Positions 1 through 64,000 of a stretch of DNA of 64,000 nucleotides are shown here, piece after piece. The notes below the pieces were generated by a model. That model was not told the origin of the DNA. It made no database searches and worked only from the letters and a program-made list of their open reading frames with translations. Origin of the DNA: Crocinitomicaceae bacterium (GTDB lineage Bacteria; Bacteroidota; Bacteroidia; Flavobacteriales_D; Crocinitomicaceae); contig JAJTCM010000006.1 of the NCBI GenBank assembly GCA_021325675.1, positions 62,001 through 126,000 on the forward strand, in the 5' to 3' direction. Position 1 is the first letter of the stretch; the number at the start of each line of letters is the position of its first letter. Position numbers and translations under genes: made by a program.

Positions 1-3000
1 TTTGCTCAATCGCCCGGGTAAAGAGCACGTTCAGGCGCTTCGTCCCGTTTTTCTGGTTCAAAGGCCCGAAACGGTGATGGAACTGTCCTTCTTTATTGCG
101 GCCGTAACCCAGGCTGATGATCAGCGTATCACATTCTTCTCCCTGGACTTGCTCCAAAGCCTTGAAAAAAACACGGTTTTCACGGATCCGCTCGTCAATC
201 AGCGCATGAAATTCCGGTTTAATTTGCTTCCAGATACAACTCAGCTGATGTTCGGAAAAAGCGACAATTCCCAGCGTTTTATCTTTTTTGATTTCGGCTT
301 CGATCAAACCCGCAACGGCCGCTGCTTCCGCTACATTTTGCCGCTCATCGAAAACACCTTTTTCCACATAATGCCATTGCAGCGCTTTATGTGAAGCCTG
401 CGCAGACGGGTAAACAATCAGCCCGCTGCTGTAAAAATGACGGTTCGAAAACCGGATCAGCTCCGGGTGAACAGAGCGGTAATGGTGTTTCAAGCCATAT
501 TGTTTGAGGTAATAGCTCGCCTGGTGCAGTAAATCAACTCCGCTTCGCATACCCGAAAAAAAGCTTCCCGGCGCCATTTGCTGGGAATCACCGGCAACAA
601 GCATCCGTTCGGCCCGCTGCAAGCTGCAAATCGCTTTCGGAAGTGCGAGCTGTGATGCTTCGTCAAAAATCACGCATTCGAAAAAGCCTTTTTCCAACGG
701 AATATTACGCGACAAATGTGCCGGTGTGCTCAGGTGAACCGGCGTCAGTAAATCAATCCAAAGCCGTGCATCGCTTGTCATCAGCTCCCGCATACTTTTG
801 TGCTGCCGGCTTTTTGCGAATTCTTTCACGAGCAGCGCTTTTCCTGCTTTCAGCTGTGCCCTCAATTCCTTTTGCCCGCCTTTCAGCCTGGAAGATGGCT
901 GCTGCAGTAAATGATGATACGCCTTGAAACGTTGTTTGCGCTGAGCTATTAATTGCTTGGCAAAAAGCCCTGCTTCCTGTTCTTCCTCTCGGGAAAGAGA
1001 AGCAAGCGTTTCAGATAATTTCCCCCCGGTAAAACGCGCTAATTCCGGGTAGGCGGAAGCAAAACGAACCCAGTTGGATTTCAAAACAAGCTGTTCGAAT
1101 TGCTCTGCAGAATTGCACACATGTAAATTCCGGTAAACTGCCGGCGGAAGCTCCCGGAAATTCTGCTGCTGGGCACAAAGCGCGGCCAAATGTCCGTGTA
1201 TTAATGTTAATGCGTCTTCAAGCTCTTCTTCCGGGGAAAGATGAAAATAATCTTCCAGCTCATTGACAAGATTTTTAACCGATTGAGCCGATTGAAGCAA
1301 AATGTGCTGGTCCGCTTTTTTTAATTCACGCACGGCCTGCCATTCTTGAGGAAAAATTTTATTTTTTTCAGTGAGAACGTAATCGATTACGCTCAGCTCA
1401 AATTCAGGTTTTTCTATACCGAGCCCAAACAGATTGTGGATTACGGCGTGAAGCTCTGCTTTTGTTTGCAGGTAATCACGCGTCCGCTGGAGTAAGATCC
1501 CCAAATCAAGCGGAATCCCCTTCAGGATTTGACTGATATGTTTTTTCGTTTTGCGTTTCTGTAACCACGAAGATTTTTGCAGGAACTGTAGCCAGCTTTC
1601 TACTTCGCTTAAGCTCGGAATTTGTTTCCAGGAATGCGTTTCATTTTCCTGTGCTTCCAGTTTTTGGTTCAGCAGGCGATACTGCTTTTTAAGCTTTTCG
1701 TATTTTTTAATGTCCCGCTCCGAATCAAGCAGCCCGGCATATTTTTGGGCTTGTTCGTTGTGAAGCAACTGTAAAACAATCGCTTTCCGGTTGAGGCGGC
1801 GCAATTCATCCAGGTTGTTAAAATCAAAATTCCGTTTGAGATCGTCGTGTTGGCTTTTGACTTTTTCCAGCAGCTCATCCACTTTGATTTTCAGCGCCGG
1901 GGCCTTGATTTTACCCAAGACCTGCGGATTCTTAATGTTTTGGTAAATGCTATCAACCAAGGGCCGGATTGTTTTCCACTCATCGATTTCCGGCAGGGCC
2001 GTAACGAAAGGAAGCTTCTCGTAAGCCGGTGACTGAACAAAATCCTGCATTTCCTGCAAGGTGTATTCGTTCCAAAACGTATTTTGGTTCAGCTTATCAA
2101 AGCTCAGCTGGATTTGCTGCTCATACTGTTCGCTTAAAGCCAGGTTTTTGGCTTCTTTGCCCTCCCATTTCTCCAGGAAATCCCAGGTATTTTTGAGCTT
2201 CATTACAAAATCGTAAGCTTTGCCCTGGCTGTGGGACAAAAACACAAAGTGGTGCAAATTGCGGGTTTTGAGCTTTTTTTCCAATACGTCCAGCGCCGTT
2301 TTTTTCTCTGAAAGCACCAGCTGTCGCCGTTTCCCGGAAAGCAATTTGGCTACCAGGTTCGACAAAACCTGCGTTTTTCCTGTTCCCGGCGGGCCTTGCA
2401 AAACGAGATCTTCCGTCCGGAAATGCTCAAATATGGCTTCCTGGTCGCGGTCGCTTTCGAAACAGCGTTCCTTGACGAGATCAAGCGCCGGTGTTTTTTC
2501 TTCCGCGCTTTCACCCAGCAGCTTTCTCACCAACGCATTCGGTTCTTGCTGTGAAGCCAGTTCTTCCAGGTCTTTGATCAGCTCGAAACGGTGGTAATGA
2601 AAATTCCCGATGGCCTGAAAACCGCTGCATTCAAGCTCAAAACCGGATTGACGCAAAAATTCCGGGACAGAAGTTTCATTTTCCCCGAAAACCGGCATTT
2701 CCAGTCCAAACTCACGCTGCAAATAATGCGAAATAAACGGGTTGACGAAGGTGTTTTCTTCATCAAAAACGAGCTTAAATTCCTGTTTGACCTTGTTCCA
2801 GCTGCAATGAACGGGAACAAGCAGCAAAGGCGTGCTCACGAGGCGTTCTTTCACTTTCCAGCGGATCAAAAAACGGGCGGCGCAAAGCGATTGAATATCG
2901 GAAACCTTTTTATATTGGACTGCGATTTTGTATAATTGATTGAAGCGGCCGGAATAAGGCAAAAGCAGCTGTTCACGTATATTTTCCTCCAGCACAAAAA

Positions 3001-3103
3001 CGCCTTTGCTTTCGGCGTCCAGGTCAACGAGCACGTCCGAGAAGCTGAAGGCGCTCAGCTCGCTGATAAAATCTTCCAGGCGATATGTTTGCTCGGCTAT
3101 CAC
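1..3103 (-). CDS. SF1 (UPF1-like) helicase/ATPase, 3' end outside the window
   Basis: The minus-strand frame is open from a GTG at 3103 to the left edge (at least 1034 codons), so the C-terminus is missing. Motifs seen: Walker A GPPGTGKT at residues 237-244, DEASQ (motif II) at about 814-818, GDSQQM (motif III) just after it, and near the edge LNVLFTRA, the usual motif VI of UPF1-like superfamily 1 helicases. Between Walker A and motif II lie about 500 residues rich in charged, probably coiled-coil sequence. The N-terminal 230 residues resemble no domain I can name. The GTG overlaps the stop of the upstream kinase gene (GTGA), which implies translational coupling. The role is probably nucleic-acid unwinding or remodelling in the cytoplasm; the substrate is unknown, and a defence role is possible but unsupported. 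The helicase call is firm; the exact start is less so. Confidence 0.85.
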   Translation of the reverse strand, partial: MIAEQTYRLEDFISELSAFSFSDVLVDLDAESKGVFVLEENIREQLLLPYSGRFNQLYKIAVQYKKVSDIQSLCAARFLIRWKVKERLVSTPLLLVPVHCSWNKVKQEFKLVFDEENTFVNPFISHYLQREFGLEMPVFGENETSVPEFLRQSGFELECSGFQAIGNFHYHRFELIKDLEELASQQEPNALVRKLLGESAEEKTPALDLVKERCFESDRDQEAIFEHFRTEDLVLQGPPGTGKTQVLSNLVAKLLSGKRRQLVLSEKKTALDVLEKKLKTRNLHHFVFLSHSQGKAYDFVMKLKNTWDFLEKWEGKEAKNLALSEQYEQQIQLSFDKLNQNTFWNEYTLQEMQDFVQSPAYEKLPFVTALPEIDEWKTIRPLVDSIYQNIKNPQVLGKIKAPALKIKVDELLEKVKSQHDDLKRNFDFNNLDELRRLNRKAIVLQLLHNEQAQKYAGLLDSERDIKKYEKLKKQYRLLNQKLEAQENETHSWKQIPSLSEVESWLQFLQKSSWLQKRKTKKHISQILKGIPLDLGILLQRTRDYLQTKAELHAVIHNLFGLGIEKPEFELSVIDYVLTEKNKIFPQEWQAVRELKKADQHILLQSAQSVKNLVNELEDYFHLSPEEELEDALTLIHGHLAALCAQQQNFRELPPAVYRNLHVCNSAEQFEQLVLKSNWVRFASAYPELARFTGGKLSETLASLSREEEQEAGLFAKQLIAQRKQRFKAYHHLLQQPSSRLKGGQKELRAQLKAGKALLVKEFAKSRQHKSMRELMTSDARLWIDLLTPVHLSTPAHLSRNIPLEKGFFECVIFDEASQLALPKAICSLQRAERMLVAGDSQQMAPGSFFSGMRSGVDLLHQASYYLKQYGLKHHYRSVHPELIRFSNRHFYSSGLIVYPSAQASHKALQWHYVEKGVFDERQNVAEAAAVAGLIEAEIKKDKTLGIVAFSEHQLSCIWKQIKPEFHALIDERIRENRVFFKALEQVQGEECDTLIISLGYGRNKEGQFHHRFGPLNQKNGTKRLNVLFTRAIEQ

Positions 3104-6100
3104 GGTTTTTGATACTTCGGTAATTCGAGAAAAAAGACGGTATGCTTATCGGGCACGGTTTCAAACCAGATCCGGCCTTCGTGCAGCTCAACGATTTGTT
3201 TGACCATCGCCAGCCCCAAACCGGTCCCTGTTGATTTGGTCGTGAAATTCGGCACAAAGATCTTGCTGATCTGCTCTTCCGGGATTCCTTTGCCGTTATC
3301 CTGCACGGAAATGAGGTAATTTTCTTCTTTTTCGCTGACGCGGATCACGATAGCTCCGCGGCGGTTTTCCGGGATGGCCTGGATCGCGTTTTTGATCAGG
3401 TTGTTGAAGATCCGGATGATCAGGTCTTTATCCGCCAAAACGATCACTTGTTCACACCCGGTGTCAAGACGGATGTCCACTTCATTTTCCTGGCTGAAAA
3501 CCAACACCGTATTTTCTATGATCGGTAAAATATCGAGCTTTTCCCTGTTTTCCTTCGGCATTTTGGCAAAATTCGAAAATTCGTTGGCAATGACCGTCAG
3601 GCCGTCGATCTGCTCGATAATCGAAAAAATTACTTTGTCGAGCTTCACTTTTGAATTGGGATCGTTCGGGTCAAAAATGCGCTGTAAATGCTGCAGGCTG
3701 AGCTTCATGGGCGTCAGCGGGTTCTTGATTTCATGCGCTACCTGTTTCGCCATTTCACGCCAGGCGGATTCACGCTCGCTCTGCGCTAACTGCTGTGCCG
3801 TAAATGCCAGCTCTTCCAGTTTTTGGTTGTAATTACGCACCAGGTCACCGATTTCGTCGTTGGATTTGTAGGCGATCGGCTCGTTGTATTTGCCCAGCTG
3901 CACCCGCTCAAAGCTTTGACGGATAATTTTCAGAGGCGAAGTCACCCAGTTGGAAACGAGGATGGAAAGAATGATCGAAAAAGCGAGGAGTAAAATAAAT
4001 ACGTTGATGATCGCCACCAAGAAGCTTTCGATCTGGTTTTCGAAGCCTTGCTGCTGCCCGAAATGCTGCAGGTTGATGTACGCCAGGAAGTGACCGTCGC
4101 GGTTGTACAAAGGAACGTATGCCGACAAAAAGTTAAGGTTGCCGATGTTTTCCTGGTGGACGTATTCGCTCTTTTTATAGTGCTTCAGGTTCAACATAGC
4201 TTCCGGATTGATCTGCTCGCTCATTAAGCCGAGATTAAAAATTTTCGGGCGCGAGCTTCCCAGGATATAGCCTTTGCTGTCATACATGTTGATATCTGTC
4301 ACAAAAACGCCTGAAACCCGCCGAAGCAAAGTTTGGATATAATCGCCGTTCTGCTCAATGCTCAGCTTTTTTTCACGGGCAAAGCGCAGGCTGACTTCAA
4401 CAAGCACCGATTTGATCTTTTCCCGGATCAGGTCGTTCGAATATTCGCTGTGCTGGTTGCTGATGAACTTGCCGCTTCCGAGACCAAAGAAAAGCAGGGA
4501 AACAACAACAATGGAAACCAATACCAGCTGAATTTTCAGGGCAAGTGTCCAGCCACCGAAATTGCGGAAGTTTTGTGCCAAAACCGGGATCAGCAGGAAA
4601 AACCCGAAAAAGCAAAAGAGATAGGAAAACGAGGTGAACAGCTGGAAATTGGACGGAATTTTTTTCGAAAGCACAATCAAATCGCGTGCATTTTTACGGA
4701 AAAGATAGTGATCGTAACCTTCCGCCTGGAAATAACCCGAAGCATATTTCGTGTTCCGGGTCAGGGCGATATCACGCGTCGGGTAGGAAAATTTACCGCT
4801 CTGGCTCACCAGCCTTCCGTTATAATATTTTGCAATCGAGTAGTTTTCAACCGCTTTGAACACGTTCGCCTGGTCAGATATCAGTAAGCGCGGAAAACCG
4901 ATCTTTTCCGGGATCCGCTTGGATTTGAGCGAGGTATACAATTGCAGGCTTCGGGTCGAATCGGCATTAAAAAACACTTGTTTCCCGATGTAGCTCAACT
5001 GGCTGGTGTAATCTTTGACAAAGAAAAACTGCGAATCGATCTCGGACAATTTGCTGTGCTTCTGCAATATATTTTCCAGGTATTCTTTGGACGTGCTCTG
5101 CCGGCTCGTGTAATTGATCACCGGTTCATTCTTCTCATTGAAAAGGTAAAAATCAGTTTCGTAACGCTCCCAGAAATTGGTGTAATACTTTCGCTCCATG
5201 AAATCCTTGAACTCGGAAATCCCCAGTTTTCTTGGATTTTGCAGCAGCTTTTCGAAATACTTTTCCTTTGCCAGCTCCTTGCTCAGCTCCTGGTACTCCA
5301 GCTCCGTGGAAATATCCTGGTCGGAAGCGAGCTGCTGTGCAAAAAGCTCCCGTTCTTCCCGTTCCTTGTTCGACTGGAACTCGTTGATGTTATTGGCGAT
5401 GTAGGCCGCAAACAAAAAGAGCAGGATCACGCCGTAATTGAAGCTGAATTTTCCGCCGGAACGCAAGAGGTTGAGCAGGATAATCCCGTTGATGATCAAA
5501 GGCCAGACAGCGGAAAACAAGTGGTCACGGCAATATCCTATTTCATACACAGCATATAAAATTCCCGCCCCCAGCCACAAACCAATAAGCACCGGCTTCC
5601 TCACCTGGTTGTTCAGCAAGGCACGCAGGGTTGCCCGCACAAACATGAAGTAGGAAAAAAAGAGCACGCCCATGCATAAAGTAGCCCAAAAGGAATAAAA
5701 ATTCAGTTTGAACAGCTTTTCGATTTCCAGCGGGATAGATGAATCTTTCACCAGTGATTCGTATAAATAGGCAATGAAAAAGGCAAATACGAGACTGAAA
5801 GCGTACATCACGAAGGCAAAAACCTTGTTCGTCCGGGAAGGCGGCAAACGTTTGAGCGTCCGGCCAAGCACCAGCAAAAAGAAGAAAATGAACACACAGT
5901 TCAGGATCAGGATCAGGAAATTCGGGAACCAGTTGGAGCTGGCGTAAAGCGTCGGGTCGTAAAATGTGATCTTATCAAGGAAAACGTAAAAATCAAAGCG
6001 GATGCAGCAATATTGGAGAACTACAAGGACGAATGCGATCAACAGCTGACGGAATCCCCTGAGCTTTTTCGTCGCGTTGTACAAAGCCAGTAAAAACAGG

Positions 6101-6741
6101 CAAAGCCCGCTGAGCAGCAGGAAAACCAACGCATTGCTTATGTAATCAGAAGCTTGCGGCTGCTCAAGCGGAAAAAAGGCAAAGAGGAATTTACCCGACT
6201 TGTCGTAGACCGGGAAAGCGTTTTCTTTTTCCAGGACGATGGTTGCGGGAAAAGGCATTTCCAGGCCGGGGCCATAATCGTTTTTCAGGTATTCATTTTC
6301 CATCGCGAATTCCTTCTTGATCCGGAAAGCCGCGACAGCATTTATATTTCCATGGCGAAAACTTTTGGCGTAATACCAGCCATTCTGCAATTTAACAAGG
6401 CCGTGGGACGGATAGTGCAGGTCGGCAAAACGAAAAACGGGAAGCTTGTTGCTGTTCCAGAAAACGAGTGAATCGTTGCGATAAACATGGAAATAAAATT
6501 CCTGTCCGTCAGCTCCGAAAACTCCGCGGCTGATGGATTTCAGCCCGTTTTGGCGCAGCAGCTTTTTTTGGGAACTAACATATTGATTGAGCCTTTCTTC
6601 CTTCTGGAAAAAACGTTCCTGGAAAGAGCTGATGCTTCCGTCGTAGTCTTTTTTGAAAATCGTTTGATAATAAAAACAAAAGCCCGCCAGGAATAAAAAG
6701 CTTAAACCGAAGAGCCCATATTTTTTAATTGTTTGCTTCAA
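3100..6741 (-). CDS. Multi-membrane-segment sensor histidine kinase, NtrY-like
   Basis: 1213 residues. The start is TTG, overlapping the stop of uridine kinase (TTGA). A first membrane segment lies at about 8-27, an extracytoplasmic stretch follows to about 200, then a cluster of hydrophobic segments between about 205 and 465. A second soluble region is followed by segments near 730-770 and a last one near 930. HAMP follows at about 945-1000. The H-box AHEIKNPLTPMKLS carries the phospho-accepting His at about 1003, the N-box NNLIKNAIQAI sits at about 1113-1123, and DNGKGIP and GTGLGLAMV complete the ATPase domain. The H-box wording is that of NtrY-type kinases. No response regulator lies in the window, so partner and signal are unknown. 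It is much longer than ordinary kinases because of the polytopic N-terminal half. Confidence 0.9.
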   Translation of the reverse strand: MKQTIKKYGLFGLSFLFLAGFCFYYQTIFKKDYDGSISSFQERFFQKEERLNQYVSSQKKLLRQNGLKSISRGVFGADGQEFYFHVYRNDSLVFWNSNKLPVFRFADLHYPSHGLVKLQNGWYYAKSFRHGNINAVAAFRIKKEFAMENEYLKNDYGPGLEMPFPATIVLEKENAFPVYDKSGKFLFAFFPLEQPQASDYISNALVFLLLSGLCLFLLALYNATKKLRGFRQLLIAFVLVVLQYCCIRFDFYVFLDKITFYDPTLYASSNWFPNFLILILNCVFIFFFLLVLGRTLKRLPPSRTNKVFAFVMYAFSLVFAFFIAYLYESLVKDSSIPLEIEKLFKLNFYSFWATLCMGVLFFSYFMFVRATLRALLNNQVRKPVLIGLWLGAGILYAVYEIGYCRDHLFSAVWPLIINGIILLNLLRSGGKFSFNYGVILLFLFAAYIANNINEFQSNKEREERELFAQQLASDQDISTELEYQELSKELAKEKYFEKLLQNPRKLGISEFKDFMERKYYTNFWERYETDFYLFNEKNEPVINYTSRQSTSKEYLENILQKHSKLSEIDSQFFFVKDYTSQLSYIGKQVFFNADSTRSLQLYTSLKSKRIPEKIGFPRLLISDQANVFKAVENYSIAKYYNGRLVSQSGKFSYPTRDIALTRNTKYASGYFQAEGYDHYLFRKNARDLIVLSKKIPSNFQLFTSFSYLFCFFGFFLLIPVLAQNFRNFGGWTLALKIQLVLVSIVVVSLLFFGLGSGKFISNQHSEYSNDLIREKIKSVLVEVSLRFAREKKLSIEQNGDYIQTLLRRVSGVFVTDINMYDSKGYILGSSRPKIFNLGLMSEQINPEAMLNLKHYKKSEYVHQENIGNLNFLSAYVPLYNRDGHFLAYINLQHFGQQQGFENQIESFLVAIINVFILLLAFSIILSILVSNWVTSPLKIIRQSFERVQLGKYNEPIAYKSNDEIGDLVRNYNQKLEELAFTAQQLAQSERESAWREMAKQVAHEIKNPLTPMKLSLQHLQRIFDPNDPNSKVKLDKVIFSIIEQIDGLTVIANEFSNFAKMPKENREKLDILPIIENTVLVFSQENEVDIRLDTGCEQVIVLADKDLIIRIFNNLIKNAIQAIPENRRGAIVIRVSEKEENYLISVQDNGKGIPEEQISKIFVPNFTTKSTGTGLGLAMVKQIVELHEGRIWFETVPDKHTVFFLELPKYQKP

Positions 6742-7358
6742 ACGCTGCCTGTTATTTTTAATTTTTCGTCAATCAGAGCTACTAATTTACTAAAATCTTC
6801 GTCAGCGTGAACATCGTTGCGGAATAAAAAGTCGGCATCCTTCCGGTACGGGAGCAAATAATTTTCATAGCAGGGGATCACGTGGTTTTTCCACTGGTAC
6901 AAAATGGCTTCACGCGTGTATCCGCGGGTTTCCTGGTCGCGGTAAAGCCTGCGGTCCAGCTGCACTTCGAGGTCAACGTCAATAAAGATCGACAGGTCGA
7001 GAACGCTGCGCACTTCGCCGTAATGAAAAGAAAACAAGCCTTCCACGATGATAATATCCGAAGGGTTAACAGTAATCAGTACGTGTTTCCCGGGAGGGGC
7101 GTTGAACTGGTATTCTTTTATTTCAACGGGCTCACCGCGGTGCAGGGCGTGTAAATCGGCAATTAACTGGTCTTCGTGCAGGGCGCTCGGTAAATCGAAA
7201 TTCACCTGCCCGTTTTCGTCCACATGCTGGTAATGAATCGGCTTGTAGTAATTATCCATGGAAAAAATAGAAGGCGTCAGGTGCGCATAATGCTGTGACA
7301 AACGCTTTAACAAAGTTGTTTTTCCTGAGCCGCTTCCTCCGCAAATACCGATAATCAT
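6738..7358 (-). CDS. udk: Uridine kinase
   Basis: 206 residues. It phosphorylates uridine and cytidine to the monophosphates with ATP or GTP in pyrimidine salvage. The N-terminus carries the P-loop GGSGSGKTT, followed by SMDNYYKP, the substrate-side motif of uridine kinases, and later RDQETRGYT, which fits the lid region. Length fits the family. The ATG at 7358 lies about 21 bases from a near-consensus -7 box on the minus strand. It is the first gene of a three-gene unit whose other members (sensor kinase, helicase) have no known link to nucleotide salvage; its stop overlaps the kinase start by four bases. The other salvage enzyme in the window, Upp, is at 44514-45161. Confidence 0.93.
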   Translation of the reverse strand: MIIGICGGSGSGKTTLLKRLSQHYAHLTPSIFSMDNYYKPIHYQHVDENGQVNFDLPSALHEDQLIADLHALHRGEPVEIKEYQFNAPPGKHVLITVNPSDIIIVEGLFSFHYGEVRSVLDLSIFIDVDLEVQLDRRLYRDQETRGYTREAILYQWKNHVIPCYENYLLPYRKDADFLFRNDVHADEDFSKLVALIDEKLKITGSV

Positions 7359-7379
7359 GCTGTTTTTCTAAAATTTCGG

Positions 7380-7387
7380 TAAAAGTA
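7380..7387 (-). promoter_or_regulatory. Possible -7 box for the udk operon
   Basis: Read on the minus strand this is TACTTTTA, one base from the Bacteroidota -7 consensus TAnnTTTG, about 21 bases upstream of the udk ATG. No clear -33 TTTG was seen. Confidence 0.35.
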
Positions 7388-7400
7388 CGATTTTCTGATT

Positions 7401-7492
7401 AATGTGCTCATGTGTTTGATCTGCTAATGTGTTAATATTTTCAACTATTGTCCCATTAGCAAATTGACACATTAAAATATTAGCGCATTAAA
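7401..7492. repeat. AT-rich repeat built on TAATGTGTTAAT-like units
   Basis: The divergent spacer between udk and the polyprenyl synthase holds several variants of one word: TAATGTGTTAAT, CATTAGCAAATT, ACACATTAAAAT and TTAGCGCATTAAA. Together they form imperfect inverted repeats. Such spacers are common in Flavobacteriia; no function is claimed. Confidence 0.5.
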
Positions 7493-7495
7493 TAC

Positions 7496-7503
7496 TATAT
7501 TTG
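7496..7503 (+). promoter_or_regulatory. -7 box of the polyprenyl synthase gene
   Basis: TATATTTG matches TAnnTTTG exactly and ends 16 bases before the ATG at 7520. The nearest upstream TTG is at about 29 bases, which is farther than usual, so the -33 element is unclear. Confidence 0.6.
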
Positions 7504-7519
7504 TACATTCCCAGCAGAA

Positions 7520-8491
7520 ATGATGACCGTAGATGAGATAATGGCCCCGATTGAACATGAAATGCAGCAATTTGAGCTGCGTTTCCAGGAGAACATGAAG
7601 TCGAAAGTTGCGATGCTGGATAAAATCACGCATTACATCATCAAACGCAAGGGCAAGCAAATGCGTCCCATGTTCCTCTTCCTCACAGCGAAAATGCTGG
7701 GCGAAATCAACAACAAAACGTACCAGGCGGCTTCTTTGGTGGAGCTTTTACATACCGCAACGCTGGTGCATGATGACGTCGTTGATGATGCAAACGAGCG
7801 CCGGGGTTTCTTTTCGGTGAATGCCCTTTGGAAAAATAAAGTGGCCGTATTGGTTGGCGATTACATGCTTTCAAAAGTATTGCTCCTTTCCATTGAAAAC
7901 CACAATGTGCGCCTGCTGGAGATCATCGCGAAAGCCGTTCAGGACATGAGCGAGGGCGAATTGCTGCAGATTGAAAAAGCACGTAAGCTGGATATCACCG
8001 AAGAAGTATATTTTGAGATTATCCGCCAGAAAACAGGTTCGCTCGTTGCCACGGTGTGCGAAGCAGCAGCTTCGTCTGTTGACCGCGAAGACCTGGCTGC
8101 GGATATGCGCCGTTTTGGTGAGCTGGTGGGGTTGGCTTTCCAGATTAAGGACGATATTTTTGATTACGGAACACCGAACGACATCGGGAAACCGACCGGA
8201 CTGGATATCCGCGAGCGCAAAATGACGCTTCCGCTGATTTACGCTTTGTCAACCGCTCCGAAAGAAGTGAAGCGCGAGCTGATCTACATCGTGAAAAACC
8301 AGAACGAAAACGAGCAGAAAGTGAAGCGTGCCGTTCAACTGGTAATCGACGCCGGGGGAATTCAATACGCCCACGAAAAGATGCTCACTTTGATCAACGA
8401 AGCGCTGGTTTTGGTGGAAAACATCCCGGATTCTGAAGCGAAACGGGCCCTCATCGGCCTGGTAAACTATACGATCACCCGCGAGAAATAA
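7520..8491 (+). CDS. Polyprenyl (all-trans) diphosphate synthase
   Basis: 323 residues. The enzyme chains isopentenyl diphosphate units onto an allylic primer; in Bacteroidota the long product serves menaquinone side chains. The first aspartate-rich motif DDVVD is at 85-89, followed by ANERRG; the second is KDDIFDYG near 215, followed by GKPTGLDIRERKMTLP, all typical of trans-isoprenyl synthases. The residues before the first DDxxD, which set chain length, are LLHTATLVH, without an aromatic block, so a long-chain product (hepta- or octaprenyl) is likely but not shown. The gene is transcribed alone from the promoter just upstream. Confidence 0.93.
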   Translation: MMTVDEIMAPIEHEMQQFELRFQENMKSKVAMLDKITHYIIKRKGKQMRPMFLFLTAKMLGEINNKTYQAASLVELLHTATLVHDDVVDDANERRGFFSVNALWKNKVAVLVGDYMLSKVLLLSIENHNVRLLEIIAKAVQDMSEGELLQIEKARKLDITEEVYFEIIRQKTGSLVATVCEAAASSVDREDLAADMRRFGELVGLAFQIKDDIFDYGTPNDIGKPTGLDIRERKMTLPLIYALSTAPKEVKRELIYIVKNQNENEQKVKRAVQLVIDAGGIQYAHEKMLTLINEALVLVENIPDSEAKRALIGLVNYTITREK

Positions 8492-8500
8492 GTTAGAACC

Positions 8501-8625
8501 GGGATCGCAAAGAAGCGCTAAGTACACGCAAAGCCCAGGGAAGTAAAAATTTTCTTTGCCTTATTAAAAAATACACATAAATCTTAGTGGATTTTGCGAA
8601 AAATCTTTGCGAACTTTGCGAAACA
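8501..8625. repeat. Intergenic CGCAAAG/CTTTGCG repeat
   Basis: The spacer carries CGCAAAG at 8506-8512 and 8527-8533 and the complementary CTTTGCG at 8605-8611 and 8614-8620. These can fold into a long hairpin between the polyprenyl synthase and the lipoprotein gene. It could end the upstream transcript, but there is no clear T-tract. Confidence 0.45.
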
Positions 8626-8638
8626 AAAAAATTGAAAC

Positions 8639-9034
8639 ATGAAACAATTTGCTTTATATCTTCTTTTGGGCTTGGGCCTGTTTGTTTCTTGTACGGAAGA
8701 AGCACCGAAAAAAGAAAAAGAGCTGCCTTTGATTGAGATCAAAAACGGGATGTATACCGAATATTACCCGGGCCGGAAAGCAGTAAAAATCCGCGGGCCG
8801 GTGGACGGTAACGAGCTTCGCAACGGGAAATGGGCGCTATATACGGAAAATGGCTTCGAGCTGTCCGTTACGCATTACATTCACGGAAAAAAAGAAGGCC
8901 ATTCAATTGTGAAATACCCGAATGGTGTTTTAAATTATTACGGCGAATACCGCAACGATCAGAAAGTCGGTGTATGGCGCACGTATGACCAGAAAGGCAA
9001 GCTTGTAGAAGAAAAAGATTTCGGCGGACTCTAA
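8639..9034 (+). CDS. MORN-repeat-type lipoprotein
   Basis: 131 residues. The signal peptide ends in the lipobox GLFVSC, so Cys18 should be lipidated. The mature part has repeats of the MORN/YwqK variant kind (NGMYTEYYPGRKAVKIRG, RNGKWALYTENG, PNGVLNYYGEYRNDQKVGVW). These form antiparallel beta structure; the role is unknown, though such proteins are often surface or toxin-like modules. It lies three bases upstream of dnaG and is probably cotranscribed with it and the MscS gene, an unexplained pairing. Confidence 0.75.
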   Translation: MKQFALYLLLGLGLFVSCTEEAPKKEKELPLIEIKNGMYTEYYPGRKAVKIRGPVDGNELRNGKWALYTENGFELSVTHYIHGKKEGHSIVKYPNGVLNYYGEYRNDQKVGVWRTYDQKGKLVEEKDFGGL

Positions 9035-9037
9035 ATA

Positions 9038-11005
9038 ATGGCACGCATTCCCGAACATATCATTGATACGATCATCCAGACCGCAAGGATCGAGGAGGTA
9101 ATCGGGGAATTTGTGCACCTCAAGCGCGCCGGCTCGAACTTAAAAGGCCTCAGCCCGTTTACGGACGAAAAAACGCCTTCTTTCATGGTTTCGCCGGCGA
9201 AGCAGATTTTCAAGTGTTTTTCAACCGGAAAAGGCGGCTCCGTAGTGACCTTCATCATGGAAAAGGAACATTATTCCTACCCCGAAGCGCTGCGCTGGCT
9301 GGCCGATAAATACAACATCGAGCTTCCGAAAGAAGAAGAGCAAAGCCCGGAGCAGGTAGCTGCGCAGACGGAGCGCGAAAGCTTGCAGATCATCAACGAA
9401 TTTGCGAAAACGCATTTCATGGAATCGATGCACCAGACCGAAGAAGGCAAGGTGGTCGGTTTGAGCTATTTCGTGGAGCGCGGTTTCCGGAAGGACATCA
9501 TCGAAAAATTCCAATTGGGCTACTGTCTCAATTCGGGACATTCGTTTACAGATGCCGCCAAAGCGAAAGGCTACAAGCTCGAGTTCTGTGAGAAAGTCGG
9601 TCTCGTAAAATCCAAAGACGACCGTCATTTTGACTTTTTCCGCGGAAGGGTGATTTTCCCGATCCATTCGATTACGGGCCGCGTGCTCGGTTTCGGCGGA
9701 CGGACCCTGACGAATGACAAAAAAGTAGCGAAATACTTCAACTCGCCGGAAAGCATTATTTACAACAAGAGTGAAATTCTCTACGGTTTGTATTTTGCCA
9801 AAGGCGATATCATCAAATATGACAACTGTTACCTCGTTGAAGGGTATACGGACGTTATCAGCATGCACCAGGCGGGGATCACCAACGTGGTTTCGTCTTC
9901 GGGAACTTCCCTGACGCGGGAGCAGATCAAGCTGATGCGCCGCTACACATCAAACATTACGATTTTGTATGATGGCGATGCGGCCGGGATCAAAGCTTCG
10001 TTCCGTGGGATCGACCTCATCCTCGAAGAAGGCCTCAATGTGCACGTTGTTCTGTTCCCTGACGGCGACGACCCGGATTCCTACTCCAAAAAAGTGAGCA
10101 CCGAGGAACTGGAGACCTATATTAAGGACCACCGCAAGGATTTCATTTCTTTCAAGGCTGAATTGCTGTTGGGCGAAGGCAGCCAGGACCCGAGTGTACG
10201 TGTGAAGCTGATCCACGAGATCGTTGAGTCGATTGCACTCATTCCTGACCAGATCAGCCGTTCTATTTTTTCGAAGGAAATTGCAGCCCGCTTTGACATC
10301 GACCCGGATATTATTTCCCAGGAGCTGTTCCGCATCCGCAAAAAACAGCTGGCGAAAACCACCAACGAACCGGCTTTCGAGCAGCGCATGGAAGAGCCGG
10401 CGCCGAAATACCAATCGGTGGAAAGCACGAAAGCGCCAGCAAAAACACACGAGGAACACGACCTCATCCGCATCCTGATCAAATATGGCGCCTACGCCAC
10501 GGAAGTAGATCACGAGGATGAATTCGGCAAAACTTCGCGGGTAACAACTTCCGTCAGTGAGCTGATCGTGCACGAATTGCAGCGGGACGAGCTCTATTTC
10601 AAAAGCCCGCTTTTTTGCAAAGTATACGACATCATCCTTTCCGGCCTGCAGGAGAACCAATTGTATAAATCGAGCTTTTTTCTTAAACATGAAGATCCTG
10701 AAATCGTACATTTTGTGTCGGAAATCGAAACTGAAAAATACGAGATCAGCAGCAACTGGCTCCGCCTGCATAATATTGAGACCAAAACCGAGCTCGAAAT
10801 GCTCAACCGCGCCGTAATGGATGCCGTTTACGCTTTCAAAATCCGCTTCATCAAAAACCGCATCGAGGAACTGACTACGCTCATTTCACAAGTAGATGTA
10901 GAAAACTCTTTCCAGGACCTGGAATTGCTATTGGGAGAAAAAGTAGCTTTGGAGAAAGTTAAGATAAACCTGTCCAAACAATTGGGGCGCACGATTACCG
11001 ACTAA
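9038..11005 (+). CDS. dnaG: DNA primase without a complete zinc site
   Basis: 655 residues. DnaG synthesises RNA primers at the replication fork. The N-terminal zinc-binding region is recognisable (GLSPFTDEKTPSF, then KCFSTGKGG), but of the four usual CHC2 ligands only Cys60 remains; the others read Ser39, Thr42 and Thr63. The RNA polymerase/TOPRIM domain is intact, with VEGYTD (Glu268) and LYDGDAAG (Asp312). A C-terminal helical region suitable for binding the replicative helicase follows. I recall similar losses in other flavobacterial DnaG proteins, so this is probably lineage-wide and functional rather than a defect. Flanking genes (lipoprotein, MscS channel) are three bases away on each side. 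Confidence 0.96.
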   Translation: MARIPEHIIDTIIQTARIEEVIGEFVHLKRAGSNLKGLSPFTDEKTPSFMVSPAKQIFKCFSTGKGGSVVTFIMEKEHYSYPEALRWLADKYNIELPKEEEQSPEQVAAQTERESLQIINEFAKTHFMESMHQTEEGKVVGLSYFVERGFRKDIIEKFQLGYCLNSGHSFTDAAKAKGYKLEFCEKVGLVKSKDDRHFDFFRGRVIFPIHSITGRVLGFGGRTLTNDKKVAKYFNSPESIIYNKSEILYGLYFAKGDIIKYDNCYLVEGYTDVISMHQAGITNVVSSSGTSLTREQIKLMRRYTSNITILYDGDAAGIKASFRGIDLILEEGLNVHVVLFPDGDDPDSYSKKVSTEELETYIKDHRKDFISFKAELLLGEGSQDPSVRVKLIHEIVESIALIPDQISRSIFSKEIAARFDIDPDIISQELFRIRKKQLAKTTNEPAFEQRMEEPAPKYQSVESTKAPAKTHEEHDLIRILIKYGAYATEVDHEDEFGKTSRVTTSVSELIVHELQRDELYFKSPLFCKVYDIILSGLQENQLYKSSFFLKHEDPEIVHFVSEIETEKYEISSNWLRLHNIETKTELEMLNRAVMDAVYAFKIRFIKNRIEELTTLISQVDVENSFQDLELLLGEKVALEKVKINLSKQLGRTITD

Positions 11006-11008
11006 AAT

Positions 11009-12109
11009 ATGATGAGCTATACGCTGTTTAAATTGGGGCCGTACAATGTCTGCCTGTGGAACCTGGTTGCACTTGCTTTCATCTTTTTGTTTGCCGCCGT
11101 CATGCGCAAGCTCATCCACCGTTCCCTGAAAAAATACCTGATCGGGCAAAATATTCACCTGGAAGGAAGCCGCACAACCTGGCTTAAACTCTTTAGTCAA
11201 AGCGTTTATATCATTGCCGTTTATATCGCTGTCTGGAGCTTTAACATCAACAATAACGATGTTTCTTTTGAAGATTTCCTGAACTACGAAATCATCAGCA
11301 ACAAGTATTTTAAGGTTAGTTTTTACCAGATTATTGTCATCGTGCTCTTGTTTTTCGGCGCGCGCATGCTCCTGAATTTCGTGAAGCTGTATTTCAGCCG
11401 GAAATTCCGTAACAAGGAAGGCTACAACCCAAGTACGGAATTTATTTATGTGCAGCTGAGCAAATACGTGATCTATGTTTTCGTATTACTGACAAGCTTG
11501 CGGATGCTGAACATTGACCTGACGAGCTTTTTCATTGGTTCCGCCGCCTTATTAGTCGGGATCGGACTGGGATTGCAGGACGTTTTCAAAGACATGTTTT
11601 CGGGACTTGTGCTCTTGTTTGAGCGCAATATCAAAATCGGGGACGTAATTGAGCTGAACGACTCCAAATTCAAAGAGCCGATCATTGCGAAAATCTTAAA
11701 AATAAACGTGCGTACGACGCAGATTGAAACACGCGACGGCAACATCCTCTTCATTCCGAATGCCAAGCTTACGCAGGAATACGTTGTAAACTGGAGTCAC
11801 GGAAGCCCGATTTCCCGCTTCATAATTGATATCGTAATTGCTTACGGAACGAATACGGAGCAGGTGAGCGCCTTACTCCGCCAGGCGGCTTTTGCCCATC
11901 CGAAGGTAAAAAAGACCGAACCGGTCAATGTGCGCATGAAGAATTTCGGGGAAAACGGCCTGGAGCTGGAGCTGATTTTCTGGGCGGAACAAACCTGGGA
12001 TGCGAGCAACTACAAATCAGAGATCCGCTTCGAGATTGACCGTCTTTTCCGGGCTTACGATATTAAAATTCCTTATCCTCAGCGGGCGGTTACGATCCAG
12101 GAGCCTTAA
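11009..12109 (+). CDS. MscS-family mechanosensitive channel
   Basis: 366 residues. It is a small-conductance channel that releases solutes on osmotic downshock. Four hydrophobic segments lie at about 11-30, 60-80, 105-125 and 150-185. The last contains the Gly/Ala-rich pore helix GSAALLVGIGLGLQD, followed by FSGLVLLFERNIKIGDVIE, the start of the beta domain, and a C-terminal alpha/beta domain. It begins three bases after dnaG and is probably read on the same transcript. Confidence 0.93.
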   Translation: MMSYTLFKLGPYNVCLWNLVALAFIFLFAAVMRKLIHRSLKKYLIGQNIHLEGSRTTWLKLFSQSVYIIAVYIAVWSFNINNNDVSFEDFLNYEIISNKYFKVSFYQIIVIVLLFFGARMLLNFVKLYFSRKFRNKEGYNPSTEFIYVQLSKYVIYVFVLLTSLRMLNIDLTSFFIGSAALLVGIGLGLQDVFKDMFSGLVLLFERNIKIGDVIELNDSKFKEPIIAKILKINVRTTQIETRDGNILFIPNAKLTQEYVVNWSHGSPISRFIIDIVIAYGTNTEQVSALLRQAAFAHPKVKKTEPVNVRMKNFGENGLELELIFWAEQTWDASNYKSEIRFEIDRLFRAYDIKIPYPQRAVTIQEP

Positions 12110-12190
12110 AATTGTTCCCGCAGATTAACGCAGGTTTCTTTCGCAGATTACGCTGATTTATTGACCCCTTCGGCGGGGATAGGGAGGAAA
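12110..12190. repeat. Intergenic CGCAGATTA repeat and CCCC/GGGG hairpin
   Basis: CGCAGATTAACG and CGCAGATTACGC recur within 30 bases, a repeat type often seen in Bacteroidota spacers. A small hairpin follows: CCCC at 12165-12168, loop TTCGGC, GGGG at 12175-12178. It has no T-tract, so termination is only a possibility. Confidence 0.4.
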
Positions 12191-12262
12191 CACTAGTCTC
12201 AGACCTGAAGCATTTATGCAAAAGCAAGCTTTGTTTAAATTTAAGCCGTTAAAAAATTCTCC

Positions 12263-12270
12263 TATCTTTG
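12263..12270 (+). promoter_or_regulatory. -7 box of the TPR lipoprotein gene
   Basis: TATCTTTG matches TAnnTTTG. It lies inside the longest possible reading frame of the next gene and 17 bases before the ATG at 12288, which supports that ATG as the real start. Confidence 0.6.
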
Positions 12271-12287
12271 CAGTTCATTTGAATGCT

Positions 12288-13283
12288 ATGCAAAAATTGA
12301 TTTTTCTTCCTGTACTTGTCCTGGCAGTTTTTTTGACTTCCTGCGGGGATGGCAAACCGCCGAAACCTGTCGTTTATGATCTCGACAGCCTGGTGAAAAT
12401 GTACCCGGACAGCGTGGAATTGCTTGTTAAACAAGGAAATAAATTCCTGGAAGCTTATATGTATGAAGACGCATTGAAGGTGGGCGCCAAATCTTTCCGC
12501 CTCGACACGAATAACATCGAAGCGCGCTTTCTCTATGCCAATGCCATGAACAACATTGCTACGCGAACGATTGCCGATGTGCAAAATGCCCAGGACCACT
12601 TCAAAAAAGTAATCCGCGTGCAGCCTAAAAACAAAAAAGCTTACATCGCGCTGGCCTCTACTTTTACACAGCAGGGCGAATTTGAACGCTCTTTCCAGTA
12701 TATCAACGAAGTATTGAAAATGGACCCGCGCTACCGCGATGCTTATATTATGAAAGGAACAAATTACCTTGCTTTGGGCAAACGTGACCTCGCAATTTCT
12801 TCCTACGAAACAGCTGTGCAGCAGGACCCGAAGTTTTTTGAAGGCTACCTGCAGCTGGCCTGGATTTTTACGGAAGATGGAAAATACGAGCTGGCTTACG
12901 AATATTTCCGGAACGCAGCCGATATCAGGCCAAAATCCGTGGATGCTTTGTACGGAATTGCTTACAGCAAGCAAATGCTCGGTGATTACGAAACCGCTGT
13001 GCGCGATTATAAAACCCTGATCCAGGCGGATACGAGCTATTACCTGGCGCTTTTCAACATCGGTTACATCAAGCAATTTGACCAAAACCAGCTTGACAGC
13101 GCGATTTACTATTACCAAAGCGCGATCGAGCGCGAGCCGCAATGCGTAAAATGCTGGCACAACCTCGGCCTGGCGTATAAAGAGAAAGGCGATAAAACAA
13201 TGGCGCTGAAATCTTTTGCAAAGGCACTGAAATACAACCCGGATTTCAAAATGTCGCGCCAGGAAGCCGATAAGCTGCGTTAA
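12288..13283 (+). CDS. TPR-repeat lipoprotein
   Basis: 331 residues from the internal ATG, chosen because a classic signal peptide with lipobox FLTSC follows directly and a promoter box precedes it. The mature protein is almost wholly tetratricopeptide repeats (for example QGEFERSFQYINEVLKMDPR, LGKRDLAISSYETAVQQDP, KGDKTMALKSFAKALKYNP), about eight in number. They form a helical scaffold for protein contacts at the periplasmic membrane face. PilF- or gliding-related TPR lipoproteins look alike, but no partner gene is present. The next gene starts one base after the stop. Confidence 0.85.
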   Translation: MQKLIFLPVLVLAVFLTSCGDGKPPKPVVYDLDSLVKMYPDSVELLVKQGNKFLEAYMYEDALKVGAKSFRLDTNNIEARFLYANAMNNIATRTIADVQNAQDHFKKVIRVQPKNKKAYIALASTFTQQGEFERSFQYINEVLKMDPRYRDAYIMKGTNYLALGKRDLAISSYETAVQQDPKFFEGYLQLAWIFTEDGKYELAYEYFRNAADIRPKSVDALYGIAYSKQMLGDYETAVRDYKTLIQADTSYYLALFNIGYIKQFDQNQLDSAIYYYQSAIEREPQCVKCWHNLGLAYKEKGDKTMALKSFAKALKYNPDFKMSRQEADKLR

Positions 13284-13284
13284 G

Positions 13285-13875
13285 ATGAACCAGAAACGCG
13301 CGCAAGCTATCCAGATTATCTCGGAAGCTTTAATTCCTATATTGGGCTATTTTTTCTGGAACTGGAACTTTTATTTCATCGCCCTGTTTTACTTGCTGGA
13401 TCTGTTGGCGAACACCGGCTTTTTATATCTTAAGCTGAATAAGTTCCGTACTGCGGCTACTCCGGCGCAAATCACTTTACACAGTGCTTTTTACCTGCTG
13501 AGCCTGGCGGGAATAGCGCTCCTGGGAATTTTGATTTCAGGACAACTCATCCCCGGCTTTGACCTGGAAGAGCAAAGCATCAATTTCATCATGCTGGAAG
13601 ATTTAGGATTGCCGCAAGGTTTTCTGCTCGTTCCCCTGGTGGTTTACACCGCTTACCTGCAATATAAAATGGAATTCGTGCTTACGAAGAAACACGAACA
13701 TGGAAGTGCCCCGGTCCTTTTGAAAAAACATAGTTTGGGAATGCTCGTGAGCCTTGCTTTCCTCGGAACGGGGTTCGGATTATGCCTGCTGGTGAAAATA
13801 CCGGAGCTGGCCGCTGTACTGACGCTGATCGCGCTGACAACTGCCTATTCGTTTTTTATAAAGAAAAAAGCCTGA
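13285..13875 (+). CDS. Multi-pass membrane protein of unknown function
   Basis: 196 residues with about five hydrophobic segments (near 12-45, 65-85, 110-125, 145-165, 170-190). The opening is rich in Trp, Phe and Tyr (GYFFWNWNFYFIALFYLLDL). I recognise no motif with certainty; DUF6498-type membrane proteins have a similar aromatic start, but that is only a resemblance. It is one base downstream of the TPR lipoprotein, so the two are probably made together. Its stop abuts the stop of the convergent basic-peptide gene. Confidence 0.7.
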   Translation: MNQKRAQAIQIISEALIPILGYFFWNWNFYFIALFYLLDLLANTGFLYLKLNKFRTAATPAQITLHSAFYLLSLAGIALLGILISGQLIPGFDLEEQSINFIMLEDLGLPQGFLLVPLVVYTAYLQYKMEFVLTKKHEHGSAPVLLKKHSLGMLVSLAFLGTGFGLCLLVKIPELAAVLTLIALTTAYSFFIKKKA

Positions 13876-14169
13876 TTATCTGAAGCAGTCGTGGCTGCTG
13901 AAACGCTTTTGCTTGCGCTGTTTTTTAGTGCGGTAGCGTAATTGCTGTTTGTTGCGTTTCTCGTTGCGTTTGATGCTGGCACGTGCGCGTTTGGATTGGC
14001 GCGACATTGCTTTTTTGGAAGCCATACTCCCCGAATTCCGCTTGCGTTTTCCAATGTAATTATCCGAAGGGCCAACATTTTCAACCACCGCATCAAAAGA
14101 AGCCAGTACAACAGGGCTCACAAATAAAACCAACAAAAGGAAAGAGAACTTAAAAACAACAGCTTTCAT
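13876..14169 (-). CDS. Small secreted, very basic protein
   Basis: 97 residues from the ATG at 14169, chosen over an upstream start because the signal peptide begins there (KAVVFKFSFLLLVLFVSPV, cleavage near LAS). After about 20 ordinary residues the rest is dominated by Lys and Arg (KRKRNSG, KRARASIKRNEKRNKQQ, RTKKQRKQKR) and ends HDCFR. A near-consensus -7 box on the minus strand at 14196-14203 supports expression. I know no family for it. The composition suggests binding to acidic polymers such as nucleic acid or LPS, which is inference. Confidence 0.65.
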   Translation of the reverse strand: MKAVVFKFSFLLLVLFVSPVVLASFDAVVENVGPSDNYIGKRKRNSGSMASKKAMSRQSKRARASIKRNEKRNKQQLRYRTKKQRKQKRFSSHDCFR

Positions 14170-14195
14170 ACAACACATTCAATGATAAGTATGTA

Positions 14196-14203
14196 CAAAG
14201 ATG
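14196..14203 (-). promoter_or_regulatory. Possible -7 box for the basic secreted protein
   Basis: The minus strand reads CATCTTTG, one base from TAnnTTTG, 26 bases upstream of the ATG. The same variant occurs before ppk1. Confidence 0.4.
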
Positions 14204-14264
14204 CAATTTATCGTGCGGCACGGGAAATTAACTTTTCAGTAATTATTAACAAGAAATTTTTGAA

Positions 14265-14308
14265 AACCGGTTTTAAAAACAAAAGCGCCCCAATAAATGA
14301 GACGCTTT
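14265..14308 (-). terminator. Terminator of the S9 peptidase gene
   Basis: On the minus strand AAAGCG (14308-14303) pairs with CGCTTT (14287-14282) around a 15-base loop and is followed by a T-rich run (TTGTTTTTAAAA), about 65 bases after the peptidase stop. Confidence 0.55.
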
Positions 14309-14372
14309 CTGAAATATTTAATAAAAATTTTGCTATGTGGCTAATATAAGCCTTGAGCCAACAAAATATGGC

Positions 14373-16796
14373 CTATTTAATATTCTCTTTCAGGTATTTT
14401 TCAAACCATTGGTCTTGTTCCCAAAGTACGTGCAGGATACTTTCAATCGCTGCGTAACCGTGACTTTCTTTCGGAAGCAAAACCATACGCGCCGGGTTGC
14501 CCAAACCTTTCAAAGCATTGAAATAACGCTCAGTTTGGAGGGTAAACGTTCCGGGGTTGTTGTCCGCCTCCCCGTGAATGAGCAGTAACGGTGTTTTCAT
14601 TTTGTCAGCTGTCATGAAAGGCGACATACCATTGTAAATTTGCGGAATATCCCAGTAGCTGCGCTCTTCGCTCTGGAAACCGAATGGTGTCAAAGTACGG
14701 TTGTAAGCGCCGCTTCGTGCCACCCCGCAAGCAAATAAATTGGAATGCGTCAGCAGGTTTGCTGTCATGAAAGCCCCGTAAGAGTGACCCCCAACAGCTA
14801 CTTTTGTGCGGTCGATATAGCCCATTTGGTCAACAGCATCAATCGCTGCCTTGGCGTTATCAACGAGCTGCTCGATAAAATTGTCGTTTGGCTCGGTTGC
14901 GCCTTCACCCAAAATAGGAAAAGCGGCATCGTCCAATACCACATAACCGCGGGTTACCCAATACAAAGGCGTTCCGTAGAACGGGAAAGTAAAATCGTTC
15001 GCGTTGCTCGTTACCTGGCCCGCGCTGTTTTTGTCCTTGTATTCCTGCGGATAAGCCCACATGATCATCGGCAGCTTTTCTTTTTTGTTTTTATCATAAC
15101 CAACAGGCAGGTAAAGCGTTCCGGAAAGCTCAACACCGTCGCGGCGCTTGTATTTGATCACTTCTTTGTGGATCCCGGCGATGCTTTTGAACGGGTTTTC
15201 GTTAAACGTAAGCTGGTAAGGCGCTTTTTTGTTTTTGATGTTGCGCACATAATAATTCGGGTATTCGCTCGGTGATTCCAGCTGGATCAGCACTTCTCCT
15301 TTAGCAATATCCAAAATGGAGATCAGGCTTTCTTTTTTGTTGGTGTAGGCCGATTGGTACATCCGTATTGTTTTGCCGCTTTTCAGGTTCAGCTTATCGA
15401 TGAAAGGAAACTGGCCTTTTTCGGTAAACCCTTCGCCAATGAGCGCTACTTCGTCTTTTACAATATTCAGCACGTCCATACCGTATTGGTTACGTCTGTG
15501 ATCGAAGCTTCCCGGATCGGTATATTTATCTTCCGAGCTTCTGTCATAGAGGATTTTTGGCGCTTGCTGCGGATTGGATGGATTGAAGAGGTAAGTTTTC
15601 GTGTTTCGTGTATTCCACCAGTCATCAACAACAATTGCCATATCGTCTGTTCCCCATTCGATATCCGAAAAACGCTGAACTGTTTTCACGAGCGAAACCG
15701 GCGCTTTGTCAAAAGGAGCGTCCCAGTTGAACACTTCGTCGCGGAAATCCACTTTTTTCTCCGGGTCGCCTCCGTCCAATGCTTCTACGTAATACAAGCT
15801 TGCCGCTTTGTCTGAACGCCAGTACATGTAACGTTTCCCGGTTCTTACGGCCATAAAGCCTTTTGGCAATACTTCGGAAAGCGGCACATCGTTCACTTCT
15901 TTCGTCATTTTGCCGCGCTGATCGAAAACAACCTGCTTCATCGGAAAACGCGAGTATTGAACAATATAGGAGAAAGGCTTCTGTAAAATTGTCGTCAGAA
16001 CGTATTGTCCGTCAGGGGAAAAATAAGTTCCGAGGTACATATTTTTCGCTTTCCACGTGTAGGAAGAACCATCCATTTGCACCTGCTTCAGCTCTGAAGT
16101 CATGAGCGTTTCGAAATTCTGCTCATCCATTTTGTTTTTAAGCAAATCCGGGTAAGTCCTGTTTTGTGCTTTTGCCCCGGATTCTGAAACTGAAACGGCA
16201 GGACCTGTAGGTAAAACTGAAGTTGTCTGGATCAAAGCCGGACGGTCTTTCGGCAAAGCTTTCACTAAAACGGATTCGCTGTTGTGGAACCAGGTAATCG
16301 GGTTGCCCGGGTTTCCGTTCAGGATATCGTCACCCCATCTTTTGGCCTGCGCTTTATCCACATCCAGGAGCCAAAGCTCCAGTCCCAGGTCGGAAGTGTG
16401 TGTAAAAGCGATGAATTTTTCGTTCGGTGACCAGGTGATGTTGGCAATTTTCGGATTGGCAGGCAAACCGCTTACATCCGTCAGGACTGTTGCTTTGAAT
16501 TTACGCAGCTTGAGGTTGTTGACATAGGTCACGCTGCTGGAAATGTTTGTTTTCGGGTTAATCCTTAAACCGCCCAGGCGTACTTCTTCCTGCGAGAGGT
16601 CCTCCAAGTTTTTGTACATCTTGCGATAGGTAAAAAGAATATTTTCATTTTTGGAGTCAATCGAAATCGACGGTGCACGCTCAATATCAACCAGCTCGAG
16701 AATTTCTTTCGGCGGTTTTTGATACGTGACATTTTCTTGCGCGAAAAAGTAGAATACACTACAAATTCCGGCAACTAACAAACTAAACTTCTTCAT
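14373..16796 (-). CDS. Secreted S9-family prolyl oligopeptidase-like peptidase
   Basis: 807 residues from the ATG that opens a signal peptide (KKFSLLVAGICSVFYFFAQ); the longer frame adds eight unneeded residues. The middle is a beta-propeller-like region. The C-terminal alpha/beta hydrolase domain has the nucleophile motif GGHSYGAF (Ser672), an Asp in HGEADNNPG and the His in KESHGYAA, the S9 catalytic triad. The order and wording resemble glutamyl endopeptidase-like and dipeptidyl-peptidase members of Bacteroidota. It probably degrades peptides in the periplasm. No T9SS domain is present at the C-terminus. It is monocistronic, with the terminator given above. Confidence 0.92.
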   Translation of the reverse strand: MKKFSLLVAGICSVFYFFAQENVTYQKPPKEILELVDIERAPSISIDSKNENILFTYRKMYKNLEDLSQEEVRLGGLRINPKTNISSSVTYVNNLKLRKFKATVLTDVSGLPANPKIANITWSPNEKFIAFTHTSDLGLELWLLDVDKAQAKRWGDDILNGNPGNPITWFHNSESVLVKALPKDRPALIQTTSVLPTGPAVSVSESGAKAQNRTYPDLLKNKMDEQNFETLMTSELKQVQMDGSSYTWKAKNMYLGTYFSPDGQYVLTTILQKPFSYIVQYSRFPMKQVVFDQRGKMTKEVNDVPLSEVLPKGFMAVRTGKRYMYWRSDKAASLYYVEALDGGDPEKKVDFRDEVFNWDAPFDKAPVSLVKTVQRFSDIEWGTDDMAIVVDDWWNTRNTKTYLFNPSNPQQAPKILYDRSSEDKYTDPGSFDHRRNQYGMDVLNIVKDEVALIGEGFTEKGQFPFIDKLNLKSGKTIRMYQSAYTNKKESLISILDIAKGEVLIQLESPSEYPNYYVRNIKNKKAPYQLTFNENPFKSIAGIHKEVIKYKRRDGVELSGTLYLPVGYDKNKKEKLPMIMWAYPQEYKDKNSAGQVTSNANDFTFPFYGTPLYWVTRGYVVLDDAAFPILGEGATEPNDNFIEQLVDNAKAAIDAVDQMGYIDRTKVAVGGHSYGAFMTANLLTHSNLFACGVARSGAYNRTLTPFGFQSEERSYWDIPQIYNGMSPFMTADKMKTPLLLIHGEADNNPGTFTLQTERYFNALKGLGNPARMVLLPKESHGYAAIESILHVLWEQDQWFEKYLKENIK

Positions 16797-16879
16797 ATCA
16801 GGGGATTTAAAAACACCCAAAAGTAAAGAAATATTTCAGCAATGACCGACCGCTTATGTAAAAAAGCAATTTTTTATCC

Positions 16880-18127
16880 TCAGAAATTGTATTTCCATCC
16901 CAGGTGCAGCCCATTCCACCAATCCCGGCGCAAAATCGGGCCGTTAACCGTTGTCAGTGACTGATAAGCATAATATTTCACGGCGGGCGCCAAATACAGG
17001 CTGTGCTTGCTGTTCAGGTGAAAAGCTGCCTGCAGGTCAAGCTGGAAAGAAAACTGGTTTCCGCGGAAAGATGCAGCCTGGTAAGCACTTGGCGTGAGCG
17101 GCGGTGCACCGTTTTTTTCAAGGATAAAGCGATCATAATTCAGGGTTACGAGCGGGGTCAGTGAAATACGCGGCGACAAAGCAAAGCCCTTTCCAAAGCC
17201 CAGGTTGATTCCCGCCGACATGAAACGGGTTCTCTTTTCATTGTAAAACGCGTCCATTTGGTCAAAATTCAACCCGCCGGTGTAGACGAAGCCTTTTTTG
17301 CCCGTAAAAGTCACATTCGCACGCAGGGAAAGCGGCTTCAACACAGAAATCGTATCCGTATCAGTAACGCTGTTGCTGCTCGTCAGTGGCGGAACAAAAG
17401 ACGAAGATCCGACATCCGTCAGGGCTTCGGATACAGGAACCGTTGTTGAAGAAATTAACTGATTACGGTTATTTGCCGCATCCCAGCCACCGGCCTGCAA
17501 GCTGAACGCCCATGCAGAAACCCGGGGATCTGGAGCTTCAACGTTGTCCGTTTTAACGCGGGTAATTTCAGAAAGCGAAGAATCGTTTGCCGAATCAAGA
17601 AGAGCGACCGGGTTTTCCGGAAGGCTATCTGCCGCTAGGGAAAGATCGTTTTCAGGATCGTTTGATTTTGACACGAAAGGTCCTTCGTTTGTGCCATTTT
17701 CGTTTGAAACAATTCCTGGTAAAGAAAAAGCGGAAGAAGCCGTTTGAGAGTCGCTGAGCGTTGAGGCGGAAAATTTCAGGCTATTAACTGTCCGGGCGCT
17801 TCTTTTTTTAGAGACGGAAGTCGAAACGGGAAAGTCGATTTCAGGGTCTTTATTAGCCGGGGCAGCATATATTCCGTCTTTCTCCTTTTCCGGAGACTTT
17901 TCGTTTTCCTGCGCCTGGATTTTAGCAGGAGCGGATGATTTTCCGGGAGAGGACGGCAGCATAACAAGGAACAGGGCGATCAGCACAGCGGCTGAGCCTG
18001 GCAGGAAAATCCAGAACAGGCGTTTTTTCCGGCGCCGGGTGTCCAGGGACGCTTCGATCCCTTCCCAGACTTCCGGGTTGGGGATCGACCCGAAATCCTC
18101 AAATTTTGTATTTAGTTTATTTGTCAT
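16880..18127 (-). CDS. Membrane-anchored protein with an outer-membrane-barrel-like C-terminus, paired with an ECF sigma factor
   Basis: 415 residues. A short cytoplasm-type N-terminus (PNPEVWEGIEASLD) precedes a basic stretch RRRKKR and one membrane segment at about 36-57. A long Ser/Pro/Glu-rich linker of about 180 residues follows, and then a region of alternating strands ending in HLGWKYNF, as in outer membrane beta-barrels. It starts 11 bases inside the sigma factor gene, so it is probably the anti-sigma partner. Combining an inner-membrane anchor with a barrel-like domain is odd but recurs in Bacteroidota sigma loci. The anti-sigma role is inferred from position. Confidence 0.7.
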   Translation of the reverse strand: MTNKLNTKFEDFGSIPNPEVWEGIEASLDTRRRKKRLFWIFLPGSAAVLIALFLVMLPSSPGKSSAPAKIQAQENEKSPEKEKDGIYAAPANKDPEIDFPVSTSVSKKRSARTVNSLKFSASTLSDSQTASSAFSLPGIVSNENGTNEGPFVSKSNDPENDLSLAADSLPENPVALLDSANDSSLSEITRVKTDNVEAPDPRVSAWAFSLQAGGWDAANNRNQLISSTTVPVSEALTDVGSSSFVPPLTSSNSVTDTDTISVLKPLSLRANVTFTGKKGFVYTGGLNFDQMDAFYNEKRTRFMSAGINLGFGKGFALSPRISLTPLVTLNYDRFILEKNGAPPLTPSAYQAASFRGNQFSFQLDLQAAFHLNSKHSLYLAPAVKYYAYQSLTTVNGPILRRDWWNGLHLGWKYNF

Positions 18128-18665
18128 AATTCACCGTATTGGAGTGAAAATAGCCTTCTTTAATGAGCATTTCCCGCAAAAGCGCGCGCGCCCTGCTGTA
18201 CTGCGATTTGGACGTTCCGGGCTGGATCCCGAGCTGCTGCGCAATTTCATCGTGCTGGTAACCCTCAATCGCAAAGAGGTTGAACACAATGCGGTAGCCT
18301 TCGGGCAGGCGCTGGATTTTTTGGAGCAAATCTTCCAGCGCCAGCGCTTCCAGGATATCGTCTAGCTCCTGCGCTTTTTCGAAATATTCTTCGACATAAA
18401 GCACGCTTTCTTTGTCTTTCTTTGCGCTCCGGTATTTTTCAAATACGCAGTTGAGCGTAACCGTCCGGATCCAGGCGCCCAGTTTTCCTTCGTCCTTGTA
18501 TTTGTGGAGGTTCTGGAAAACACGGATAAAGCTTTCCTGCAACAAATCCTCCGCATCGCTTGTGTTGGAAGAATAACGCAGGCAAACACCTTTCATCATG
18601 TAAGAAAAACGCCGGTACAGCTCTTTCTGGGCCTCCCGTTTGTTTTTCAGGCAGGCCTTCAGCAA
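18117..18665 (-). CDS. ECF-type RNA polymerase sigma factor
   Basis: 182 residues. Region 2 is seen as SSNTSDAEDLLQESFIRVF with LGAWIRTVTLN, and region 4 as LPEGYRIVFNLFAIEGY with HDEIAQQLGI and SQYSRARALLREM, a normal ECF pair. The start is TTG at 18665. The open frame continues upstream for about 17 codons (reading IKHPDFHSEADLLKACL) with no ATG or GTG before the preceding stop, so either TTG or an unusual codon is used. It lies 43 bases after a T9SS gene in a minus-strand run of five genes and overlaps the probable anti-sigma gene by 11 bases. Confidence 0.92.
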   Translation of the reverse strand: MLKACLKNKREAQKELYRRFSYMMKGVCLRYSSNTSDAEDLLQESFIRVFQNLHKYKDEGKLGAWIRTVTLNCVFEKYRSAKKDKESVLYVEEYFEKAQELDDILEALALEDLLQKIQRLPEGYRIVFNLFAIEGYQHDEIAQQLGIQPGTSKSQYSRARALLREMLIKEGYFHSNTVNYDK

Positions 18666-18708
18666 GTCAGCTTCGCTATGGAAATCCGGGTGCTTGATCG
18701 TTTTGTTT

Positions 18709-19521
18709 TTAGTATTTTACAATCTTTTCGGAGAAGCTCTCCCCTTTTTCCGTTTCCAGCTTCAAAACGTACAGGCCATTTTTCAAAGCCTGCATCTGTA
18801 GCTCGTGCTTATCTGAAAAAGCAGTATTTTTCACTTCGCGGCCGTTCAGGTCCAGTAAGCGCATGCTGAAAGGAAGCCCGTTTTTATTTCCAACTTGGAG
18901 CAAGTCACTGTTTTCATCATAAGCGATTGTGAATTCTTCCCGGCTGATTTCACTGATACTTAATTGTTCCACGATTTCCAGGCTGATCTCATCGAATAAA
19001 ACTTCTTCAAAAATTAAATCGCCCATCGTCGAGGAAAGGACCAGCGTCAGGGAATCTGTATCCGTGAGCTGGATTGTATCGTAAAACGTGATCTGGCGCC
19101 AATCGTCCGTTAGCTCAGAAATATTTTTGCTTTCGGTATAAATCCCGTTTTCCGTAATCCCGAGGGACATAATTCCCAGGCAGGGCACATCGGAATTGGA
19201 TTTGATCCAGGCATCCGCGCGAAAGCTGATATTACCTTCCAAACCTGTGAGATGGTACAGTACGTTGCCGTTCGGGAAACCCGCCGTTAGCGCTACACAC
19301 CAACGGTTTTCGGGGATCAGCGACGGTGAGTCCTGCTCGAAATGAACCATGCAGGAACCATTTTCGGTGCAATGATTGCTCAGCGGTTCGCCGCAGCTGT
19401 TCTGCCAGTAACTGCAATTGATGTTGAGATCATTTTGATCAAAGCTTGGGTTGAGGATCAGGTTTTGTGCCCCCAGCTGCGTCCCGGCAGCCAAAAACAA
19501 AAGTAAAATCATTGTTTTCAT
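18709..19521 (-). CDS. Secreted protein with T9SS type A sorting domain
   Basis: 270 residues from the ATG at 19521, which opens a signal peptide (KTMILLLFLAAGTQLGAQ). The mature N-terminus starts LILNPSFD, typical of carbohydrate-binding-like jelly-roll domains in secreted Bacteroidota proteins, with several Cys residues at about 35-65. The last 75 residues form a type A C-terminal domain (MRLLDLNGREVKN, GLYVLKLETEKG, SEKIVKY), the signal for type IX secretion and surface attachment. It is third in a five-gene envelope/sigma operon. The binding target is unknown. Confidence 0.8.
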   Translation of the reverse strand: MKTMILLLFLAAGTQLGAQNLILNPSFDQNDLNINCSYWQNSCGEPLSNHCTENGSCMVHFEQDSPSLIPENRWCVALTAGFPNGNVLYHLTGLEGNISFRADAWIKSNSDVPCLGIMSLGITENGIYTESKNISELTDDWRQITFYDTIQLTDTDSLTLVLSSTMGDLIFEEVLFDEISLEIVEQLSISEISREEFTIAYDENSDLLQVGNKNGLPFSMRLLDLNGREVKNTAFSDKHELQMQALKNGLYVLKLETEKGESFSEKIVKY

Positions 19522-19543
19522 AGATATAAATGTATTAAAAAGT

Positions 19544-20065
19544 TTAGAGTATTGAAAATCCGAAGCGGAGCTCGAGCTGTTTGAAATAACCGCGGGTGAT
19601 GTAATCATCCCACCAGGAACTGCGGAAATCGAGCATGGAAATCCGGTAACCGACCGAAGTTGTCAGCCCGAAATGCTTGCCGGTAAAGTGTGAAATCCCG
19701 ATGGATGCCCCGGCAAAAACACCGCCTTTGTTGAAAGAATTCTGCTGGCGCGGTTCGCTGATCCCGAAATTAAGCGCCGCAAACGGCTTGGACGAGCTTT
19801 TGTTCAATTGATAAAACACGTCGCCAAAGCAGCTGAAATGCTGGTCGCCGAGGTAAAATTCCGTTCCAATACCTACGCCTGCCCCAAAATTCGGGCTAAA
19901 GCGATAGCCGTTGATGACATTGAACGTCACGGAAGACTGGTTGCCGCAAAGCAGGCCCAGCGTAGAACGGTTGTAGCATTTGCCAGGTGTTTCGGCCTCC
20001 TGTGCGGATAAAGCCGCTGACAAAACAAGACTTAAAGCTAAAATAACTGTTTTCATCCTTTTCAT
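19544..20065 (-). CDS. Outer membrane beta-barrel-like protein
   Basis: 173 residues starting at the ATG one base after the stop of the LVIVD gene. The signal peptide is KTVILALSLVLSAALSAQ. The mature protein alternates Gly/aromatic strands (NFGAGVGIGTEFYLG, CFGDVFYQLN, HFGLTTSVGYRIS) and ends LELRFGFSIL with a terminal hydrophobic strand, as expected for a small barrel of the OmpA/OmpW-like size. Its job is not known; its neighbours are a lipoprotein and a T9SS cargo. Confidence 0.75.
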   Translation of the reverse strand: MKRMKTVILALSLVLSAALSAQEAETPGKCYNRSTLGLLCGNQSSVTFNVINGYRFSPNFGAGVGIGTEFYLGDQHFSCFGDVFYQLNKSSSKPFAALNFGISEPRQQNSFNKGGVFAGASIGISHFTGKHFGLTTSVGYRISMLDFRSSWWDDYITRGYFKQLELRFGFSIL

Positions 20066-20066
20066 G

Positions 20067-21341
20067 TTACTGTTCAATGCTGATCTCACTCAGTAAAGTG
20101 ATGTTCTTGCGGTTGGAATAATCGTATTGATAAATCCCGTTTTCACCGATCACGATCGCCAGCTGATTGTGCGGGATCACGTCAATTGCCCGGATATGCC
20201 TGTATTTTTCGATCAGCTGGTTGCCACAGTCTTCAGGCTGTGATGCGTCGTAAATTTTCAGTCCGGCTTCACCGTCACAGATAAAAAGTGTTCCCTGGTC
20301 GATTCCCAAACCATACGGTCCGCGCATTTCGAAGGTTTTTTTCAGTTCCGGCGATTGAATATTTGAAATGTCGATTACTTGCAGCTGGTTGATATTTCCG
20401 CCGCAAAAACCGCTCGAGCGAACCGTTACGTAAGCATAATTGTCTTCAACAACGACAGGATCGCAGGCGCGCATGTGTGAAACACTTGAAATGTAATGCG
20501 GTACAGCCGGGTTGGAAAGTCCATAAATCAGCATGCCCGTCGTTGTACCCATAAACAAGTGATCGCCGTGCGGGAAAAGCGTTTCCACATTGCCCTGCAT
20601 CCAGATTTCTGCCGCGGGAACAGGAAATTGAGGATTGCTGACATCCACCGGGATCAAGCGCCCCATGTCATAAGCATACAGGTAATCGCCGGCGAGTGCA
20701 AATTTGGTGATGGAGCCCGAAATGCCGGAGCTTCCTGATCCCGGGTTTCCATTGCTCGCCGCCAGCATAACATCTCCTTCAAAAACCATGATACCGCCGT
20801 TTCCATTTCCGCCGCCAGAATATTGAATCTGATCGGTTTCTTCTTCAATTTCCTTGATTTTCCAGTCCACAACGAGACCTTTGGAGCTTTCAACGGCAAT
20901 TTTCGGATAGTTTTTCAGGCAAACGGCTTCCTGTGTCGGAAAAACATTTTCCAGGCGCCTGAATTCCACCGGGTGGGCCATATTGCTCAAATCGATGCAC
21001 ACTAAGTCCATCAGGCTGGAAACGTACATCACTGAACCGCGGATGGCGATGTTGGAACAGCCCGGAATTTTGAGAAAACCTGTTTTCACCGGGTTCGAAG
21101 GATTGGAATTGTCAATGAAATGCACCCCGGCATTCGTTTCAACAACGAAAAGATAATTGTCCTTGATGTAGATATTTCCGCGCAGCTTCACCGGGCGGGC
21201 AATTTCGAAGGCAACGCTGCTGCGGAAAGTTTCGGGGTCCATATAAACCGCTTCATACATTTTGTAGCGGGCGATGTATTTGTCTTTACAGCCAACAAGC
21301 ACAAGCAGTAAAGCGCAAAGAAGGGTAACCGGATATTTCAT
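20067..21341 (-). CDS. LVIVD-repeat lipoprotein
   Basis: 424 residues. The lipobox is LVLVGC with Cys18. The mature protein carries repeated propeller-like units, each with a strand pattern of the type YLFVVETNAGVHFIDNSNP, YLYAYDMGRLIPVDVSNP and YAYVTVRSS followed by LQVIDISN, which is the LVIVD repeat. A Gly/Asn/Ser-rich loop near 180-215 interrupts the propeller. Such proteins sit on the cell surface in Bacteroidota; ligands are unknown. It is the first gene of the operon ending at the TM/barrel gene at 16880. Confidence 0.85.
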   Translation of the reverse strand: MKYPVTLLCALLLVLVGCKDKYIARYKMYEAVYMDPETFRSSVAFEIARPVKLRGNIYIKDNYLFVVETNAGVHFIDNSNPSNPVKTGFLKIPGCSNIAIRGSVMYVSSLMDLVCIDLSNMAHPVEFRRLENVFPTQEAVCLKNYPKIAVESSKGLVVDWKIKEIEEETDQIQYSGGGNGNGGIMVFEGDVMLAASNGNPGSGSSGISGSITKFALAGDYLYAYDMGRLIPVDVSNPQFPVPAAEIWMQGNVETLFPHGDHLFMGTTTGMLIYGLSNPAVPHYISSVSHMRACDPVVVEDNYAYVTVRSSGFCGGNINQLQVIDISNIQSPELKKTFEMRGPYGLGIDQGTLFICDGEAGLKIYDASQPEDCGNQLIEKYRHIRAIDVIPHNQLAIVIGENGIYQYDYSNRKNITLLSEISIEQ

Positions 21342-21447
21342 AAGATTGATATTTGATTTTTAAGCCTAATGAATAAAATGCGGAAATGGTTGCACCGGAA
21401 ACAAAAAATTGAACCCGGGTTGTTAAACTTTTGTGAAAAATTTCTTT

Positions 21448-21455
21448 TACATTTG
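21448..21455 (+). promoter_or_regulatory. -7 box of the DUF4476 gene
   Basis: TACATTTG matches TAnnTTTG, 50 bases upstream of the ATG; a TTTTG lies 14 bases before it, closer than usual for a -33 element. Confidence 0.45.
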
Positions 21456-21505
21456 AAACGGAATACTTTTTGTTTTCCTGAAGAAAGACACAAAAAACAC
21501 AGATT

Positions 21506-22171
21506 ATGAAAACAATTTTTACATGCCTCGTCCTTCTTACATTTCAACTTTCCGTCTCCGCTTCGGAATTGTTCGTGCGGATCAATAAACCGGGCTCGTT
21601 TTATGCGATGCTTGGCTTGCAGACGCATTACAACAACTCGAACGTGTTCCGCTTTTTTGACCTTCCGCAGGGGATCAACGACCTGAAAGTTTATTACAAT
21701 AACACGTCTGATCTTTTCTGGTCGGGCACTGTCAACCTGGATTACAATGAGCGTGTGGTATGCGAAATCGACGCCAACGGCAACCTGATCGTGATCCAGC
21801 GCCAAATGATGAATATCATCAACTGGTATACTTCCACGCCGCAGCAAGGCAGTTACGGAAGCTACAACAACCAGTTTTACGGCAACAACAGCCCGGACAA
21901 CAGCGGATATTACGAGTTCATCAAATTACTGAAGGCTGAATCCTTTGATTCCGGCAAACTGGAAAAAGCAAAAAATTACGCTTCAAAAACAATGCTTTCC
22001 GCAGGGCAGATCTCAGAGATCGCCGGGACGTTTTCCTTTGACTCCAACCGCCTGGACTGGGCCAAATACGCTTACCAGTATTGTTTCGACAAACAGAATT
22101 ATTTTCTCCTGAAGCCAACGTTCTCGTTTACTTCAAATTATACGAGCCTGGAGGAGTTTATTAATAAATGA
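21506..22171 (+). CDS. Secreted DUF4476-domain protein
   Basis: 221 residues. The signal peptide is KTIFTCLVLLTFQLSVSAS. An N-terminal beta domain (FVRINKPGSFYAMLG, WSGTVNLDYNERVV) is joined through a Gln/Gly/Tyr/Asn-rich linker at about 115-130 to a helical C-terminal domain (FDSGKLEKAKNYASKTML, LDWAKYAYQYCFD, SLEEFINK). The latter matches the DUF4476 pattern of Bacteroidota. Function is unknown. It is transcribed alone, followed by an inverted repeat. Confidence 0.8.
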   Translation: MKTIFTCLVLLTFQLSVSASELFVRINKPGSFYAMLGLQTHYNNSNVFRFFDLPQGINDLKVYYNNTSDLFWSGTVNLDYNERVVCEIDANGNLIVIQRQMMNIINWYTSTPQQGSYGSYNNQFYGNNSPDNSGYYEFIKLLKAESFDSGKLEKAKNYASKTMLSAGQISEIAGTFSFDSNRLDWAKYAYQYCFDKQNYFLLKPTFSFTSNYTSLEEFINK

Positions 22172-22179
22172 TAAATGTT

Positions 22180-22226
22180 GAATTATGAGTGATGAATGTG
22201 AACAGGGAATTCATCACTCATAATTC
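22180..22226. repeat. Perfect 18-base inverted repeat
   Basis: GAATTATGAGTGATGAAT at 22180-22197 is repeated inverted at 22209-22226 with an 11-base loop, between the DUF4476 and VOC genes. It belongs to a family of ATGATGAATG-rich palindromes also seen near 22672, 44466 and 53541. It could act as a terminator-like hairpin. Confidence 0.8.
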
Positions 22227-22240
22227 ATAACTATAAAAAA

Positions 22241-22660
22241 ATGGACGGACAAATCATTGGGTTGGGCGGGATTTTCATCAAATTCAGGGACCCGAAAAAA
22301 ATGAACAGCTGGTACAAGGAAGTGCTTGGGCTTACCACGAACGATTATGGTGTTTTGTTTGGCTACAATCACCAGGCGGCGGAGAAAAAAACCGCGTTCC
22401 TTCAGCTCGGAACTTTTGAGGAAAACACCAAATATTTTGGGAGCGACAGCCAGCAGGTGATGCTGAATTTCCGGGTGAAGAACGTCGAAGCTTTCCTGGA
22501 ACAACTCAAAGCAAAGGACGTCAAAATTGTGGATGAAATAGAAAGCTACGATTACGGCAAATTTGTTCATATTGAAGACCCGGAAGGCAACCGCATCGAA
22601 TTCTGGGAGCCGGTGGATTCTGAATTTGAAAGCAGCGAGCCTTTTCACGTAATGGATTGA
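22241..22660 (+). CDS. VOC-superfamily (glyoxalase-like) protein
   Basis: 139 residues. The fold is recognisable from the paired repeats: GGIFIKFRDPKKMNSWYKEV in the N-terminal half and HIEDPEGNRIEFWEP in the second half, the latter ending with the metal-ligand Glu of vicinal-oxygen-chelate proteins. It may be a lyase, dioxygenase or resistance protein; the substrate cannot be read from sequence. It stands alone between two palindromic repeats. Confidence 0.9.
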   Translation: MDGQIIGLGGIFIKFRDPKKMNSWYKEVLGLTTNDYGVLFGYNHQAAEKKTAFLQLGTFEENTKYFGSDSQQVMLNFRVKNVEAFLEQLKAKDVKIVDEIESYDYGKFVHIEDPEGNRIEFWEPVDSEFESSEPFHVMD

Positions 22661-22661
22661 T

Positions 22662-22720
22662 TTGAATGATGAGTGATGAATGAATTCCAACATGTATAAT
22701 TCATAATTCAACATTCACCC
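22662..22720. repeat. Second ATGATGAGTGATGAATG palindromic spacer
   Basis: The spacer after the VOC gene repeats the word ATGATGAGTGATGAAT and then carries its partial complement (AATTCATAATTCAACATTCA). It is the same repeat family as at 22180, so the VOC gene is bracketed by related palindromes. Confidence 0.6.
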
Positions 22721-22787
22721 TCAGCTAATTAACATCCCGTTTTTCATATCATTTTCGCAAAAATCAATTAAAAAGGTCGGTTTCGTT

Positions 22788-22795
22788 TATCTTTG
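22788..22795 (+). promoter_or_regulatory. -7 box of the DUF4143 gene
   Basis: TATCTTTG matches TAnnTTTG and ends 17 bases before the ATG at 22813. Confidence 0.55.
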
Positions 22796-22812
22796 GACGA
22801 AAAACACGGTTT

Positions 22813-23940
22813 ATGATCAAGCGCGAAATCCAAAAAGAAATCCAGGAGCATATCCTCAACAACAAAGTTCTTATCCTGAAAGCACCGGCTTTTACGCAGC
22901 GCACGAAGCTTGTCATGGAAAGCTTTCCGAAGCATACCCAGCAGCTGCTTTTTGACTTCAGCGATAAAAAAACGCAAAAACAGTTTAAGGATTTCAGCCC
23001 CGAAAATTTCAAATCCCGGGTCGGGTCAAGCAAGTGCATCGTTTTCCGTGAAGCGCAGCTTTTAAGCAATCTGCAGCAGCTTATCGAGCTTGTTTTGTTT
23101 GAAGAAAACGACCTGACGCTGGTTTGCATTTGTTCTTACGATCCGCCGCTGGATGATTTACTGACGGAAGCCCTTGCGCAAAACAACCTGATCCTGAGCT
23201 TTCAGGCACCCGGTTTTAAAGAAATCGCCAATCAGCTGGGATTAATCAAAGTAGAGAAAAATCTTGAGGAACGGCTCATTTTTGGAAACTATCCTGCCGT
23301 ACTTGAAAACCCGGAAAATGCGGCGGCCCTGCTCCAAAAAATTACGGACCAGATTGCAGGCTACCCCTTTTCGAAAAGCGAACGGATCAATAAAAAGGAC
23401 AAGCTGAAAAAAATGCTGCAATACATCGCCTTTCACATCGGCGAGCAGCTTTCATATAATCAGATCGGCACAAAATCCGGGCTGGATAACGAAACCGTTG
23501 AACGCTACGTGACCATGCTCGAAAAAGCGTTCATTCTCTTCCGTCTGCCGGTTTATTCCACCAACCAGCGGTATGAGCTTGGGAAAACACACTGTTTCTA
23601 CTTCTTTGATAACGGGATCCGCAATTCATTTATCCAGAATTTCAACGAGCCTGAAATCCGTAACGACCTCGACCAGCTCTGGAAAAACTGGGTCATTTCA
23701 GAACGGATGAAAAAACTCAGGCAAAGTAAAACGGAGAAAAATCCGTGTTTCTGGGTGACACATACCAAACAGCAAATGGACTATATGGAAGTGGGCCAGA
23801 AAGAAATGAAAGCTTACCAGCTGATCTGGGATAAAAGCGACAAATTCCGGGTGCCGGCAATGTTCCTGAAATATTACCCTAAAGCGCTGACTTATAAGAT
23901 AAACCGCTCTTCTTACTGGAGTTTCCTGAGCAAAGATTAA
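22813..23940 (+). CDS. AAA_14/DUF4143-type protein with degenerate ATPase motifs
   Basis: 375 residues. The overall plan is that of AAA_14 plus DUF4143 proteins: an N-terminal ATPase-like domain, then QYIAFHIGEQLSYNQIGTKS (winged helix) with VERYVTMLEKAFILFRLP, and the C-terminal nuclease-fold-like part with KTHCFYFFDNGIRN and WVISERMKKL. The P-loop place reads VLILKAPAFTQRTKL with no GxxxxGKT. The Walker B place reads CIVFREAQ instead of a DEAQ form. ATP hydrolysis is therefore unlikely. It might be a regulatory or decoy paralogue; the function of the family is unclear. Confidence 0.8.
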   Translation: MIKREIQKEIQEHILNNKVLILKAPAFTQRTKLVMESFPKHTQQLLFDFSDKKTQKQFKDFSPENFKSRVGSSKCIVFREAQLLSNLQQLIELVLFEENDLTLVCICSYDPPLDDLLTEALAQNNLILSFQAPGFKEIANQLGLIKVEKNLEERLIFGNYPAVLENPENAAALLQKITDQIAGYPFSKSERINKKDKLKKMLQYIAFHIGEQLSYNQIGTKSGLDNETVERYVTMLEKAFILFRLPVYSTNQRYELGKTHCFYFFDNGIRNSFIQNFNEPEIRNDLDQLWKNWVISERMKKLRQSKTEKNPCFWVTHTKQQMDYMEVGQKEMKAYQLIWDKSDKFRVPAMFLKYYPKALTYKINRSSYWSFLSKD

Positions 23941-24061
23941 TCCTTTAAACTTCTGACATTTAGACTCTTAACGCTAAATGCTTTTAGCCCGCGAAAAAAA
24001 AAGCGTATTTTATTCGTCTTAATCCATTTCTTTTTATAATTTTCATAAAAAATTACGGAAC

Positions 24062-24520
24062 ATGGCTACCATTTTTGAAACACGCTTAATTGGCAACATT
24101 GGAAAAGACGCTACTGTGAAAAACATGGAGAGAGGGGTTGTCGCCATTAATTTTCCGGTTGCCCACAATAAGAACTGGAAGGACAAACGCAACGGGGAGT
24201 CAAAAACACGCACCACCTGGGTCAACTGCACGATCTGGAAAAAAGACGGGGCGAACATGCGCATCCTGGATTTCCTCAAAAAAGGCGCTTTAGTAGAATT
24301 GATCGGTACGCCATTTGCCAAAGCTTTCGCCCAGGAAGACGGTTTTATCCGCACGGAAATCCGTTTGAACGTTTCAAAAACAAATATTTTACGTCCGGCC
24401 AAATTTGACGAGAATTTCCGGGACGACCTTGTTGACAGCGATGACGCTGATTGTGAGGACGAAAACGACTGCCTCGAAGGCACCGTTGAGGACTACACGC
24501 TTGACGAGAACGATTTTTAA
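24062..24520 (+). CDS. ssb: Single-stranded DNA-binding protein
   Basis: 152 residues. The OB fold is shown by ETRLIGNIGKDATVK, INFPVAHNKNW, TTWVNCTIWKKDG and LVELIGTPFAKAF, the classic SSB order. The tail after about residue 115 is strongly acidic (DDLVDSDDADCEDENDC) and ends DENDF, which fits the partner-binding tip DDDIPF only loosely. It protects single-stranded DNA in replication and repair. It may be a second, non-essential SSB, since Bacteroidota often carry several. It stands just upstream of tRNA-Asn. Confidence 0.92.
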   Translation: MATIFETRLIGNIGKDATVKNMERGVVAINFPVAHNKNWKDKRNGESKTRTTWVNCTIWKKDGANMRILDFLKKGALVELIGTPFAKAFAQEDGFIRTEIRLNVSKTNILRPAKFDENFRDDLVDSDDADCEDENDCLEGTVEDYTLDENDF

Positions 24521-24562
24521 ACTTTTTTTTGAAAGAAGTTTTTTCTTTTTAATTTCTTTTCC

Positions 24563-24570
24563 TATATTTG
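24563..24570 (+). promoter_or_regulatory. -7 box of tRNA-Asn
   Basis: TATATTTG matches TAnnTTTG, 30 bases upstream of the tRNA. Confidence 0.6.
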
Positions 24571-24600
24571 CACTCGCATTTCAGAAATGGTATGCAAAAT

Positions 24601-24674
24601 TCCTCCTTAGCTCAGTCGGTTAGAGCATCTGACTGTTAATCAGAGGGTCCTTGGTTCGAGCCCAAGAGGAGGAG
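24601..24674 (+). tRNA. tRNA-Asn (GTT)
   Basis: A full cloverleaf can be read: acceptor TCCTCCT paired with AGGAGGA (24667-24673), D-loop with AGCTCAGTCGGTTAGAGC, anticodon GTT at 24635-24637 in loop CTGTTAA, and T-loop GGTTCGAGCC. CCA is not encoded. A strong hairpin with a T-tract follows. Confidence 0.96.
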
Positions 24675-24805
24675 CGAAAAACAGAAAGAGAAACAGAGCG
24701 AAAGCGGTTTCTCTTTTTTGTTTTATACAAACCACCATCATGACCGTCTACATACTGCATTCAGAAAAACTTTCCCGCTTTTATACCGGCTTCACTACTG
24801 ATTTG
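24670..24805 (+). repeat. Direct repeat copy 1 (tRNA end, trailer hairpin, 5' part of the GIY-YIG ORF)
   Basis: These 136 bases recur at 25081-25216 with only two mismatches (24676 G/A and a T/C just before the ATG). The copy runs from the last bases of tRNA-Asn through the terminator hairpin to codon 22 of the GIY-YIG gene. Confidence 0.95.
24678..24724 (+). terminator. Trailer hairpin/terminator of tRNA-Asn
   Basis: AAAACAGAAAGAGAAAC (24678-24694) pairs almost fully with GTTTCTCTTTTTTGTTTT (24707-24724). The 12-base top AGAGCGAAAGCG can itself fold as GCGAAAGC. The descending arm supplies the T-tract. Confidence 0.75.
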
Positions 24806-25024
24806 GAAGTGAGATTAAAATTTCACGAAAACGCTGAACAACGAAAATTTACCTATAATGCTGATGATTGGGAAATTTATCATACGATTATTTGCCAGTC
24901 AAAAGCCCAGGCGCTGAAGATTGAAAAGCATATTAAACGTATGAAAAGCAAAATCTATATTCAGAACCTGAAAAAACATCCTGAAATCAATTCAAAACTT
25001 CTTATTAAATACAAAGACTGTTAA
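24740..25024 (+). CDS. Small GIY-YIG (URI-type) nuclease-family protein
   Basis: 94 residues. The nuclease core is recognisable: VYILHS as GIY, FYTGFT as YIG, LEVRLKFH with the catalytic-type Arg25, and KIEKHIK with the Glu. Members are small DNA endonucleases of the UvrC/intron-endonuclease superfamily; this short form has an unknown role and is common in Bacteroidota, often near tRNA or rRNA genes. It lies 65 bases after tRNA-Asn. Its last two codons and stop (GACTGTTAA) fall in a duplicated piece of the tRNA-Asn anticodon arm, so the ORF end is set by the duplication. Confidence 0.85.
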   Translation: MTVYILHSEKLSRFYTGFTTDLEVRLKFHENAEQRKFTYNADDWEIYHTIICQSKAQALKIEKHIKRMKSKIYIQNLKKHPEINSKLLIKYKDC

Positions 25025-25086
25025 TCGAGCCGCGAAAGCTTTCGGGGTTGGTTCGAGCCCATCCCGATAACTATCGGGAGAGGAGC
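25016..25086 (+). pseudogene. Degenerate 3' half of tRNA-Asn
   Basis: GACTGTTAATC (25016-25026) equals the tRNA anticodon arm at 24631-24641, TTGGTTCGAGCCCA (25048-25061) equals its T-arm at 24651-24664, and AGGAGC at 25081 equals its 3' end. Between them sit two small palindromic inserts (CCGCGAAAGCTTTCGGGG and CCCGATAACTATCGGGA). No 5' half is present, so it cannot be a working tRNA. Confidence 0.85.
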
Positions 25087-25216
25087 AAAAAACAGAAAGA
25101 GAAACAGAGCGAAAGCGGTTTCTCTTTTTTGTTTTATACAAACCACCACCATGACCGTCTACATACTGCATTCAGAAAAACTTTCCCGCTTTTATACCGG
25201 CTTCACTACTGATTTG
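25081..25216 (+). repeat. Direct repeat copy 2
   Basis: This is the second copy of 24670-24805, shifted by 411 bases. It contains the same hairpin and the first 22 codons of the GIY-YIG gene, and then diverges. Confidence 0.95.
25089..25135 (+). terminator. Second copy of the tRNA trailer hairpin
   Basis: It is the same stem and T-tract as at 24678-24724, carried by the duplication. It may end transcripts that read through the GIY-YIG gene. Confidence 0.6.
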
Positions 25217-25231
25217 AGACGGTTGTATTAA
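25151..25231 (+). pseudogene. Truncated GIY-YIG copy
   Basis: The ATG and 22 codons match the intact GIY-YIG gene residue for residue. Four unrelated codons and a TAA follow, giving a 26-residue remnant that keeps both GIY and YIG motifs but no Arg/Glu catalytic part. Confidence 0.9.
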
Positions 25232-25249
25232 AGATAATTCGTCTTGAGA

Positions 25250-26428
25250 TTAATCAATTTTGCTATTTCGCGATTGATTGCTGTTCAAATTCAATTTTAG
25301 CCAGGTAAAACCAATAATTCCTGCAACCAAAGAAGACAAGAGAACAATGAATTTGATGTTGTTAATGATGGCTTGATCCTCGAAAGCAAGCAGAGTAATA
25401 AAGATCGACATCGTAAAACCTATCCCGCCTAAAAACCCTGCCCCTAAAATGGCTTTCCAGTTCAGATCACCGGGTAATTTACACATACCAAACAGGACTG
25501 CAAGGAAGGTTAAAAGAAAGATCCCCAAAGGTTTTCCTACAATAAGCCCCGCCATAACTCCCAGGCTATAATCTTCTTTCAGCAAGCTCCCCATGTCGGA
25601 ACTCAATACAATAGCTGTATTCGCCAAAGCAAAAACAGGAAGGATCACAAACGCAACAGGTTTATGCAAGAAATGCTGTAAAATATAAGATGTTGATTTT
25701 TTTCCTCCGTCACCAAAGGGAATTGCAAAGGCCAGCAACACTCCGGTTATAGTCGCGTGTACACCGGAATGGAGCATAAAATACCACATTGCAGCGCCGC
25801 CAATGAGATATGGAAGCAAATTCTTCACCTTGAGCCGGTTTAGAACCAAAAGCGCAGCAAAGATCCCAAGGGCAATAAGCAGGTTTCCCCAAAGCAGGGT
25901 TTTTGTGTAAAATAGAGCGATGATAATGATCGCACCCAGGTCATCGATTACCGCGAGGGCAGTCAAAAAGATTTTGAGTGAGGTTGGCACCTTGTTCCCC
26001 AGAAGGGACAAAATGCCCAGGGCAAAAGCAATATCGGTTGCCATTGGAATTCCGGCGCCCGGCTGTGTGGCCGTTCCCAGGTTGAAAATCAGGAATAGCC
26101 CAGCGGGGATGATCATACCTCCTATCGCTCCGAAAACCGGCAAAAGGGCGTCCTTAAAATTGGCTAATTCCCCAATATAAATTTCACGTTCCAATTCAAG
26201 TCCGATCAGTAAAAAGAAAATCGTCATCAGTCCATCGTTAACCCAATGTTCAATAGAATTTCCGGCAAACCGGCCCTGCCAAAAATGGTGATACCCTTCG
26301 CCCATGGAAGAATTCGCAATTAAAAGTGAGATTGCTGTACACAAAATCAGGATTAACCCTCCTGCCTTTTCGCTGTTGAAAAAGTCTTTAAATAATTGCG
26401 TCGGTTCAGTTATCTTCAATTTTGTCAT
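25250..26428 (-). CDS. nhaA: Na+/H+ antiporter NhaA
   Basis: 392 residues with about twelve hydrophobic segments. It expels Na+ or Li+ in exchange for protons across the inner membrane. Key residues are in place: Asp132 in ATDIAFALG, the pair Asp162-Asp163 in VIDDLGAI, and Lys299 in VGKPLGIF, matching D133, D163/D164 and K300 of the E. coli protein. The gene overlaps the preceding antiporter gene by 23 bases, so the two are translated together. Its stop lies 18 bases from the truncated GIY-YIG copy. Confidence 0.96.
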   Translation of the reverse strand: MTKLKITEPTQLFKDFFNSEKAGGLILILCTAISLLIANSSMGEGYHHFWQGRFAGNSIEHWVNDGLMTIFFLLIGLELEREIYIGELANFKDALLPVFGAIGGMIIPAGLFLIFNLGTATQPGAGIPMATDIAFALGILSLLGNKVPTSLKIFLTALAVIDDLGAIIIIALFYTKTLLWGNLLIALGIFAALLVLNRLKVKNLLPYLIGGAAMWYFMLHSGVHATITGVLLAFAIPFGDGGKKSTSYILQHFLHKPVAFVILPVFALANTAIVLSSDMGSLLKEDYSLGVMAGLIVGKPLGIFLLTFLAVLFGMCKLPGDLNWKAILGAGFLGGIGFTMSIFITLLAFEDQAIINNIKFIVLLSSLVAGIIGFTWLKLNLNSNQSRNSKID

Positions 26429-27590
26429 GGTGTTTTTTGTGTTTCATCAACCCGATCATCATCAGCAGGGCTGAAAGGATAATTACTTGAATTATAAGTG
26501 ATTTATCAGCGATTTCTATTTGCATGGAGACAGGAATAGAAAGAAATAACAAGATTGTGATCAATCCTCTGGGTGCAATATAAAATAAGGGATTAAGAGG
26601 TAAGCGGAATATTGCCAGGAAAATAGCCCGAACAACAAAAATGCCGCCTGTGATCCCCAATGCCCAAAAAATTGTACCTGAATTCAGCAATTCCTCTGTT
26701 TCAATTAAAAAACCAAACAACAGGAAAAACAAGGAACGGATCAGGAAAGCAAATTCGGTGGTGAGCTCCTGGAATTTATGTACCTCTTTATCGAAATCCA
26801 CCGGATGAAAGCGCCGGATGAATTTAAACCCTTTCAATTCGTCGATATTCCCGAGGAACAAACCGAACAGCAAAATGAAAATCAGGCCCGGTAGGTGGTA
26901 AATTTTTGAAAAGGCGTAAATCAGGATGATCATCAGGATAATCGGGATGAACTTGATATGGTGTTTGATCTTATCCAGGAAATAAGCCAGCGCCAGCGTT
27001 GCAACAAAGGAAACTACGAGGATAATCAGCAGCTCCAGGATAAAATGGCCGACAGAACGTGTACCAATGGTGTCATTCAGGGCAATGAAATTGAAAAAAA
27101 TCACCCCGAAGATATCCGATAAGCTACTTTCATAGGTAATGAATTCCCTGTTGTTTTTTGCCAGGTTCCGCGCACTCGGTATAGCAATGGCGCTGCTGAT
27201 GACCGCTAGCGGGATCGCATTGACCAAAGCCGCTTTAAAGCTCATATCACCGAAATAACGAAAAGTGTAAGCCAGGCCAAACACACTGATTAACATAGGC
27301 AGCAGGGCCACAACCGAGGATTTGGCAACCAAAGGAAGTTTACTTTTGTTGAGCTCAAGTTCAAGTGATCCTTCGAGAACAATCAGGATCAAACCGATAG
27401 TTCCCAGGATCGGAAGCGCCGGGTTAAGGTCCGGGGTGGGGAATTCAAAAAAAACGGCAGCCCGTTTCACCACCCAGCCCAAAACTAACAAAAGAATAAC
27501 CGAAGGGATTTTGGTTTTTGATGATGTAATATCAAAAATATAGGCTAAAAGCAGAAGTGAGCAGATCGTAATTATAATGGTAGCTGTCAT
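26406..27590 (-). CDS. Cation:proton antiporter (CPA family)
   Basis: 394 residues, about twelve hydrophobic segments. Features of the monovalent cation:proton antiporters: VILLLVLGW at the start, AIAIPSARNL in the fifth segment, and ESSLSDIFGVIFFN with the conserved acidic pair around 155-160. The C-terminus is a short basic/His tail (KHKKHHDKIEDN). It heads a two-gene operon with NhaA, presumably for Na+ and pH homeostasis. Whether it carries Na+ or K+ cannot be read. Confidence 0.88.
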   Translation of the reverse strand: MTATIIITICSLLLLAYIFDITSSKTKIPSVILLLVLGWVVKRAAVFFEFPTPDLNPALPILGTIGLILIVLEGSLELELNKSKLPLVAKSSVVALLPMLISVFGLAYTFRYFGDMSFKAALVNAIPLAVISSAIAIPSARNLAKNNREFITYESSLSDIFGVIFFNFIALNDTIGTRSVGHFILELLIILVVSFVATLALAYFLDKIKHHIKFIPIILMIILIYAFSKIYHLPGLIFILLFGLFLGNIDELKGFKFIRRFHPVDFDKEVHKFQELTTEFAFLIRSLFFLLFGFLIETEELLNSGTIFWALGITGGIFVVRAIFLAIFRLPLNPLFYIAPRGLITILLFLSIPVSMQIEIADKSLIIQVIILSALLMMIGLMKHKKHHDKIEDN

Positions 27591-27835
27591 TCTTTTGGCT
27601 GTAGGTGAATCTGTAAAGATAAACTTTTCTAAATGATCTTACCATTGGATCAGCTTCACAAACATGAAAATGTTCAGGACGGTGAGTGAATAATTTCGCC
27701 TTACACCCAAAAACAAGACGGGTTCATTCACACTTTCCCAACCCTGATTCTCATTTTATTACAAACCTTATCCATTTTAAGACAAATACGGGTCAAATAG
27801 ATTTCGTACTTTTATCCCCAAAAAAAAATCAAAAA

Positions 27836-28342
27836 ATGCAAATTGAACAAAACCGGGTTGTTTCTCTGACCTATAAGCTGACAAATCACAAAACGGGAGA
27901 AAAAATCGAAGAAACAAGCGCTGATCAACCGATGGTTTTTCTCGTGGGGGCCGGACAATTGATCCCGGATTTTGAAAATAACCTGCAAGGCAAAAAAGCC
28001 GGCGACAGCTTCAGCTTTTCTATTGCATCTGATTTAGCTTATGGTTCACACAGCGAAGAGCAGATCGTTAGCATTCCTTCTACGGTATTTCATGACGAAG
28101 CCGGAAAATTCGATGCGGAATACTTTCGTGTAGGCGCACTCATCCCGATGTCCGATAATGAAGGAAACCAGCTTCGCGGAAAAATCCTCGATGTTAGCCC
28201 TGAAACCGTGAAAATGGATTTTAACCATCCTTTGGCGGGAACAGATTTGCAGTTTGAAGGCAAAATTCTTGAAGTTCGTGAAGCTACGGAAGACGAAATT
28301 GCCCACGGACACGTTCACGGCCCAGGCGGACACCATCATTAA
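27836..28342 (+). CDS. slyD: FKBP-type peptidyl-prolyl isomerase, SlyD-like
   Basis: 168 residues from the internal ATG, chosen because SlyD proteins start with a short strand like IEQNRVVSLTYKL; the longer frame adds 50 unrelated residues. Motifs: DQPMVFLVGAGQLIPDFE and LAYGSHSEEQIVSIPSTVF mark the FKBP core with the insert-in-flap domain between. The C-terminus is His-rich (AHGHVHGPGGHHH), as in metal-binding SlyD. It helps folding and may supply or hold Ni2+ or other metals. Its neighbour downstream is a metalloid-responsive ars cluster, transcribed in the same direction but separated by a 114-base gap with its own promoter. Confidence 0.93.
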   Translation: MQIEQNRVVSLTYKLTNHKTGEKIEETSADQPMVFLVGAGQLIPDFENNLQGKKAGDSFSFSIASDLAYGSHSEEQIVSIPSTVFHDEAGKFDAEYFRVGALIPMSDNEGNQLRGKILDVSPETVKMDFNHPLAGTDLQFEGKILEVREATEDEIAHGHVHGPGGHHH

Positions 28343-28430
28343 GCCTATCTGACCGGGGTTTTTTACCTTAATATTTCCAGTGCAAAAAAATAAAAATCAT
28401 CCATTTGTTTTTTTGTATGATTATTTATCG

Positions 28431-28444
28431 TAATATTGCAATAT
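28431..28444 (+). promoter_or_regulatory. Promoter with ArsR operator palindrome
   Basis: A near-consensus -7 box TAATATTG (28431-28438) overlaps the perfect palindrome ATATTGCAATAT (28433-28444), 12 bases before the arsR ATG. The overlap fits autorepression by ArsR. Confidence 0.55.
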
Positions 28445-28456
28445 ATAAATTTATCC

Positions 28457-28789
28457 ATGGGACTTACAAAAACAGACCTCTTCACAGTAAAGCAAAACGA
28501 AATCGCTACGATGCTCAAAGCTTTGGGCCATCCGGCAAGGGTTGCAATCCTGGAATACTTAATCCGGGTCGACAGCTGCATCTGCGGTGATATTGTTGAC
28601 GAGCTTCCCCTAGCCCAGCCTACCGTTTCCCAGCATTTGAAAGAGCTTAAAACGGCCGGCCTTATCAAAGGGAGCATTGAAGGCACAGCCATTTGCTATT
28701 GTGTCGACAAAGAAAGCGTAAGTCTTTTACAGTCCTATTTTGCAGGTATTTCCCTTCAATTAGCGGATAAAGAAAAAAGATGTTGTTAA
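28457..28789 (+). CDS. arsR: ArsR-family metalloid-responsive repressor
   Basis: 110 residues from the ATG downstream of the palindrome. The winged helix is seen as [14 protein letters not shown], then [18 protein letters not shown]. The candidate arsenite site is Cys41-x-Cys43 (SCICGDIV) at the start of the recognition region, and the protein ends KRCC. It should repress the cluster until As(III) or Sb(III) binds. It is followed by DUF6428, a 41-residue peptide and arsC. Confidence 0.93.
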
Positions 28790-28805
28790 CTTAAAAATTA
28801 AAATC

Positions 28806-29279
28806 ATGAAACTTTCAGAAATTAAAATCATTTTGGAAAACCAGGACCAGGTTATTTTTCAAAAGCCTGACGGGACTTTTGTTCCCCAACATTTCCACGT
28901 GACCGAAGTGGGTGTGATCACCAAAAACTTCATTGATTGCGGAGGAACGGTCCGCCAGGAAAAGAGCGCTAATTTTCAGCTTTGGGAAGCCGGCGATTTT
29001 GATCATCGTTTAGCGCCTCAAAAACTGATCGGGATTATTGCACTTTCAGAAAAGGTTTTAGGTATGGAAGACCTGGATATTGAAGTGGAATACCAAAGCG
29101 ATACCATTGGAAAATACGACCTGGAATTTAATGGTGAGCACTTTGTTTTGAAAGCTAAAAATACGGCTTGTCTCGCTTCAGACAGCTGCGGTGCCCCGGC
29201 CGGGAAACAAAAACTTGTTTTATCCGAATTATCAACCGACAAATCAGCCTGCTGCACTCCGGGCGGTGGCTGCTGCTAA
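28806..29279 (+). CDS. DUF6428-type protein of ars clusters
   Basis: 157 residues. It matches what I recall of DUF6428, found between arsR and arsC in Bacteroidota: a beta-rich core with VPQHFHVTEVG and FIDCGGTVRQE, and FQLWEAGDFDHRL. The C-terminal 40 residues add Cys-rich ends (ACLASDSCG and CCTPGGGCC), which suggests metalloid binding. Biochemistry is unknown. It is 16 bases after arsR. Confidence 0.75.
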   Translation: MKLSEIKIILENQDQVIFQKPDGTFVPQHFHVTEVGVITKNFIDCGGTVRQEKSANFQLWEAGDFDHRLAPQKLIGIIALSEKVLGMEDLDIEVEYQSDTIGKYDLEFNGEHFVLKAKNTACLASDSCGAPAGKQKLVLSELSTDKSACCTPGGGCC

Positions 29280-29280
29280 G

Positions 29281-29406
29281 ATGAAAAAATTTATCCTCAC
29301 ATACAAAAAGCCATTGATTATAACCACTTCGGTTGTTGTACTGCAGCTTGTTTTCGGCTTTGACCCCAAATTCTGCATCATCAACATCATTTGGCTTTTT
29401 GTTTAA
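29281..29406 (+). CDS. 41-residue membrane peptide in the ars cluster
   Basis: The ATG lies one base after the DUF6428 stop and the frame ends TAA at 29404-29406, eight bases before arsC. A short basic start (KKFILTYKKP) is followed by one hydrophobic segment (LIITTSVVVLQLVFGF) and a second hydrophobic tail with a Cys (FCIINIIWLFV). Tight packing and codon use suggest it is translated. No family is known to me. Confidence 0.6.
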   Translation: MKKFILTYKKPLIITTSVVVLQLVFGFDPKFCIINIIWLFV

Positions 29407-29414
29407 CCAATCGT

Positions 29415-29828
29415 ATGAAAAATATATTGATCTTATGTACCGGCAATAGCTGCAGGAGCCAGATCGCGCAAGGCTATTTGCAGCATTATGCCGGAAACAA
29501 AGCGCAGGTTTACAGTGCCGGCGTTGAAACCCACGGCGTCAATCCGCTTGCCGTTGAAACCATGAAAGAAGACGGAATTGACATTTCGGGACATACGTCC
29601 AATCACGTGGATGAATACAGCGGTATAGATTTCGCTTATGTGATCACTGTTTGTGACAATGCGCAGGAACGCTGCCCTTATTTCCCGACAAAGGCACAGA
29701 AACTTCACCATAATTTTCCTGATCCGGCAAAAGCTTCAGGAACAAAAGAAGAAATAAGCGAAGCCTTCCGGAAAGTGCGGGAAGAAATCAAAGTATTCTG
29801 CCGGGACTTCGCGAAACAGGAATTGTAA
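29415..29828 (+). CDS. arsC: Arsenate reductase, low-molecular-weight phosphatase type
   Basis: 137 residues from the ATG that opens the strand NILILCTGNSCRS. Cys8 in the P-loop CTGNSCRS, and Cys80 and Cys87 in VCDNAQERCP, match the three-cysteine relay of thioredoxin-coupled ArsC, and DPAKASG supplies the general acid. It reduces arsenate to arsenite in the cytoplasm. No arsB or acr3 efflux gene follows; the next gene is a T9SS protein, so arsenite export must be encoded elsewhere. Confidence 0.95.
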   Translation: MKNILILCTGNSCRSQIAQGYLQHYAGNKAQVYSAGVETHGVNPLAVETMKEDGIDISGHTSNHVDEYSGIDFAYVITVCDNAQERCPYFPTKAQKLHHNFPDPAKASGTKEEISEAFRKVREEIKVFCRDFAKQEL

Positions 29829-29982
29829 CACGGAAATTTGCTAAACCGTTTCTAAACCTCTTCCCTGAGAGGCCAGGTTTCGGAATTTGTACATATCAGT
29901 CAACTAATAGTACCGTTCAGGTTTTTTTGTGTTTTCTTCCGGATATTATATCTTAATTCGGATTAAACACAAACTAATATTT

Positions 29983-31530
29983 ATGAGAACACTTTACTGT
30001 TTCGCGTGTATCGCTGTATCAGCAATATCCTTCGCACAATCTGATTTCCAAGTACTTCATCAAAACAATGTTTCGGCCTTTATAAATAACAGCGGTACTA
30101 TTTTTCATAATTTCCAGGCTAACCCGGCAGACTATGAAGTTCCCAGGGGAAGCGGGCACAAAGCTATTTACGGCGCACGTTTTTGGTTTGGCGGCCAGGA
30201 TATAAACGGGATACCGCACACAACACTTGGCGGAATAAATGCGGCTGCAACAGATGTGTTTCCCGGCCCTTATTCATCCACAAACGATTATTCGGCCAGC
30301 GAAAACTGGAAAGTCTGGACTATGTGCCAGTCAGAAATCGATAATTTCATCAAGTGGCATAATGCAACGCTTCCGGGCGCCGATACTTCACTCCAATTTA
30401 CAACGCCAACTGACGAATTTATAGCCCGGCTTTCAAGCTGGCCTGCACATGGCGATCTGCAATCAGGTCAGGCGTTAAATATTGCTCCATTTTTTGACCG
30501 TTTACAAGATGGATTTTATGATCCTGCCCAGGGCGACTACCCGATCATTAAAGGATGCTGTGCTACTTACATGGTACAAAATGATGCCGCGAGCCTGCAT
30601 TCACTCAGCTCGTCAGCGCCGGTGGGGCTTGAAATGCATTACCTGATTTACCAATATGAATCAGGCGATTTTATCAACGACGCAACCTTTATCGATGTGA
30701 CAGCTATCAACCGGGGCTACCTAAATTATCCTGAATTTGCACACGGTTTTATGGCAGATGCCGATCTGGGTTACAGTATGGACGACTTTATGGGTTCTGA
30801 TTCAACGAACAGCATGCTTTATTTCTACAACGGCAACAACAACGATGAAGGCAATTACGGTCAAAACCCGCCAGCGCTTGGCATCGTTTCACTGAATAAT
30901 ATGGTTTCTTCCTGTACACCTTTAACTTCTGGCTCATATTCATCCAGCCAGTCCTGGAATATCCTGAATGGCAAGCAAAGCAGTGGCGCTGAATGGATCC
31001 ACCCGGATAATTACGCCAGTAAATTCGTTTTTTCAGGTGACCCGGACAATGCTGCTGAATGGAGCGAAATCAACACTTCAGGCACTCCCGGTGACCGACT
31101 TGGAATTATAACCCACGCTAATGGAAGCTTTGGCCCGGGCGATACTATTTTTCAAAGCTATGCCATTTTATACGCTCGTTCGGGCGATCACCTGGCAGCC
31201 GTACAAACACTGAAACAACAAGCTGCGGCCGTGAAATTGTTCTATACAAATGATACGCTTGCCTGTGGCCCCGCTACCGCCGGGATAACTGAAAAACAAA
31301 AGATAAAATTTACCGTTCGTCCGAACCCTTCGAAAGGATTCATTACCCTGGAACCGGATGCAAAGGAAATCCAGGTAAGCGTTCTGCAAACAGACGGAAA
31401 AACAGTTTTTAACCGTCAACTTAAGACAGGGGAAAAAACGCTTGATCTTTCCGCCTTGCCAACAGGCTTGTACTTCCTGAAAATTGATTCTGAAGAAGGC
31501 AGCGATACACAAAAAATAATTCTCAACTAA
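29983..31530 (+). CDS. Secreted protein with T9SS type A sorting domain
   Basis: 515 residues from the ATG that opens a signal peptide (RTLYCFACIAVSAISFAQ). The middle, about 400 residues, is rich in aromatic and Gly/Asp/Asn residues with a few Cys and matches no domain I can name with confidence. The last 75 residues are a type A C-terminal domain (FTVRPNPSKGFITLEPD, GLYFLKIDSEEG, TQKIILN), for export by the type IX system. A strong terminator hairpin follows. It shares the gene order T9SS-subtilase-T9SS with the next two genes. Confidence 0.8.
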   Translation: MRTLYCFACIAVSAISFAQSDFQVLHQNNVSAFINNSGTIFHNFQANPADYEVPRGSGHKAIYGARFWFGGQDINGIPHTTLGGINAAATDVFPGPYSSTNDYSASENWKVWTMCQSEIDNFIKWHNATLPGADTSLQFTTPTDEFIARLSSWPAHGDLQSGQALNIAPFFDRLQDGFYDPAQGDYPIIKGCCATYMVQNDAASLHSLSSSAPVGLEMHYLIYQYESGDFINDATFIDVTAINRGYLNYPEFAHGFMADADLGYSMDDFMGSDSTNSMLYFYNGNNNDEGNYGQNPPALGIVSLNNMVSSCTPLTSGSYSSSQSWNILNGKQSSGAEWIHPDNYASKFVFSGDPDNAAEWSEINTSGTPGDRLGIITHANGSFGPGDTIFQSYAILYARSGDHLAAVQTLKQQAAAVKLFYTNDTLACGPATAGITEKQKIKFTVRPNPSKGFITLEPDAKEIQVSVLQTDGKTVFNRQLKTGEKTLDLSALPTGLYFLKIDSEEGSDTQKIILN

Positions 31531-31556
31531 ATCACATAAATACTGAAAAACGATGG

Positions 31557-31592
31557 AAAGCGGCTTGTGAAAAAACGGGCCGCTTTTTGTTT
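31557..31592 (+). terminator. Rho-independent terminator
   Basis: AAAGCGGC (31557-31564) pairs with GCCGCTTT (31579-31586), followed by TTTGTTTT, about 27 bases after the T9SS gene. Confidence 0.85.
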
Positions 31593-31625
31593 TATACAAT
31601 TAGATATCAGTGAATTAAATTCATA

Positions 31626-31660
31626 TTTGTGTAATTCGTATTATTTTTTTTGTATATTTG
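31626..31660 (+). promoter_or_regulatory. Promoter of the subtilase gene
   Basis: A -33 TTTG (31626-31629) and a -7 TATATTTG (31653-31660) lie 23 bases apart, with the ATG 23 bases downstream. This is one of the clearest promoters in the window. Confidence 0.65.
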
Positions 31661-31683
31661 ATCTAACACTAAAAATTATTCAC

Positions 31684-34317
31684 ATGAAAAATCTAAAATC
31701 GCTAAAGACGTATGTCTTTACAGCTGTACTACTGTTTACAGCATCGAGTCTCGCCCAGACTTATGAAACCGGAAAAGTAAGGGTGATTATCAAGAATCCA
31801 AATTGTTACCCCAAAGCGGTAAACAACACCTCAAATGGAAAAGGAAACGGAAATTCTTCTCCGTATATCCAAACCACAAACAATCAATTTAATCAAATTC
31901 TAACGCAATTCCAGGTGAGCAGTATGGTTCAGTGCATGCCATATGCAAAAACAAAAGAATTAAGGGACTTGTATGAACTGACAACACCTTTAGGTGAGGA
32001 TGCGCTATTCAATAGTCTCAATAGCCTCAACAGCAATAAGAACTTTTTCTTGTCTGTAGAAAAATGTGCAATACCAATCAATTTGTATGATCCTGCTGAT
32101 TATATGTGGACCTCATATGCTGATGATTGGCTATGGCATTTGAAAAGAGTTGAAGCGGATAAAGCCTGGGATATTACATTAGGTGACCCCAATGTAAAAA
32201 TTGCCGTTATTGATGACGGTGTAGACGCAAATCATCCTGACCTCATCGGAAAATTTAACCCTCCGTATGACTTTTACGACGGAACAAGCTTTTCACCTGC
32301 CGGAGGACATGGCACGTCTGTTACGACAACACTGGGAGGTGAAACGACTGAGCAAGGCGAAACTCCAAATGGTCAGATGGCATCAATTGGTTTTAATTGT
32401 AAAATGATGTTTTCTGACTATGGCAATGGGCTGGACAAATGCGTTTACGCAAGTTCTGTTATGGATGCCAAGGTAATCTCCCTCAGCTGGCTTTCCGGTT
32501 GCTCACCAACTACATCCTATTTGCTGGCAGAACAGGAAATTTTAAATAATGGAACTGCCATTATAAGAGCTGCAGGAAATGGTCAGCATCATTGTGGTGG
32601 GGGAAGAGTATATCCTTTTTCAGGTTTGGAAGACCCACGAACGATAGTAATATCAAGCACAGGAACGGACGACAGACATTTAGCAACTCACATCAACCCT
32701 AATTATACACATAGTCATTACGATGAAGTTGATCTCTGCTCACCAGGATATTGCATCATGACAGGAACATATTCTCCGGGGTCAGAATGGCCGTATTATG
32801 GTTGTTCAGGAGGAACATCTTTCGCAACCCCTATTGTTTCAGGGACCGCAGGTTTAATGCTTTCAGTTAATCCTTGTTTAAATAACGTTCTTATACAGGA
32901 CATCCTTAAAAATACAACTGATCCGATCGCAGATGCAGCTTCCTTTCCCGGAAAAGTTGGGACAGGGCGGGTAAATGCTTATAAAGCTGTGAGGGAAGCT
33001 CAAGCCACGTATTCTACCGATCTTGATCTCTACATAAAAGACAGGCCGGAAGATTTCGGCAGACAGGATTTTCCTTATCACTGGCAGGCAGACAGGGACG
33101 AAAGCCCTGATATCTGGGTGCGAAATCAACAAGATGGATTTACAAACAAAGTACATCAGGAGCCTGAATACCAATCAGCAACTCATAAAGTATGGGTGTA
33201 CGTCAGGGTAAGAAACAAAAGCTGTATGACTTCTAGCGGACAGGAGAACTTAAGCCTTTACTGGACAAAAGCATCCAGCTGGTCTTCCTGGCCGCAAAAT
33301 TGGGATGGAACCCTTCCCACAACAGGGAATAAAATTGATATAACAAAGGATATTCCTTCCCTTGATCCGGGAGAAGAAACCATTATTGAATTTGAATGGG
33401 ATATCATAAACCCCTATATCCATCAAAACTGGGGAAGCTGCTTACTGGCACGCATTGAGGATGTTCCAGTTGATCCAATTACTGTTTATCCCGGAAGATT
33501 GGATGACGATGTTTTCTATAACAATAACATCGCCTTAAGAAATGTTACCATTATTGATATTGTGCCCGGAATTGCTCCTGTTGGTAATGTTAATGGTATT
33601 TATTACCCCCATGGCAAGCATATATTTATTGGTAACGCAGGAAGCACACCAGGAGGAATGGATTTTGACTTTCAGGCTGAAATTAAGAAAGGCCAGGAAC
33701 CACTTCTTGAAAACGTTAAAATCAAAATGATCTTTGACCAAGCAGGCTGGGACCTGATGAAAGAAGAGCTTGCCAAAACGGAGCAAATTGTGATCACCGG
33801 AGATCGTCAAATTGAACTGACAGGTACTTCCCTGCATGTAGAAAATATATATTTTAACGGCAATACGAGAATACCTGTTTATATCGGCTTTGAGGTCACG
33901 GATCCCGATCTTGAAAAAATCACGGATCTGAGATTCCATTTCAGGCAATACCTATCAGACACAAGAGAAATCCTGGGAGGGGTACATTTTGCACTGAACT
34001 ATGATAAAAACGCTGTTTCAACCGAAAACCAAGGAAATAATGGTCACGGCACCGTTCAAAATCCAAACAAAATTATCAGTATTTCACCTAACCCGGCACA
34101 ACATGAGGTAAATGTGGAATACCGGATTGTACAAGGTACCGAAGCCGTTTTAATGGTTATTGATCAAACAAGGGCCCATATTACACAATATCCACTGGAT
34201 ATTACGCAGCAGGAAATTGCTTTGAACCTGCACTCAATGCAACCCGGAAACTATTTAGTCGTATTATCTGTGAACGGTGAAGTACAAGATTCTGAAGCCT
34301 TATTAATTACACCATAA
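31684..34317 (+). CDS. Secreted S8 subtilisin-like protease with T9SS domain
   Basis: 877 residues from the ATG with signal peptide (KSLKTYVFTAVLLFTASSLAQ). A propeptide-like region covers about 25-150. The catalytic triad is Asp177 (VIDDGVDANHPDL), His209 (GGHGTSV) and Ser379 (GGTSFATPIVSGTAG). After the protease domain come beta domains of about 400 residues, then a type A C-terminal domain (ISISPNPAQHEVNVEY, MQPGNYLVVLSVNG). It should be exported by the T9SS and act outside the cell on proteins. It has its own promoter and ends three bases before the next T9SS gene. Confidence 0.94.
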   Translation: MKNLKSLKTYVFTAVLLFTASSLAQTYETGKVRVIIKNPNCYPKAVNNTSNGKGNGNSSPYIQTTNNQFNQILTQFQVSSMVQCMPYAKTKELRDLYELTTPLGEDALFNSLNSLNSNKNFFLSVEKCAIPINLYDPADYMWTSYADDWLWHLKRVEADKAWDITLGDPNVKIAVIDDGVDANHPDLIGKFNPPYDFYDGTSFSPAGGHGTSVTTTLGGETTEQGETPNGQMASIGFNCKMMFSDYGNGLDKCVYASSVMDAKVISLSWLSGCSPTTSYLLAEQEILNNGTAIIRAAGNGQHHCGGGRVYPFSGLEDPRTIVISSTGTDDRHLATHINPNYTHSHYDEVDLCSPGYCIMTGTYSPGSEWPYYGCSGGTSFATPIVSGTAGLMLSVNPCLNNVLIQDILKNTTDPIADAASFPGKVGTGRVNAYKAVREAQATYSTDLDLYIKDRPEDFGRQDFPYHWQADRDESPDIWVRNQQDGFTNKVHQEPEYQSATHKVWVYVRVRNKSCMTSSGQENLSLYWTKASSWSSWPQNWDGTLPTTGNKIDITKDIPSLDPGEETIIEFEWDIINPYIHQNWGSCLLARIEDVPVDPITVYPGRLDDDVFYNNNIALRNVTIIDIVPGIAPVGNVNGIYYPHGKHIFIGNAGSTPGGMDFDFQAEIKKGQEPLLENVKIKMIFDQAGWDLMKEELAKTEQIVITGDRQIELTGTSLHVENIYFNGNTRIPVYIGFEVTDPDLEKITDLRFHFRQYLSDTREILGGVHFALNYDKNAVSTENQGNNGHGTVQNPNKIISISPNPAQHEVNVEYRIVQGTEAVLMVIDQTRAHITQYPLDITQQEIALNLHSMQPGNYLVVLSVNGEVQDSEALLITP

Positions 34318-34320
34318 ATT

Positions 34321-35172
34321 ATGAGAAAAATAGTTGTTTTCATTTTCCTGGTTTTGTCAGCGGCCACCAAAGCCCAATGTTCAGCTGAGGCTGGATCGCA
34401 AGTATCTTTTTGTGCCGATGGAACAACAAATTATTACCTGGAAGGTCAGGGGGGAGGTCAAGCTCCCCTGACCTATTCCTGGTTTTGTGAACCGGTCGAA
34501 TGGCAATCAGGTCTTACTTTTTATACGCATCACTTGTTAAATGATACGGCAATAGCACAACCTCAGCTCACAGACCCGGGCATCGCAGATTCCGTTCTAT
34601 TTTACCTCCAGGTAAGTGACGGGAATGGCTGCACTGCTATGGATAGCGTACTGGTTGTATTTTCTTTATTCTCAGAAAATTTTGTAACGCACTATTTTAA
34701 CCTTCCTCAGGGTGATTCTATCTTTATGGATTTTGGTACCAATGTTTTTGGAGGAATTTCTCCTTTATCGTACTCCTGGCATCCCGGTGAATCACTTTCA
34801 GACTCTACATCTCTTGAATTTTGGGCATCACCTGAAACCACAACTTCTTATTTCTGCACTGTAACTGATGCCTTAGGATGCACATACGATGCTGCTCCTT
34901 ATTATTTTGTAAATGTGTACGGGGCCGGAACGGAAGAATCTGAAAAAACAATTCCGGAGGTCATCTATGACCCTTCCGAGAAAACACTTAAAATATCAGG
35001 AAACCTGGTCGAATTAAAGGAGATTAAACTATTTGATGTATTTGGTAAATTATATGTCACTCAGATCATAGGTACGGTTGATTCTGCTATCGAAATTTCT
35101 GTTAAAAACCTCGTACCGGGAATATACTTTTTAGAATCAGAAAAATTTCGAAAAACAATTTTGATTTATTGA
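34321..35172 (+). CDS. Secreted PKD-like protein with T9SS type A sorting domain
   Basis: 283 residues. The signal peptide is RKIVVFIFLVLSAATKAQ. Two Ig/PKD-like units follow (PLTYSWFCEPVEWQSG with DGNGCTAMDSVLVV, and PLSYSWHPGESLSDS with TDALGCTYDAAPYY), each ending in a GC pair as in SprB-type adhesin repeats. The C-terminal domain (IKLFDVFGKLYV, GIYFLESEKF) directs type IX secretion. It is three bases after the subtilase stop, so the two are probably made from one mRNA and could act together at the surface. Confidence 0.82.
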   Translation: MRKIVVFIFLVLSAATKAQCSAEAGSQVSFCADGTTNYYLEGQGGGQAPLTYSWFCEPVEWQSGLTFYTHHLLNDTAIAQPQLTDPGIADSVLFYLQVSDGNGCTAMDSVLVVFSLFSENFVTHYFNLPQGDSIFMDFGTNVFGGISPLSYSWHPGESLSDSTSLEFWASPETTTSYFCTVTDALGCTYDAAPYYFVNVYGAGTEESEKTIPEVIYDPSEKTLKISGNLVELKEIKLFDVFGKLYVTQIIGTVDSAIEISVKNLVPGIYFLESEKFRKTILIY

Positions 35173-35191
35173 AAAATCCTAAGTTATACTG

Positions 35192-35222
35192 AAGCGGCTC
35201 GTAAAAACGGGTCGCTTTTTTG
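35192..35222 (+). terminator. Rho-independent terminator of the subtilase operon
   Basis: AAGCGGCTCG and CGGGTCGCTT form an imperfect stem followed by six T residues, about 20 bases after the last stop. It resembles the terminator at 31557. Confidence 0.8.
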
Positions 35223-35233
35223 GTTTTGAAAAA

Positions 35234-35812
35234 TCACTCTTCCACACAATCACAAGGCGGATCGAAAAAGATGTTACAATCCGGCAGGTTTGTGATCCAG
35301 CGCTGCTGAAATTTCGGGCCATATTTGATGCCTTCGGCGTGGATTGTTTTTAAAGCGGGCAATTCCGTGAATGCTTCCGGGAAACGCGCGATGGGGTTGT
35401 CCCAGAAATCGATGTACTCCAGCTTTTTGAGAGCGGAAATATTTTCAGGGATCAGGGCAATTACATTCCTATTGAAGCTAAGCTTGCGTAAATTTTGCAG
35501 CTGGAATAAAACTTCCGGGAAATCCGTGAATTTATTCTTGCTGAAGTCAATTTCTTCCAAATCCTGGAATTCGGCGAGGAAAGCCGGCAAGGTTTTTAAT
35601 TTATTGGAGCTGATATCGAGCTTTTTGAGCCGGGTGAATTTCGCCAGGTCTTCCGGAAGAGCTTCGAGCTTCATTTTGTGAAATGAAATACTGTAAACCG
35701 TATCCGGAGAATAATTTTTGGCCTGCTCCCAGCTGTAAACAGGAAGTCCGGACTGGGCAAAGGAACGCTCAGTGAGCAGAAGCAGCCAGAAAAGCGCGGA
35801 TTTCCAGTTCAT
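35234..35812 (-). CDS. Secreted leucine-rich-repeat protein
   Basis: 192 residues from the ATG at 35812 (signal peptide NWKSALFWLLLLTERSFAQ). Four or five LRR units are visible: LKKLDISSNKLKTLP, LEEIDFSKNKFTDFP, LRKLSFNRNVIALIP and LEYIDFWDNPIARFP, the typical bacterial consensus. The C-terminus has paired Cys residues (PPCDCVEE), likely a cap. The start lies 44 bases inside the end of ribF, so the gene is coupled to it. The role is likely binding of a protein ligand in the periplasm or at the surface; the target is unknown. Confidence 0.88.
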   Translation of the reverse strand: MNWKSALFWLLLLTERSFAQSGLPVYSWEQAKNYSPDTVYSISFHKMKLEALPEDLAKFTRLKKLDISSNKLKTLPAFLAEFQDLEEIDFSKNKFTDFPEVLFQLQNLRKLSFNRNVIALIPENISALKKLEYIDFWDNPIARFPEAFTELPALKTIHAEGIKYGPKFQQRWITNLPDCNIFFDPPCDCVEE

Positions 35813-36713
35813 CGTTGTGAATTGCCTGTGTAAGCTCGTCCAGCGAGTCGAATCGTTTCTCATCACGGGTACGCTTCAATAAATATACCGAAATTTGCCG
35901 GTCGTAGATCGTTTCGCTGAAATCAAAGATGCAGACTTCGATTTTAATGCTGTTTTCGTCCGTAACCGTTGGATTTACGCCAATATTCATCATGCCGTAA
36001 CGCGTTTGGCGGTCTTCCAGCATCACTTTCACAGCATAAACACCGATTTTCGGGATAAGCTTGTGACTTTCTGCAATAGCAATGTTCGCTGTCGGAAAAC
36101 CGATCGTGCGCCCAAGCTGCCGCCCATGCGCTACGTGACCTGAAATTTCGTACGGCTCGTTGAGATAGGTGTTGGCAATCTCAATATCCCCGTTGATCAG
36201 GGCCTTGCGGATTTTGGTGGAGCTGACGTTCACCTCATCAATTTCATGCGCCGGGATTTCGATTACCCGGAAAGGATAAATTTTCGATAATTTCTCAAGA
36301 TGCTCCAGCGAACCTTCCCTGTTTTTACCGAATTGATGGTCATAACCGACAACAATCGTGTGGACGTGCAGCTTTTCAACCAGGAATTCGCGGATAAAAT
36401 CCTCGGCCTTCGTATTCGAAAAATCTTTGGTAAAGGGATAAATAATCAGATGGTCCAGTCCCATGCGCTCCAGCTTGCGGATTTTTTCCTCCTGGGTCTG
36501 CAGGATTTTAAGTTCCGTATTCCCGGGATCGAGCACCAGTCTTGGATGGGGATGAAAAGTAAACAGCACGGATTCGCCGTCATTCCGGCGTGCTTCTTCG
36601 TTCAAACGCTTCAGGATTTTCTGGTGGCCAACATGCACGCCGTCAAAGGTTCCGATCGTTAAAACCGGGTTCTTGATCGCATTGATCGCATCGAAACTAT
36701 AGTGCACTTTCAT
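35769..36713 (-). CDS. ribF: Bifunctional riboflavin kinase/FAD synthetase
   Basis: 314 residues from the ATG at 36713, the usual length; the longer frame adds 18 residues outside the family pattern. The N-terminal FAD synthetase nucleotidyltransferase domain shows LTIGTFDGVHVGHQKIL and FHPHPRLVL, later SSTKIRKAL. The C-terminal flavokinase domain shows GHVAHGRQLGRTIGFPTANI and MMNIGVNPTV. It makes FMN and then FAD from riboflavin in the cytoplasm. Its neighbour ppk1 is 77 bases upstream, across a palindromic spacer. Confidence 0.96.
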   Translation of the reverse strand: MKVHYSFDAINAIKNPVLTIGTFDGVHVGHQKILKRLNEEARRNDGESVLFTFHPHPRLVLDPGNTELKILQTQEEKIRKLERMGLDHLIIYPFTKDFSNTKAEDFIREFLVEKLHVHTIVVGYDHQFGKNREGSLEHLEKLSKIYPFRVIEIPAHEIDEVNVSSTKIRKALINGDIEIANTYLNEPYEISGHVAHGRQLGRTIGFPTANIAIAESHKLIPKIGVYAVKVMLEDRQTRYGMMNIGVNPTVTDENSIKIEVCIFDFSETIYDRQISVYLLKRTRDEKRFDSLDELTQAIHNDELEIRAFLAASAH

Positions 36714-36751
36714 CAGGACAGCAAAAATACTCATTTTTGGAATGAAGAATA

Positions 36752-36765
36752 GAGAATTAATTCTC
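36752..36765. repeat. Perfect palindrome in the ppk1-ribF spacer
   Basis: GAGAATTAATTCTC is self-complementary over 14 bases. The surrounding AGAATAGAGAATTAATTC resembles the repeat after the 59580 gene (near 61197). Confidence 0.5.
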
Positions 36766-36790
36766 AAGTCTCAATTTTCCACTCTAAAAT

Positions 36791-38839
36791 TTAACCCTTG
36801 TTTTCCTTGTTGCGGTAATACGTGTACAATTCTTCCTGGGAATTGTGGCTTCGCCCTTCTGTTTTCCGGAATTTGTTTTTTTGCTTTTTATCAATGATGC
36901 GCGCTTTTTGGTTGTCACGCCACTGCATGTCGAAAACTGCCTGGACTTCATCCTTCAGTTGCTCATCCAGCACGGGAACCCCGACTTCAATCCGCTTATC
37001 GAGGTTGCGCTCCATCAAATCCGCTGATGTCAGGTAATATTTTTTCTTGCCGTCGTTGTTGAAAATGAAAAAGCGGGTATGTTCCAGGAAACGCCCGACA
37101 ATACTGATAACTTCAATGTTTTCGCTTTTTCCTTTCAGGCCGGGAACGAGGCAGCAAACACCGCGCACGATCAACTGGATTTTTACACCGGCTTTCGAGG
37201 CGTGGTACAATTTTTCAATCACAGCGGCATCGACCAGGTTATTGACTTTGATCTGGATCAGGCCCGGACGCCCGTTTTTGGCAAGCAGCACCTCCTGGCG
37301 GATCAAAGCGTATAATTTCCGGCGGCTGTTGAACGGTGACACGATCAGTTCTTTATACATCCCGCGTTCCAGCGAGTTTTCAAGCAGACGGAATACTTTT
37401 TTCACTTCATGGCCGATCGAATCTTTCGAAGTCAGCAAGCCGAGGTCGGAGTAAACACGGGCCGTTTTTTCGTGAAAATTTCCCGTGCCGACATACGTGA
37501 TATCCTGTTCCTGGTTTTTATAGAAGCGATTAATCTGGAAAAGCTTGGAGTGCACTTTGAGGTCATTGAAACCGTAAATCACCCGTGCACCGTGTTCCTT
37601 CAGTCTTTCGGCCCAGGTAATGTTATTTTCTTCATCGAAGCGTGCCTGCAGCTCAAAAAACACCACCACCTCCTTGCCGTTGCTGACCGCGTTCATCAAT
37701 GCATTCAGGATCCGTGAATCCTTAGCAACGCGGTACACATTAATTTTAATGGAACGCACCCAGGGATCAATCGCGGCCTCGCGCAGCACATCAACTACAT
37801 GGTCGAAGCTCTGGTAAGGAAAATGCAGCAGCACATCCTTTTCGAGGATCGTTTTCATCAGGCTGCCTTTGTGGTCGAGATCGGGATGCGTGAGCGGCGC
37901 CTGCTCCGGAAAAACGAGCTCGGGCTTTCCAAAATCCGGGAAACGGCTGAAATCCTTGAAATTGTGGTAACGCCCGCCCGGGATCGCATTTCCACCTGTC
38001 AGGTTAAGCGATTTCACCAGGAAATGCTGCAAATCAATCGGCATCAGCTGATCGTAAACAAAACGCACCGGCTGCCCTTTTTTACGGTTTTTGAGACTTT
38101 TTTCGATTTTTTCAACAAAGGAAACTGAAAGGTCGTCGTCCAGGTCTAGCTCAGCGTCACGCGTAAATTTGAACGTGTAAGCTTCGATTTGCTTGTATTC
38201 AAAAATGGAGAAAATGGAATCCAGGTTGAGCCGGATGATATCGTCGATAAGAATAAAATATTGTTTTTTGCCTTCGCCGGAGCTTTTGAAATGGTAAAAG
38301 CGCGGATAATGCGGCGGGATTTCCACCAGGGCATAAAGCGGTTTTTTCTCCGTATGCATCTTAACGGCGAGATAAATACTTTTATCCCGGAGCTTGGGCA
38401 CAAAGGAATTGGATTTGAGGATAATCGGAACAATTACATGTTTGAGGTCGGTATGGAAATAGCTGTGCAGCTCGTCTTTTTTAGCCTCGATCAGGTTATC
38501 TTCACGCAATTGGAAAACGCCTTTTTTTTCCAGCTCGCCAATCAGGTTTTCGTAGCACAGCTCAAAATGCGTTTGCTGTCTAATCACCTTTTTGCGGATT
38601 TCTTCCAGCAGTTTTGACGCATCGCCATCAAAGCCTTCGATTTTGTAGCTTTGGACCTTATTTTTTTTCAGGGCCAGCATCCGCCGTACAGTCGAAACAC
38701 GCACCCGGAAAAACTCGTCCATATTATCCGAATAAATTCCCAAAAAACGAAAACGCTCAATTAAAGGAACATCCGGATTTTCAGCCTCCTGCAAAACCCG
38801 CTCATTGAAGCTCAGCCAACTTAATTCCCTATTGATCAT
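36791..38839 (-). CDS. ppk1: Polyphosphate kinase 1
   Basis: 682 residues from the ATG at 38839; an upstream TTG in the longer frame lies within the promoter box and is rejected. The start INRELSWLSFNERVLQEA is the PPK1 N-terminal signature. The catalytic core has KVHSKLFQINR and GTGNFHEKTARVYSDLGL with the phosphohistidine and its partner, and later TSADLMERNLDKRIEV. It makes polyphosphate from ATP reversibly, linked to stress and phosphate storage. No ppx lies beside it. Confidence 0.96.
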   Translation of the reverse strand: MINRELSWLSFNERVLQEAENPDVPLIERFRFLGIYSDNMDEFFRVRVSTVRRMLALKKNKVQSYKIEGFDGDASKLLEEIRKKVIRQQTHFELCYENLIGELEKKGVFQLREDNLIEAKKDELHSYFHTDLKHVIVPIILKSNSFVPKLRDKSIYLAVKMHTEKKPLYALVEIPPHYPRFYHFKSSGEGKKQYFILIDDIIRLNLDSIFSIFEYKQIEAYTFKFTRDAELDLDDDLSVSFVEKIEKSLKNRKKGQPVRFVYDQLMPIDLQHFLVKSLNLTGGNAIPGGRYHNFKDFSRFPDFGKPELVFPEQAPLTHPDLDHKGSLMKTILEKDVLLHFPYQSFDHVVDVLREAAIDPWVRSIKINVYRVAKDSRILNALMNAVSNGKEVVVFFELQARFDEENNITWAERLKEHGARVIYGFNDLKVHSKLFQINRFYKNQEQDITYVGTGNFHEKTARVYSDLGLLTSKDSIGHEVKKVFRLLENSLERGMYKELIVSPFNSRRKLYALIRQEVLLAKNGRPGLIQIKVNNLVDAAVIEKLYHASKAGVKIQLIVRGVCCLVPGLKGKSENIEVISIVGRFLEHTRFFIFNNDGKKKYYLTSADLMERNLDKRIEVGVPVLDEQLKDEVQAVFDMQWRDNQKARIIDKKQKNKFRKTEGRSHNSQEELYTYYRNKENKG

Positions 38840-38848
38840 ACTTTCTTC

Positions 38849-38880
38849 CAAAGATGCAATAATTTAAAGAAAAAACCAAA
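38849..38880 (-). promoter_or_regulatory. Promoter of ppk1
   Basis: On the minus strand a -33 TTTG (38880-38877) is followed after 20 bases by CATCTTTG (38856-38849), one base from TAnnTTTG. The ATG is only nine bases farther on, so the leader is very short. Confidence 0.6.
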
Positions 38881-39037
38881 TTTATGCGGGCTTTTTACAT
38901 GTTTGCGGCAAAGAAAGTCAATCCGCTGAAAAAGCTATGTTAAATCCATATGAACATTATATTAAATCTGGAAATAAGAATCCAACGAATCATCACTTTT
39001 AAAACAACCTTTTCCTTTTAATTTCGTTATTAAGATG

Positions 39038-39045
39038 TAAATTTG
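39038..39045 (+). promoter_or_regulatory. -7 box that fits a leaderless mRNA
   Basis: TAAATTTG is followed by GAAA and then the ATG at 39050. With a start of transcription about five bases after the box, the message would begin at or next to the ATG. Confidence 0.5.
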
Positions 39046-39049
39046 GAAA

Positions 39050-42000
39050 ATGAGCAAACAACTACTTGTCTTAGGATTACTTCTTATCTGTATTTCACCC
39101 TATGTTTCTTCGCAGGTTGTCATTAATGAATATTCCTGCTCGAACATGACCGGTCCAACGGATGCTTTCGGCGAAGAGGAAGATTGGGTGGAGCTTTACA
39201 ATCCATCTGCAAGTCCCGTAAACCTGACGGGTTTTCACCTTTCGGATAAGCCTTCCAACCCGTTGAAATGGCAAATTCCCTCAGGAACAGTACCTGCCAA
39301 CGGTTACCTGATGGTTTACTGCTCGGGAAGAGATGCAGTGGTAAGCGGTGAGCTGCACCCTAATTTCAAGCTGACACAAACGGAAAAGGAATGGATCATC
39401 CTTTCTACCAACACCGGCGTGATTGTCGATTCCCTGAAAATCATTCATTTTACGATGCAGGACCATTCCGTAGGCCGTGAAACAGACGGCGCTTCAACCT
39501 GGAAACTCTTCAATAACCCAACACCGAATGCAGCCAATACCGGCGCTGAAAATTTCTACACCCCTACCCCTGTTTTCTCTTTGAATTCAGGGTTTTATAC
39601 CGGCACCCAGTCCGTTAGCATTTCCTGTCCCGATGCAGGGGCAACGATTCGCTACACAACAGATGGCTCAAGCCCAACCGCTGCTTCAACGCTTTATGCC
39701 GGACCGGTAAATATCGCTTCAACAACCGTACTCCGCGCCGTGGCTTTTTCAGCCAATGACCCTAGCTTTATCCAGTCTTCAACGTATTTTATTGACGTAG
39801 ACCATACTTTGCCGGTGATTTCCATTGCCGATGAAGACCTTTCCACCCTGCTCGAATTCGGCACCCAGATCGAACCGCAGGGTTTTTTCGAATATTTTGA
39901 AGCCGATAACAGCTTTATTGCCAAAGGCGAAGGAGAATTCAACGAGCATGGAAATGATTCCTGGGCTTACGATCAGCGTGGCTTTGACTTCATCATGCGC
40001 GACCAGTTTGGTTATAACGATGACATTGAGCACCAGATTTTCCCGGAGAAGAGCCGCGACGAATTCCAGAAACTGATTATTAAAGCAGCCGCTAACGACA
40101 ATTACCCGGCTGAACAAGGGGCACATATCCGGGATTCGTACCTCCATACACTTTCGCAAAAAGCGGACCTCAAAATGGACGAGCGCACCTGGAAACCTTG
40201 TGTTTTGTACCTCAACGGCCGCTACTGGGGCGTTTACGATATCCGCGAAAAGGTCGACGATTCAGATTTTACGGAATATTACAATAACCAGGACCGCGAA
40301 AACCTGCATTTCCTCAAAACCTGGGGAGGTACGTGGGAAGAATACGGCGCACCGAATGCCCAACCAAGCTGGGATGCCCTGCGCAACTATATCCAGGTAA
40401 ACAACATGGGCAATGCCGCTAATTTCAACTATGTAGATAGTTTGTATAACTGGCAGTCATTGGTGGATTACTTCGTCCTGAACTCAACGGCAGTCTGCAT
40501 GGACTGGCTCAATTATAATACTGCCTGGTGGCGTGGCCTCAACCCGGCTGGTGACAAAAAAAGATGGCGCTATACGCTTTGGGATATGGATGCTTCGTTC
40601 GGGCATTACGTGAATTATACCGGGATTCCGGACGAAAGCCCGAATGCCCTTCCTTGTCACGCGGAAAACCTGGGAGATCCCGGAGGACAGGGACATACTG
40701 ATATTTTATCCAAATTGATCGATGAAAACCCCGTTGTGGACCAATATTACGTCAACCGGTATGCGGATTTGCTGAACACGCACCTTTCCTGCGATTACAT
40801 GATTTACCTGCTCGACAGCATGATCGCGGTAATCGAGCCGGAAATGAACGGACAGATCGCTCGCTGGGGCGGAACGTATGCCGGCTGGCAGGCGGAAGTG
40901 CAGGAATTACGCGATTTTATCAATGCACGCTGCGTTGCGCTGAACACCGGCCTGGTCGACTGCTACAGCCTTTCCGGGCCTTACCAGTTTGTTGTGGATG
41001 TTTTCCCTGCAAACTCCGGAACGGTACAGGTTAACTCGATCAATGTTCCAACTTATCCGTGGACGGCCTCTTATTTCGGCGGAATTGATAATTTACTGTT
41101 TGCTACGGCGAATAACGGCTACCTGTTTGACCACTGGGAATATACTTCCGGAACACTGACCGGCGGACCGATGGAAGACACCAATGGCATCCAGATCAAC
41201 TCTAACGTATCGATCGTTGCTGTTTTTGTACCGGACGTCAATCCGGATTCTGATGGCGACGGAATTTATGATGTAAACGAACCGACCTTCGGAACTGATC
41301 CGCACGATTTTGATACCGACAACGATGGTTTGTCTGATGGCAACGAAGTAACGAACGGCAGTGATCCGCTTGATATCTGCAATCCGAATATGAGCTTTCC
41401 TTCCTGTGACCCGGACGGCGACGGCCTGACGAACGTACAGGAACAAGGGATCGGCACCAACCCGGGCAACCCGGATTCTGATCTTGATGGAATCCCAGAC
41501 GGACAGGAAACGACAAACGGCTCGAACCCGCTGGACGCCTGCAGCCCGAACCTCAACGCTGCTTTGTGTGATGCTGACGGCGACGGCCTGCTTTCGAATG
41601 CCGAAGGCTTGCTGGGAACCGACCCGATGAACCCGGATACGGATGGCGATGGCCTCAATGACGGAACAGAAATGACGAACGGAACGAACGGACTGGATGT
41701 GTGCGACCCGCTCCAAACGGATGTTTCCTGCGATCCTGACCACGACGGGCTGAATAACGGGGCCGAGGCACAAAACGGTACAGACCCGAACAATTCGGAT
41801 ACAGACGGCGACTTTATCGGTGATGCAAGCGAGGTGAACAATGGAAGCAACCCGCTTGATCCGTGCAGCCCGATTTCATCCAGCATTGAGTGCCTGGATT
41901 CGATTGGCGGAGATCACGGGGTCAATATTCCTTCCGGTTTTTCCCCTGACGGCGATTTCGTGAACGATTTCATTCGCCCGATTGTTGGGTCCGATGTTTC

Positions 42001-42193
42001 GAGCTTCACGCTTTTCATCTATGACCGCTGGGGCAACAAGATTTTTGAAACTTCCGATCGCAACGGCGTTTGGGATGGAACACATAACGGACAGAAGCTG
42101 AACGAAGGCGTTTACGCTTACATGGTAGAAATTTTCTATCACGAAGCCGATAAGGAAATCAAATCCGGCAACATCACTTTAATCCGCAAGTAA
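39050..42193 (+). CDS. Giant secreted LTD/CotH/TSP3 protein with T9SS type B sorting domain
   Basis: 1047 residues. Signal peptide to about 22; lamin-tail domain at about 22-150 (VVINEYSCSN, DWVELYNPSASPVNLTGFHL); chitobiase-type domain at about 170-250 (TIRYTTDGSSPT); CotH-like kinase-fold region at about 260-620 (LKMDERTWKPCVLYLNGRYWG, YTLWDMDASFG). A repeat-type beta domain follows to about 730, then four thrombospondin type 3 repeats of exactly 54 residues (733-948). The T9SS type B domain (IPSGFSPDGDFVNDF, IYDRWGNKIFETSD, GVYAYMVEIFY) ends the protein. It is probably surface-bound or calcium-stiffened. The stop overlaps the PorP/SprF ATG. Confidence 0.93.
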   Translation: MSKQLLVLGLLLICISPYVSSQVVINEYSCSNMTGPTDAFGEEEDWVELYNPSASPVNLTGFHLSDKPSNPLKWQIPSGTVPANGYLMVYCSGRDAVVSGELHPNFKLTQTEKEWIILSTNTGVIVDSLKIIHFTMQDHSVGRETDGASTWKLFNNPTPNAANTGAENFYTPTPVFSLNSGFYTGTQSVSISCPDAGATIRYTTDGSSPTAASTLYAGPVNIASTTVLRAVAFSANDPSFIQSSTYFIDVDHTLPVISIADEDLSTLLEFGTQIEPQGFFEYFEADNSFIAKGEGEFNEHGNDSWAYDQRGFDFIMRDQFGYNDDIEHQIFPEKSRDEFQKLIIKAAANDNYPAEQGAHIRDSYLHTLSQKADLKMDERTWKPCVLYLNGRYWGVYDIREKVDDSDFTEYYNNQDRENLHFLKTWGGTWEEYGAPNAQPSWDALRNYIQVNNMGNAANFNYVDSLYNWQSLVDYFVLNSTAVCMDWLNYNTAWWRGLNPAGDKKRWRYTLWDMDASFGHYVNYTGIPDESPNALPCHAENLGDPGGQGHTDILSKLIDENPVVDQYYVNRYADLLNTHLSCDYMIYLLDSMIAVIEPEMNGQIARWGGTYAGWQAEVQELRDFINARCVALNTGLVDCYSLSGPYQFVVDVFPANSGTVQVNSINVPTYPWTASYFGGIDNLLFATANNGYLFDHWEYTSGTLTGGPMEDTNGIQINSNVSIVAVFVPDVNPDSDGDGIYDVNEPTFGTDPHDFDTDNDGLSDGNEVTNGSDPLDICNPNMSFPSCDPDGDGLTNVQEQGIGTNPGNPDSDLDGIPDGQETTNGSNPLDACSPNLNAALCDADGDGLLSNAEGLLGTDPMNPDTDGDGLNDGTEMTNGTNGLDVCDPLQTDVSCDPDHDGLNNGAEAQNGTDPNNSDTDGDFIGDASEVNNGSNPLDPCSPISSSIECLDSIGGDHGVNIPSGFSPDGDFVNDFIRPIVGSDVSSFTLFIYDRWGNKIFETSDRNGVWDGTHNGQKLNEGVYAYMVEIFYHEADKEIKSGNITLIRK
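41246..41893 (+). repeat. Four tandem 162-base (54-codon) TSP3 repeats
   Basis: 648 bases encode four units of exactly 54 residues. Each unit starts DxDxDG and holds a second DxDxDG-like Ca2+ loop near position 23. Each then has the words TNGSxPLDxC (N-N-G-S in unit 4) and ends in C, giving C-x8-C in all four. Units are diverged in sequence but equal in length. Confidence 0.95.
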
Positions 42194-43227
42194 TGAAGAA
42201 GGCCGGTATTTTTGTTCTCATTTTTCTTACTGCCCAAAACCTTTCGGCACAGGATTTTCATTTTTCGCAGGTTTCGGAAACCCCGCTGCTGATCAACCCT
42301 GCGGCTACCGGGCTTTTTAACGGCTGGGAACGTTTCCAGGTGAACCACCGCAACCAATGGCTGGGCGCGAATACGCAGTTTATGACCAGCTCTTTTGCTG
42401 CGGACGCCAATTTTTTCAAAAACCGGATGCAGGACAATGCGCATTTCGGGGCAGGTGTATTTTTCACCAACGATATTGGCGGCGATTCCAGGTTTGGGAT
42501 TCAATCCGCTTCCCTTTCCCTGAGCGGCATTATTCCTGTTTCGGGCAAAGAACATACGCTTTCCGCCGGAATTCAAAGTGGTTTTATGAGCCGCAAAGCA
42601 GATTTATCGCGTCTTACTTATGAAAGCCAATGGAACGGCACGCAATTCGATCAAACGATCCCCAGCGGCGAGCCCGGAGCAGTGAATGCTTTCCGCCACT
42701 TTGACGCTTCAGCAGGGATTATTTATCAATACAACGGGAGCCAAAGCCGCTTTACACGCAACGATGAGCAGCTGTTCAAAATCGGGGTGAGCGTTTATCA
42801 TGCCAACAAGCCGCGACTGGAATATACGAACTATCAGCTGAGCAACCTTTACCGGAAATTTGTGTTCCATACTTCATTCACAAACGATATTCCCAACTCT
42901 TACTGGTCTTATGATCTGAGCTTTGTGCAGTTCGTCCAGGGACCGCATTATGAAACCATTCTCGGCGGAACACTTAAACAGCGAATGCAAAACGGGACAA
43001 AAATCACGGGCTACTACGAAGATTCGTTTTTTGGCTTTGGTATGTACGCCCGGATCAAAGATGCAATCATCCCGCGGGTGTTTTACCAATTCAACGGGTT
43101 TCGCCTGGGCGTTTCTTATGACGTAACGATTTCGAAATTACGCAAGGCCCACAAAGGCGGTTCACTGGAATTTTCTTTGGTTTATGCCAACCTGAATACG
43201 GCAGTTTTCAAACGCGGCGGAAGATAA
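42193..43227 (+). CDS. PorP/SprF-family T9SS outer membrane protein
   Basis: 344 residues, signal peptide KKAGIFVLIFLTAQNLSAQ. The start DFHFSQVSETPLLINPAATGLFNGWERF is the PorP/SprF signature, and the rest is barrel-like (HFGAGVFFTNDIGGDSRFG, SLSLSGIIPVSGKEHTLSAG). These proteins are the outer membrane receptors that dock type B cargo after type IX secretion. The ATG overlaps the cargo stop as TAATG, so the pair should be translated in step. This protein is therefore the likely dedicated partner of the preceding gene. Confidence 0.94.
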   Translation: MKKAGIFVLIFLTAQNLSAQDFHFSQVSETPLLINPAATGLFNGWERFQVNHRNQWLGANTQFMTSSFAADANFFKNRMQDNAHFGAGVFFTNDIGGDSRFGIQSASLSLSGIIPVSGKEHTLSAGIQSGFMSRKADLSRLTYESQWNGTQFDQTIPSGEPGAVNAFRHFDASAGIIYQYNGSQSRFTRNDEQLFKIGVSVYHANKPRLEYTNYQLSNLYRKFVFHTSFTNDIPNSYWSYDLSFVQFVQGPHYETILGGTLKQRMQNGTKITGYYEDSFFGFGMYARIKDAIIPRVFYQFNGFRLGVSYDVTISKLRKAHKGGSLEFSLVYANLNTAVFKRGGR

Positions 43228-43293
43228 TTCCGGGTGTTGTGCTTAAAATACGGGACGGATTTTAGTACTCTTTGCACATTATCTTAACCTTTG

Positions 43294-43986
43294 TCACAAC
43301 ATTTCGAGCAATTGGGAGAGATCGTGAATGATTTCAAAGGCTTTGCTCCGGCGTTTTTTCATCGGATCAAACAAAACCGCTTCCATCCCGACCTGGTTTG
43401 CCCCCAGGATATCAATCTCCAGGTCATCCCCGATCATCATGCTTTCCTCCGCTTTGGCGTTCGCTAATTCGAGCGAATGGATGAAAATCCGCTTATCGGG
43501 CTTGTTGAAACCAACGTGCTCCGAACAAACAATCACATCAAAAAAAGGACGGATCCCGGATTCGTTGAGCTTGATATACTGCACTTCCTCGAAGCCGTTG
43601 GTGATGATATGCATAATATAACCGCGCTTTTTGAGCTCGGTCAGTGTTTCGGCGGCATTCGGGAAAAGGAGCGTTTGCCGGGGAGAAAGCCGGATGTAGG
43701 CATCGCTGATCAAAGCTGCCAGTCCTTCGTCGTTGATTTGGTGTTGCTGCAAGGTTTTCAAAAAGCGGGTATCACGCAATTGTTCCTTCGTGATTTTATT
43801 TTTACCGTATTTTCTCCAAAGCTCCGAATTCACTTTCAGGTAAGTGTGGTGGAAGCTCTCAAAATGATGAAAATGGGTGTGGAGCTTATATTCATGGAAA
43901 ATCTCCTGCAGCGCTTTTTTTGAATTGGAATCAAAATCCCAGAGCGTACGGTCGAGGTCGAAAAAAAGATGCCTGATCTGGTGCAT
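43294..43986 (-). CDS. yjjG: HAD hydrolase of the YjjG (noncanonical pyrimidine nucleotidase) type
   Basis: 230 residues. HAD motifs: motif I FFDLDRTLWDF, motif II in IITNGFEEVQ, and motif III/IV in GFNKPDKRIF with MMIGDDLEIDILGANQVGM. The wording after motif I (DFDSNSKKAL) fits YjjG, a 5'-nucleotidase that clears noncanonical pyrimidine nucleotides. It begins directly at the stop of the upstream membrane protein gene, which follows upp; a nucleotide link with upp is plausible. Confidence 0.9.
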   Translation of the reverse strand: MHQIRHLFFDLDRTLWDFDSNSKKALQEIFHEYKLHTHFHHFESFHHTYLKVNSELWRKYGKNKITKEQLRDTRFLKTLQQHQINDEGLAALISDAYIRLSPRQTLLFPNAAETLTELKKRGYIMHIITNGFEEVQYIKLNESGIRPFFDVIVCSEHVGFNKPDKRIFIHSLELANAKAEESMMIGDDLEIDILGANQVGMEAVLFDPMKKRRSKAFEIIHDLSQLLEML

Positions 43987-44457
43987 TTAAAACAGGGAAT
44001 GACCGAAATAGGCCAGGCCGGTGGTGATAAAACCGTTCATGAACATACCGGCAACCACCAGGAAAAAAGTGCGCTTTTCCTTGCCGTAAAACTTAGCTGT
44101 GATAATTGAGCCGATCGGTACGGACAAAAAAAGCGGTGCAAACAGAGAAATGCCGTAAATCCCGAACCTGCGCTTGATACGAACGATAAACTTATTCATT
44201 TTCGTAAAAACTTTGCGCGGTTTGAGCTCCGTGCCGTTTTTGAGCGCTTCTTCCTTTTCACGGGTGCGTTTTGCTTTGGCGCGTTTCATAAAATACTCGC
44301 TGGCATAATAGAAAACTGCGGCGCTGAAAATCGCCCCTCCCACACAGGAAATGTAGGTTTCCCAAAAATTCATTCCTGCAATCGGTCCCCCGAACGGTGT
44401 AAACAGAAATTTAATCGTGGAGAGCAGGAAAAAGGTAGTATATAATCCGAAATCCAT
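43987..44457 (-). CDS. Small membrane protein of unknown function
   Basis: 156 residues. Two or three hydrophobic segments at about 3-25 and 32-50, a basic middle (KRAKAKRTREKEEALKNG, KMNKFIVRIKRRFG), then two more at about 105-125 and 130-150 (ISLFAPLFLSVPIGSIITAKFYG). That second half faintly recalls small multidrug-export-type proteins, without enough to assign it. It sits between upp (57 bases upstream) and yjjG (no gap downstream). Confidence 0.7.
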   Translation of the reverse strand: MDFGLYTTFFLLSTIKFLFTPFGGPIAGMNFWETYISCVGGAIFSAAVFYYASEYFMKRAKAKRTREKEEALKNGTELKPRKVFTKMNKFIVRIKRRFGIYGISLFAPLFLSVPIGSIITAKFYGKEKRTFFLVVAGMFMNGFITTGLAYFGHSLF

Positions 44458-44465
44458 TTTATTTA

Positions 44466-44518
44466 ATTATGAATGATGAGTGTTGAATGTTTTGCTGATC
44501 TGGTTCATCATTTTTATA
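44466..44518. repeat. Imperfect inverted repeat downstream of upp
   Basis: ATTATGAATGATGAGTGTTGAATG is complemented by TTCATCATTTTTATAATTT across about 20 bases. It is the same repeat family as at 22180 and 53541 and may end the upp transcript. Confidence 0.5.
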
Positions 44519-45161
44519 ATTTATCACCGTAAGCCAGATCCCCTGCGTCACCGAGACCCGGTACGATGTAAGATTGGGCTGTTAATTCTTTATCAATGGC
44601 GCCCACAACGATTTTAACCGTATCAGGCAGGTTTTTACGCACAAAATCAATCGCTTCCGGAGCTGCAATGGCGGCAGCGATAAAAACGTGGCTCGGTGTT
44701 CCCTGCTTAAGCAAGGCTTTGTAAACTAAGACCATCGAGCTTCCTGTTGCCAGCATCGGGTCCGTAATAATGAGCGTTTTGTTGTCCAGGCCCGGCGCAG
44801 CCATGTACTCGACGTGCACGTCAAATTCTTCTGCCGTTGTGTGCTTGCGGTAAGCGGAAACGAAAGCATTTCCCGCCCGGTCAAAATAATTCAGGAAACC
44901 CTGGTGCATCGGAAGCCCGGCGCGCAGGATTGTAGCAATCACAGGCTGGTCTTCGAGCCTGGAAACCACCGTTTGACCTAAAGGTGTAGTTACAATTTCT
45001 TCCCGGTAAACCATTTGTTTCGAGATTTCATAGGCCATGATCTCGGAAATCCGCTCAAGGTTCCTGCGAAAGCGCATAGAATCCCGCTGGATGTGGATAT
45101 CTCTTAATTCAGCCAGGAAAGTCCCGAAAATAGAATTGGTTTTATTTAACTCGTGAATCAT
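44514..45161 (-). CDS. upp: Uracil phosphoribosyltransferase
   Basis: 215 residues. It turns uracil and PRPP into UMP (pyrimidine salvage). The PRPP-binding motif reads IITDPMLATGSSMV; upstream are ATILRAGLPMHQGF and VEYMAAPGL with the flexible hood, and the uracil-binding end YIVPGLGDAGDLAYG is complete. Gly at the usual LATGG place is Ser here, a common variant in this group. It has its own promoter at 45181-45188 and is followed by a small membrane protein and yjjG on the same strand. Confidence 0.96.
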   Translation of the reverse strand: MIHELNKTNSIFGTFLAELRDIHIQRDSMRFRRNLERISEIMAYEISKQMVYREEIVTTPLGQTVVSRLEDQPVIATILRAGLPMHQGFLNYFDRAGNAFVSAYRKHTTAEEFDVHVEYMAAPGLDNKTLIITDPMLATGSSMVLVYKALLKQGTPSHVFIAAAIAAPEAIDFVRKNLPDTVKIVVGAIDKELTAQSYIVPGLGDAGDLAYGDKL

Positions 45162-45180
45162 TGTGATGAAGCTTTTTTGA

Positions 45181-45188
45181 CAAATATA
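45181..45188 (-). promoter_or_regulatory. -7 box of upp
   Basis: The minus strand reads TATATTTG, an exact match to TAnnTTTG, 19 bases from the upp ATG. Confidence 0.6.
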
Positions 45189-45266
45189 GGGCTTTTAAAT
45201 GAATTGGAAAAGATGGCCGGAAATAAAAATCAGCGTAGAATTTAGCCTTTCCACATCCAAAATCCT

Positions 45267-45274
45267 TATTTTTG
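45267..45274 (+). promoter_or_regulatory. -7 box of the ABC exporter gene, fits a leaderless mRNA
   Basis: TATTTTTG is followed by CACC and the ATG at 45279, the same four-base spacing as at 39038-39050. Confidence 0.5.
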
Positions 45275-45278
45275 CACC

Positions 45279-47033
45279 ATGTCTCAACAGGGAAAACTGG
45301 ATTTCAAAATTTTCAGGCGCCTGGTCAAATACGTCCGGCCTTACCGCAAATTGCTGGTTGCAGCTTTTGTGTGTACAGTTGTCCTGGCCCTGATCACAAC
45401 AGCCCGCCCCATGATTTCGGGAAAAATTGTGAATGAATTCATTATCAATACGCAAAACCCGGACGCCCTGCTGCGCTGGATGCTGCTTTTACTGGCGATG
45501 ATCTTTGCCGAAGGCGTTTTACAATTCCTGGGCACATACACGAGCAACCTGCTGGCGCAATACATTATCCGCGACATCCGGCACAAGCTTTTCCGCCATA
45601 TTTCAAGCTTCAACATGAAGTACTTCGATAAAACGCCGATTGGCACGCTTGTTACCCGCGTTATTTCGGATATTGGCGCTATTTCGGAGGTTTTTTCCTC
45701 GGGCCTGATCGATGTACTGGGCGATTTACTCATGCTGGTCTGCATTGTCATAGCCATGTTTGTTGTGAACTGGCAGCTGACTTTGATGACGCTGATCCCT
45801 ATCCCGCTTTTACTGATCGCTACGCGGATTTTTGCCAAAGCCATGCGCAAATCCTTTCACCAGGAAAGCGTACAGGTGAACCGGCTCAATACTTTTGTGC
45901 AGGAACGTGTCACCGGTATGTCGATCGTTCAGCTCTTTAACCGCGAAAAAAAGGAGCAGCAGCAGTTTGAAGAAATTAATAAGCAGCACCGCCAGGCACA
46001 CATCAATGCTGTCTGGGCTTTTTCGATCTTTTTCCCGGTGGTTGAATTGCTTAGCTCGCTGTCAATCGCTTTCCTGCTGGTGTGGGGCGCTTTTCAATTT
46101 ACGGGCGTTCAGGGCGGCGGGCCGGAAATCTACGGGGAAATTTTCGCTTTCACACTTTGGATTTCCATGCTCTTCAGACCGATCAGGCAGCTGGCGGATA
46201 AGTTCAACATCCTGCAGCGCGGAATTGTGCGTGCCGAACGCGTTTTTGAGGTAATCGACCTCGAAGAGCACGTGCAAAGCAATGGTCAGCTGACGAAGGT
46301 GGATTTTGACAAGGATATTCATTTTCAGCAGGTATTTTTCGCTTACAAGGATCAGGACTGGATCCTCAAAAACATTGATCTCGATATCCCGCGCGGAAAA
46401 ACCATGGCTTTCGTTGGTGCAACCGGCGCCGGAAAAACTTCGATCGTGAACCTGCTCGGGCGTTTTTATGAGTATGAAAAAGGCAAAATACTGCTGGGAG
46501 ACGTTGATTTGAAAGACATTGAGCTGAATACGCTGCGAAAAAACATCGCGATCGTTCTCCAGGACGTTTTCCTGTTTTCGGATACGATCCACAACAATAT
46601 TACGCTTGGTGACCCTGAAATCAGCCGGGAACAAGTGATTGAAGCGGCCAAAGCCGTAAGCGCAAACGAATTCATTGAAAAGCTTCCGGGCGGCTACGAT
46701 TACGTGGTTGGCGAACGCGGCGGGGTACTTTCTGTGGGACAGCGCCAATTGCTTGCTTTCATCCGGGCTTATGTCTACAACCCGCATATCCTCATCCTCG
46801 ACGAAGCGACTTCAAGCGTTGATAATGAATCCGAGGAGCTCATTCAGCGCGCAACAGACAAACTGACGGAGGGACGGACCTCAATCGTGATCGCGCACCG
46901 TTTGTCTACGATCCAGAAAGCAGACCGCATTGTGGTGCTGGAAAAAGGCGAGATCATGGAAACCGGGACACACAGTGAATTATTGCAGAAAGACGGCTAT
47001 TACCGCAAATTACACGACATACAATTTTCATAA
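45279..47033 (+). CDS. ABC exporter, MsbA/LmrA-like half-transporter
   Basis: 584 residues: six membrane segments in about 1-320, then one nucleotide-binding domain. Walker A GATGAGKT is at 380-387, the Q-loop is IVLQDVFLFSD, the signature appears as LSVGQRQLL (Val for the more usual Gly), Walker B is ILILDEATSSVD, and the H-loop is IAHRLST. It works as a homodimer pumping lipids, drugs or peptides across the inner membrane. The next gene starts two bases after the stop. Confidence 0.95.
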   Translation: MSQQGKLDFKIFRRLVKYVRPYRKLLVAAFVCTVVLALITTARPMISGKIVNEFIINTQNPDALLRWMLLLLAMIFAEGVLQFLGTYTSNLLAQYIIRDIRHKLFRHISSFNMKYFDKTPIGTLVTRVISDIGAISEVFSSGLIDVLGDLLMLVCIVIAMFVVNWQLTLMTLIPIPLLLIATRIFAKAMRKSFHQESVQVNRLNTFVQERVTGMSIVQLFNREKKEQQQFEEINKQHRQAHINAVWAFSIFFPVVELLSSLSIAFLLVWGAFQFTGVQGGGPEIYGEIFAFTLWISMLFRPIRQLADKFNILQRGIVRAERVFEVIDLEEHVQSNGQLTKVDFDKDIHFQQVFFAYKDQDWILKNIDLDIPRGKTMAFVGATGAGKTSIVNLLGRFYEYEKGKILLGDVDLKDIELNTLRKNIAIVLQDVFLFSDTIHNNITLGDPEISREQVIEAAKAVSANEFIEKLPGGYDYVVGERGGVLSVGQRQLLAFIRAYVYNPHILILDEATSSVDNESEELIQRATDKLTEGRTSIVIAHRLSTIQKADRIVVLEKGEIMETGTHSELLQKDGYYRKLHDIQFS

Positions 47034-47035
47034 TT

Positions 47036-47902
47036 ATGGAATCAACATACGGACTTAAAATCGGCGGCGTTCCTGAGCATTTTAACCTGCCCTGGAGACT
47101 AGCTATTGAAGAAGGAAAATTCAGGGAGCTTGGCATTAACCTGCATTGGAGCGATATGACCGGCGGAACGGGCCAGATGATCAAAGGCTTGAAAACCGGG
47201 ACACTGGACGTTGCTGTTTTGCTGACGGAGGGGATTACGAAAGCGATCCTGGAAGGCTTGGATGCCAAAATCCTGGAAGTGTATGTAACAACGCCGCTTC
47301 GCTGGGGAATCCACGTTCCTTATCATTCTGATATCACGAGCGTTGACCAGATCGAAGGGCAAACCTTCGCCATTTCACGGGAAGGGTCGGGCTCACATTT
47401 GATGGCTTATGTCAAAGCCGACCAGGAAGGCTGGGATATTTCGCAGCTGAAATTCAACGTAATCGGCGATATTTACGGCGGCTTGTGGGCCCTGGAAAAT
47501 AATGAAGCCCAGGCTTTTTTGTGGGAAAAATATACGACTTATCCTTTCACAGAACAGGGAAAATGCCGCTATATAGATGAAGTGATTACACCATGGCCGT
47601 GTTTCGTCATTGCTGTTCGCTCGGAAATCATGGAGAAATATGCCGATGAGCTGAAAAGCATGTGCCGTATCGTGACGGAACGCGCCAAGGAGATGAAAAA
47701 AAACAAACAAATGGCGGATATCATCAGCTGGAGATACAACCTGCGCCGCGGACAAGTGAAAAACTGGCTGATTGAAACCGATTGGAACTACGATGGGATT
47801 GAATACCCGCTGGCGTTTGAAAAAGCGGTTTCTTATTTGCTGCGTCTTAAGCTGATTACCATTGAACAGGCCGAAAATTGGCGCGGAAAACTGTTTGTGT
47901 AG
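47036..47902 (+). CDS. Cytoplasmic NMT1/Ca3427-like substrate-binding-fold protein
   Basis: 288 residues with no signal peptide and no lipobox. The sequence follows the two-lobe NMT1/SsuA-type binding fold: IGGVPEHFNLPWRLAIEEGKF at the start, DMTGGTGQMIKGLKTGTLDVAVLLTEG around the ligand pocket, and VITPWPCFVIAVRSE after the hinge. Similar stand-alone forms are known as Ca3427-like proteins. Lacking export signals and a cognate importer, it is unlikely to be a transporter subunit. The ligand is unknown; thiamine-precursor relatives suggest a small heterocycle, but that is only analogy. Confidence 0.85.
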   Translation: MESTYGLKIGGVPEHFNLPWRLAIEEGKFRELGINLHWSDMTGGTGQMIKGLKTGTLDVAVLLTEGITKAILEGLDAKILEVYVTTPLRWGIHVPYHSDITSVDQIEGQTFAISREGSGSHLMAYVKADQEGWDISQLKFNVIGDIYGGLWALENNEAQAFLWEKYTTYPFTEQGKCRYIDEVITPWPCFVIAVRSEIMEKYADELKSMCRIVTERAKEMKKNKQMADIISWRYNLRRGQVKNWLIETDWNYDGIEYPLAFEKAVSYLLRLKLITIEQAENWRGKLFV

Positions 47903-47940
47903 AATTGAAAGCCTGGTTTTATTCTAAAGGGAGGTGACCT

Positions 47941-49044
47941 CTAATTTTCCTCCACATTAAAAATCTCCTTCAGAACGGCAAGCTGTTTTTCCCAGCATAG
48001 CTCTTTGGAAGCATCGGCAGCATTTTTCGAATATTCCTGCATTTCAGCCGGGTGATCGTGCATCCATTGAATTTTTTTAGCAATAATTTTCGGATCGACT
48101 TGTGAAAGCGTTAAGCCTGCGCGGTACAACTCAACTATTTTTTTAATTTCAGGTAAATCACTGGTTAACAATGGTAAATGTGCCGCTATATAATCAAACA
48201 CTTTATTTGGTGTAGCATAGCGGTAATTCAGGTTTGTCCCCTTTTCAAGGCTTACGCCCAAATGCGCCTGCGCGGTGATTTCCGCCAGTTTTTCAAAGGG
48301 CACTTTCCCGAAAAAGGTGATTTTGTCTTCCAGCTCCAGGTCTTTTACCAGTTGCTTCAGCTCCTTTTCGATATCTCCGCCCCCAACAACCCATAGCGAG
48401 ATCCCCGATAAATGTTCAAAAGCACGTACCAGCTCTTCCAGTCCGCGATCTTTGTTCAGAACGCCCTGGTAGATGACTGTGAATTTTGCATTTTTGGCTT
48501 GTTTACTTTTCTCCCGGTAATAAGGCAGGTTCATAACCGATTTCACCGGAACTTTGTATTTCTCTTCGTAAACGCGGGCCAGGCTTTCATTGACGGTGTA
48601 CACCGTTTTCAGCTTCGGAAAAATCCGGTTTTCAAGCCTTTCCCAAAAAGCCTTTACTTTTGGCCGGGAAATCAATTCAGGGACTTCCGTAAAGTATTCA
48701 TGCGAATCATAAATTAAGCGGCAGCCTTTTATTTTTGAAACTAAATAATTAGGCCATAAAGTGTCAAGATCATTTGCCAGAAAGACATCCGTTCGCCTGA
48801 AAAGCAACACAAAAAAAAGCCTCAGGTTGAAAAAAGCATAAAAGAGCGGGCCTTTTTTAAAAAGCAAAACAAGTCTTTTGGTTTTGTATTTTCTTTCCAG
48901 AGGAAGGCTGCCTGGTAATTTTCTGCCAATCAAAGTCACTGCAAAACCGTGCTCATTCAAAAAGCTGCATATTTTGTGCACGCGCTGATCCCCAACTAAA
49001 TCATTCGTTACTGAAACAGCAATATGGACCTGCTTTTTCGCCAC
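47941..49044 (-). CDS. Group 1 (GT4-type) glycosyltransferase
   Basis: 367 residues; GTG start overlapping the hutI stop as TAGTG. Two Rossmann-like lobes: the N-lobe with VSVTNDLVGDQRVHKICSFL and LANDLDTLWPNYLV, and the C-lobe with VIYQGVLNKDRGLEELVRAF, FGKVPFEKLAE and NYRYATPNKVFDYIAAHLPL. The last stretch, the nucleotide-sugar binding Glu region, is typical of GT4 (ExxxxxE replaced by NKVFDY). It probably adds a sugar to a surface polysaccharide; donor and acceptor are unknown. Confidence 0.88.
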   Translation of the reverse strand: MAKKQVHIAVSVTNDLVGDQRVHKICSFLNEHGFAVTLIGRKLPGSLPLERKYKTKRLVLLFKKGPLFYAFFNLRLFFVLLFRRTDVFLANDLDTLWPNYLVSKIKGCRLIYDSHEYFTEVPELISRPKVKAFWERLENRIFPKLKTVYTVNESLARVYEEKYKVPVKSVMNLPYYREKSKQAKNAKFTVIYQGVLNKDRGLEELVRAFEHLSGISLWVVGGGDIEKELKQLVKDLELEDKITFFGKVPFEKLAEITAQAHLGVSLEKGTNLNYRYATPNKVFDYIAAHLPLLTSDLPEIKKIVELYRAGLTLSQVDPKIIAKKIQWMHDHPAEMQEYSKNAADASKELCWEKQLAVLKEIFNVEEN

Positions 49045-50279
49045 TAAAAGCCGATTGTTTGTTCAATATGATTGTCCCCGAACGCGTAAGGCAGATACGC
49101 CAGCGACGGGATTTCTTTGGTCAGGACCACATTTCCGCTTTTCCCTAAACTAATTGATCCGTGCGTTTCTGCAATTCCCATAGCGTAAGCCGCATTCAGG
49201 GTCAGGGCATTGATTGCTTCTTCCGGGGTCATTTTCATTTTAACGCAAGCCAGGCTCATGACAACCTGCAGATTGCCAGTAGGCGTTGTTCCCGGGTTGA
49301 AATCACTCGCCAGCGCAACCGGCAAACCGGCTTCCATCATTTTGCGTGCATTGGCAAAAGGGATCGAAATAAAATGTGAGCAGCTCGGCAGCAAGGTCGG
49401 CATGCATTCTGAGTTTTTGAGCGCTTCGATGTCTTCATCCGCAATTTCTTCAAGATGATCTACGGATAAAGCGCCCAGTTCAATGGCTTTTGCAACTCCG
49501 CCCATCACCGAAAACTGGTTGACGTGTACTTTCGGAACGAGTCCGTATTTTTTACCTGCAAGCAGGATTTCTTCCATTTCTTCCAGCGAAAAATAGTTGC
49601 GCTCACAGAAAACGTCAATATAATCCGCCAGCTTTTCCTCCGCAATTTTCGGCAGCATTTCGTTGATAATCTGATCGATATATCCGCGGTGATTTTCTTT
49701 GAATTCTTTCGGAAAGGCATGTGCGCCCAGGAAGGTTGCTTTCACGGGGAAATTCACCGCTTCCTTGATCCGCTTGATGACCCGCAGCATTTTCAGCTCG
49801 GCATCAACTGTGAGCCCATAGCCCGATTTGATTTCAATCGCTCCCGTTCCATAGCTGTTCACTAATTTCAGGCGTTTCATCGCATCTTCAAAAAGTTCGT
49901 CTTCGCTTTTTTCCTGCAAACGGCGTGCTGAGTTGAGGATTCCCCCGCCTTTCAGCGCAATTTCCTCGTAAGTCAGGCCTTTGATCCTGTCAACAAATTC
50001 CTCCTCGCGGGAGCGGGCAAAAACCAGGTGGGTGTGTGAATCACAAAAAGCCGGCAACACGTATTTCCCTTCGGCGTCGATTACCTCGATCCCGCGCCAG
50101 TCGGTGATCCCTCCCCACTCTTCCATGGTCCCGTAATCTACAATAATCCCGTCTTCGATTGCGAGGTATGCATTTTCCAATACCGGCAAATCCTGCATTT
50201 CAGGGCCTTTTTTGTATTTCGGCATATTTTCGCCGCACTGTACTAATCCTTTGCTGTTTTTGATTAAAATTTTTGACAT
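49044..50279 (-). CDS. hutI: Imidazolonepropionase
   Basis: 411 residues. It hydrolyses imidazolonepropionate to formiminoglutamate in histidine breakdown. It belongs to the amidohydrolase superfamily: metal-binding CDSHTHLVFARSR, the HutI-specific TYEEIALKGGGILNS, then KATFLGAHAFP, KVHVNQFS, VDHLEEI and LASDFNPGTTPTGN with the catalytic Asp. HutH, HutU and HutG are not in the window. The gene runs into the glycosyltransferase gene with a one-base overlap, an unexpected pairing. Confidence 0.95.
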   Translation of the reverse strand: MSKILIKNSKGLVQCGENMPKYKKGPEMQDLPVLENAYLAIEDGIIVDYGTMEEWGGITDWRGIEVIDAEGKYVLPAFCDSHTHLVFARSREEEFVDRIKGLTYEEIALKGGGILNSARRLQEKSEDELFEDAMKRLKLVNSYGTGAIEIKSGYGLTVDAELKMLRVIKRIKEAVNFPVKATFLGAHAFPKEFKENHRGYIDQIINEMLPKIAEEKLADYIDVFCERNYFSLEEMEEILLAGKKYGLVPKVHVNQFSVMGGVAKAIELGALSVDHLEEIADEDIEALKNSECMPTLLPSCSHFISIPFANARKMMEAGLPVALASDFNPGTTPTGNLQVVMSLACVKMKMTPEEAINALTLNAAYAMGIAETHGSISLGKSGNVVLTKEIPSLAYLPYAFGDNHIEQTIGF

Positions 50280-50360
50280 CTTACGCTTTCAATTGCTGTC
50301 ACAAAATAACGATAAGAAAACGAAAAAAGCGCTTTTTATTCAATTTTTTAGCTGATTTTA

Positions 50361-50390
50361 CTTGAAAAATAAAAAAATGTGTTACTTTTG
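50361..50390 (+). promoter_or_regulatory. Promoter upstream of tRNA-Leu
   Basis: TACTTTTG (50383-50390) matches TAnnTTTG; CTTG at 50361-50364 lies 18 bases earlier. A hairpin TCAGTC-GTTT-GACTGA (50437-50452) occupies the leader between this promoter and the tRNA. Confidence 0.5.
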
Positions 50391-50473
50391 TCACTCCAAA
50401 TTAAACAACTACTTATCAAAACGGCCATACCAACGGTCAGTCGTTTGACTGATTCGGGTTTAGTTGGTAAAAT

Positions 50474-50558
50474 GCCCGAGTGGCGGAACTGGTAGACGCG
50501 CTGGATTCAAAATCCTGTTCTTTCGGGAGTGCCGGTTCGATTCCGGCCTCGGGTACCA
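50474..50558 (+). tRNA. tRNA-Leu (CAA), CCA encoded
   Basis: The class II cloverleaf is complete: acceptor GCCCGAG paired with CTCGGGT, D-arm TGGCGGAACTGGTAGACGC, anticodon CAA at 50508-50510, a long variable arm (TGTTCTTTCGGGAGT), T-loop GGTTCGATTCC, discriminator A and encoded CCA (50556-50558). It is followed by a hairpin of the same type as after tRNA-Asn. Confidence 0.96.
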
Positions 50559-50612
50559 AATCAGAATGAGAAACAGAGCGAGAGCGAAATTTCTTGTTCT
50601 GATTTTTTTCAT
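50558..50612 (+). terminator. Trailer hairpin/terminator of tRNA-Leu
   Basis: AAATCAGAA (50558-50566) pairs perfectly with TTCTGATTT (50597-50605), the stem continues inward with GAGAAA/TTTCTT, and a T-tract follows. The top contains GAGAAACAGAGCGAGAGCG, one base different from the tRNA-Asn trailer. Confidence 0.75.
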
Positions 50613-50714
50613 TATAGACCTTGTGAGTTGGCTTCCACCTCTTGCAGGAAGAAGGTCCCGGGCAGCTTGCTGTTCGGGATTTTTCTTTTAAGTCTGCATA
50701 ATAAGCGGAATATG

Positions 50715-50722
50715 TATCTTTG
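50715..50722 (+). promoter_or_regulatory. -7 box of the 50737 gene
   Basis: TATCTTTG, an exact TAnnTTTG match, ends 14 bases before the ATG at 50737. Confidence 0.55.
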
Positions 50723-50736
50723 AATGAGCACAAGCC

Positions 50737-51360
50737 ATGGACAATTTCAGGAAATATTTCATCCGATCCATCCGGGAGCATTATCCGAACGAGGCGGACA
50801 ACGTTATAGCGGACACGGAAAGGCATTATCAGCTTATTTCCAAAGAAACGGCTTTTGCAAAAACATCGGTGAACCCGATTGACCGGCGCCTTGATTTCAG
50901 CTCTTATTTCCTGGCGCTGATTAAAACACTGGATCAGAAAGGCGAACCCTTTGATGTAGTCCGGAAAGTCTGCCTGGAAACCGTTACGGAATATGTCAAG
51001 CCGAAGAACAAAGTCCAGGCGTTTTTCAAGCGTCTTTTGCCCAAGCTGACGCATACCTGGCTGGGACAGAAGCTCATTAAATCATTTCACAAAAAAGTGA
51101 GTGTGAACCCCAACCCCGAAGGGTTCAAGGCAAATATCATCACGGACAAGCAGGAAACTTTTGGATTAGGTTATGGCGTAGACATTGTCGAATGCGGAAT
51201 CTGTAAATTGTTCAACAAGCACAATTATTCCAAATACGCTTCGATATTGTGTGAAGTGGACGAAATCACATCGAACCTCGCGGGGCTTGAGCTCATCCGG
51301 ACGGGAACAATTGCCAACGGTGCAAAAAAGTGTGATTTCAGGTATAAAAGGAAAAACTGA
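50737..51360 (+). CDS. ATC-hydrolase-family (L-2-amino-thiazoline-4-carboxylate hydrolase-like) protein
   Basis: 207 residues. The C-terminal pattern fits the family: VDIVECGICKLFNKHNYSK with two Cys, then ILCEVDEITSNL, LIRTGTIANGAKKCDFRYK with the last Cys near the end. In Pseudomonas the namesake opens a thiazoline ring on the way to cysteine, but most family members are uncharacterised, so substrate and reaction are uncertain here. The N-terminal 100 residues are helical and less conserved. It is monocistronic. Confidence 0.75.
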   Translation: MDNFRKYFIRSIREHYPNEADNVIADTERHYQLISKETAFAKTSVNPIDRRLDFSSYFLALIKTLDQKGEPFDVVRKVCLETVTEYVKPKNKVQAFFKRLLPKLTHTWLGQKLIKSFHKKVSVNPNPEGFKANIITDKQETFGLGYGVDIVECGICKLFNKHNYSKYASILCEVDEITSNLAGLELIRTGTIANGAKKCDFRYKRKN

Positions 51361-51374
51361 GCTTCAACAGCTTT

Positions 51375-51800
51375 TTAACGCCTGCTTCTTCTTGATTTCC
51401 ACTCAGCAAATCTTTTATCGATCACCTTTTTTATTTTTTCATAATTAGGCCAGCTATCTTCCAGCTCATAAAAATGTTCTACTGAATCTCCAAAAAGCGT
51501 ATCGAAATCGTCCAGGTAATCATCTTCATAATAGCCCAGCGTAAAGGCTAATCCTTCCTGGTTCAGGTCGCTTTCTGAAAATTTCCCGTCACAGTTGTTC
51601 ACCAAAAATTCGAGGGCCGTAATTTCCTTGTTTTTAATCCTGGAAATCACTTCCTGTGAGCCTTTCGCATGTTCTTCCGAAATCATCTTATTTTCAATGA
51701 CCCAGGTGAGGTAAAAACCAATATGAATTGCTGCTTTTTCAGCTGGCAGGGATTCGGGAATATCGTCTGTGTGCCAGTCAATCCGATCAATTGTTTCCAT
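51375..51800 (-). CDS. Acidic protein of unknown function
   Basis: 141 residues. It opens with DRIDWHTDDIPESLPAEKA and AIHIGFYLTWVIENKMI, has a run of acidic residues in the middle (YYEDDYLDDFDTLFG), and ends HFYELEDSWPNYEKIKKVID. A DUF7832-like pattern is my best guess from memory; similar acidic proteins occur as immunity or phage-type proteins. It converges with the ATC-hydrolase-family gene and lies next to HigBA. Confidence 0.6.
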   Translation of the reverse strand: METIDRIDWHTDDIPESLPAEKAAIHIGFYLTWVIENKMISEEHAKGSQEVISRIKNKEITALEFLVNNCDGKFSESDLNQEGLAFTLGYYEDDYLDDFDTLFGDSVEHFYELEDSWPNYEKIKKVIDKRFAEWKSRRSRR

Positions 51801-51917
51801 TTATTTACTGTGTTAGAATTTAGTCAAATATACCTCTTTTGAAGAGCGGTGATTTTTCATAGAAATACATTGAAAACACGAAAATAAAGGAAAAAAATGG
51901 AATTGATAGAAATCAAA

Positions 51918-51962
51918 CTTGCATTCCAGGAAATAAATGCTTACTTTTGACGTTAGTAACGT
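51918..51962 (+). promoter_or_regulatory. HigBA promoter with operator palindrome
   Basis: CTTG (51918-51921), 20 bases, then TACTTTTG (51942-51949). The palindrome ACGTTAGTAACGT (51950-51962) lies over the expected transcription start, a normal place for HigA to bind. A related TTAGT occurs again just before the GTG. Confidence 0.6.
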
Positions 51963-51974
51963 AACCCGTCATTA

Positions 51975-52250
51975 GTGATTAAGGAATTTGGTGATAAGGA
52001 ATCTGAAAAAATCTGGAACGGTATCCGGTCAAAGAAATTACCAAACGAGATCCAGGATGTCGCGCGACGAAAATTGAGAATGATTAATAATACGCAAGAT
52101 ATAAACGATCTCAAAATTCCGCCGGCTAACCGCTTGGAAAAGTTAAAAGGTTCTGAATTTCATAGTATCCTGATAAACAATCAGTGGAGAATCATCTTTC
52201 AATGGATCAACAATGACGCTTATGCAATTAAAATAGTAGATTATCATTAA
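51975..52250 (+). CDS. higB: HigB-type toxin (RelE/ParE fold)
   Basis: 91 residues from a GTG; an in-frame stop precedes it and the reading IKEFGDKESEKIWNG is the normal HigB start. The fold shows VARRKLRMINNTQDINDLK, PPANRLEKLKGSEFHSI and QWRIIFQW, with the C-terminal YAIKIVDYH carrying the His used by HigB-like mRNA interferases. It cleaves mRNA on ribosomes when free of HigA. The GTG start could keep expression low. HigA follows after six bases. Confidence 0.93.
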   Translation: MIKEFGDKESEKIWNGIRSKKLPNEIQDVARRKLRMINNTQDINDLKIPPANRLEKLKGSEFHSILINNQWRIIFQWINNDAYAIKIVDYH

Positions 52251-52256
52251 TGAGAT

Positions 52257-52556
52257 ATGGAAAAGCTAAGCAACATTCATCCCGGTGAAATTTTATTGGA
52301 GGAATTCCTGGTTCCCCTGGAAATTTCGGCATACCGCCTGGCTAAAGAAACATTTTTGCCACAAACCCGGATTTCTGAAATCATAAAAGGCAAACGCCGG
52401 ATTACAGCTGATACAGCTTTACGCTTTTCTAAATTTTTTGGAACAAGCGCTAAATTCTGGATGGGCCTGCAAGATGATTATGACCTGGAAGAGGAACGAA
52501 TTCAGAAAGAAAAAGAGCTGAGTGAAATCAAAACCATGAAAGGAAATGCCGCCTAG
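52257..52556 (+). CDS. higA: HigA-type antitoxin
   Basis: 99 residues. HTH of the XRE/HigA kind: HPGEILLEEFLVPLEISAYR, LAKETFLPQTRISEIIKGKR, ITADTALRFSKFFGTSAKFW and MGLQDDYDLE, the usual HigA order. It neutralises HigB and represses the promoter, probably through the palindrome above. Toxin first, antitoxin second is the normal HigBA order. Confidence 0.95.
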   Translation: MEKLSNIHPGEILLEEFLVPLEISAYRLAKETFLPQTRISEIIKGKRRITADTALRFSKFFGTSAKFWMGLQDDYDLEEERIQKEKELSEIKTMKGNAA

Positions 52557-52583
52557 GCGAACTTTATTATTAATCCCAGCCAT

Positions 52584-53552
52584 TTGAAAGCAGTCACCCG
52601 AAACAGCTATTGTACGCCCGAAGGCTTAAGCATCTGTGAAATTGAAATTCCCGTTCCGAAAGAGCATGAAATCCTCATTCGCGTGCATGCAACCACAGTC
52701 AACCGGACGGATTGTGCTATTCTGACCGGGAAACCTTATATCATGCGTTTGTTCACTGGTTTATTCAAGCCCAAATCACCTGTTCCGGGCACAGATTTTG
52801 CTGGAGTTGTTGATGCCGTCGGCAAAGAGGTAAGCGTTGTGAAACCGGGAGACCAGGTTTGGGGATTCGATGACATTGGGATCGGCTCCCAGGCGCACTA
52901 TTTCATTTTACCGGATAAAAAGCCGATTTCAATCATCCCGAAAGGTTTTAGCTACGAAGAAGCAGCCGCCAGCATCGAAGGAACGCATTACGCTTATAAT
53001 TTTATCAATAAGGTCAAATTAAAAGCCGGGCAAAGGGCATTGGTAAACGGAGCGAGCGGCGCCATCGGCTCGGCTTTGGTGCAATTCCTGAAAAGTAGGA
53101 ACGTTTACGTAGCTGCAACTTGCAATACGAAAAACCTGGACCTCATCCGCGGATTAGGCGCCGACAAAGTAATTGATTATACGGCGGAAGATTTTACAAG
53201 AAGCGGCGAAAAATACGATTATGTGTTCGATGCGGTAGGCAAAAGCACCTTTTCCAAATGCAAAGCTTTACTCAGCCCAAAAGGAATTTACATTTCTTCG
53301 GAGCTCGGCCCGGGGGGACAAAATATGTTTCTTCCTTTTTTAACTCCGTTTTTAGGTGGCAGGAAAGTAATCTTCCCATTTCCGTCAAACATCCCGCGCA
53401 GCATGGAATTTATCAAAAAACTGGTGGAAGAAGGGAAATTCAAACCACTAACAGACAGGACTTACCCGATGGAACAAGCCGCAGAAGCTTATACTTTTGT
53501 ACAATCCGGGCAAAAAACGGGGAATGTGGTTTTAGTGATGAATGTTGAATGA
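52584..53552 (+). CDS. Zinc-free MDR (quinone-oxidoreductase-like) dehydrogenase
   Basis: 322 residues, TTG start. The medium-chain reductase fold is seen in PGTDFAGVVDAVGKEV, the nucleotide-binding GASGAIGSALVQFLKS (about 157-172), and YVFDAVGKSTF. The zinc ligands of classical alcohol dehydrogenases are missing, so it should reduce quinones or activated alkenes with NADPH. It follows HigBA by 27 bases and ends in a hairpin shared with the convergent VWA gene. It is not a toxin-antitoxin part. Confidence 0.93.
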   Translation: MKAVTRNSYCTPEGLSICEIEIPVPKEHEILIRVHATTVNRTDCAILTGKPYIMRLFTGLFKPKSPVPGTDFAGVVDAVGKEVSVVKPGDQVWGFDDIGIGSQAHYFILPDKKPISIIPKGFSYEEAAASIEGTHYAYNFINKVKLKAGQRALVNGASGAIGSALVQFLKSRNVYVAATCNTKNLDLIRGLGADKVIDYTAEDFTRSGEKYDYVFDAVGKSTFSKCKALLSPKGIYISSELGPGGQNMFLPFLTPFLGGRKVIFPFPSNIPRSMEFIKKLVEEGKFKPLTDRTYPMEQAAEAYTFVQSGQKTGNVVLVMNVE

Positions 53553-53576
53553 TGAATATTCCGGACATTCAACATT
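53541..53576. terminator. Bidirectional terminator hairpin over two stops
   Basis: AATGTTGAAT (53541-53550) and ATTCAACATT (53567-53576) form a perfect 10-base stem that covers the 3' end of the dehydrogenase gene and the stop of the VWA gene on the other strand. Confidence 0.6.
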
Positions 53577-55413
53577 ACAATTTAAACGCGTGTTTCTTAA
53601 TCTCCATCACCAAATTCGTCTTTGTATCTATAGCTTTGAAAACAGGAACATAGCTTCCTTTTCCCATTTCGGCGGCTTCACGCATGTTGGCTTCGTCCTT
53701 CGGATTGTTTTTCACGCCGACAACTGAGAAATTGATTTCTTGTTCTAAATATTTTTCAATTACACCCAGGTAATCGCCCATTTGCTCGTTGAAAGCGCCA
53801 TCTGTGATCACAATTACAAGGTTGGTACCTCCTTCGATAAACGCTTTTTTGGCTTGTTTGAAACCAAGCTTTATTCCATCGAGCCCAGCGGTAGATCCCA
53901 TGCTATGGAGCTTTTCGACTTTTTTGCGTACTTCCTCGCTGGAAGATCCCGACGTGGAAGGAACAATCACCGATGCTTCGGAAGCGTAGGTCACCAGGGA
54001 GATTTTATCTTCAGGACGTACAATATCAAGCAAGCTGCCCACACTTTGCTTCAACAAATCAAGCTTGTTGCTGGCACCCATCGAATTGGAAATATCAAGC
54101 ACAAAAACGACGTTCACGGGCTTGAACAGGCTCGCGTCAAAATTTTCAAGGGGAATTTCATCCAATTTGCTCAGTGCTGCGCCTTCCAGGCTAACAGTTA
54201 CCTCATCTTCATCGCTGCACCCGTTAGCGTCCGTCCCGATCACAGTGTAAGTATCCGTTGCTTCGGGAACGAAAGCGACACCCTGCTTAATGCCTTTGTC
54301 CCAGTGATAAATTAACGCGCCGTAAGCTGTCAGGGTGACTTCTTCGCCTTTTTTGATTGTCTTATCGCCGCCGGCATCAACGTTCGGCACCGATCTGACT
54401 GTAACAGCAATGTTATCTGTGCTCGTGCAGCCGTTTTCATCCGTAGCTGTGACCGTGTACGTGGTAGTATGTGAAGGCTTAAAAGGAACGTTTTGCTGTG
54501 CGCCGCCACTCCATTTATAGTTTTGGGACCCTGTCGCGTTGAAGGTAATTTCCGTACCCTGGCATACGATCATGTCTTCGCCCGCGAAAACTTTGCTCCC
54601 TGAAGCGGCAACGACTTCCAGCTTGGTGGTAGCTGAGCTGTAGCAATTCGCTTTCTTATCGTAAAATGCAGCATAATACGTTCCTTCCTTAACGCGCTCA
54701 GACCAAACAAGGTTTGAGCCGGTTGCCGGAGTGGACGTGTGCCAGGTGAGCTCTACGCCTTTCGGCTGGTTCATCGCAGGAATATCGCTGAGCCTGGCTC
54801 CCGGGCCCTGGCAGCCGACAAGCATACGCGGCTCTTTGAAAACCGGGGCTGCTGATCCCGCATTGCAATTGCCCTTCACGACATTCGCACAAAAGGAAAA
54901 CAGCGAACCGTTTAATCCGCCGGCGCCGGTAATCGTTAATTCGGTAAAATCAGATGAATTTTTAACAATAAAGACACCTCCTCCGCCATTTCCCGGGGAA
55001 TCCAGTCCGCTGTAGATTTTATTTCCTTCTACTTTCGTATAGCAGGAATTAGTTGTTGTAATAGTTGGATTGCCGTTATTGGTCGTGAATGTAAAATTTT
55101 CCTCGCCCGGGTTCCCGGTGGCTGTGATTTGCATTGTAATTTGTCTCACAGGAAGACTGAAATGCAGCGTATAGCTGAAAGGCCCTGAGCTTCCGAGCCA
55201 CGCGGCATCAGCGGCGGAAGTAATGGAGCAGGAAGTAAAAGCGCTGCCGTATGTGCCAACGCTCCCTGTATGGGTTTCCGTGATTTCCATCCCGTCGATA
55301 TTTGCGGGCGGTACAAAAAAACTCGTACAGTTCTGAGAAAAGGAGCTTGAGCTAAAACAAGCCAGCAGTAAAAATGCCGGTAAACCCAAAAATCGTATCT
55401 TCCTTTTTTCCAT
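53575..55413 (-). CDS. Secreted VWA-domain protein with Ig/PKD-like repeats
   Basis: 612 residues. Signal peptide to about residue 27 (FLLLACFSSSSFSQ). The N-terminal region is adhesin-like; two Ig/PKD-like units follow (FAGEDMIVCQGTEITFNATG with DENGCTSTDNIAVTV, and VDAGGDKTIKKGEEVTLTAYG with DANGCSDEDEVTV). The VWA domain starts at about 440 with VVFVLDISNSMGASNKLD, which holds the DxSxS metal site, and continues with LVIVITDGAFNEQ. No T9SS domain is present: the protein ends EIKKHAFKL right after the VWA domain. It is likely an adhesin or surface-complex part. Confidence 0.9.
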   Translation of the reverse strand: MEKRKIRFLGLPAFLLLACFSSSSFSQNCTSFFVPPANIDGMEITETHTGSVGTYGSAFTSCSITSAADAAWLGSSGPFSYTLHFSLPVRQITMQITATGNPGEENFTFTTNNGNPTITTTNSCYTKVEGNKIYSGLDSPGNGGGGVFIVKNSSDFTELTITGAGGLNGSLFSFCANVVKGNCNAGSAAPVFKEPRMLVGCQGPGARLSDIPAMNQPKGVELTWHTSTPATGSNLVWSERVKEGTYYAAFYDKKANCYSSATTKLEVVAASGSKVFAGEDMIVCQGTEITFNATGSQNYKWSGGAQQNVPFKPSHTTTYTVTATDENGCTSTDNIAVTVRSVPNVDAGGDKTIKKGEEVTLTAYGALIYHWDKGIKQGVAFVPEATDTYTVIGTDANGCSDEDEVTVSLEGAALSKLDEIPLENFDASLFKPVNVVFVLDISNSMGASNKLDLLKQSVGSLLDIVRPEDKISLVTYASEASVIVPSTSGSSSEEVRKKVEKLHSMGSTAGLDGIKLGFKQAKKAFIEGGTNLVIVITDGAFNEQMGDYLGVIEKYLEQEINFSVVGVKNNPKDEANMREAAEMGKGSYVPVFKAIDTKTNLVMEIKKHAFKL

Positions 55414-55638
55414 TTGATTAGCTTTTAAAATGCAGCTTTTCCGGACTGCTAAAATTATGCCATTAAATTACAACTATTTTTCCAAAAGGTTCAACCGCCG
55501 GTCAGACAATAGGATCGTTTGTACTAAAACACGGGCGGTTTACAAATATCCGTTGATTTGACACTTTTTAACAGCCAGTTTTTGCCAAAGTCCTAAAAAA
55601 ATCAGTACTTGTAGAAGACACACATAACAATTTTGATT

Positions 55639-56757
55639 ATGAGAAAGAGAAAATTAGCTACTGTTGGTTTCGCCCCTCACGTCAAAGACAGTTTTTTTGA
55701 GAAAGTCGTCAAAAAAGTGGACATCTATTTTCAAAAAAACAAGATTTCACAATACGCCACAACGGGAATGTGGGTGAAAACTGTCATTATGATGATGCTT
55801 TATTTCATGCCCTACAGCTTTATAGTTTCCGGCCTCGGCGCTGTGAACGGCTGGTTGTTTTACGGCCTTTGGGTCATAATGAGCATCGGGATGATCGGGA
55901 TCGGGACCTCCGTTATGCATGATGCCAACCATGGCACATATTCCGCCAAACGAAAAGTCAATGATTTTATAAGCCGTATCCTCGAGATTATCGGCGGCTA
56001 TACGATCACGTGGAGGATCCAGCACAATGTCCTTCACCATACCTACACCAACATCACCGGGCTGGACGAAGACCTGGATGCTATCAAATTCCTGCGTTTT
56101 TCACCAAAGCAGCCCTGGATTCCGATTCACCGTTACCAATACCTGTACGCCTGGTTTTTCTATATGATGATGACTTTGTACTGGATGACAGCAAAAGACT
56201 ATATCCAGATTGTGCGCTACCATCGCCATGATTTGCTCAAACAGCAAAATGTCACCTTTGGCCATGCGATCGCTAAAATTACGTTCTACAAAATAATTTA
56301 TTACAGCTACATCATCGTGCTGCCTATCCTGTTTTCAGGAATGCCCTGGTATCATGTTGTACTTGGCTTTTTAACCATGCACTTTATTGCCGGGCTGGTC
56401 CTGTCCTGTATTTTTCAGCCTTCGCATATTGTGGAAAATTCGGGGTTTGCATCACCTGAGCAGAGTGACGGCAACCGGAAAATGAAGGATTCCTGGGCAA
56501 TCCATGAAGTAGCAAATACAACGGATTTCGCACCGAGGAGCGCTTTTCTCAACTGGTTTATCGGTGGCCTGAACTACCAGATCGAACATCACTTGTTTAC
56601 CGGGATTTGTCACGTGCATTACCGCAGGCTGGCTCCGATCGTCCGTTCCACCTGCCGCGAGTTTCATGTGCCTTACCACGTTGAGCCAACTTTTTGGAGC
56701 GCGCTCGCAGGCCACGTCCGCATGCTAAAACTTTTGGGAAAAAAGGGTACGGTATAG
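55639..56757 (+). CDS. Membrane fatty-acid desaturase
   Basis: 372 residues from the ATG at 55639 (a TTG two codons earlier is less likely). The three His boxes of di-iron acyl desaturases are present: HDANHG (94-99), HNVLHHTY (129-136) and QIEHHLF (His317-His318), with hydrophobic pairs between them. The third box with Gln is the form seen in delta-6-type (front-end) and linoleoyl-CoA-type desaturases; no cytochrome b5 domain is fused. It introduces a double bond into acyl chains for membrane fluidity. It converges with recO. Confidence 0.93.
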   Translation: MRKRKLATVGFAPHVKDSFFEKVVKKVDIYFQKNKISQYATTGMWVKTVIMMMLYFMPYSFIVSGLGAVNGWLFYGLWVIMSIGMIGIGTSVMHDANHGTYSAKRKVNDFISRILEIIGGYTITWRIQHNVLHHTYTNITGLDEDLDAIKFLRFSPKQPWIPIHRYQYLYAWFFYMMMTLYWMTAKDYIQIVRYHRHDLLKQQNVTFGHAIAKITFYKIIYYSYIIVLPILFSGMPWYHVVLGFLTMHFIAGLVLSCIFQPSHIVENSGFASPEQSDGNRKMKDSWAIHEVANTTDFAPRSAFLNWFIGGLNYQIEHHLFTGICHVHYRRLAPIVRSTCREFHVPYHVEPTFWSALAGHVRMLKLLGKKGTV

Positions 56758-56759
56758 AG

Positions 56760-57467
56760 CTATTCGTACCAGATCACCTGGTAAACTTCCAGCGATTTCG
56801 GGGTTTTGAAGCCGCTGACATGAATTTTGAAATAATCCAGCAGCAGGTTCAGTAAAAAACGCCGGCTTTCTTTTGGGATTTGCAGCTTCAGGCGCGCTTC
56901 TTTTTCGGAGAGCAATAGCTGCGAAAGAACCCGGATTTCGGGACTGGAAACACATTGACTGGTGCGTACAAGCCCTGAGCCGATTTCGCCGTTCTGTAAA
57001 TCAAATTCCCAGGCCGACGGATCAATTACATTAGGAAAAAATCCCAGGATATTACACAGCTCCAGCAGCCAGCTCAGCAGGTAATTCGCATGATTATCAT
57101 GCAGATTAAGCCAAACGAGCTCCTCCATTGCAAAACGGAATAAATTCCCGTCGATCTGCCCTTCTTTGAGACATTGTACGAGGATTTCCGACTGGAAAAA
57201 AAGATAGCTGGATTTGAGCGGGTGAAATAACACTTCATTGAGGTTGAGCACCTGCGCCGGATCATACATTTTGGCAAGCTCGTCTTTTTTCTGGTAGAAA
57301 GTAAATTCAACGGGCATCATCACCTGGAGCGCCGAGCTGTATTTCTTTTTGCCACCCTGTACCAAAAAAGCTTTCAACCCGTGTTCCTGGGTAAAACATT
57401 TGACAACAACGCTTGTTTCGGAATACGAAATGCGGTTCAGGATGATGCCAATGTCCGTTTTTTTCAA
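56760..57467 (-). CDS. recO: DNA repair protein RecO
   Basis: 235 residues from a TTG at 57467. This start is chosen because the family opens with a strand like KKTDIGIILNRISYSETSVVV and a -7 box lies at 57485-57492; the longer frame would read through the divergent promoters. An ATG at 57527 adding 20 residues is the alternative. Features: the N-terminal OB fold with HGLKAFLVQGGKKK, and a helical C-terminal part. The Cys-rich zinc knob of many RecO proteins is not visible. It loads RecA with RecR in gap repair. Confidence 0.9.
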   Translation of the reverse strand: MKKTDIGIILNRISYSETSVVVKCFTQEHGLKAFLVQGGKKKYSSALQVMMPVEFTFYQKKDELAKMYDPAQVLNLNEVLFHPLKSSYLFFQSEILVQCLKEGQIDGNLFRFAMEELVWLNLHDNHANYLLSWLLELCNILGFFPNVIDPSAWEFDLQNGEIGSGLVRTSQCVSSPEIRVLSQLLLSEKEARLKLQIPKESRRFLLNLLLDYFKIHVSGFKTPKSLEVYQVIWYE

Positions 57468-57484
57468 AAAAGCTGCTTTTGCCC

Positions 57485-57492
57485 CAAAAATA
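57485..57492 (-). promoter_or_regulatory. -7 box of recO
   Basis: The minus strand reads TATTTTTG (TAnnTTTG), 17 bases before the proposed TTG start. Confidence 0.5.
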
Positions 57493-57535
57493 AAGCATTT
57501 TCTACTAAATTTTGTTAAGCATTTCATATTTCCGC

Positions 57536-57543
57536 TATTTTTG
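57536..57543 (+). promoter_or_regulatory. -7 box of the dCMP deaminase operon
   Basis: TATTTTTG matches TAnnTTTG and ends 19 bases before the ATG at 57563; with the recO box it forms a compact divergent promoter pair. Confidence 0.55.
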
Positions 57544-57562
57544 TTTAGGTTTGTTCGGTTAT

Positions 57563-57991
57563 ATGGAAGACAAGCAACGCAGATACGACAAAGCATACTT
57601 ACGCATGGCCCACACCTGGGCAGAACTATCCCACTGCTCCCGCAAAAAAGTCGGGGCAATCATCGTGAAAGACGGGGCCATTATTTCGGATGGATACAAC
57701 GGAACACCGGCCGGTTTCAACAACAGCTGTGAAAACGAACAAGGCGAAACGCACTGGTATGTGCTCCACGCCGAAGCGAACGCAATCCTGAAAGTGGCCC
57801 GTTCAACCAACAACTGCGTAGGCGCAACACTTTACCTCACGCTTTCCCCCTGCAAAGACTGCAGTAAACTGATTTTGCAGGCCGGGATCAAACGCCTGGT
57901 GTTCAGTAACCTGTACAAAGATGATACGGGCGTTGACTTCCTGAAAGATACCGACCTTGACCTCGTACACATAGAAAACCCATTTGAATGA
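57563..57991 (+). CDS. dCMP/cytidine-type deaminase
   Basis: 142 residues from the ATG after the promoter. Zinc site: His69-Ala-Glu71 (LHAEANAI) and Cys97/Cys100 (SPCKDC) are the deaminase signature. The N-terminal KKVGAIIVKDGAIISDGYNGTPAGFNNSCE resembles ComEB-type dCMP deaminases. It converts dCMP to dUMP for thymidylate synthesis. Its stop overlaps the next ATG by four bases (ATGA). Confidence 0.93.
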   Translation: MEDKQRRYDKAYLRMAHTWAELSHCSRKKVGAIIVKDGAIISDGYNGTPAGFNNSCENEQGETHWYVLHAEANAILKVARSTNNCVGATLYLTLSPCKDCSKLILQAGIKRLVFSNLYKDDTGVDFLKDTDLDLVHIENPFE

Positions 57992-59574
57992 GAAAAAATC
58001 CCAGCTATATTATTCCCCTGGCCATGGCAGTTACCCTGGCGGCAGGCTTGTGGATGGGCCACGTCCTGACACCGCACAATACGGCCATTTCCCTGAGCGG
58101 AGGTGAGGAAAAATATTCGAAGGTGAAAGATATTATCCAGATCCTGAACGAAAAGTACGTCGATTCGCTGGACGGCGACAAGATCTTCGAGGAAGCGATT
58201 TCCGACATGCTGCATAAGCTTGATCCGCACAGCAACTATATCCCGGCAAGCGATTTTAAGCTCGCTTCCGAAATGATCGAAGGTAAATTCGGCGGTGTTG
58301 GTGTTCGTTTCAGCATTATCCGCGATACAATTTGCGTCACAAATGTGATCGAAGGCGCTCCTGCTTTCATGGCCGGAATTGAGCCGGGCGATAAGATCAT
58401 CAGCATCGAAGGGAAAAAAGTAGCTTCCAAAAAAATCACCAACGAACGCGTAATGAAAATGCTGAAAGGCAAAGAAAATACGCCTGTGAAGCTTGAAATT
58501 TACCGTAAGGGCAAAAAGCTCCAAAAGCAGATTGTTCGCGGGATCATCCCGATCGAATCCATTGTATGTGCAACGATGCTCAATAAGGAAGTCGGCTACA
58601 TCAAGCTGGACCAGTTCTCCGTTAATTCCGATACCGAATTCAACCGGGCTGCTTCGAAACTGAAGGGACAGGGCATGAAAAAGCTGATTTTTGACCTGCG
58701 CAACAACGGAGGCGGCGTGCTTCAGTCCGCAACAGAAATTGTAGACGAGTTTTTGGGCGCGGATGTTCCGATTGTGAAAACAAAAGGCACACATGCCGGT
58801 GAGGTAACATACAAGGCGTCTTCCAAAGGAATCCTGGAGAACATGGAAGTTGTCGTGTTGATCAACAGCAACTCCGCATCCGCCAGTGAAATTGTTGCCG
58901 GCGCATTGCAGGACAACGACCGCGCCACGATTATGGGCCGCCGTTCTTTCGGGAAAGGGCTCGTACAGGAAGATATTTTACTGAAAGACGGAAGCAACCT
59001 GCGCCTGACCATTGCACGATATTACACGCCGACCGGCAGATGTATCCAGAAGCCGTATTCCGAAGATTTTGACGAATATTATGAAGATCAGCTCCATCGC
59101 TATGAAAACGGCGAATTGTACCACATTGACAGCAGTCTCCTCAAAAACGCCAAAAAATACAGGACGCCGAAAGGCAAGATCGTATACGATGGCGGCGGGA
59201 TCATGCCGGATATTTTTATCCCGATGGATACAACAGGTTTGAGCTGGTATTTTACCGATCTGCGCTATACACCTGCTTTCCAGAATTTTGCTTTTGATTT
59301 CCTTTCTAACAAACGCAATAACTGGAAATCGCTCGAAGAATTCAACGCCAAATTCCAGGTTTCGGACAAAATGCTGAAGGATTTCGCGGCTTATTCGGAT
59401 AAGAACTATAAAATCCCGATGAACAGCAAAGGTTTTCAAACCAGCAAGGAAGTGATCCGTTACAACCTGAAGGCTGAAATTGCGCGCCAGCTCTGGACGG
59501 AACAAGGATATTACACGGTTGTATCGGCTTACGACACTGAAGTGCTGAAAGCCCTGCAATTCCTCAACAAATAA
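57988..59574 (+). CDS. ctpA: Carboxy-terminal processing protease (S41)
   Basis: 528 residues, translationally coupled to the deaminase gene. An N-terminal membrane anchor or signal (IIPLAMAVTLAAGLWMG), a helical region, the PDZ domain (GKFGGVGVRF, GSIP-like GIEPGDKIISIEG), and the S41 catalytic domain with FDLRNNGGGVLQSA. The catalytic pair is Ser298 (NSASASEIVAG) and Lys323 (RSFGKGLVQE), spaced 25 residues as in known CTPs. It trims C-termini of periplasmic proteins. The next gene starts after five bases. Confidence 0.95.
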   Translation: MRKNPSYIIPLAMAVTLAAGLWMGHVLTPHNTAISLSGGEEKYSKVKDIIQILNEKYVDSLDGDKIFEEAISDMLHKLDPHSNYIPASDFKLASEMIEGKFGGVGVRFSIIRDTICVTNVIEGAPAFMAGIEPGDKIISIEGKKVASKKITNERVMKMLKGKENTPVKLEIYRKGKKLQKQIVRGIIPIESIVCATMLNKEVGYIKLDQFSVNSDTEFNRAASKLKGQGMKKLIFDLRNNGGGVLQSATEIVDEFLGADVPIVKTKGTHAGEVTYKASSKGILENMEVVVLINSNSASASEIVAGALQDNDRATIMGRRSFGKGLVQEDILLKDGSNLRLTIARYYTPTGRCIQKPYSEDFDEYYEDQLHRYENGELYHIDSSLLKNAKKYRTPKGKIVYDGGGIMPDIFIPMDTTGLSWYFTDLRYTPAFQNFAFDFLSNKRNNWKSLEEFNAKFQVSDKMLKDFAAYSDKNYKIPMNSKGFQTSKEVIRYNLKAEIARQLWTEQGYYTVVSAYDTEVLKALQFLNK

Positions 59575-59579
59575 AAACA

Positions 59580-61196
59580 ATGGCGTATATTTCGCTGCAA
59601 TCCCTGAAACGCTTTCTCGGTATCCCGGGGGAAGAAGCATTTTTCACGGACAAAGACAGCGTTTACCGGACCATTGAAAGCCAATACGCGGCCAATAACA
59701 TCTTTACCGAAGGCAAAAAAAGCTTTTCACAAGTTGAATTGGTGCAGATGGTTTCGCAGCTGAAAGACGAAGTCATCATCGTGTTTGACCAATGGATTAA
59801 CAGCTCGCCGGGCTTGTCTAAATTGCTCCTTGAAGAAACGCTCACGCGCAATGATTTTGGCGACAAACTGGACCAGCATTTGCTTTTCCCGGCGTTCAAG
59901 CGTTTTATCACGCCTTTCCTTGTTCCGGAGCTGAAGCGCTTCCTGGACCAAAACACCGGCAAACACCAGTTCAATGCGGCTTCCTATCTTCCGTTAATGG
60001 ACGAACAGGGACAATTTATCATCCAGGACCAGCTTCTGCGGCAGTTTAGCAGCGACTGGCAGTTATTGCAAAACGAGCTCGAAACAGTCAGCTCCGAAGC
60101 GGATTTCAACGAAAAAATCAAGCGTTTTTACCTGCCTGAACACATCGGGCTTTTCAATTTCTTCACCAAACCGTTTTATGCGCATAAAGTGAAATTTGTT
60201 GAAAACAGCATCGAATTGTTCCGTCACCCGATGGCAACTGCGCCGGTTGTGCTTTGGATCACCAAACAACTGCAAAACCTGGAGCTCAACCCGGAGCATA
60301 AGGAAAAAGTCAGCATGGTGCACCGCTCGGTTTTACAGGGCGACCAAAGCTATTTTACAGCCAAACCGCGTGTACAGGCAAACTGGAGTTTCAAAAAAAC
60401 GGCAGGGATCCTGGCTGTGCTCGCGCTTGTCGGGTTTTCCATATTTTATCTGGTCAATTATGCCGGGAAAGTAAGCCCGCAAGACGACGAAAAAACGGCC
60501 AGCTCCTTTTCGAAGTTTACGCCCGAAGAACGCATGCAGCTTGACTCACTGATCCGGACGATGGAACAGAAAACCGTCGAAAACGAAGATTTTACCGACC
60601 GGCAAAATACAAATTACCTGCACCTGACGCCCGTTCAGGCACAAATCAATTCGCGTGACCCGCTACGCAACAAACTCGCCGAGCAGTACGTGCAGGATTG
60701 TATGAAAGCGTACGATTTGAGTGAAATGAGCCTCATCGACAGCTGCGCGGTTTATCCTGAAAACAAAATTAAAAAGCTCGAAATTTCGCCTTTCACGGCA
60801 CTTTCTGCCATGCCCGGCGATGTTCCCCTTTTGCTCCGCAATGAATCGGATTACCAGGTGCAGATTTTGATTTTTGAAGAGAAAGCAAACGGCGAAGTGT
60901 ACAGTATTTTCGTGCCCGCACAAGACGCTATCAAATGTAAAGTCCGTGAAGGTTACCGCATGGTGCTCGTTCCGGGAAATAACTTAGGAAAAGCCGAACT
61001 GCCGAAACTTTCCGGGGTTTCAAAATTCTACAAACATCATTTTTGCTTCATGGACGGGAATTTCCTGGCGCAGCTTTTCCAGGTCTATGTGATCAAAGAT
61101 ATTCCCCAATCAGAAATTAAAATCCTGCTGAATTCCACTGCTAACCAGCAACTGTATGTCGTTGATTTGTATGAAGCGCTGGAAATTGAAAATTGA
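59580..61196 (+). CDS. Unknown single-span membrane protein in the ctpA operon
   Basis: 538 residues, no motif known to me. The N-terminal 270 residues are helical and soluble, with Trp/Phe-rich parts and frequent hydrophobic heptads (for example LVPELKRFLDQNTG). One membrane segment lies at about 273-294 (ILAVLALVGFSIFYLVNY). The C-terminal 240 residues then face the other side, ending in beta-rich sequence. There is no N-terminal signal, so the orientation is probably N-in with a periplasmic C-terminus. It could be a CtpA partner or substrate; the only basis is the five-base spacing. Confidence 0.75.
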   Translation: MAYISLQSLKRFLGIPGEEAFFTDKDSVYRTIESQYAANNIFTEGKKSFSQVELVQMVSQLKDEVIIVFDQWINSSPGLSKLLLEETLTRNDFGDKLDQHLLFPAFKRFITPFLVPELKRFLDQNTGKHQFNAASYLPLMDEQGQFIIQDQLLRQFSSDWQLLQNELETVSSEADFNEKIKRFYLPEHIGLFNFFTKPFYAHKVKFVENSIELFRHPMATAPVVLWITKQLQNLELNPEHKEKVSMVHRSVLQGDQSYFTAKPRVQANWSFKKTAGILAVLALVGFSIFYLVNYAGKVSPQDDEKTASSFSKFTPEERMQLDSLIRTMEQKTVENEDFTDRQNTNYLHLTPVQAQINSRDPLRNKLAEQYVQDCMKAYDLSEMSLIDSCAVYPENKIKKLEISPFTALSAMPGDVPLLLRNESDYQVQILIFEEKANGEVYSIFVPAQDAIKCKVREGYRMVLVPGNNLGKAELPKLSGVSKFYKHHFCFMDGNFLAQLFQVYVIKDIPQSEIKILLNSTANQQLYVVDLYEALEIEN

Positions 61197-61243
61197 GAAT
61201 GAATAGAAAATAATTCTACATTTTACACTTTCAATTCTACACC

Positions 61244-62194
61244 CTATCCCAGGATTTCCTCCACCCAGGCTTTGCCCCATTCGTCTTTTTCCTGTTCCGA
61301 CCAGATAAGCGGGTAAAAAACACGTTTCTGGAAGCGCGGCGGAAGGTATTTCTGCCAGTTCGTTCCACCGGTTGCCGGGATATCGCTCGGGTCCTGCTGC
61401 AGGTAGCGCACAGCCGATTTGTAATGTGCCAGCGGCCAGTTGATGTTGACGTTCACGTCATTTTGCTTCAAGGCTTTGATTACCTGCGGATTTTGCTGAT
61501 CTTCCCTGCTCAGGCGCAGATACGTTTGCCAGAGGTTTTTCGTGCGGATATTTTCACCGAGACGGATGAATTCTTCGCGGTAATGGTTTTCAAATTCAAC
61601 AAGGGTGAGGGTTTTTTTGCCGGAAGCCAGCTCCGTAGCGCCTTCCTTCCAGTAAATATGCTCAAACATGCTTTCGATATCTTCGTTGCCCGTAAATTTT
61701 TCACGCACGTCTTTGTGCACCAGGTTTACGAAATCCGTAGAATACATTTCAATTTTGCGGTATTGCGCCGATTGGAAACCACTCGCCGGGAGCAGGCTCA
61801 TCCTGAATTTGAGGAACTGTTCTTTTTCCATTCCGAGGATCATGATCTCGAAGCTTTTCGTCAAAGCCTCAAAATAACGGTTGATGCGGGTAACGCGATC
61901 TATGAAAAAAGCTGCTGTAAGGTCCTGTTTTTCGCCTAATTGCTCAAACTCACGTAAAGCAAGCTTGAAATACAATTCGGTGATCTGGTGATACATGATG
62001 AAAATAACTTCATCCGGGAAATCCGTGCGCGGCTTTTGCAGGCTCAGCAAAGTGTCTACCTGGATATAATCCCAGTATTTCACCGTATCCTGGTATAAAA
62101 GGCAGTCGAGGTAAGCGTTAAAATCCTGACCCATCGCCTCGTATTTCTGCTGAATCTTTTCCAGTTTCTCTTTCAATTCAGGTGTAAGCTCCAT
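61244..62194 (-). CDS. Tryptophan 2,3-dioxygenase family protein
   Basis: 316 residues from the ATG at 62194, which lies 14 bases from a good promoter box; the longer frame is rejected. TDO features: FIMYHQITELYFKLALRE, where the His corresponds to the substrate-site His of TDO, GMEKEQFLKFRMSLLPASGFQSAQYR, and PATGGTNWQKYLPP near the C-terminus, the TDO Gly/Thr loop. It opens the indole ring of tryptophan with haem iron and O2 to N-formylkynurenine. Other kynurenine genes are not in the window. Confidence 0.92.
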   Translation of the reverse strand: MELTPELKEKLEKIQQKYEAMGQDFNAYLDCLLYQDTVKYWDYIQVDTLLSLQKPRTDFPDEVIFIMYHQITELYFKLALREFEQLGEKQDLTAAFFIDRVTRINRYFEALTKSFEIMILGMEKEQFLKFRMSLLPASGFQSAQYRKIEMYSTDFVNLVHKDVREKFTGNEDIESMFEHIYWKEGATELASGKKTLTLVEFENHYREEFIRLGENIRTKNLWQTYLRLSREDQQNPQVIKALKQNDVNVNINWPLAHYKSAVRYLQQDPSDIPATGGTNWQKYLPPRFQKRVFYPLIWSEQEKDEWGKAWVEEILG

Positions 62195-62208
62195 GTTGTA
62201 ATTTTCAG

Positions 62209-62239
62209 CAAATGTAAACCCAAAGTTTGGCTTCTCAAA
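62209..62239 (-). promoter_or_regulatory. Promoter of the TDO gene
   Basis: On the minus strand TTTG (62239-62236), 19 bases, then TACATTTG (62216-62209). Both elements match, which supports the start at 62194. Confidence 0.65.
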
Positions 62240-62320
62240 ACCTAAGTCGTTAAATTTTGAACAAGCATACGTTGGCAAAACGCCTGAATTCCAAATTAAT
62301 TTCGTTATTTTGTCTTTGGT

Positions 62321-63085
62321 ATGGAACGAAAGCTATCAGCAGTAATCATTACTTTCAACGAAGAACGCAACATTGCGCGCTGCATCGAATCCGTTTTGCC
62401 GGTGGCCGATGATATCGTTGTGCTCGATTCTTTCTCCACAGACAAAACAGAAGAAATTTGTGCAAAATATAACGTGCATTTCGAACACCGTCCCTGGGCA
62501 GGTTATTCCGCTTCAAAGAATTACGCAAATTCGCTGGCAAAATACGATCTTATCCTTTCGATTGATGCTGACGAAGCCCTAAGCGAAGAGCTTCGAAACT
62601 CCATCCAGGCCTTTAAAAGCGCTGGTCCCGGCATAGCTGGAAAATTCAACCGCCTGACAAATTACTGCGGACATTGGATAAAATACGGTGGCTGGTATCC
62701 CGATGCCAAAATCCGGGTGTTTGACCGCAGCGTGACGCATTGGACAGGAGAAATTCATGAAGAGCTCAGCTTTACGCAGGATACCGAGATTCAACAGCTA
62801 AAAGGGGATTGCCTGCATTACAGCTATTATTCGCAGGAACAGCATTTCCGCCAGCGGGACAAATTCACAACGATTGCCGCGCAGGATTTATTTGAGCATG
62901 GGAAAAAAGCGCCCTGGCATAAACTTATTTTCAGCCCTGTTGTGAAATTCATCCGGGATTATTTCCTGAAATTCGGCTTCCTGGACGGAAAAACGGGTTT
63001 TATTATTGCACGTATTTCAGCCGGGGCAACCTATATGAAATACAAAAAGCTGCGCGACCTGAATAAGGGAAGGTTGACCACATAG
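62321..63085 (+). CDS. Family 2 glycosyltransferase, LPS-core type
   Basis: 254 residues. GT2 fold: LSAVIITFNEERNIARCIES, VVLDSFSTDKTEEI, and the metal-binding DxD as SIDADEAL, then GGWYPDAKIRVFDR and GEIHEELSF. The order resembles WaaE/KdtX-like beta-1,4-glucosyltransferases of LPS core. It probably acts at the inner membrane face on a lipid-linked acceptor. It is divergent from the TDO gene and monocistronic. A -7-like box lies so close to the ATG that the message may be leaderless. Confidence 0.93.
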   Translation: MERKLSAVIITFNEERNIARCIESVLPVADDIVVLDSFSTDKTEEICAKYNVHFEHRPWAGYSASKNYANSLAKYDLILSIDADEALSEELRNSIQAFKSAGPGIAGKFNRLTNYCGHWIKYGGWYPDAKIRVFDRSVTHWTGEIHEELSFTQDTEIQQLKGDCLHYSYYSQEQHFRQRDKFTTIAAQDLFEHGKKAPWHKLIFSPVVKFIRDYFLKFGFLDGKTGFIIARISAGATYMKYKKLRDLNKGRLTT

Positions 63086-63119
63086 ACACATCGGGCAATT
63101 AGATGTATTTTTCTATGTG
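63079..63119. terminator. Hairpin between convergent genes
   Basis: CACATAG (63079-63085) pairs with CTATGTG (63113-63119) and is preceded by TTTTT on the plus strand. It overlaps the stop of the glycosyltransferase gene and may serve both directions. Confidence 0.4.
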
Positions 63120-63145
63120 TACCTACTACACTTACAGTCAATATC

Positions 63146-64000
63146 TTATAAAGCCGTTTCGTAAAATACCAGCGAAAGCGAATAATTTCCGCCTTCAGAC
63201 GGCGTAACCATCAGCACGGCGATCGGAAGCTTTTCGTATCCGCGCTCTTTCCGTTTGGCAAAAATTACGAATTTACCTACATTGTCCGGGATCACCTGCA
63301 TCAATTCTGCAGGGCGGTTAAACGTGAAAACAAACTGATCCCCGAAAGCATCCCGCACAACGTCCGCCATGGTAGCAAAAGCTTCGTTCGCCTTTTCCTC
63401 ATCCGGGCCATTGTAAAACAAGCTGATGAAACGCTGCGGGCTTGAAATCATGGCCGACCCCCCGTAAATATACGACCGGCCTGCTCCCGGAACTTCCATG
63501 TTCGAATCGTACCAGTAAGCCGGATTGAAAAAATCGCCTTCTTCGTGCTCCGTGCCTTTCAGGTTCGTGAATTTATTGGGAACATCGTTGTAAATTTTAT
63601 GCACCGCGTTCGAAAAATCCGTATCCGGCTTAGGTGTTTTAATTTTATAAAAAGCGCCCGGCGTTCCGTTTTCTATACGCATATCCAGCTGGTAAACCCG
63701 GGCTGTCTTGTCAAAATAGGAATAAAGCTCCATCATTGCGCCCGTATACCCGCTTTCGCTCTGGTTCCCGATCTGAACCTTGTTGCTTTCCTCGCCAATT
63801 ACCGGTAAAAAATAAAATTTAGGAAAACATTGCTGGAGCTCCGCGACGAATTTTTCACCGGTTTTGTTCACTTCGTCCATCGTTGCATAGCTTCCGATCC
63901 GGATCCGGCAGCTCGTCCCGAAGCTTTTCTCCATTTTAACGTATTTTACACCCGGAACCTGCACTTTGCTCGGGTAAAGGTCGCGGGTAAAACCGGTTCC
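63146..64000 (-). CDS. Unknown protein, 5' end outside the window
   Basis: The minus-strand frame stays open from the stop at 63146 to the right edge (285 codons shown). The first 12 codons at the edge (TGFTRDLYPSKV) read as coding, so a GTG at 63964 is probably internal. No signal peptide is seen because the start is missing. The visible part has no motif I know: FYFLPVIGEESNKVQIG, PNKFTNLKGTEHEEGDF and PEELMQVIPDNV-like segments (the last reads PAELMQVIPDNVGKFVIFA). It is tentatively a single-domain soluble protein; the function is unknown. Confidence 0.75.
   Translation of the reverse strand, partial: GTGFTRDLYPSKVQVPGVKYVKMEKSFGTSCRIRIGSYATMDEVNKTGEKFVAELQQCFPKFYFLPVIGEESNKVQIGNQSESGYTGAMMELYSYFDKTARVYQLDMRIENGTPGAFYKIKTPKPDTDFSNAVHKIYNDVPNKFTNLKGTEHEEGDFFNPAYWYDSNMEVPGAGRSYIYGGSAMISSPQRFISLFYNGPDEEKANEAFATMADVVRDAFGDQFVFTFNRPAELMQVIPDNVGKFVIFAKRKERGYEKLPIAVLMVTPSEGGNYSLSLVFYETAL

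Follow-up and report, generated by a model that had tools for sequence, protein, structure and literature searches.

The locus described here lies within a 64,000-nucleotide stretch of contig JAJTCM010000006.1 from a Crocinitomicaceae bacterium, the whole of which is referred to as the window. An intact tRNA-Asn gene is followed on the same strand by a terminator-like hairpin, a small ORF encoding a GIY-YIG nuclease, a degenerate part-copy of the tRNA (designated tRNA*) and a second, partial unit, arranged as listed below.

24062..24520, + strand: flanking host gene, whose product we take from its sequence to be a single-strand-binding-like protein; marks the orthologous site in relatives
24601..24675, + strand: intact tRNA-Asn(gtt) (ARAGORN; Rfam RF00005, 69 bits)
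24677..24724, + strand: terminator-like hairpin of the tRNA-Asn, 18-nt arms and a T run (z -4.1)
24740..25024, + strand: ORF for a 94-aa GIY-YIG nuclease with intact catalytic residues; tRNA sequence provides the stop codon
25016..25086, + strand: tRNA*, a degenerate tRNA-Asn 3' half, identified by comparison with the intact tRNA-Asn; the feature recurs in relatives
25030..25047, no strand: palindrome CCGCGAAAGCTTTCGGGG, with one imperfect pair, in place of the variable-loop region of tRNA*
25062..25079, no strand: palindrome TCCCGATAACTATCGGGA, in place of part of the acceptor side of tRNA*
25088..25135, + strand: terminator hairpin, second copy
25151..25231, + strand: nuclease ORF, truncated second copy, 26 aa in all

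The window therefore holds one full unit and one truncated unit, joined by a near-identical repeat (24669-24805 and 25080-25216; 137 nt, 99% identity, spacing 411). The original prediction, which gave this repeat as 136 bases with two mismatches, 411 apart, was correct, as was its statement that 22 codons of the nuclease ORF are repeated: the second copy at 25151-25231 shares these 22 codons before running into four unrelated codons and a stop. It had also been predicted that the stop codon of the full ORF is supplied by tRNA sequence, and the sequence, read directly, places this TAA inside CTGTTAATC, the anticodon region of tRNA*. The broken tRNA-Asn 3' half and both of its small palindromes are likewise present, but the palindromes replace pieces of the tRNA and are not pure inserts. 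The intact tRNA-Asn is uninterrupted, and an Rfam search of 24000-25800 revealed no intron family and no RNA other than tRNA above threshold. The idea that tRNA* retains a tRNA fold was dropped, no cloverleaf being predicted for the window copy. Similar terminators follow three tRNA genes in this genome, namely tRNA-Asn (24677-24724), tRNA-His (L007 1500-1550; 94% alike over 49 nt) and tRNA-Leu(caa) (window 50559-50605; 90% over 29 nt).

The predicted protein has a sole Pfam match, to PF01541 (GIY-YIG; E=4e-12, 46.7 bits against a curated cut-off of 22.6). In an alignment of 135 rows, residues Y4 (127/128), Y15 (131/132), G17 (132/132), R25 (134/135) and E62 (134/135) are, together with H29, almost invariant, and we take the Y, Y-x-G, R and E among them to be the GIY-YIG catalytic residues. 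When a structure model of the protein (pLDDT 87) was compared with known folds, the best Z scores were to Slx1 (7.3), I-TevI (6.6), UPF0213 (6.2) and UvrC (5.7), with unrelated rows reaching at most 4.2; Z scores of 7.3 to 5.7 are modest by themselves, and agree with the sequence search, in which the nearest solved sequence was 1zg2, the UPF0213 protein BH0048 (E=1.2e-6). In domain score, catalytic residues and predicted fold, the protein is thus a member of the GIY-YIG superfamily. It resembles the stand-alone UPF0213 proteins in size as well as in this nearest solved sequence; to our knowledge, no tRNA linkage has been described for proteins of that type. No second domain was seen in the model of the 94-aa protein, no family was assigned to it by NCBIfam or PHROGs at E<=0.001, and no match was found among 50,697 phage records (tblastn, E<=1e-5).

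A search of genome contigs with the window protein returned 40 loci, which from their titles are presumably all from Bacteroidota, and matches to the nuclease were present in 60 of 99 genomes (the window's own and 98 relatives). From the places listed in these searches we compiled a set of 175 hits, from which exact duplicates were removed and in which tandem copies and partial pieces were kept. A tRNA gene lies within 600 bp of 122 of the 175 (a number that includes two odd ARAGORN calls, tRNA-??? and tRNA-Stop), the nearest one being upstream in 98 cases and downstream in 24, and opposite-strand tRNAs were encountered only twice in all. The median gap from an upstream same-strand tRNA to the nuclease was 72 bp (103 hits). 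Of the 53 hits with no tRNA within 600 bp, 20 are at contig ends; 34 of the 175 lack both an intact same-strand tRNA and any tRNA fragment, which counts against a tRNA cassette. In a draw across the phylum, 95 of 198 genomes matched the nuclease alignment at E<=1e-8. The 29 best-scoring loci of this draw, one per genome and outside the window's own genome, had a same-strand tRNA within 600 bp in 28 cases and an opposite-strand tRNA in none, and at least two copies of the ORF were present in 11 of them (L253, among these loci, duplicates DNA already counted in the first set as L048). By comparison, the protein encoded at 29418-29825 of the window, taken as a control, was accompanied by a tRNA in 0 of 14 loci in fetched stretches of up to 1.5 kb a side. 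The search of relatives for combined tRNA and GIY-YIG units that had been proposed with the original prediction therefore shows the layout recurring at many tRNA isotypes, with tRNA neighbours far commoner than expected by chance.

Within the window's own genome (3.57 Mb, 33 tRNAs found) there are five GIY-YIG matches, of which the window unit and C8:25433, at a tRNA-Phe, are tRNA-linked; among the four matches looked at (C4:584029 lying outside), loci L002 and L003 have no tRNA around them. At about 25.4 kb on C8 (L001 1501-2340) the order is tRNA-Phe, terminator, GIY-YIG ORF and tRNA-Phe copy; by eye, the T arm of this copy is split by two long hairpins, one arm of which repeats 9 nt of the tRNA-Phe anticodon arm.

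On a complete chromosome (CP012155.1; L035), a 410-bp unit is repeated 8.1 times, with eight ORFs of 94 aa, after a tRNA-Asn gene that is itself preceded by 11.3 copies of an 80-bp ORF-less unit made of the tRNA-Asn 5' part with a palindrome in its D loop. Two tandem 64-bp ORF-less units, each consisting of the 5' part of tRNA-Arg(tct) with its D loop replaced by a palindrome, are present in the window's genome (L010 1460-1610; C1 about 330.7 kb), directly before an intact tRNA-Arg(tct). Unit spacing was about 320-410 bp in the arrays seen. By eye, L033 (about 2600-2780) also has several 5' parts of tRNA-Val in tandem, their D loops carrying palindromes, upstream of an intact tRNA-Val(gac). 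When repeats of this kind are found in draft assemblies, in which many of the nuclease hits are at contig ends, an assembly artefact or a chance duplication peculiar to the window's genome has to be considered. We give this explanation practically no credence and regard it as contradicted, since near-identity over 137 nt greatly exceeds what chance would produce and many other genomes, including one complete chromosome, show the same layout.

Fragments of tRNA outside intact tRNAs accompany 89 of the 175 hits (66 with an intact tRNA and 23 without) and a reversed-library control gave 0, the library for this count having been cleared of an 88-nt palindrome-bearing tRNA-Asn and 11 other entries. 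Among 239 hairpins near the ORFs (a rule excluded terminators), 114 are flanked on each side by tRNA sequence in the correct order, against 5 with a reversed and 3 with a shuffled library, so that the hairpin occupies the place of an internal tRNA piece. A looser count, of tRNA on at least one side (216/239), was rejected because reversed and shuffled libraries gave 198 and 236. The position replaced depends on isotype, with 99 pairs sharing isotype and junction class (96 distinct cases) against 34 expected and a maximum of 54 in 1000, a test that is partly circular since isotype is read from the same flanks as position. For example, 6 of 8 hairpins in tRNA-Val(tac) span position 26 to the variable loop, i.e. 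the anticodon arm, and 8 of 10 in tRNA-Leu(taa) are in or at the T loop; the library used for these junctions included the 88-nt tRNA-Asn, and a few positions are off because they were read against that entry. Hairpin arms vary between units yet pair (TCCCGA/TCGGGA, TCCCGC/GCGGGA, TCCGTC/GACGGA, TCCCCA/TGGGGA), a complementarity that arises by construction as only hairpins were selected. By eye, at L014 (2752-3400), the intact tRNA-Asn and the last tRNA copy are followed by similar terminators and the ORF is separated from the first tRNA copy by a different one, which looks like the insertion of a cassette that brought its own terminator.

Retention of an intact tRNA with a partial copy at the other side is a familiar feature of the phages and islands that integrate at tRNA genes, and the pairing of an intact tRNA with a partial copy is shared by the units described here. 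The fragments in our units differ in bearing hairpins and in deriving from either the 5' or the 3' part of the tRNA, and their edges vary, the first matched position ranging from 1 to 72 (an 8-mer test after the ORF was positive in 81 of 99 but would often be so by chance, and serves for fragment edges only). In the ORF lists there is no integrase ORF in the window unit or the L035 units, the GIY-YIG ORF being the only plausible gene. For these reasons, namely the lack of an integrase in the units examined and the 5' or 3' fragments with variable edges, the suggestion that integration at a tRNA 3' end left the locus behind as a remnant fits less well. The same spread of fragment edges over the tRNA, with no single cut site, also counts against a homing cassette.

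Short palindromes of the kind found in tRNA* are dispersed more widely. Of 99 genomes, 38 contain CCGATAGCTATCGG, the tabulated controls giving no hits, and 7 of 32 sampled sites match a tRNA by BLAST; palindromes also occur away from tRNAs, which counts against a tRNA cassette. In REP/RAYT systems short dispersed palindromes stand beside a small nuclease gene, and the Bacteroidota units similarly pair dispersed palindromes with such a gene, so that a REP-like system has to be weighed, in which a GIY-YIG protein mobilizes palindromes that insert in hairpin loops, be these tRNA arms or terminators. The palindromes are common to several genera, CCGATAGCTATCGG is located in the loop of a larger hairpin at 5 of 22 non-tRNA-like sites (null mean 0.95, maximum 4 of 60 draws), and TCCGTCAGCTGACGGA forms, by eye, the tip of two terminator-like hairpins on C1 of the window's genome (L234 about 1501 and L240 about 1501). 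The excess in hairpin loops is weak, however, and the tie between palindrome number and nuclease presence seems weak by eye, G063 having six palindromes and no nuclease match and G008 having 22 with one; moreover, the tRNA-Phe unit of the window's genome has different, longer hairpins in the same place. The enzyme, too, differs from that of REP/RAYT systems in being a GIY-YIG protein with no HUH (Y1) transposase (Pfam), and the palindromes differ in replacing tRNA arm pieces. A REP-like system is, we think, distinctly improbable. The RepRanger article makes no mention of GIY-YIG or RAYT (PMC12306157).

The position of the window unit downstream of the single-strand-binding-like gene allowed its occupancy to be compared between genomes. 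This ssb-tRNA-Asn site is visible in 30 genomes, in 19 with a tRNA and in 11 with none in the stretch, one of the latter (G024) nonetheless containing a nuclease. Of the 19 loci with a tRNA, four carry the nuclease (the window's own genome, G007, G015 and G028), 14 are empty and one is cut by a contig end. The comparison with an empty tRNA-Asn site in a close relative that had been recommended is provided by G002, of the same genus, which is among the 14. The arrangement is therefore not fixed among relatives, and such presence and absence at a fixed site is a mark of free-standing homing endonucleases. A single clade for the nucleases of the ssb-tRNA-Asn site was rejected (p-AU 6e-47), the test group having been named after the first tree was seen; L014 of G003, whose nuclease ORF is 71% identical to that of the window, was assigned to the site on the strength of an upstream gene whose end resembles, by eye, that of the window gene.

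On the nuclease tree (117 ORFs, one per locus, 104 of them labelled, 90 columns) tRNA isotype requires 29 changes, compared with a mean of 68 and a minimum of 63 in 200 shuffles. Hits under 66 aa or containing stops were left out of the trees, and four long-branch rows and five duplicate loci out of the isotype tree. All nine Val(tac) rows form a single group, the 27 Asn rows require 5 changes and the 24 Met rows 7, and one group of 13 rows includes 10 Leu rows with four anticodons. The two separate Met groups look, from their sequences, like elongator and initiator Met. Asp-linked nucleases are scattered (5 changes for 5 rows), which counts against isotype fidelity, as does the reliance of the tree on 90 columns; overall, fidelity to a single tRNA isotype is a tendency of the nuclease clades.

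Site occupancy and isotype bear directly on whether the nuclease might simply be a useful host gene, active in DNA repair or defence and expressed from tRNA promoters, whose copies and fragments are by-products of slippage and unequal exchange. Slippage alone can expand tandem repeats, the repair nucleases Slx1 and UvrC are among the nearest solved folds, and the likeness between the window and G003 ORFs makes vertical retention within the window's genus possible. Patchy occupancy of a single site, different lineages at that site and isotype fidelity are all unexpected of such a gene, and we consider it unlikely. Isotype fidelity of the nucleases would fit a tRNA-directed toxin-antitoxin or defence pair, in which the nuclease cuts its cognate tRNA and the tRNA* RNA is a decoy or antitoxin, as would the retention of part of the tRNA in tRNA*; an involvement in RNA metabolism has been suggested for a prokaryotic Slx1 relative (PMC1564403). 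However, the parts of the tRNA kept in tRNA* differ greatly between loci, the window tRNA* is not predicted to fold as a cloverleaf, and neither the adjacency to tRNA genes nor the ORF-less arrays of 5' parts is explained, leaving such a pair very unlikely.

The closest parallel is the phage GIY-YIG homing endonuclease SegB, for which two reports describe a target in a tRNA intergenic region of T4 (PMC2988022) and amplification of a 718-bp unit comprising tRNA-Tyr and a truncated segB, where the tRNA 5' end and the segB 3' end share microhomology (PMC13096335). Our units resemble phage T4/T6 SegB in that a GIY-YIG gene adjoins tRNA genes and in the tandem amplification of a unit of tRNA and nuclease. 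They differ from SegB in being chromosomal, with no counterpart of the window protein in the phage records searched; in a nuclease of 94 aa whose model lacks a second domain; and in adding a degenerate, hairpin-bearing tRNA copy at many isotypes, with fidelity by clade. No description of tRNA-linked GIY-YIG units in Bacteroidota was found in the literature searched, which omits preprints and most subscription journals.

The observation is real and widespread. Its common element is a cassette of terminator, minimal GIY-YIG ORF and degenerate part-copy of the host tRNA, beside which the intact tRNA remains. Our favoured interpretation, held with moderate confidence, is that the window locus belongs to a family of compact selfish, homing-endonuclease-like cassettes of tRNA genes in Bacteroidota, close in logic to SegB. 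Besides this anatomy, same-strand tRNA linkage and the isotype tendency, we observed units at many isotypes, tandem arrays, unoccupied sites and one site shared by different lineages, the last four of which fit the original suggestion of a self-copying cassette at tRNA genes; the self-copying itself was not observed, no insertion or amplification between strains was caught and no transfer event was seen. In our working model of such homing cassettes, the nuclease would cut DNA at or near a tRNA gene, or at the hairpin-bearing tRNA*, and repair would proceed by recombination between the intact tRNA and the tRNA-derived copies. Such repair could insert the cassette into cassette-free alleles (homing), and unequal exchange could multiply it in tandem. 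The hairpins, by standing in place of tRNA arm pieces, may disable the spare tRNA copy, and might either mark the cut site or protect against cutting. This model does not account for the intact tRNA, which should be the expected target of its own nuclease.

A more tentative possibility, and a rather doubtful one, is that the units constitute a distinct class of mobile element, in which an isotype-specific minimal nuclease would recognize tRNA-shaped or hairpin DNA and the hairpin-swapped tRNA parts would serve as exchangeable homology arms. Units of this class could amplify both upstream and downstream of a tRNA that always stays intact, those at its 5' side having no ORF, as in the 80-bp tRNA-Asn units of L035 and the 64-bp tRNA-Arg units of the window's genome.

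If the interpretation as homing-endonuclease-like cassettes is correct, tRNA genes across the whole phylum would be host to a minimal selfish nuclease cassette, which would explain why tRNA genes are accompanied by broken tRNA pieces and tandem repeats and coincide with contig breaks. The cassettes would also be a source of candidate isotype-specific nucleases, and SegB-like tRNA-linked amplification would become testable in bacterial chromosomes.
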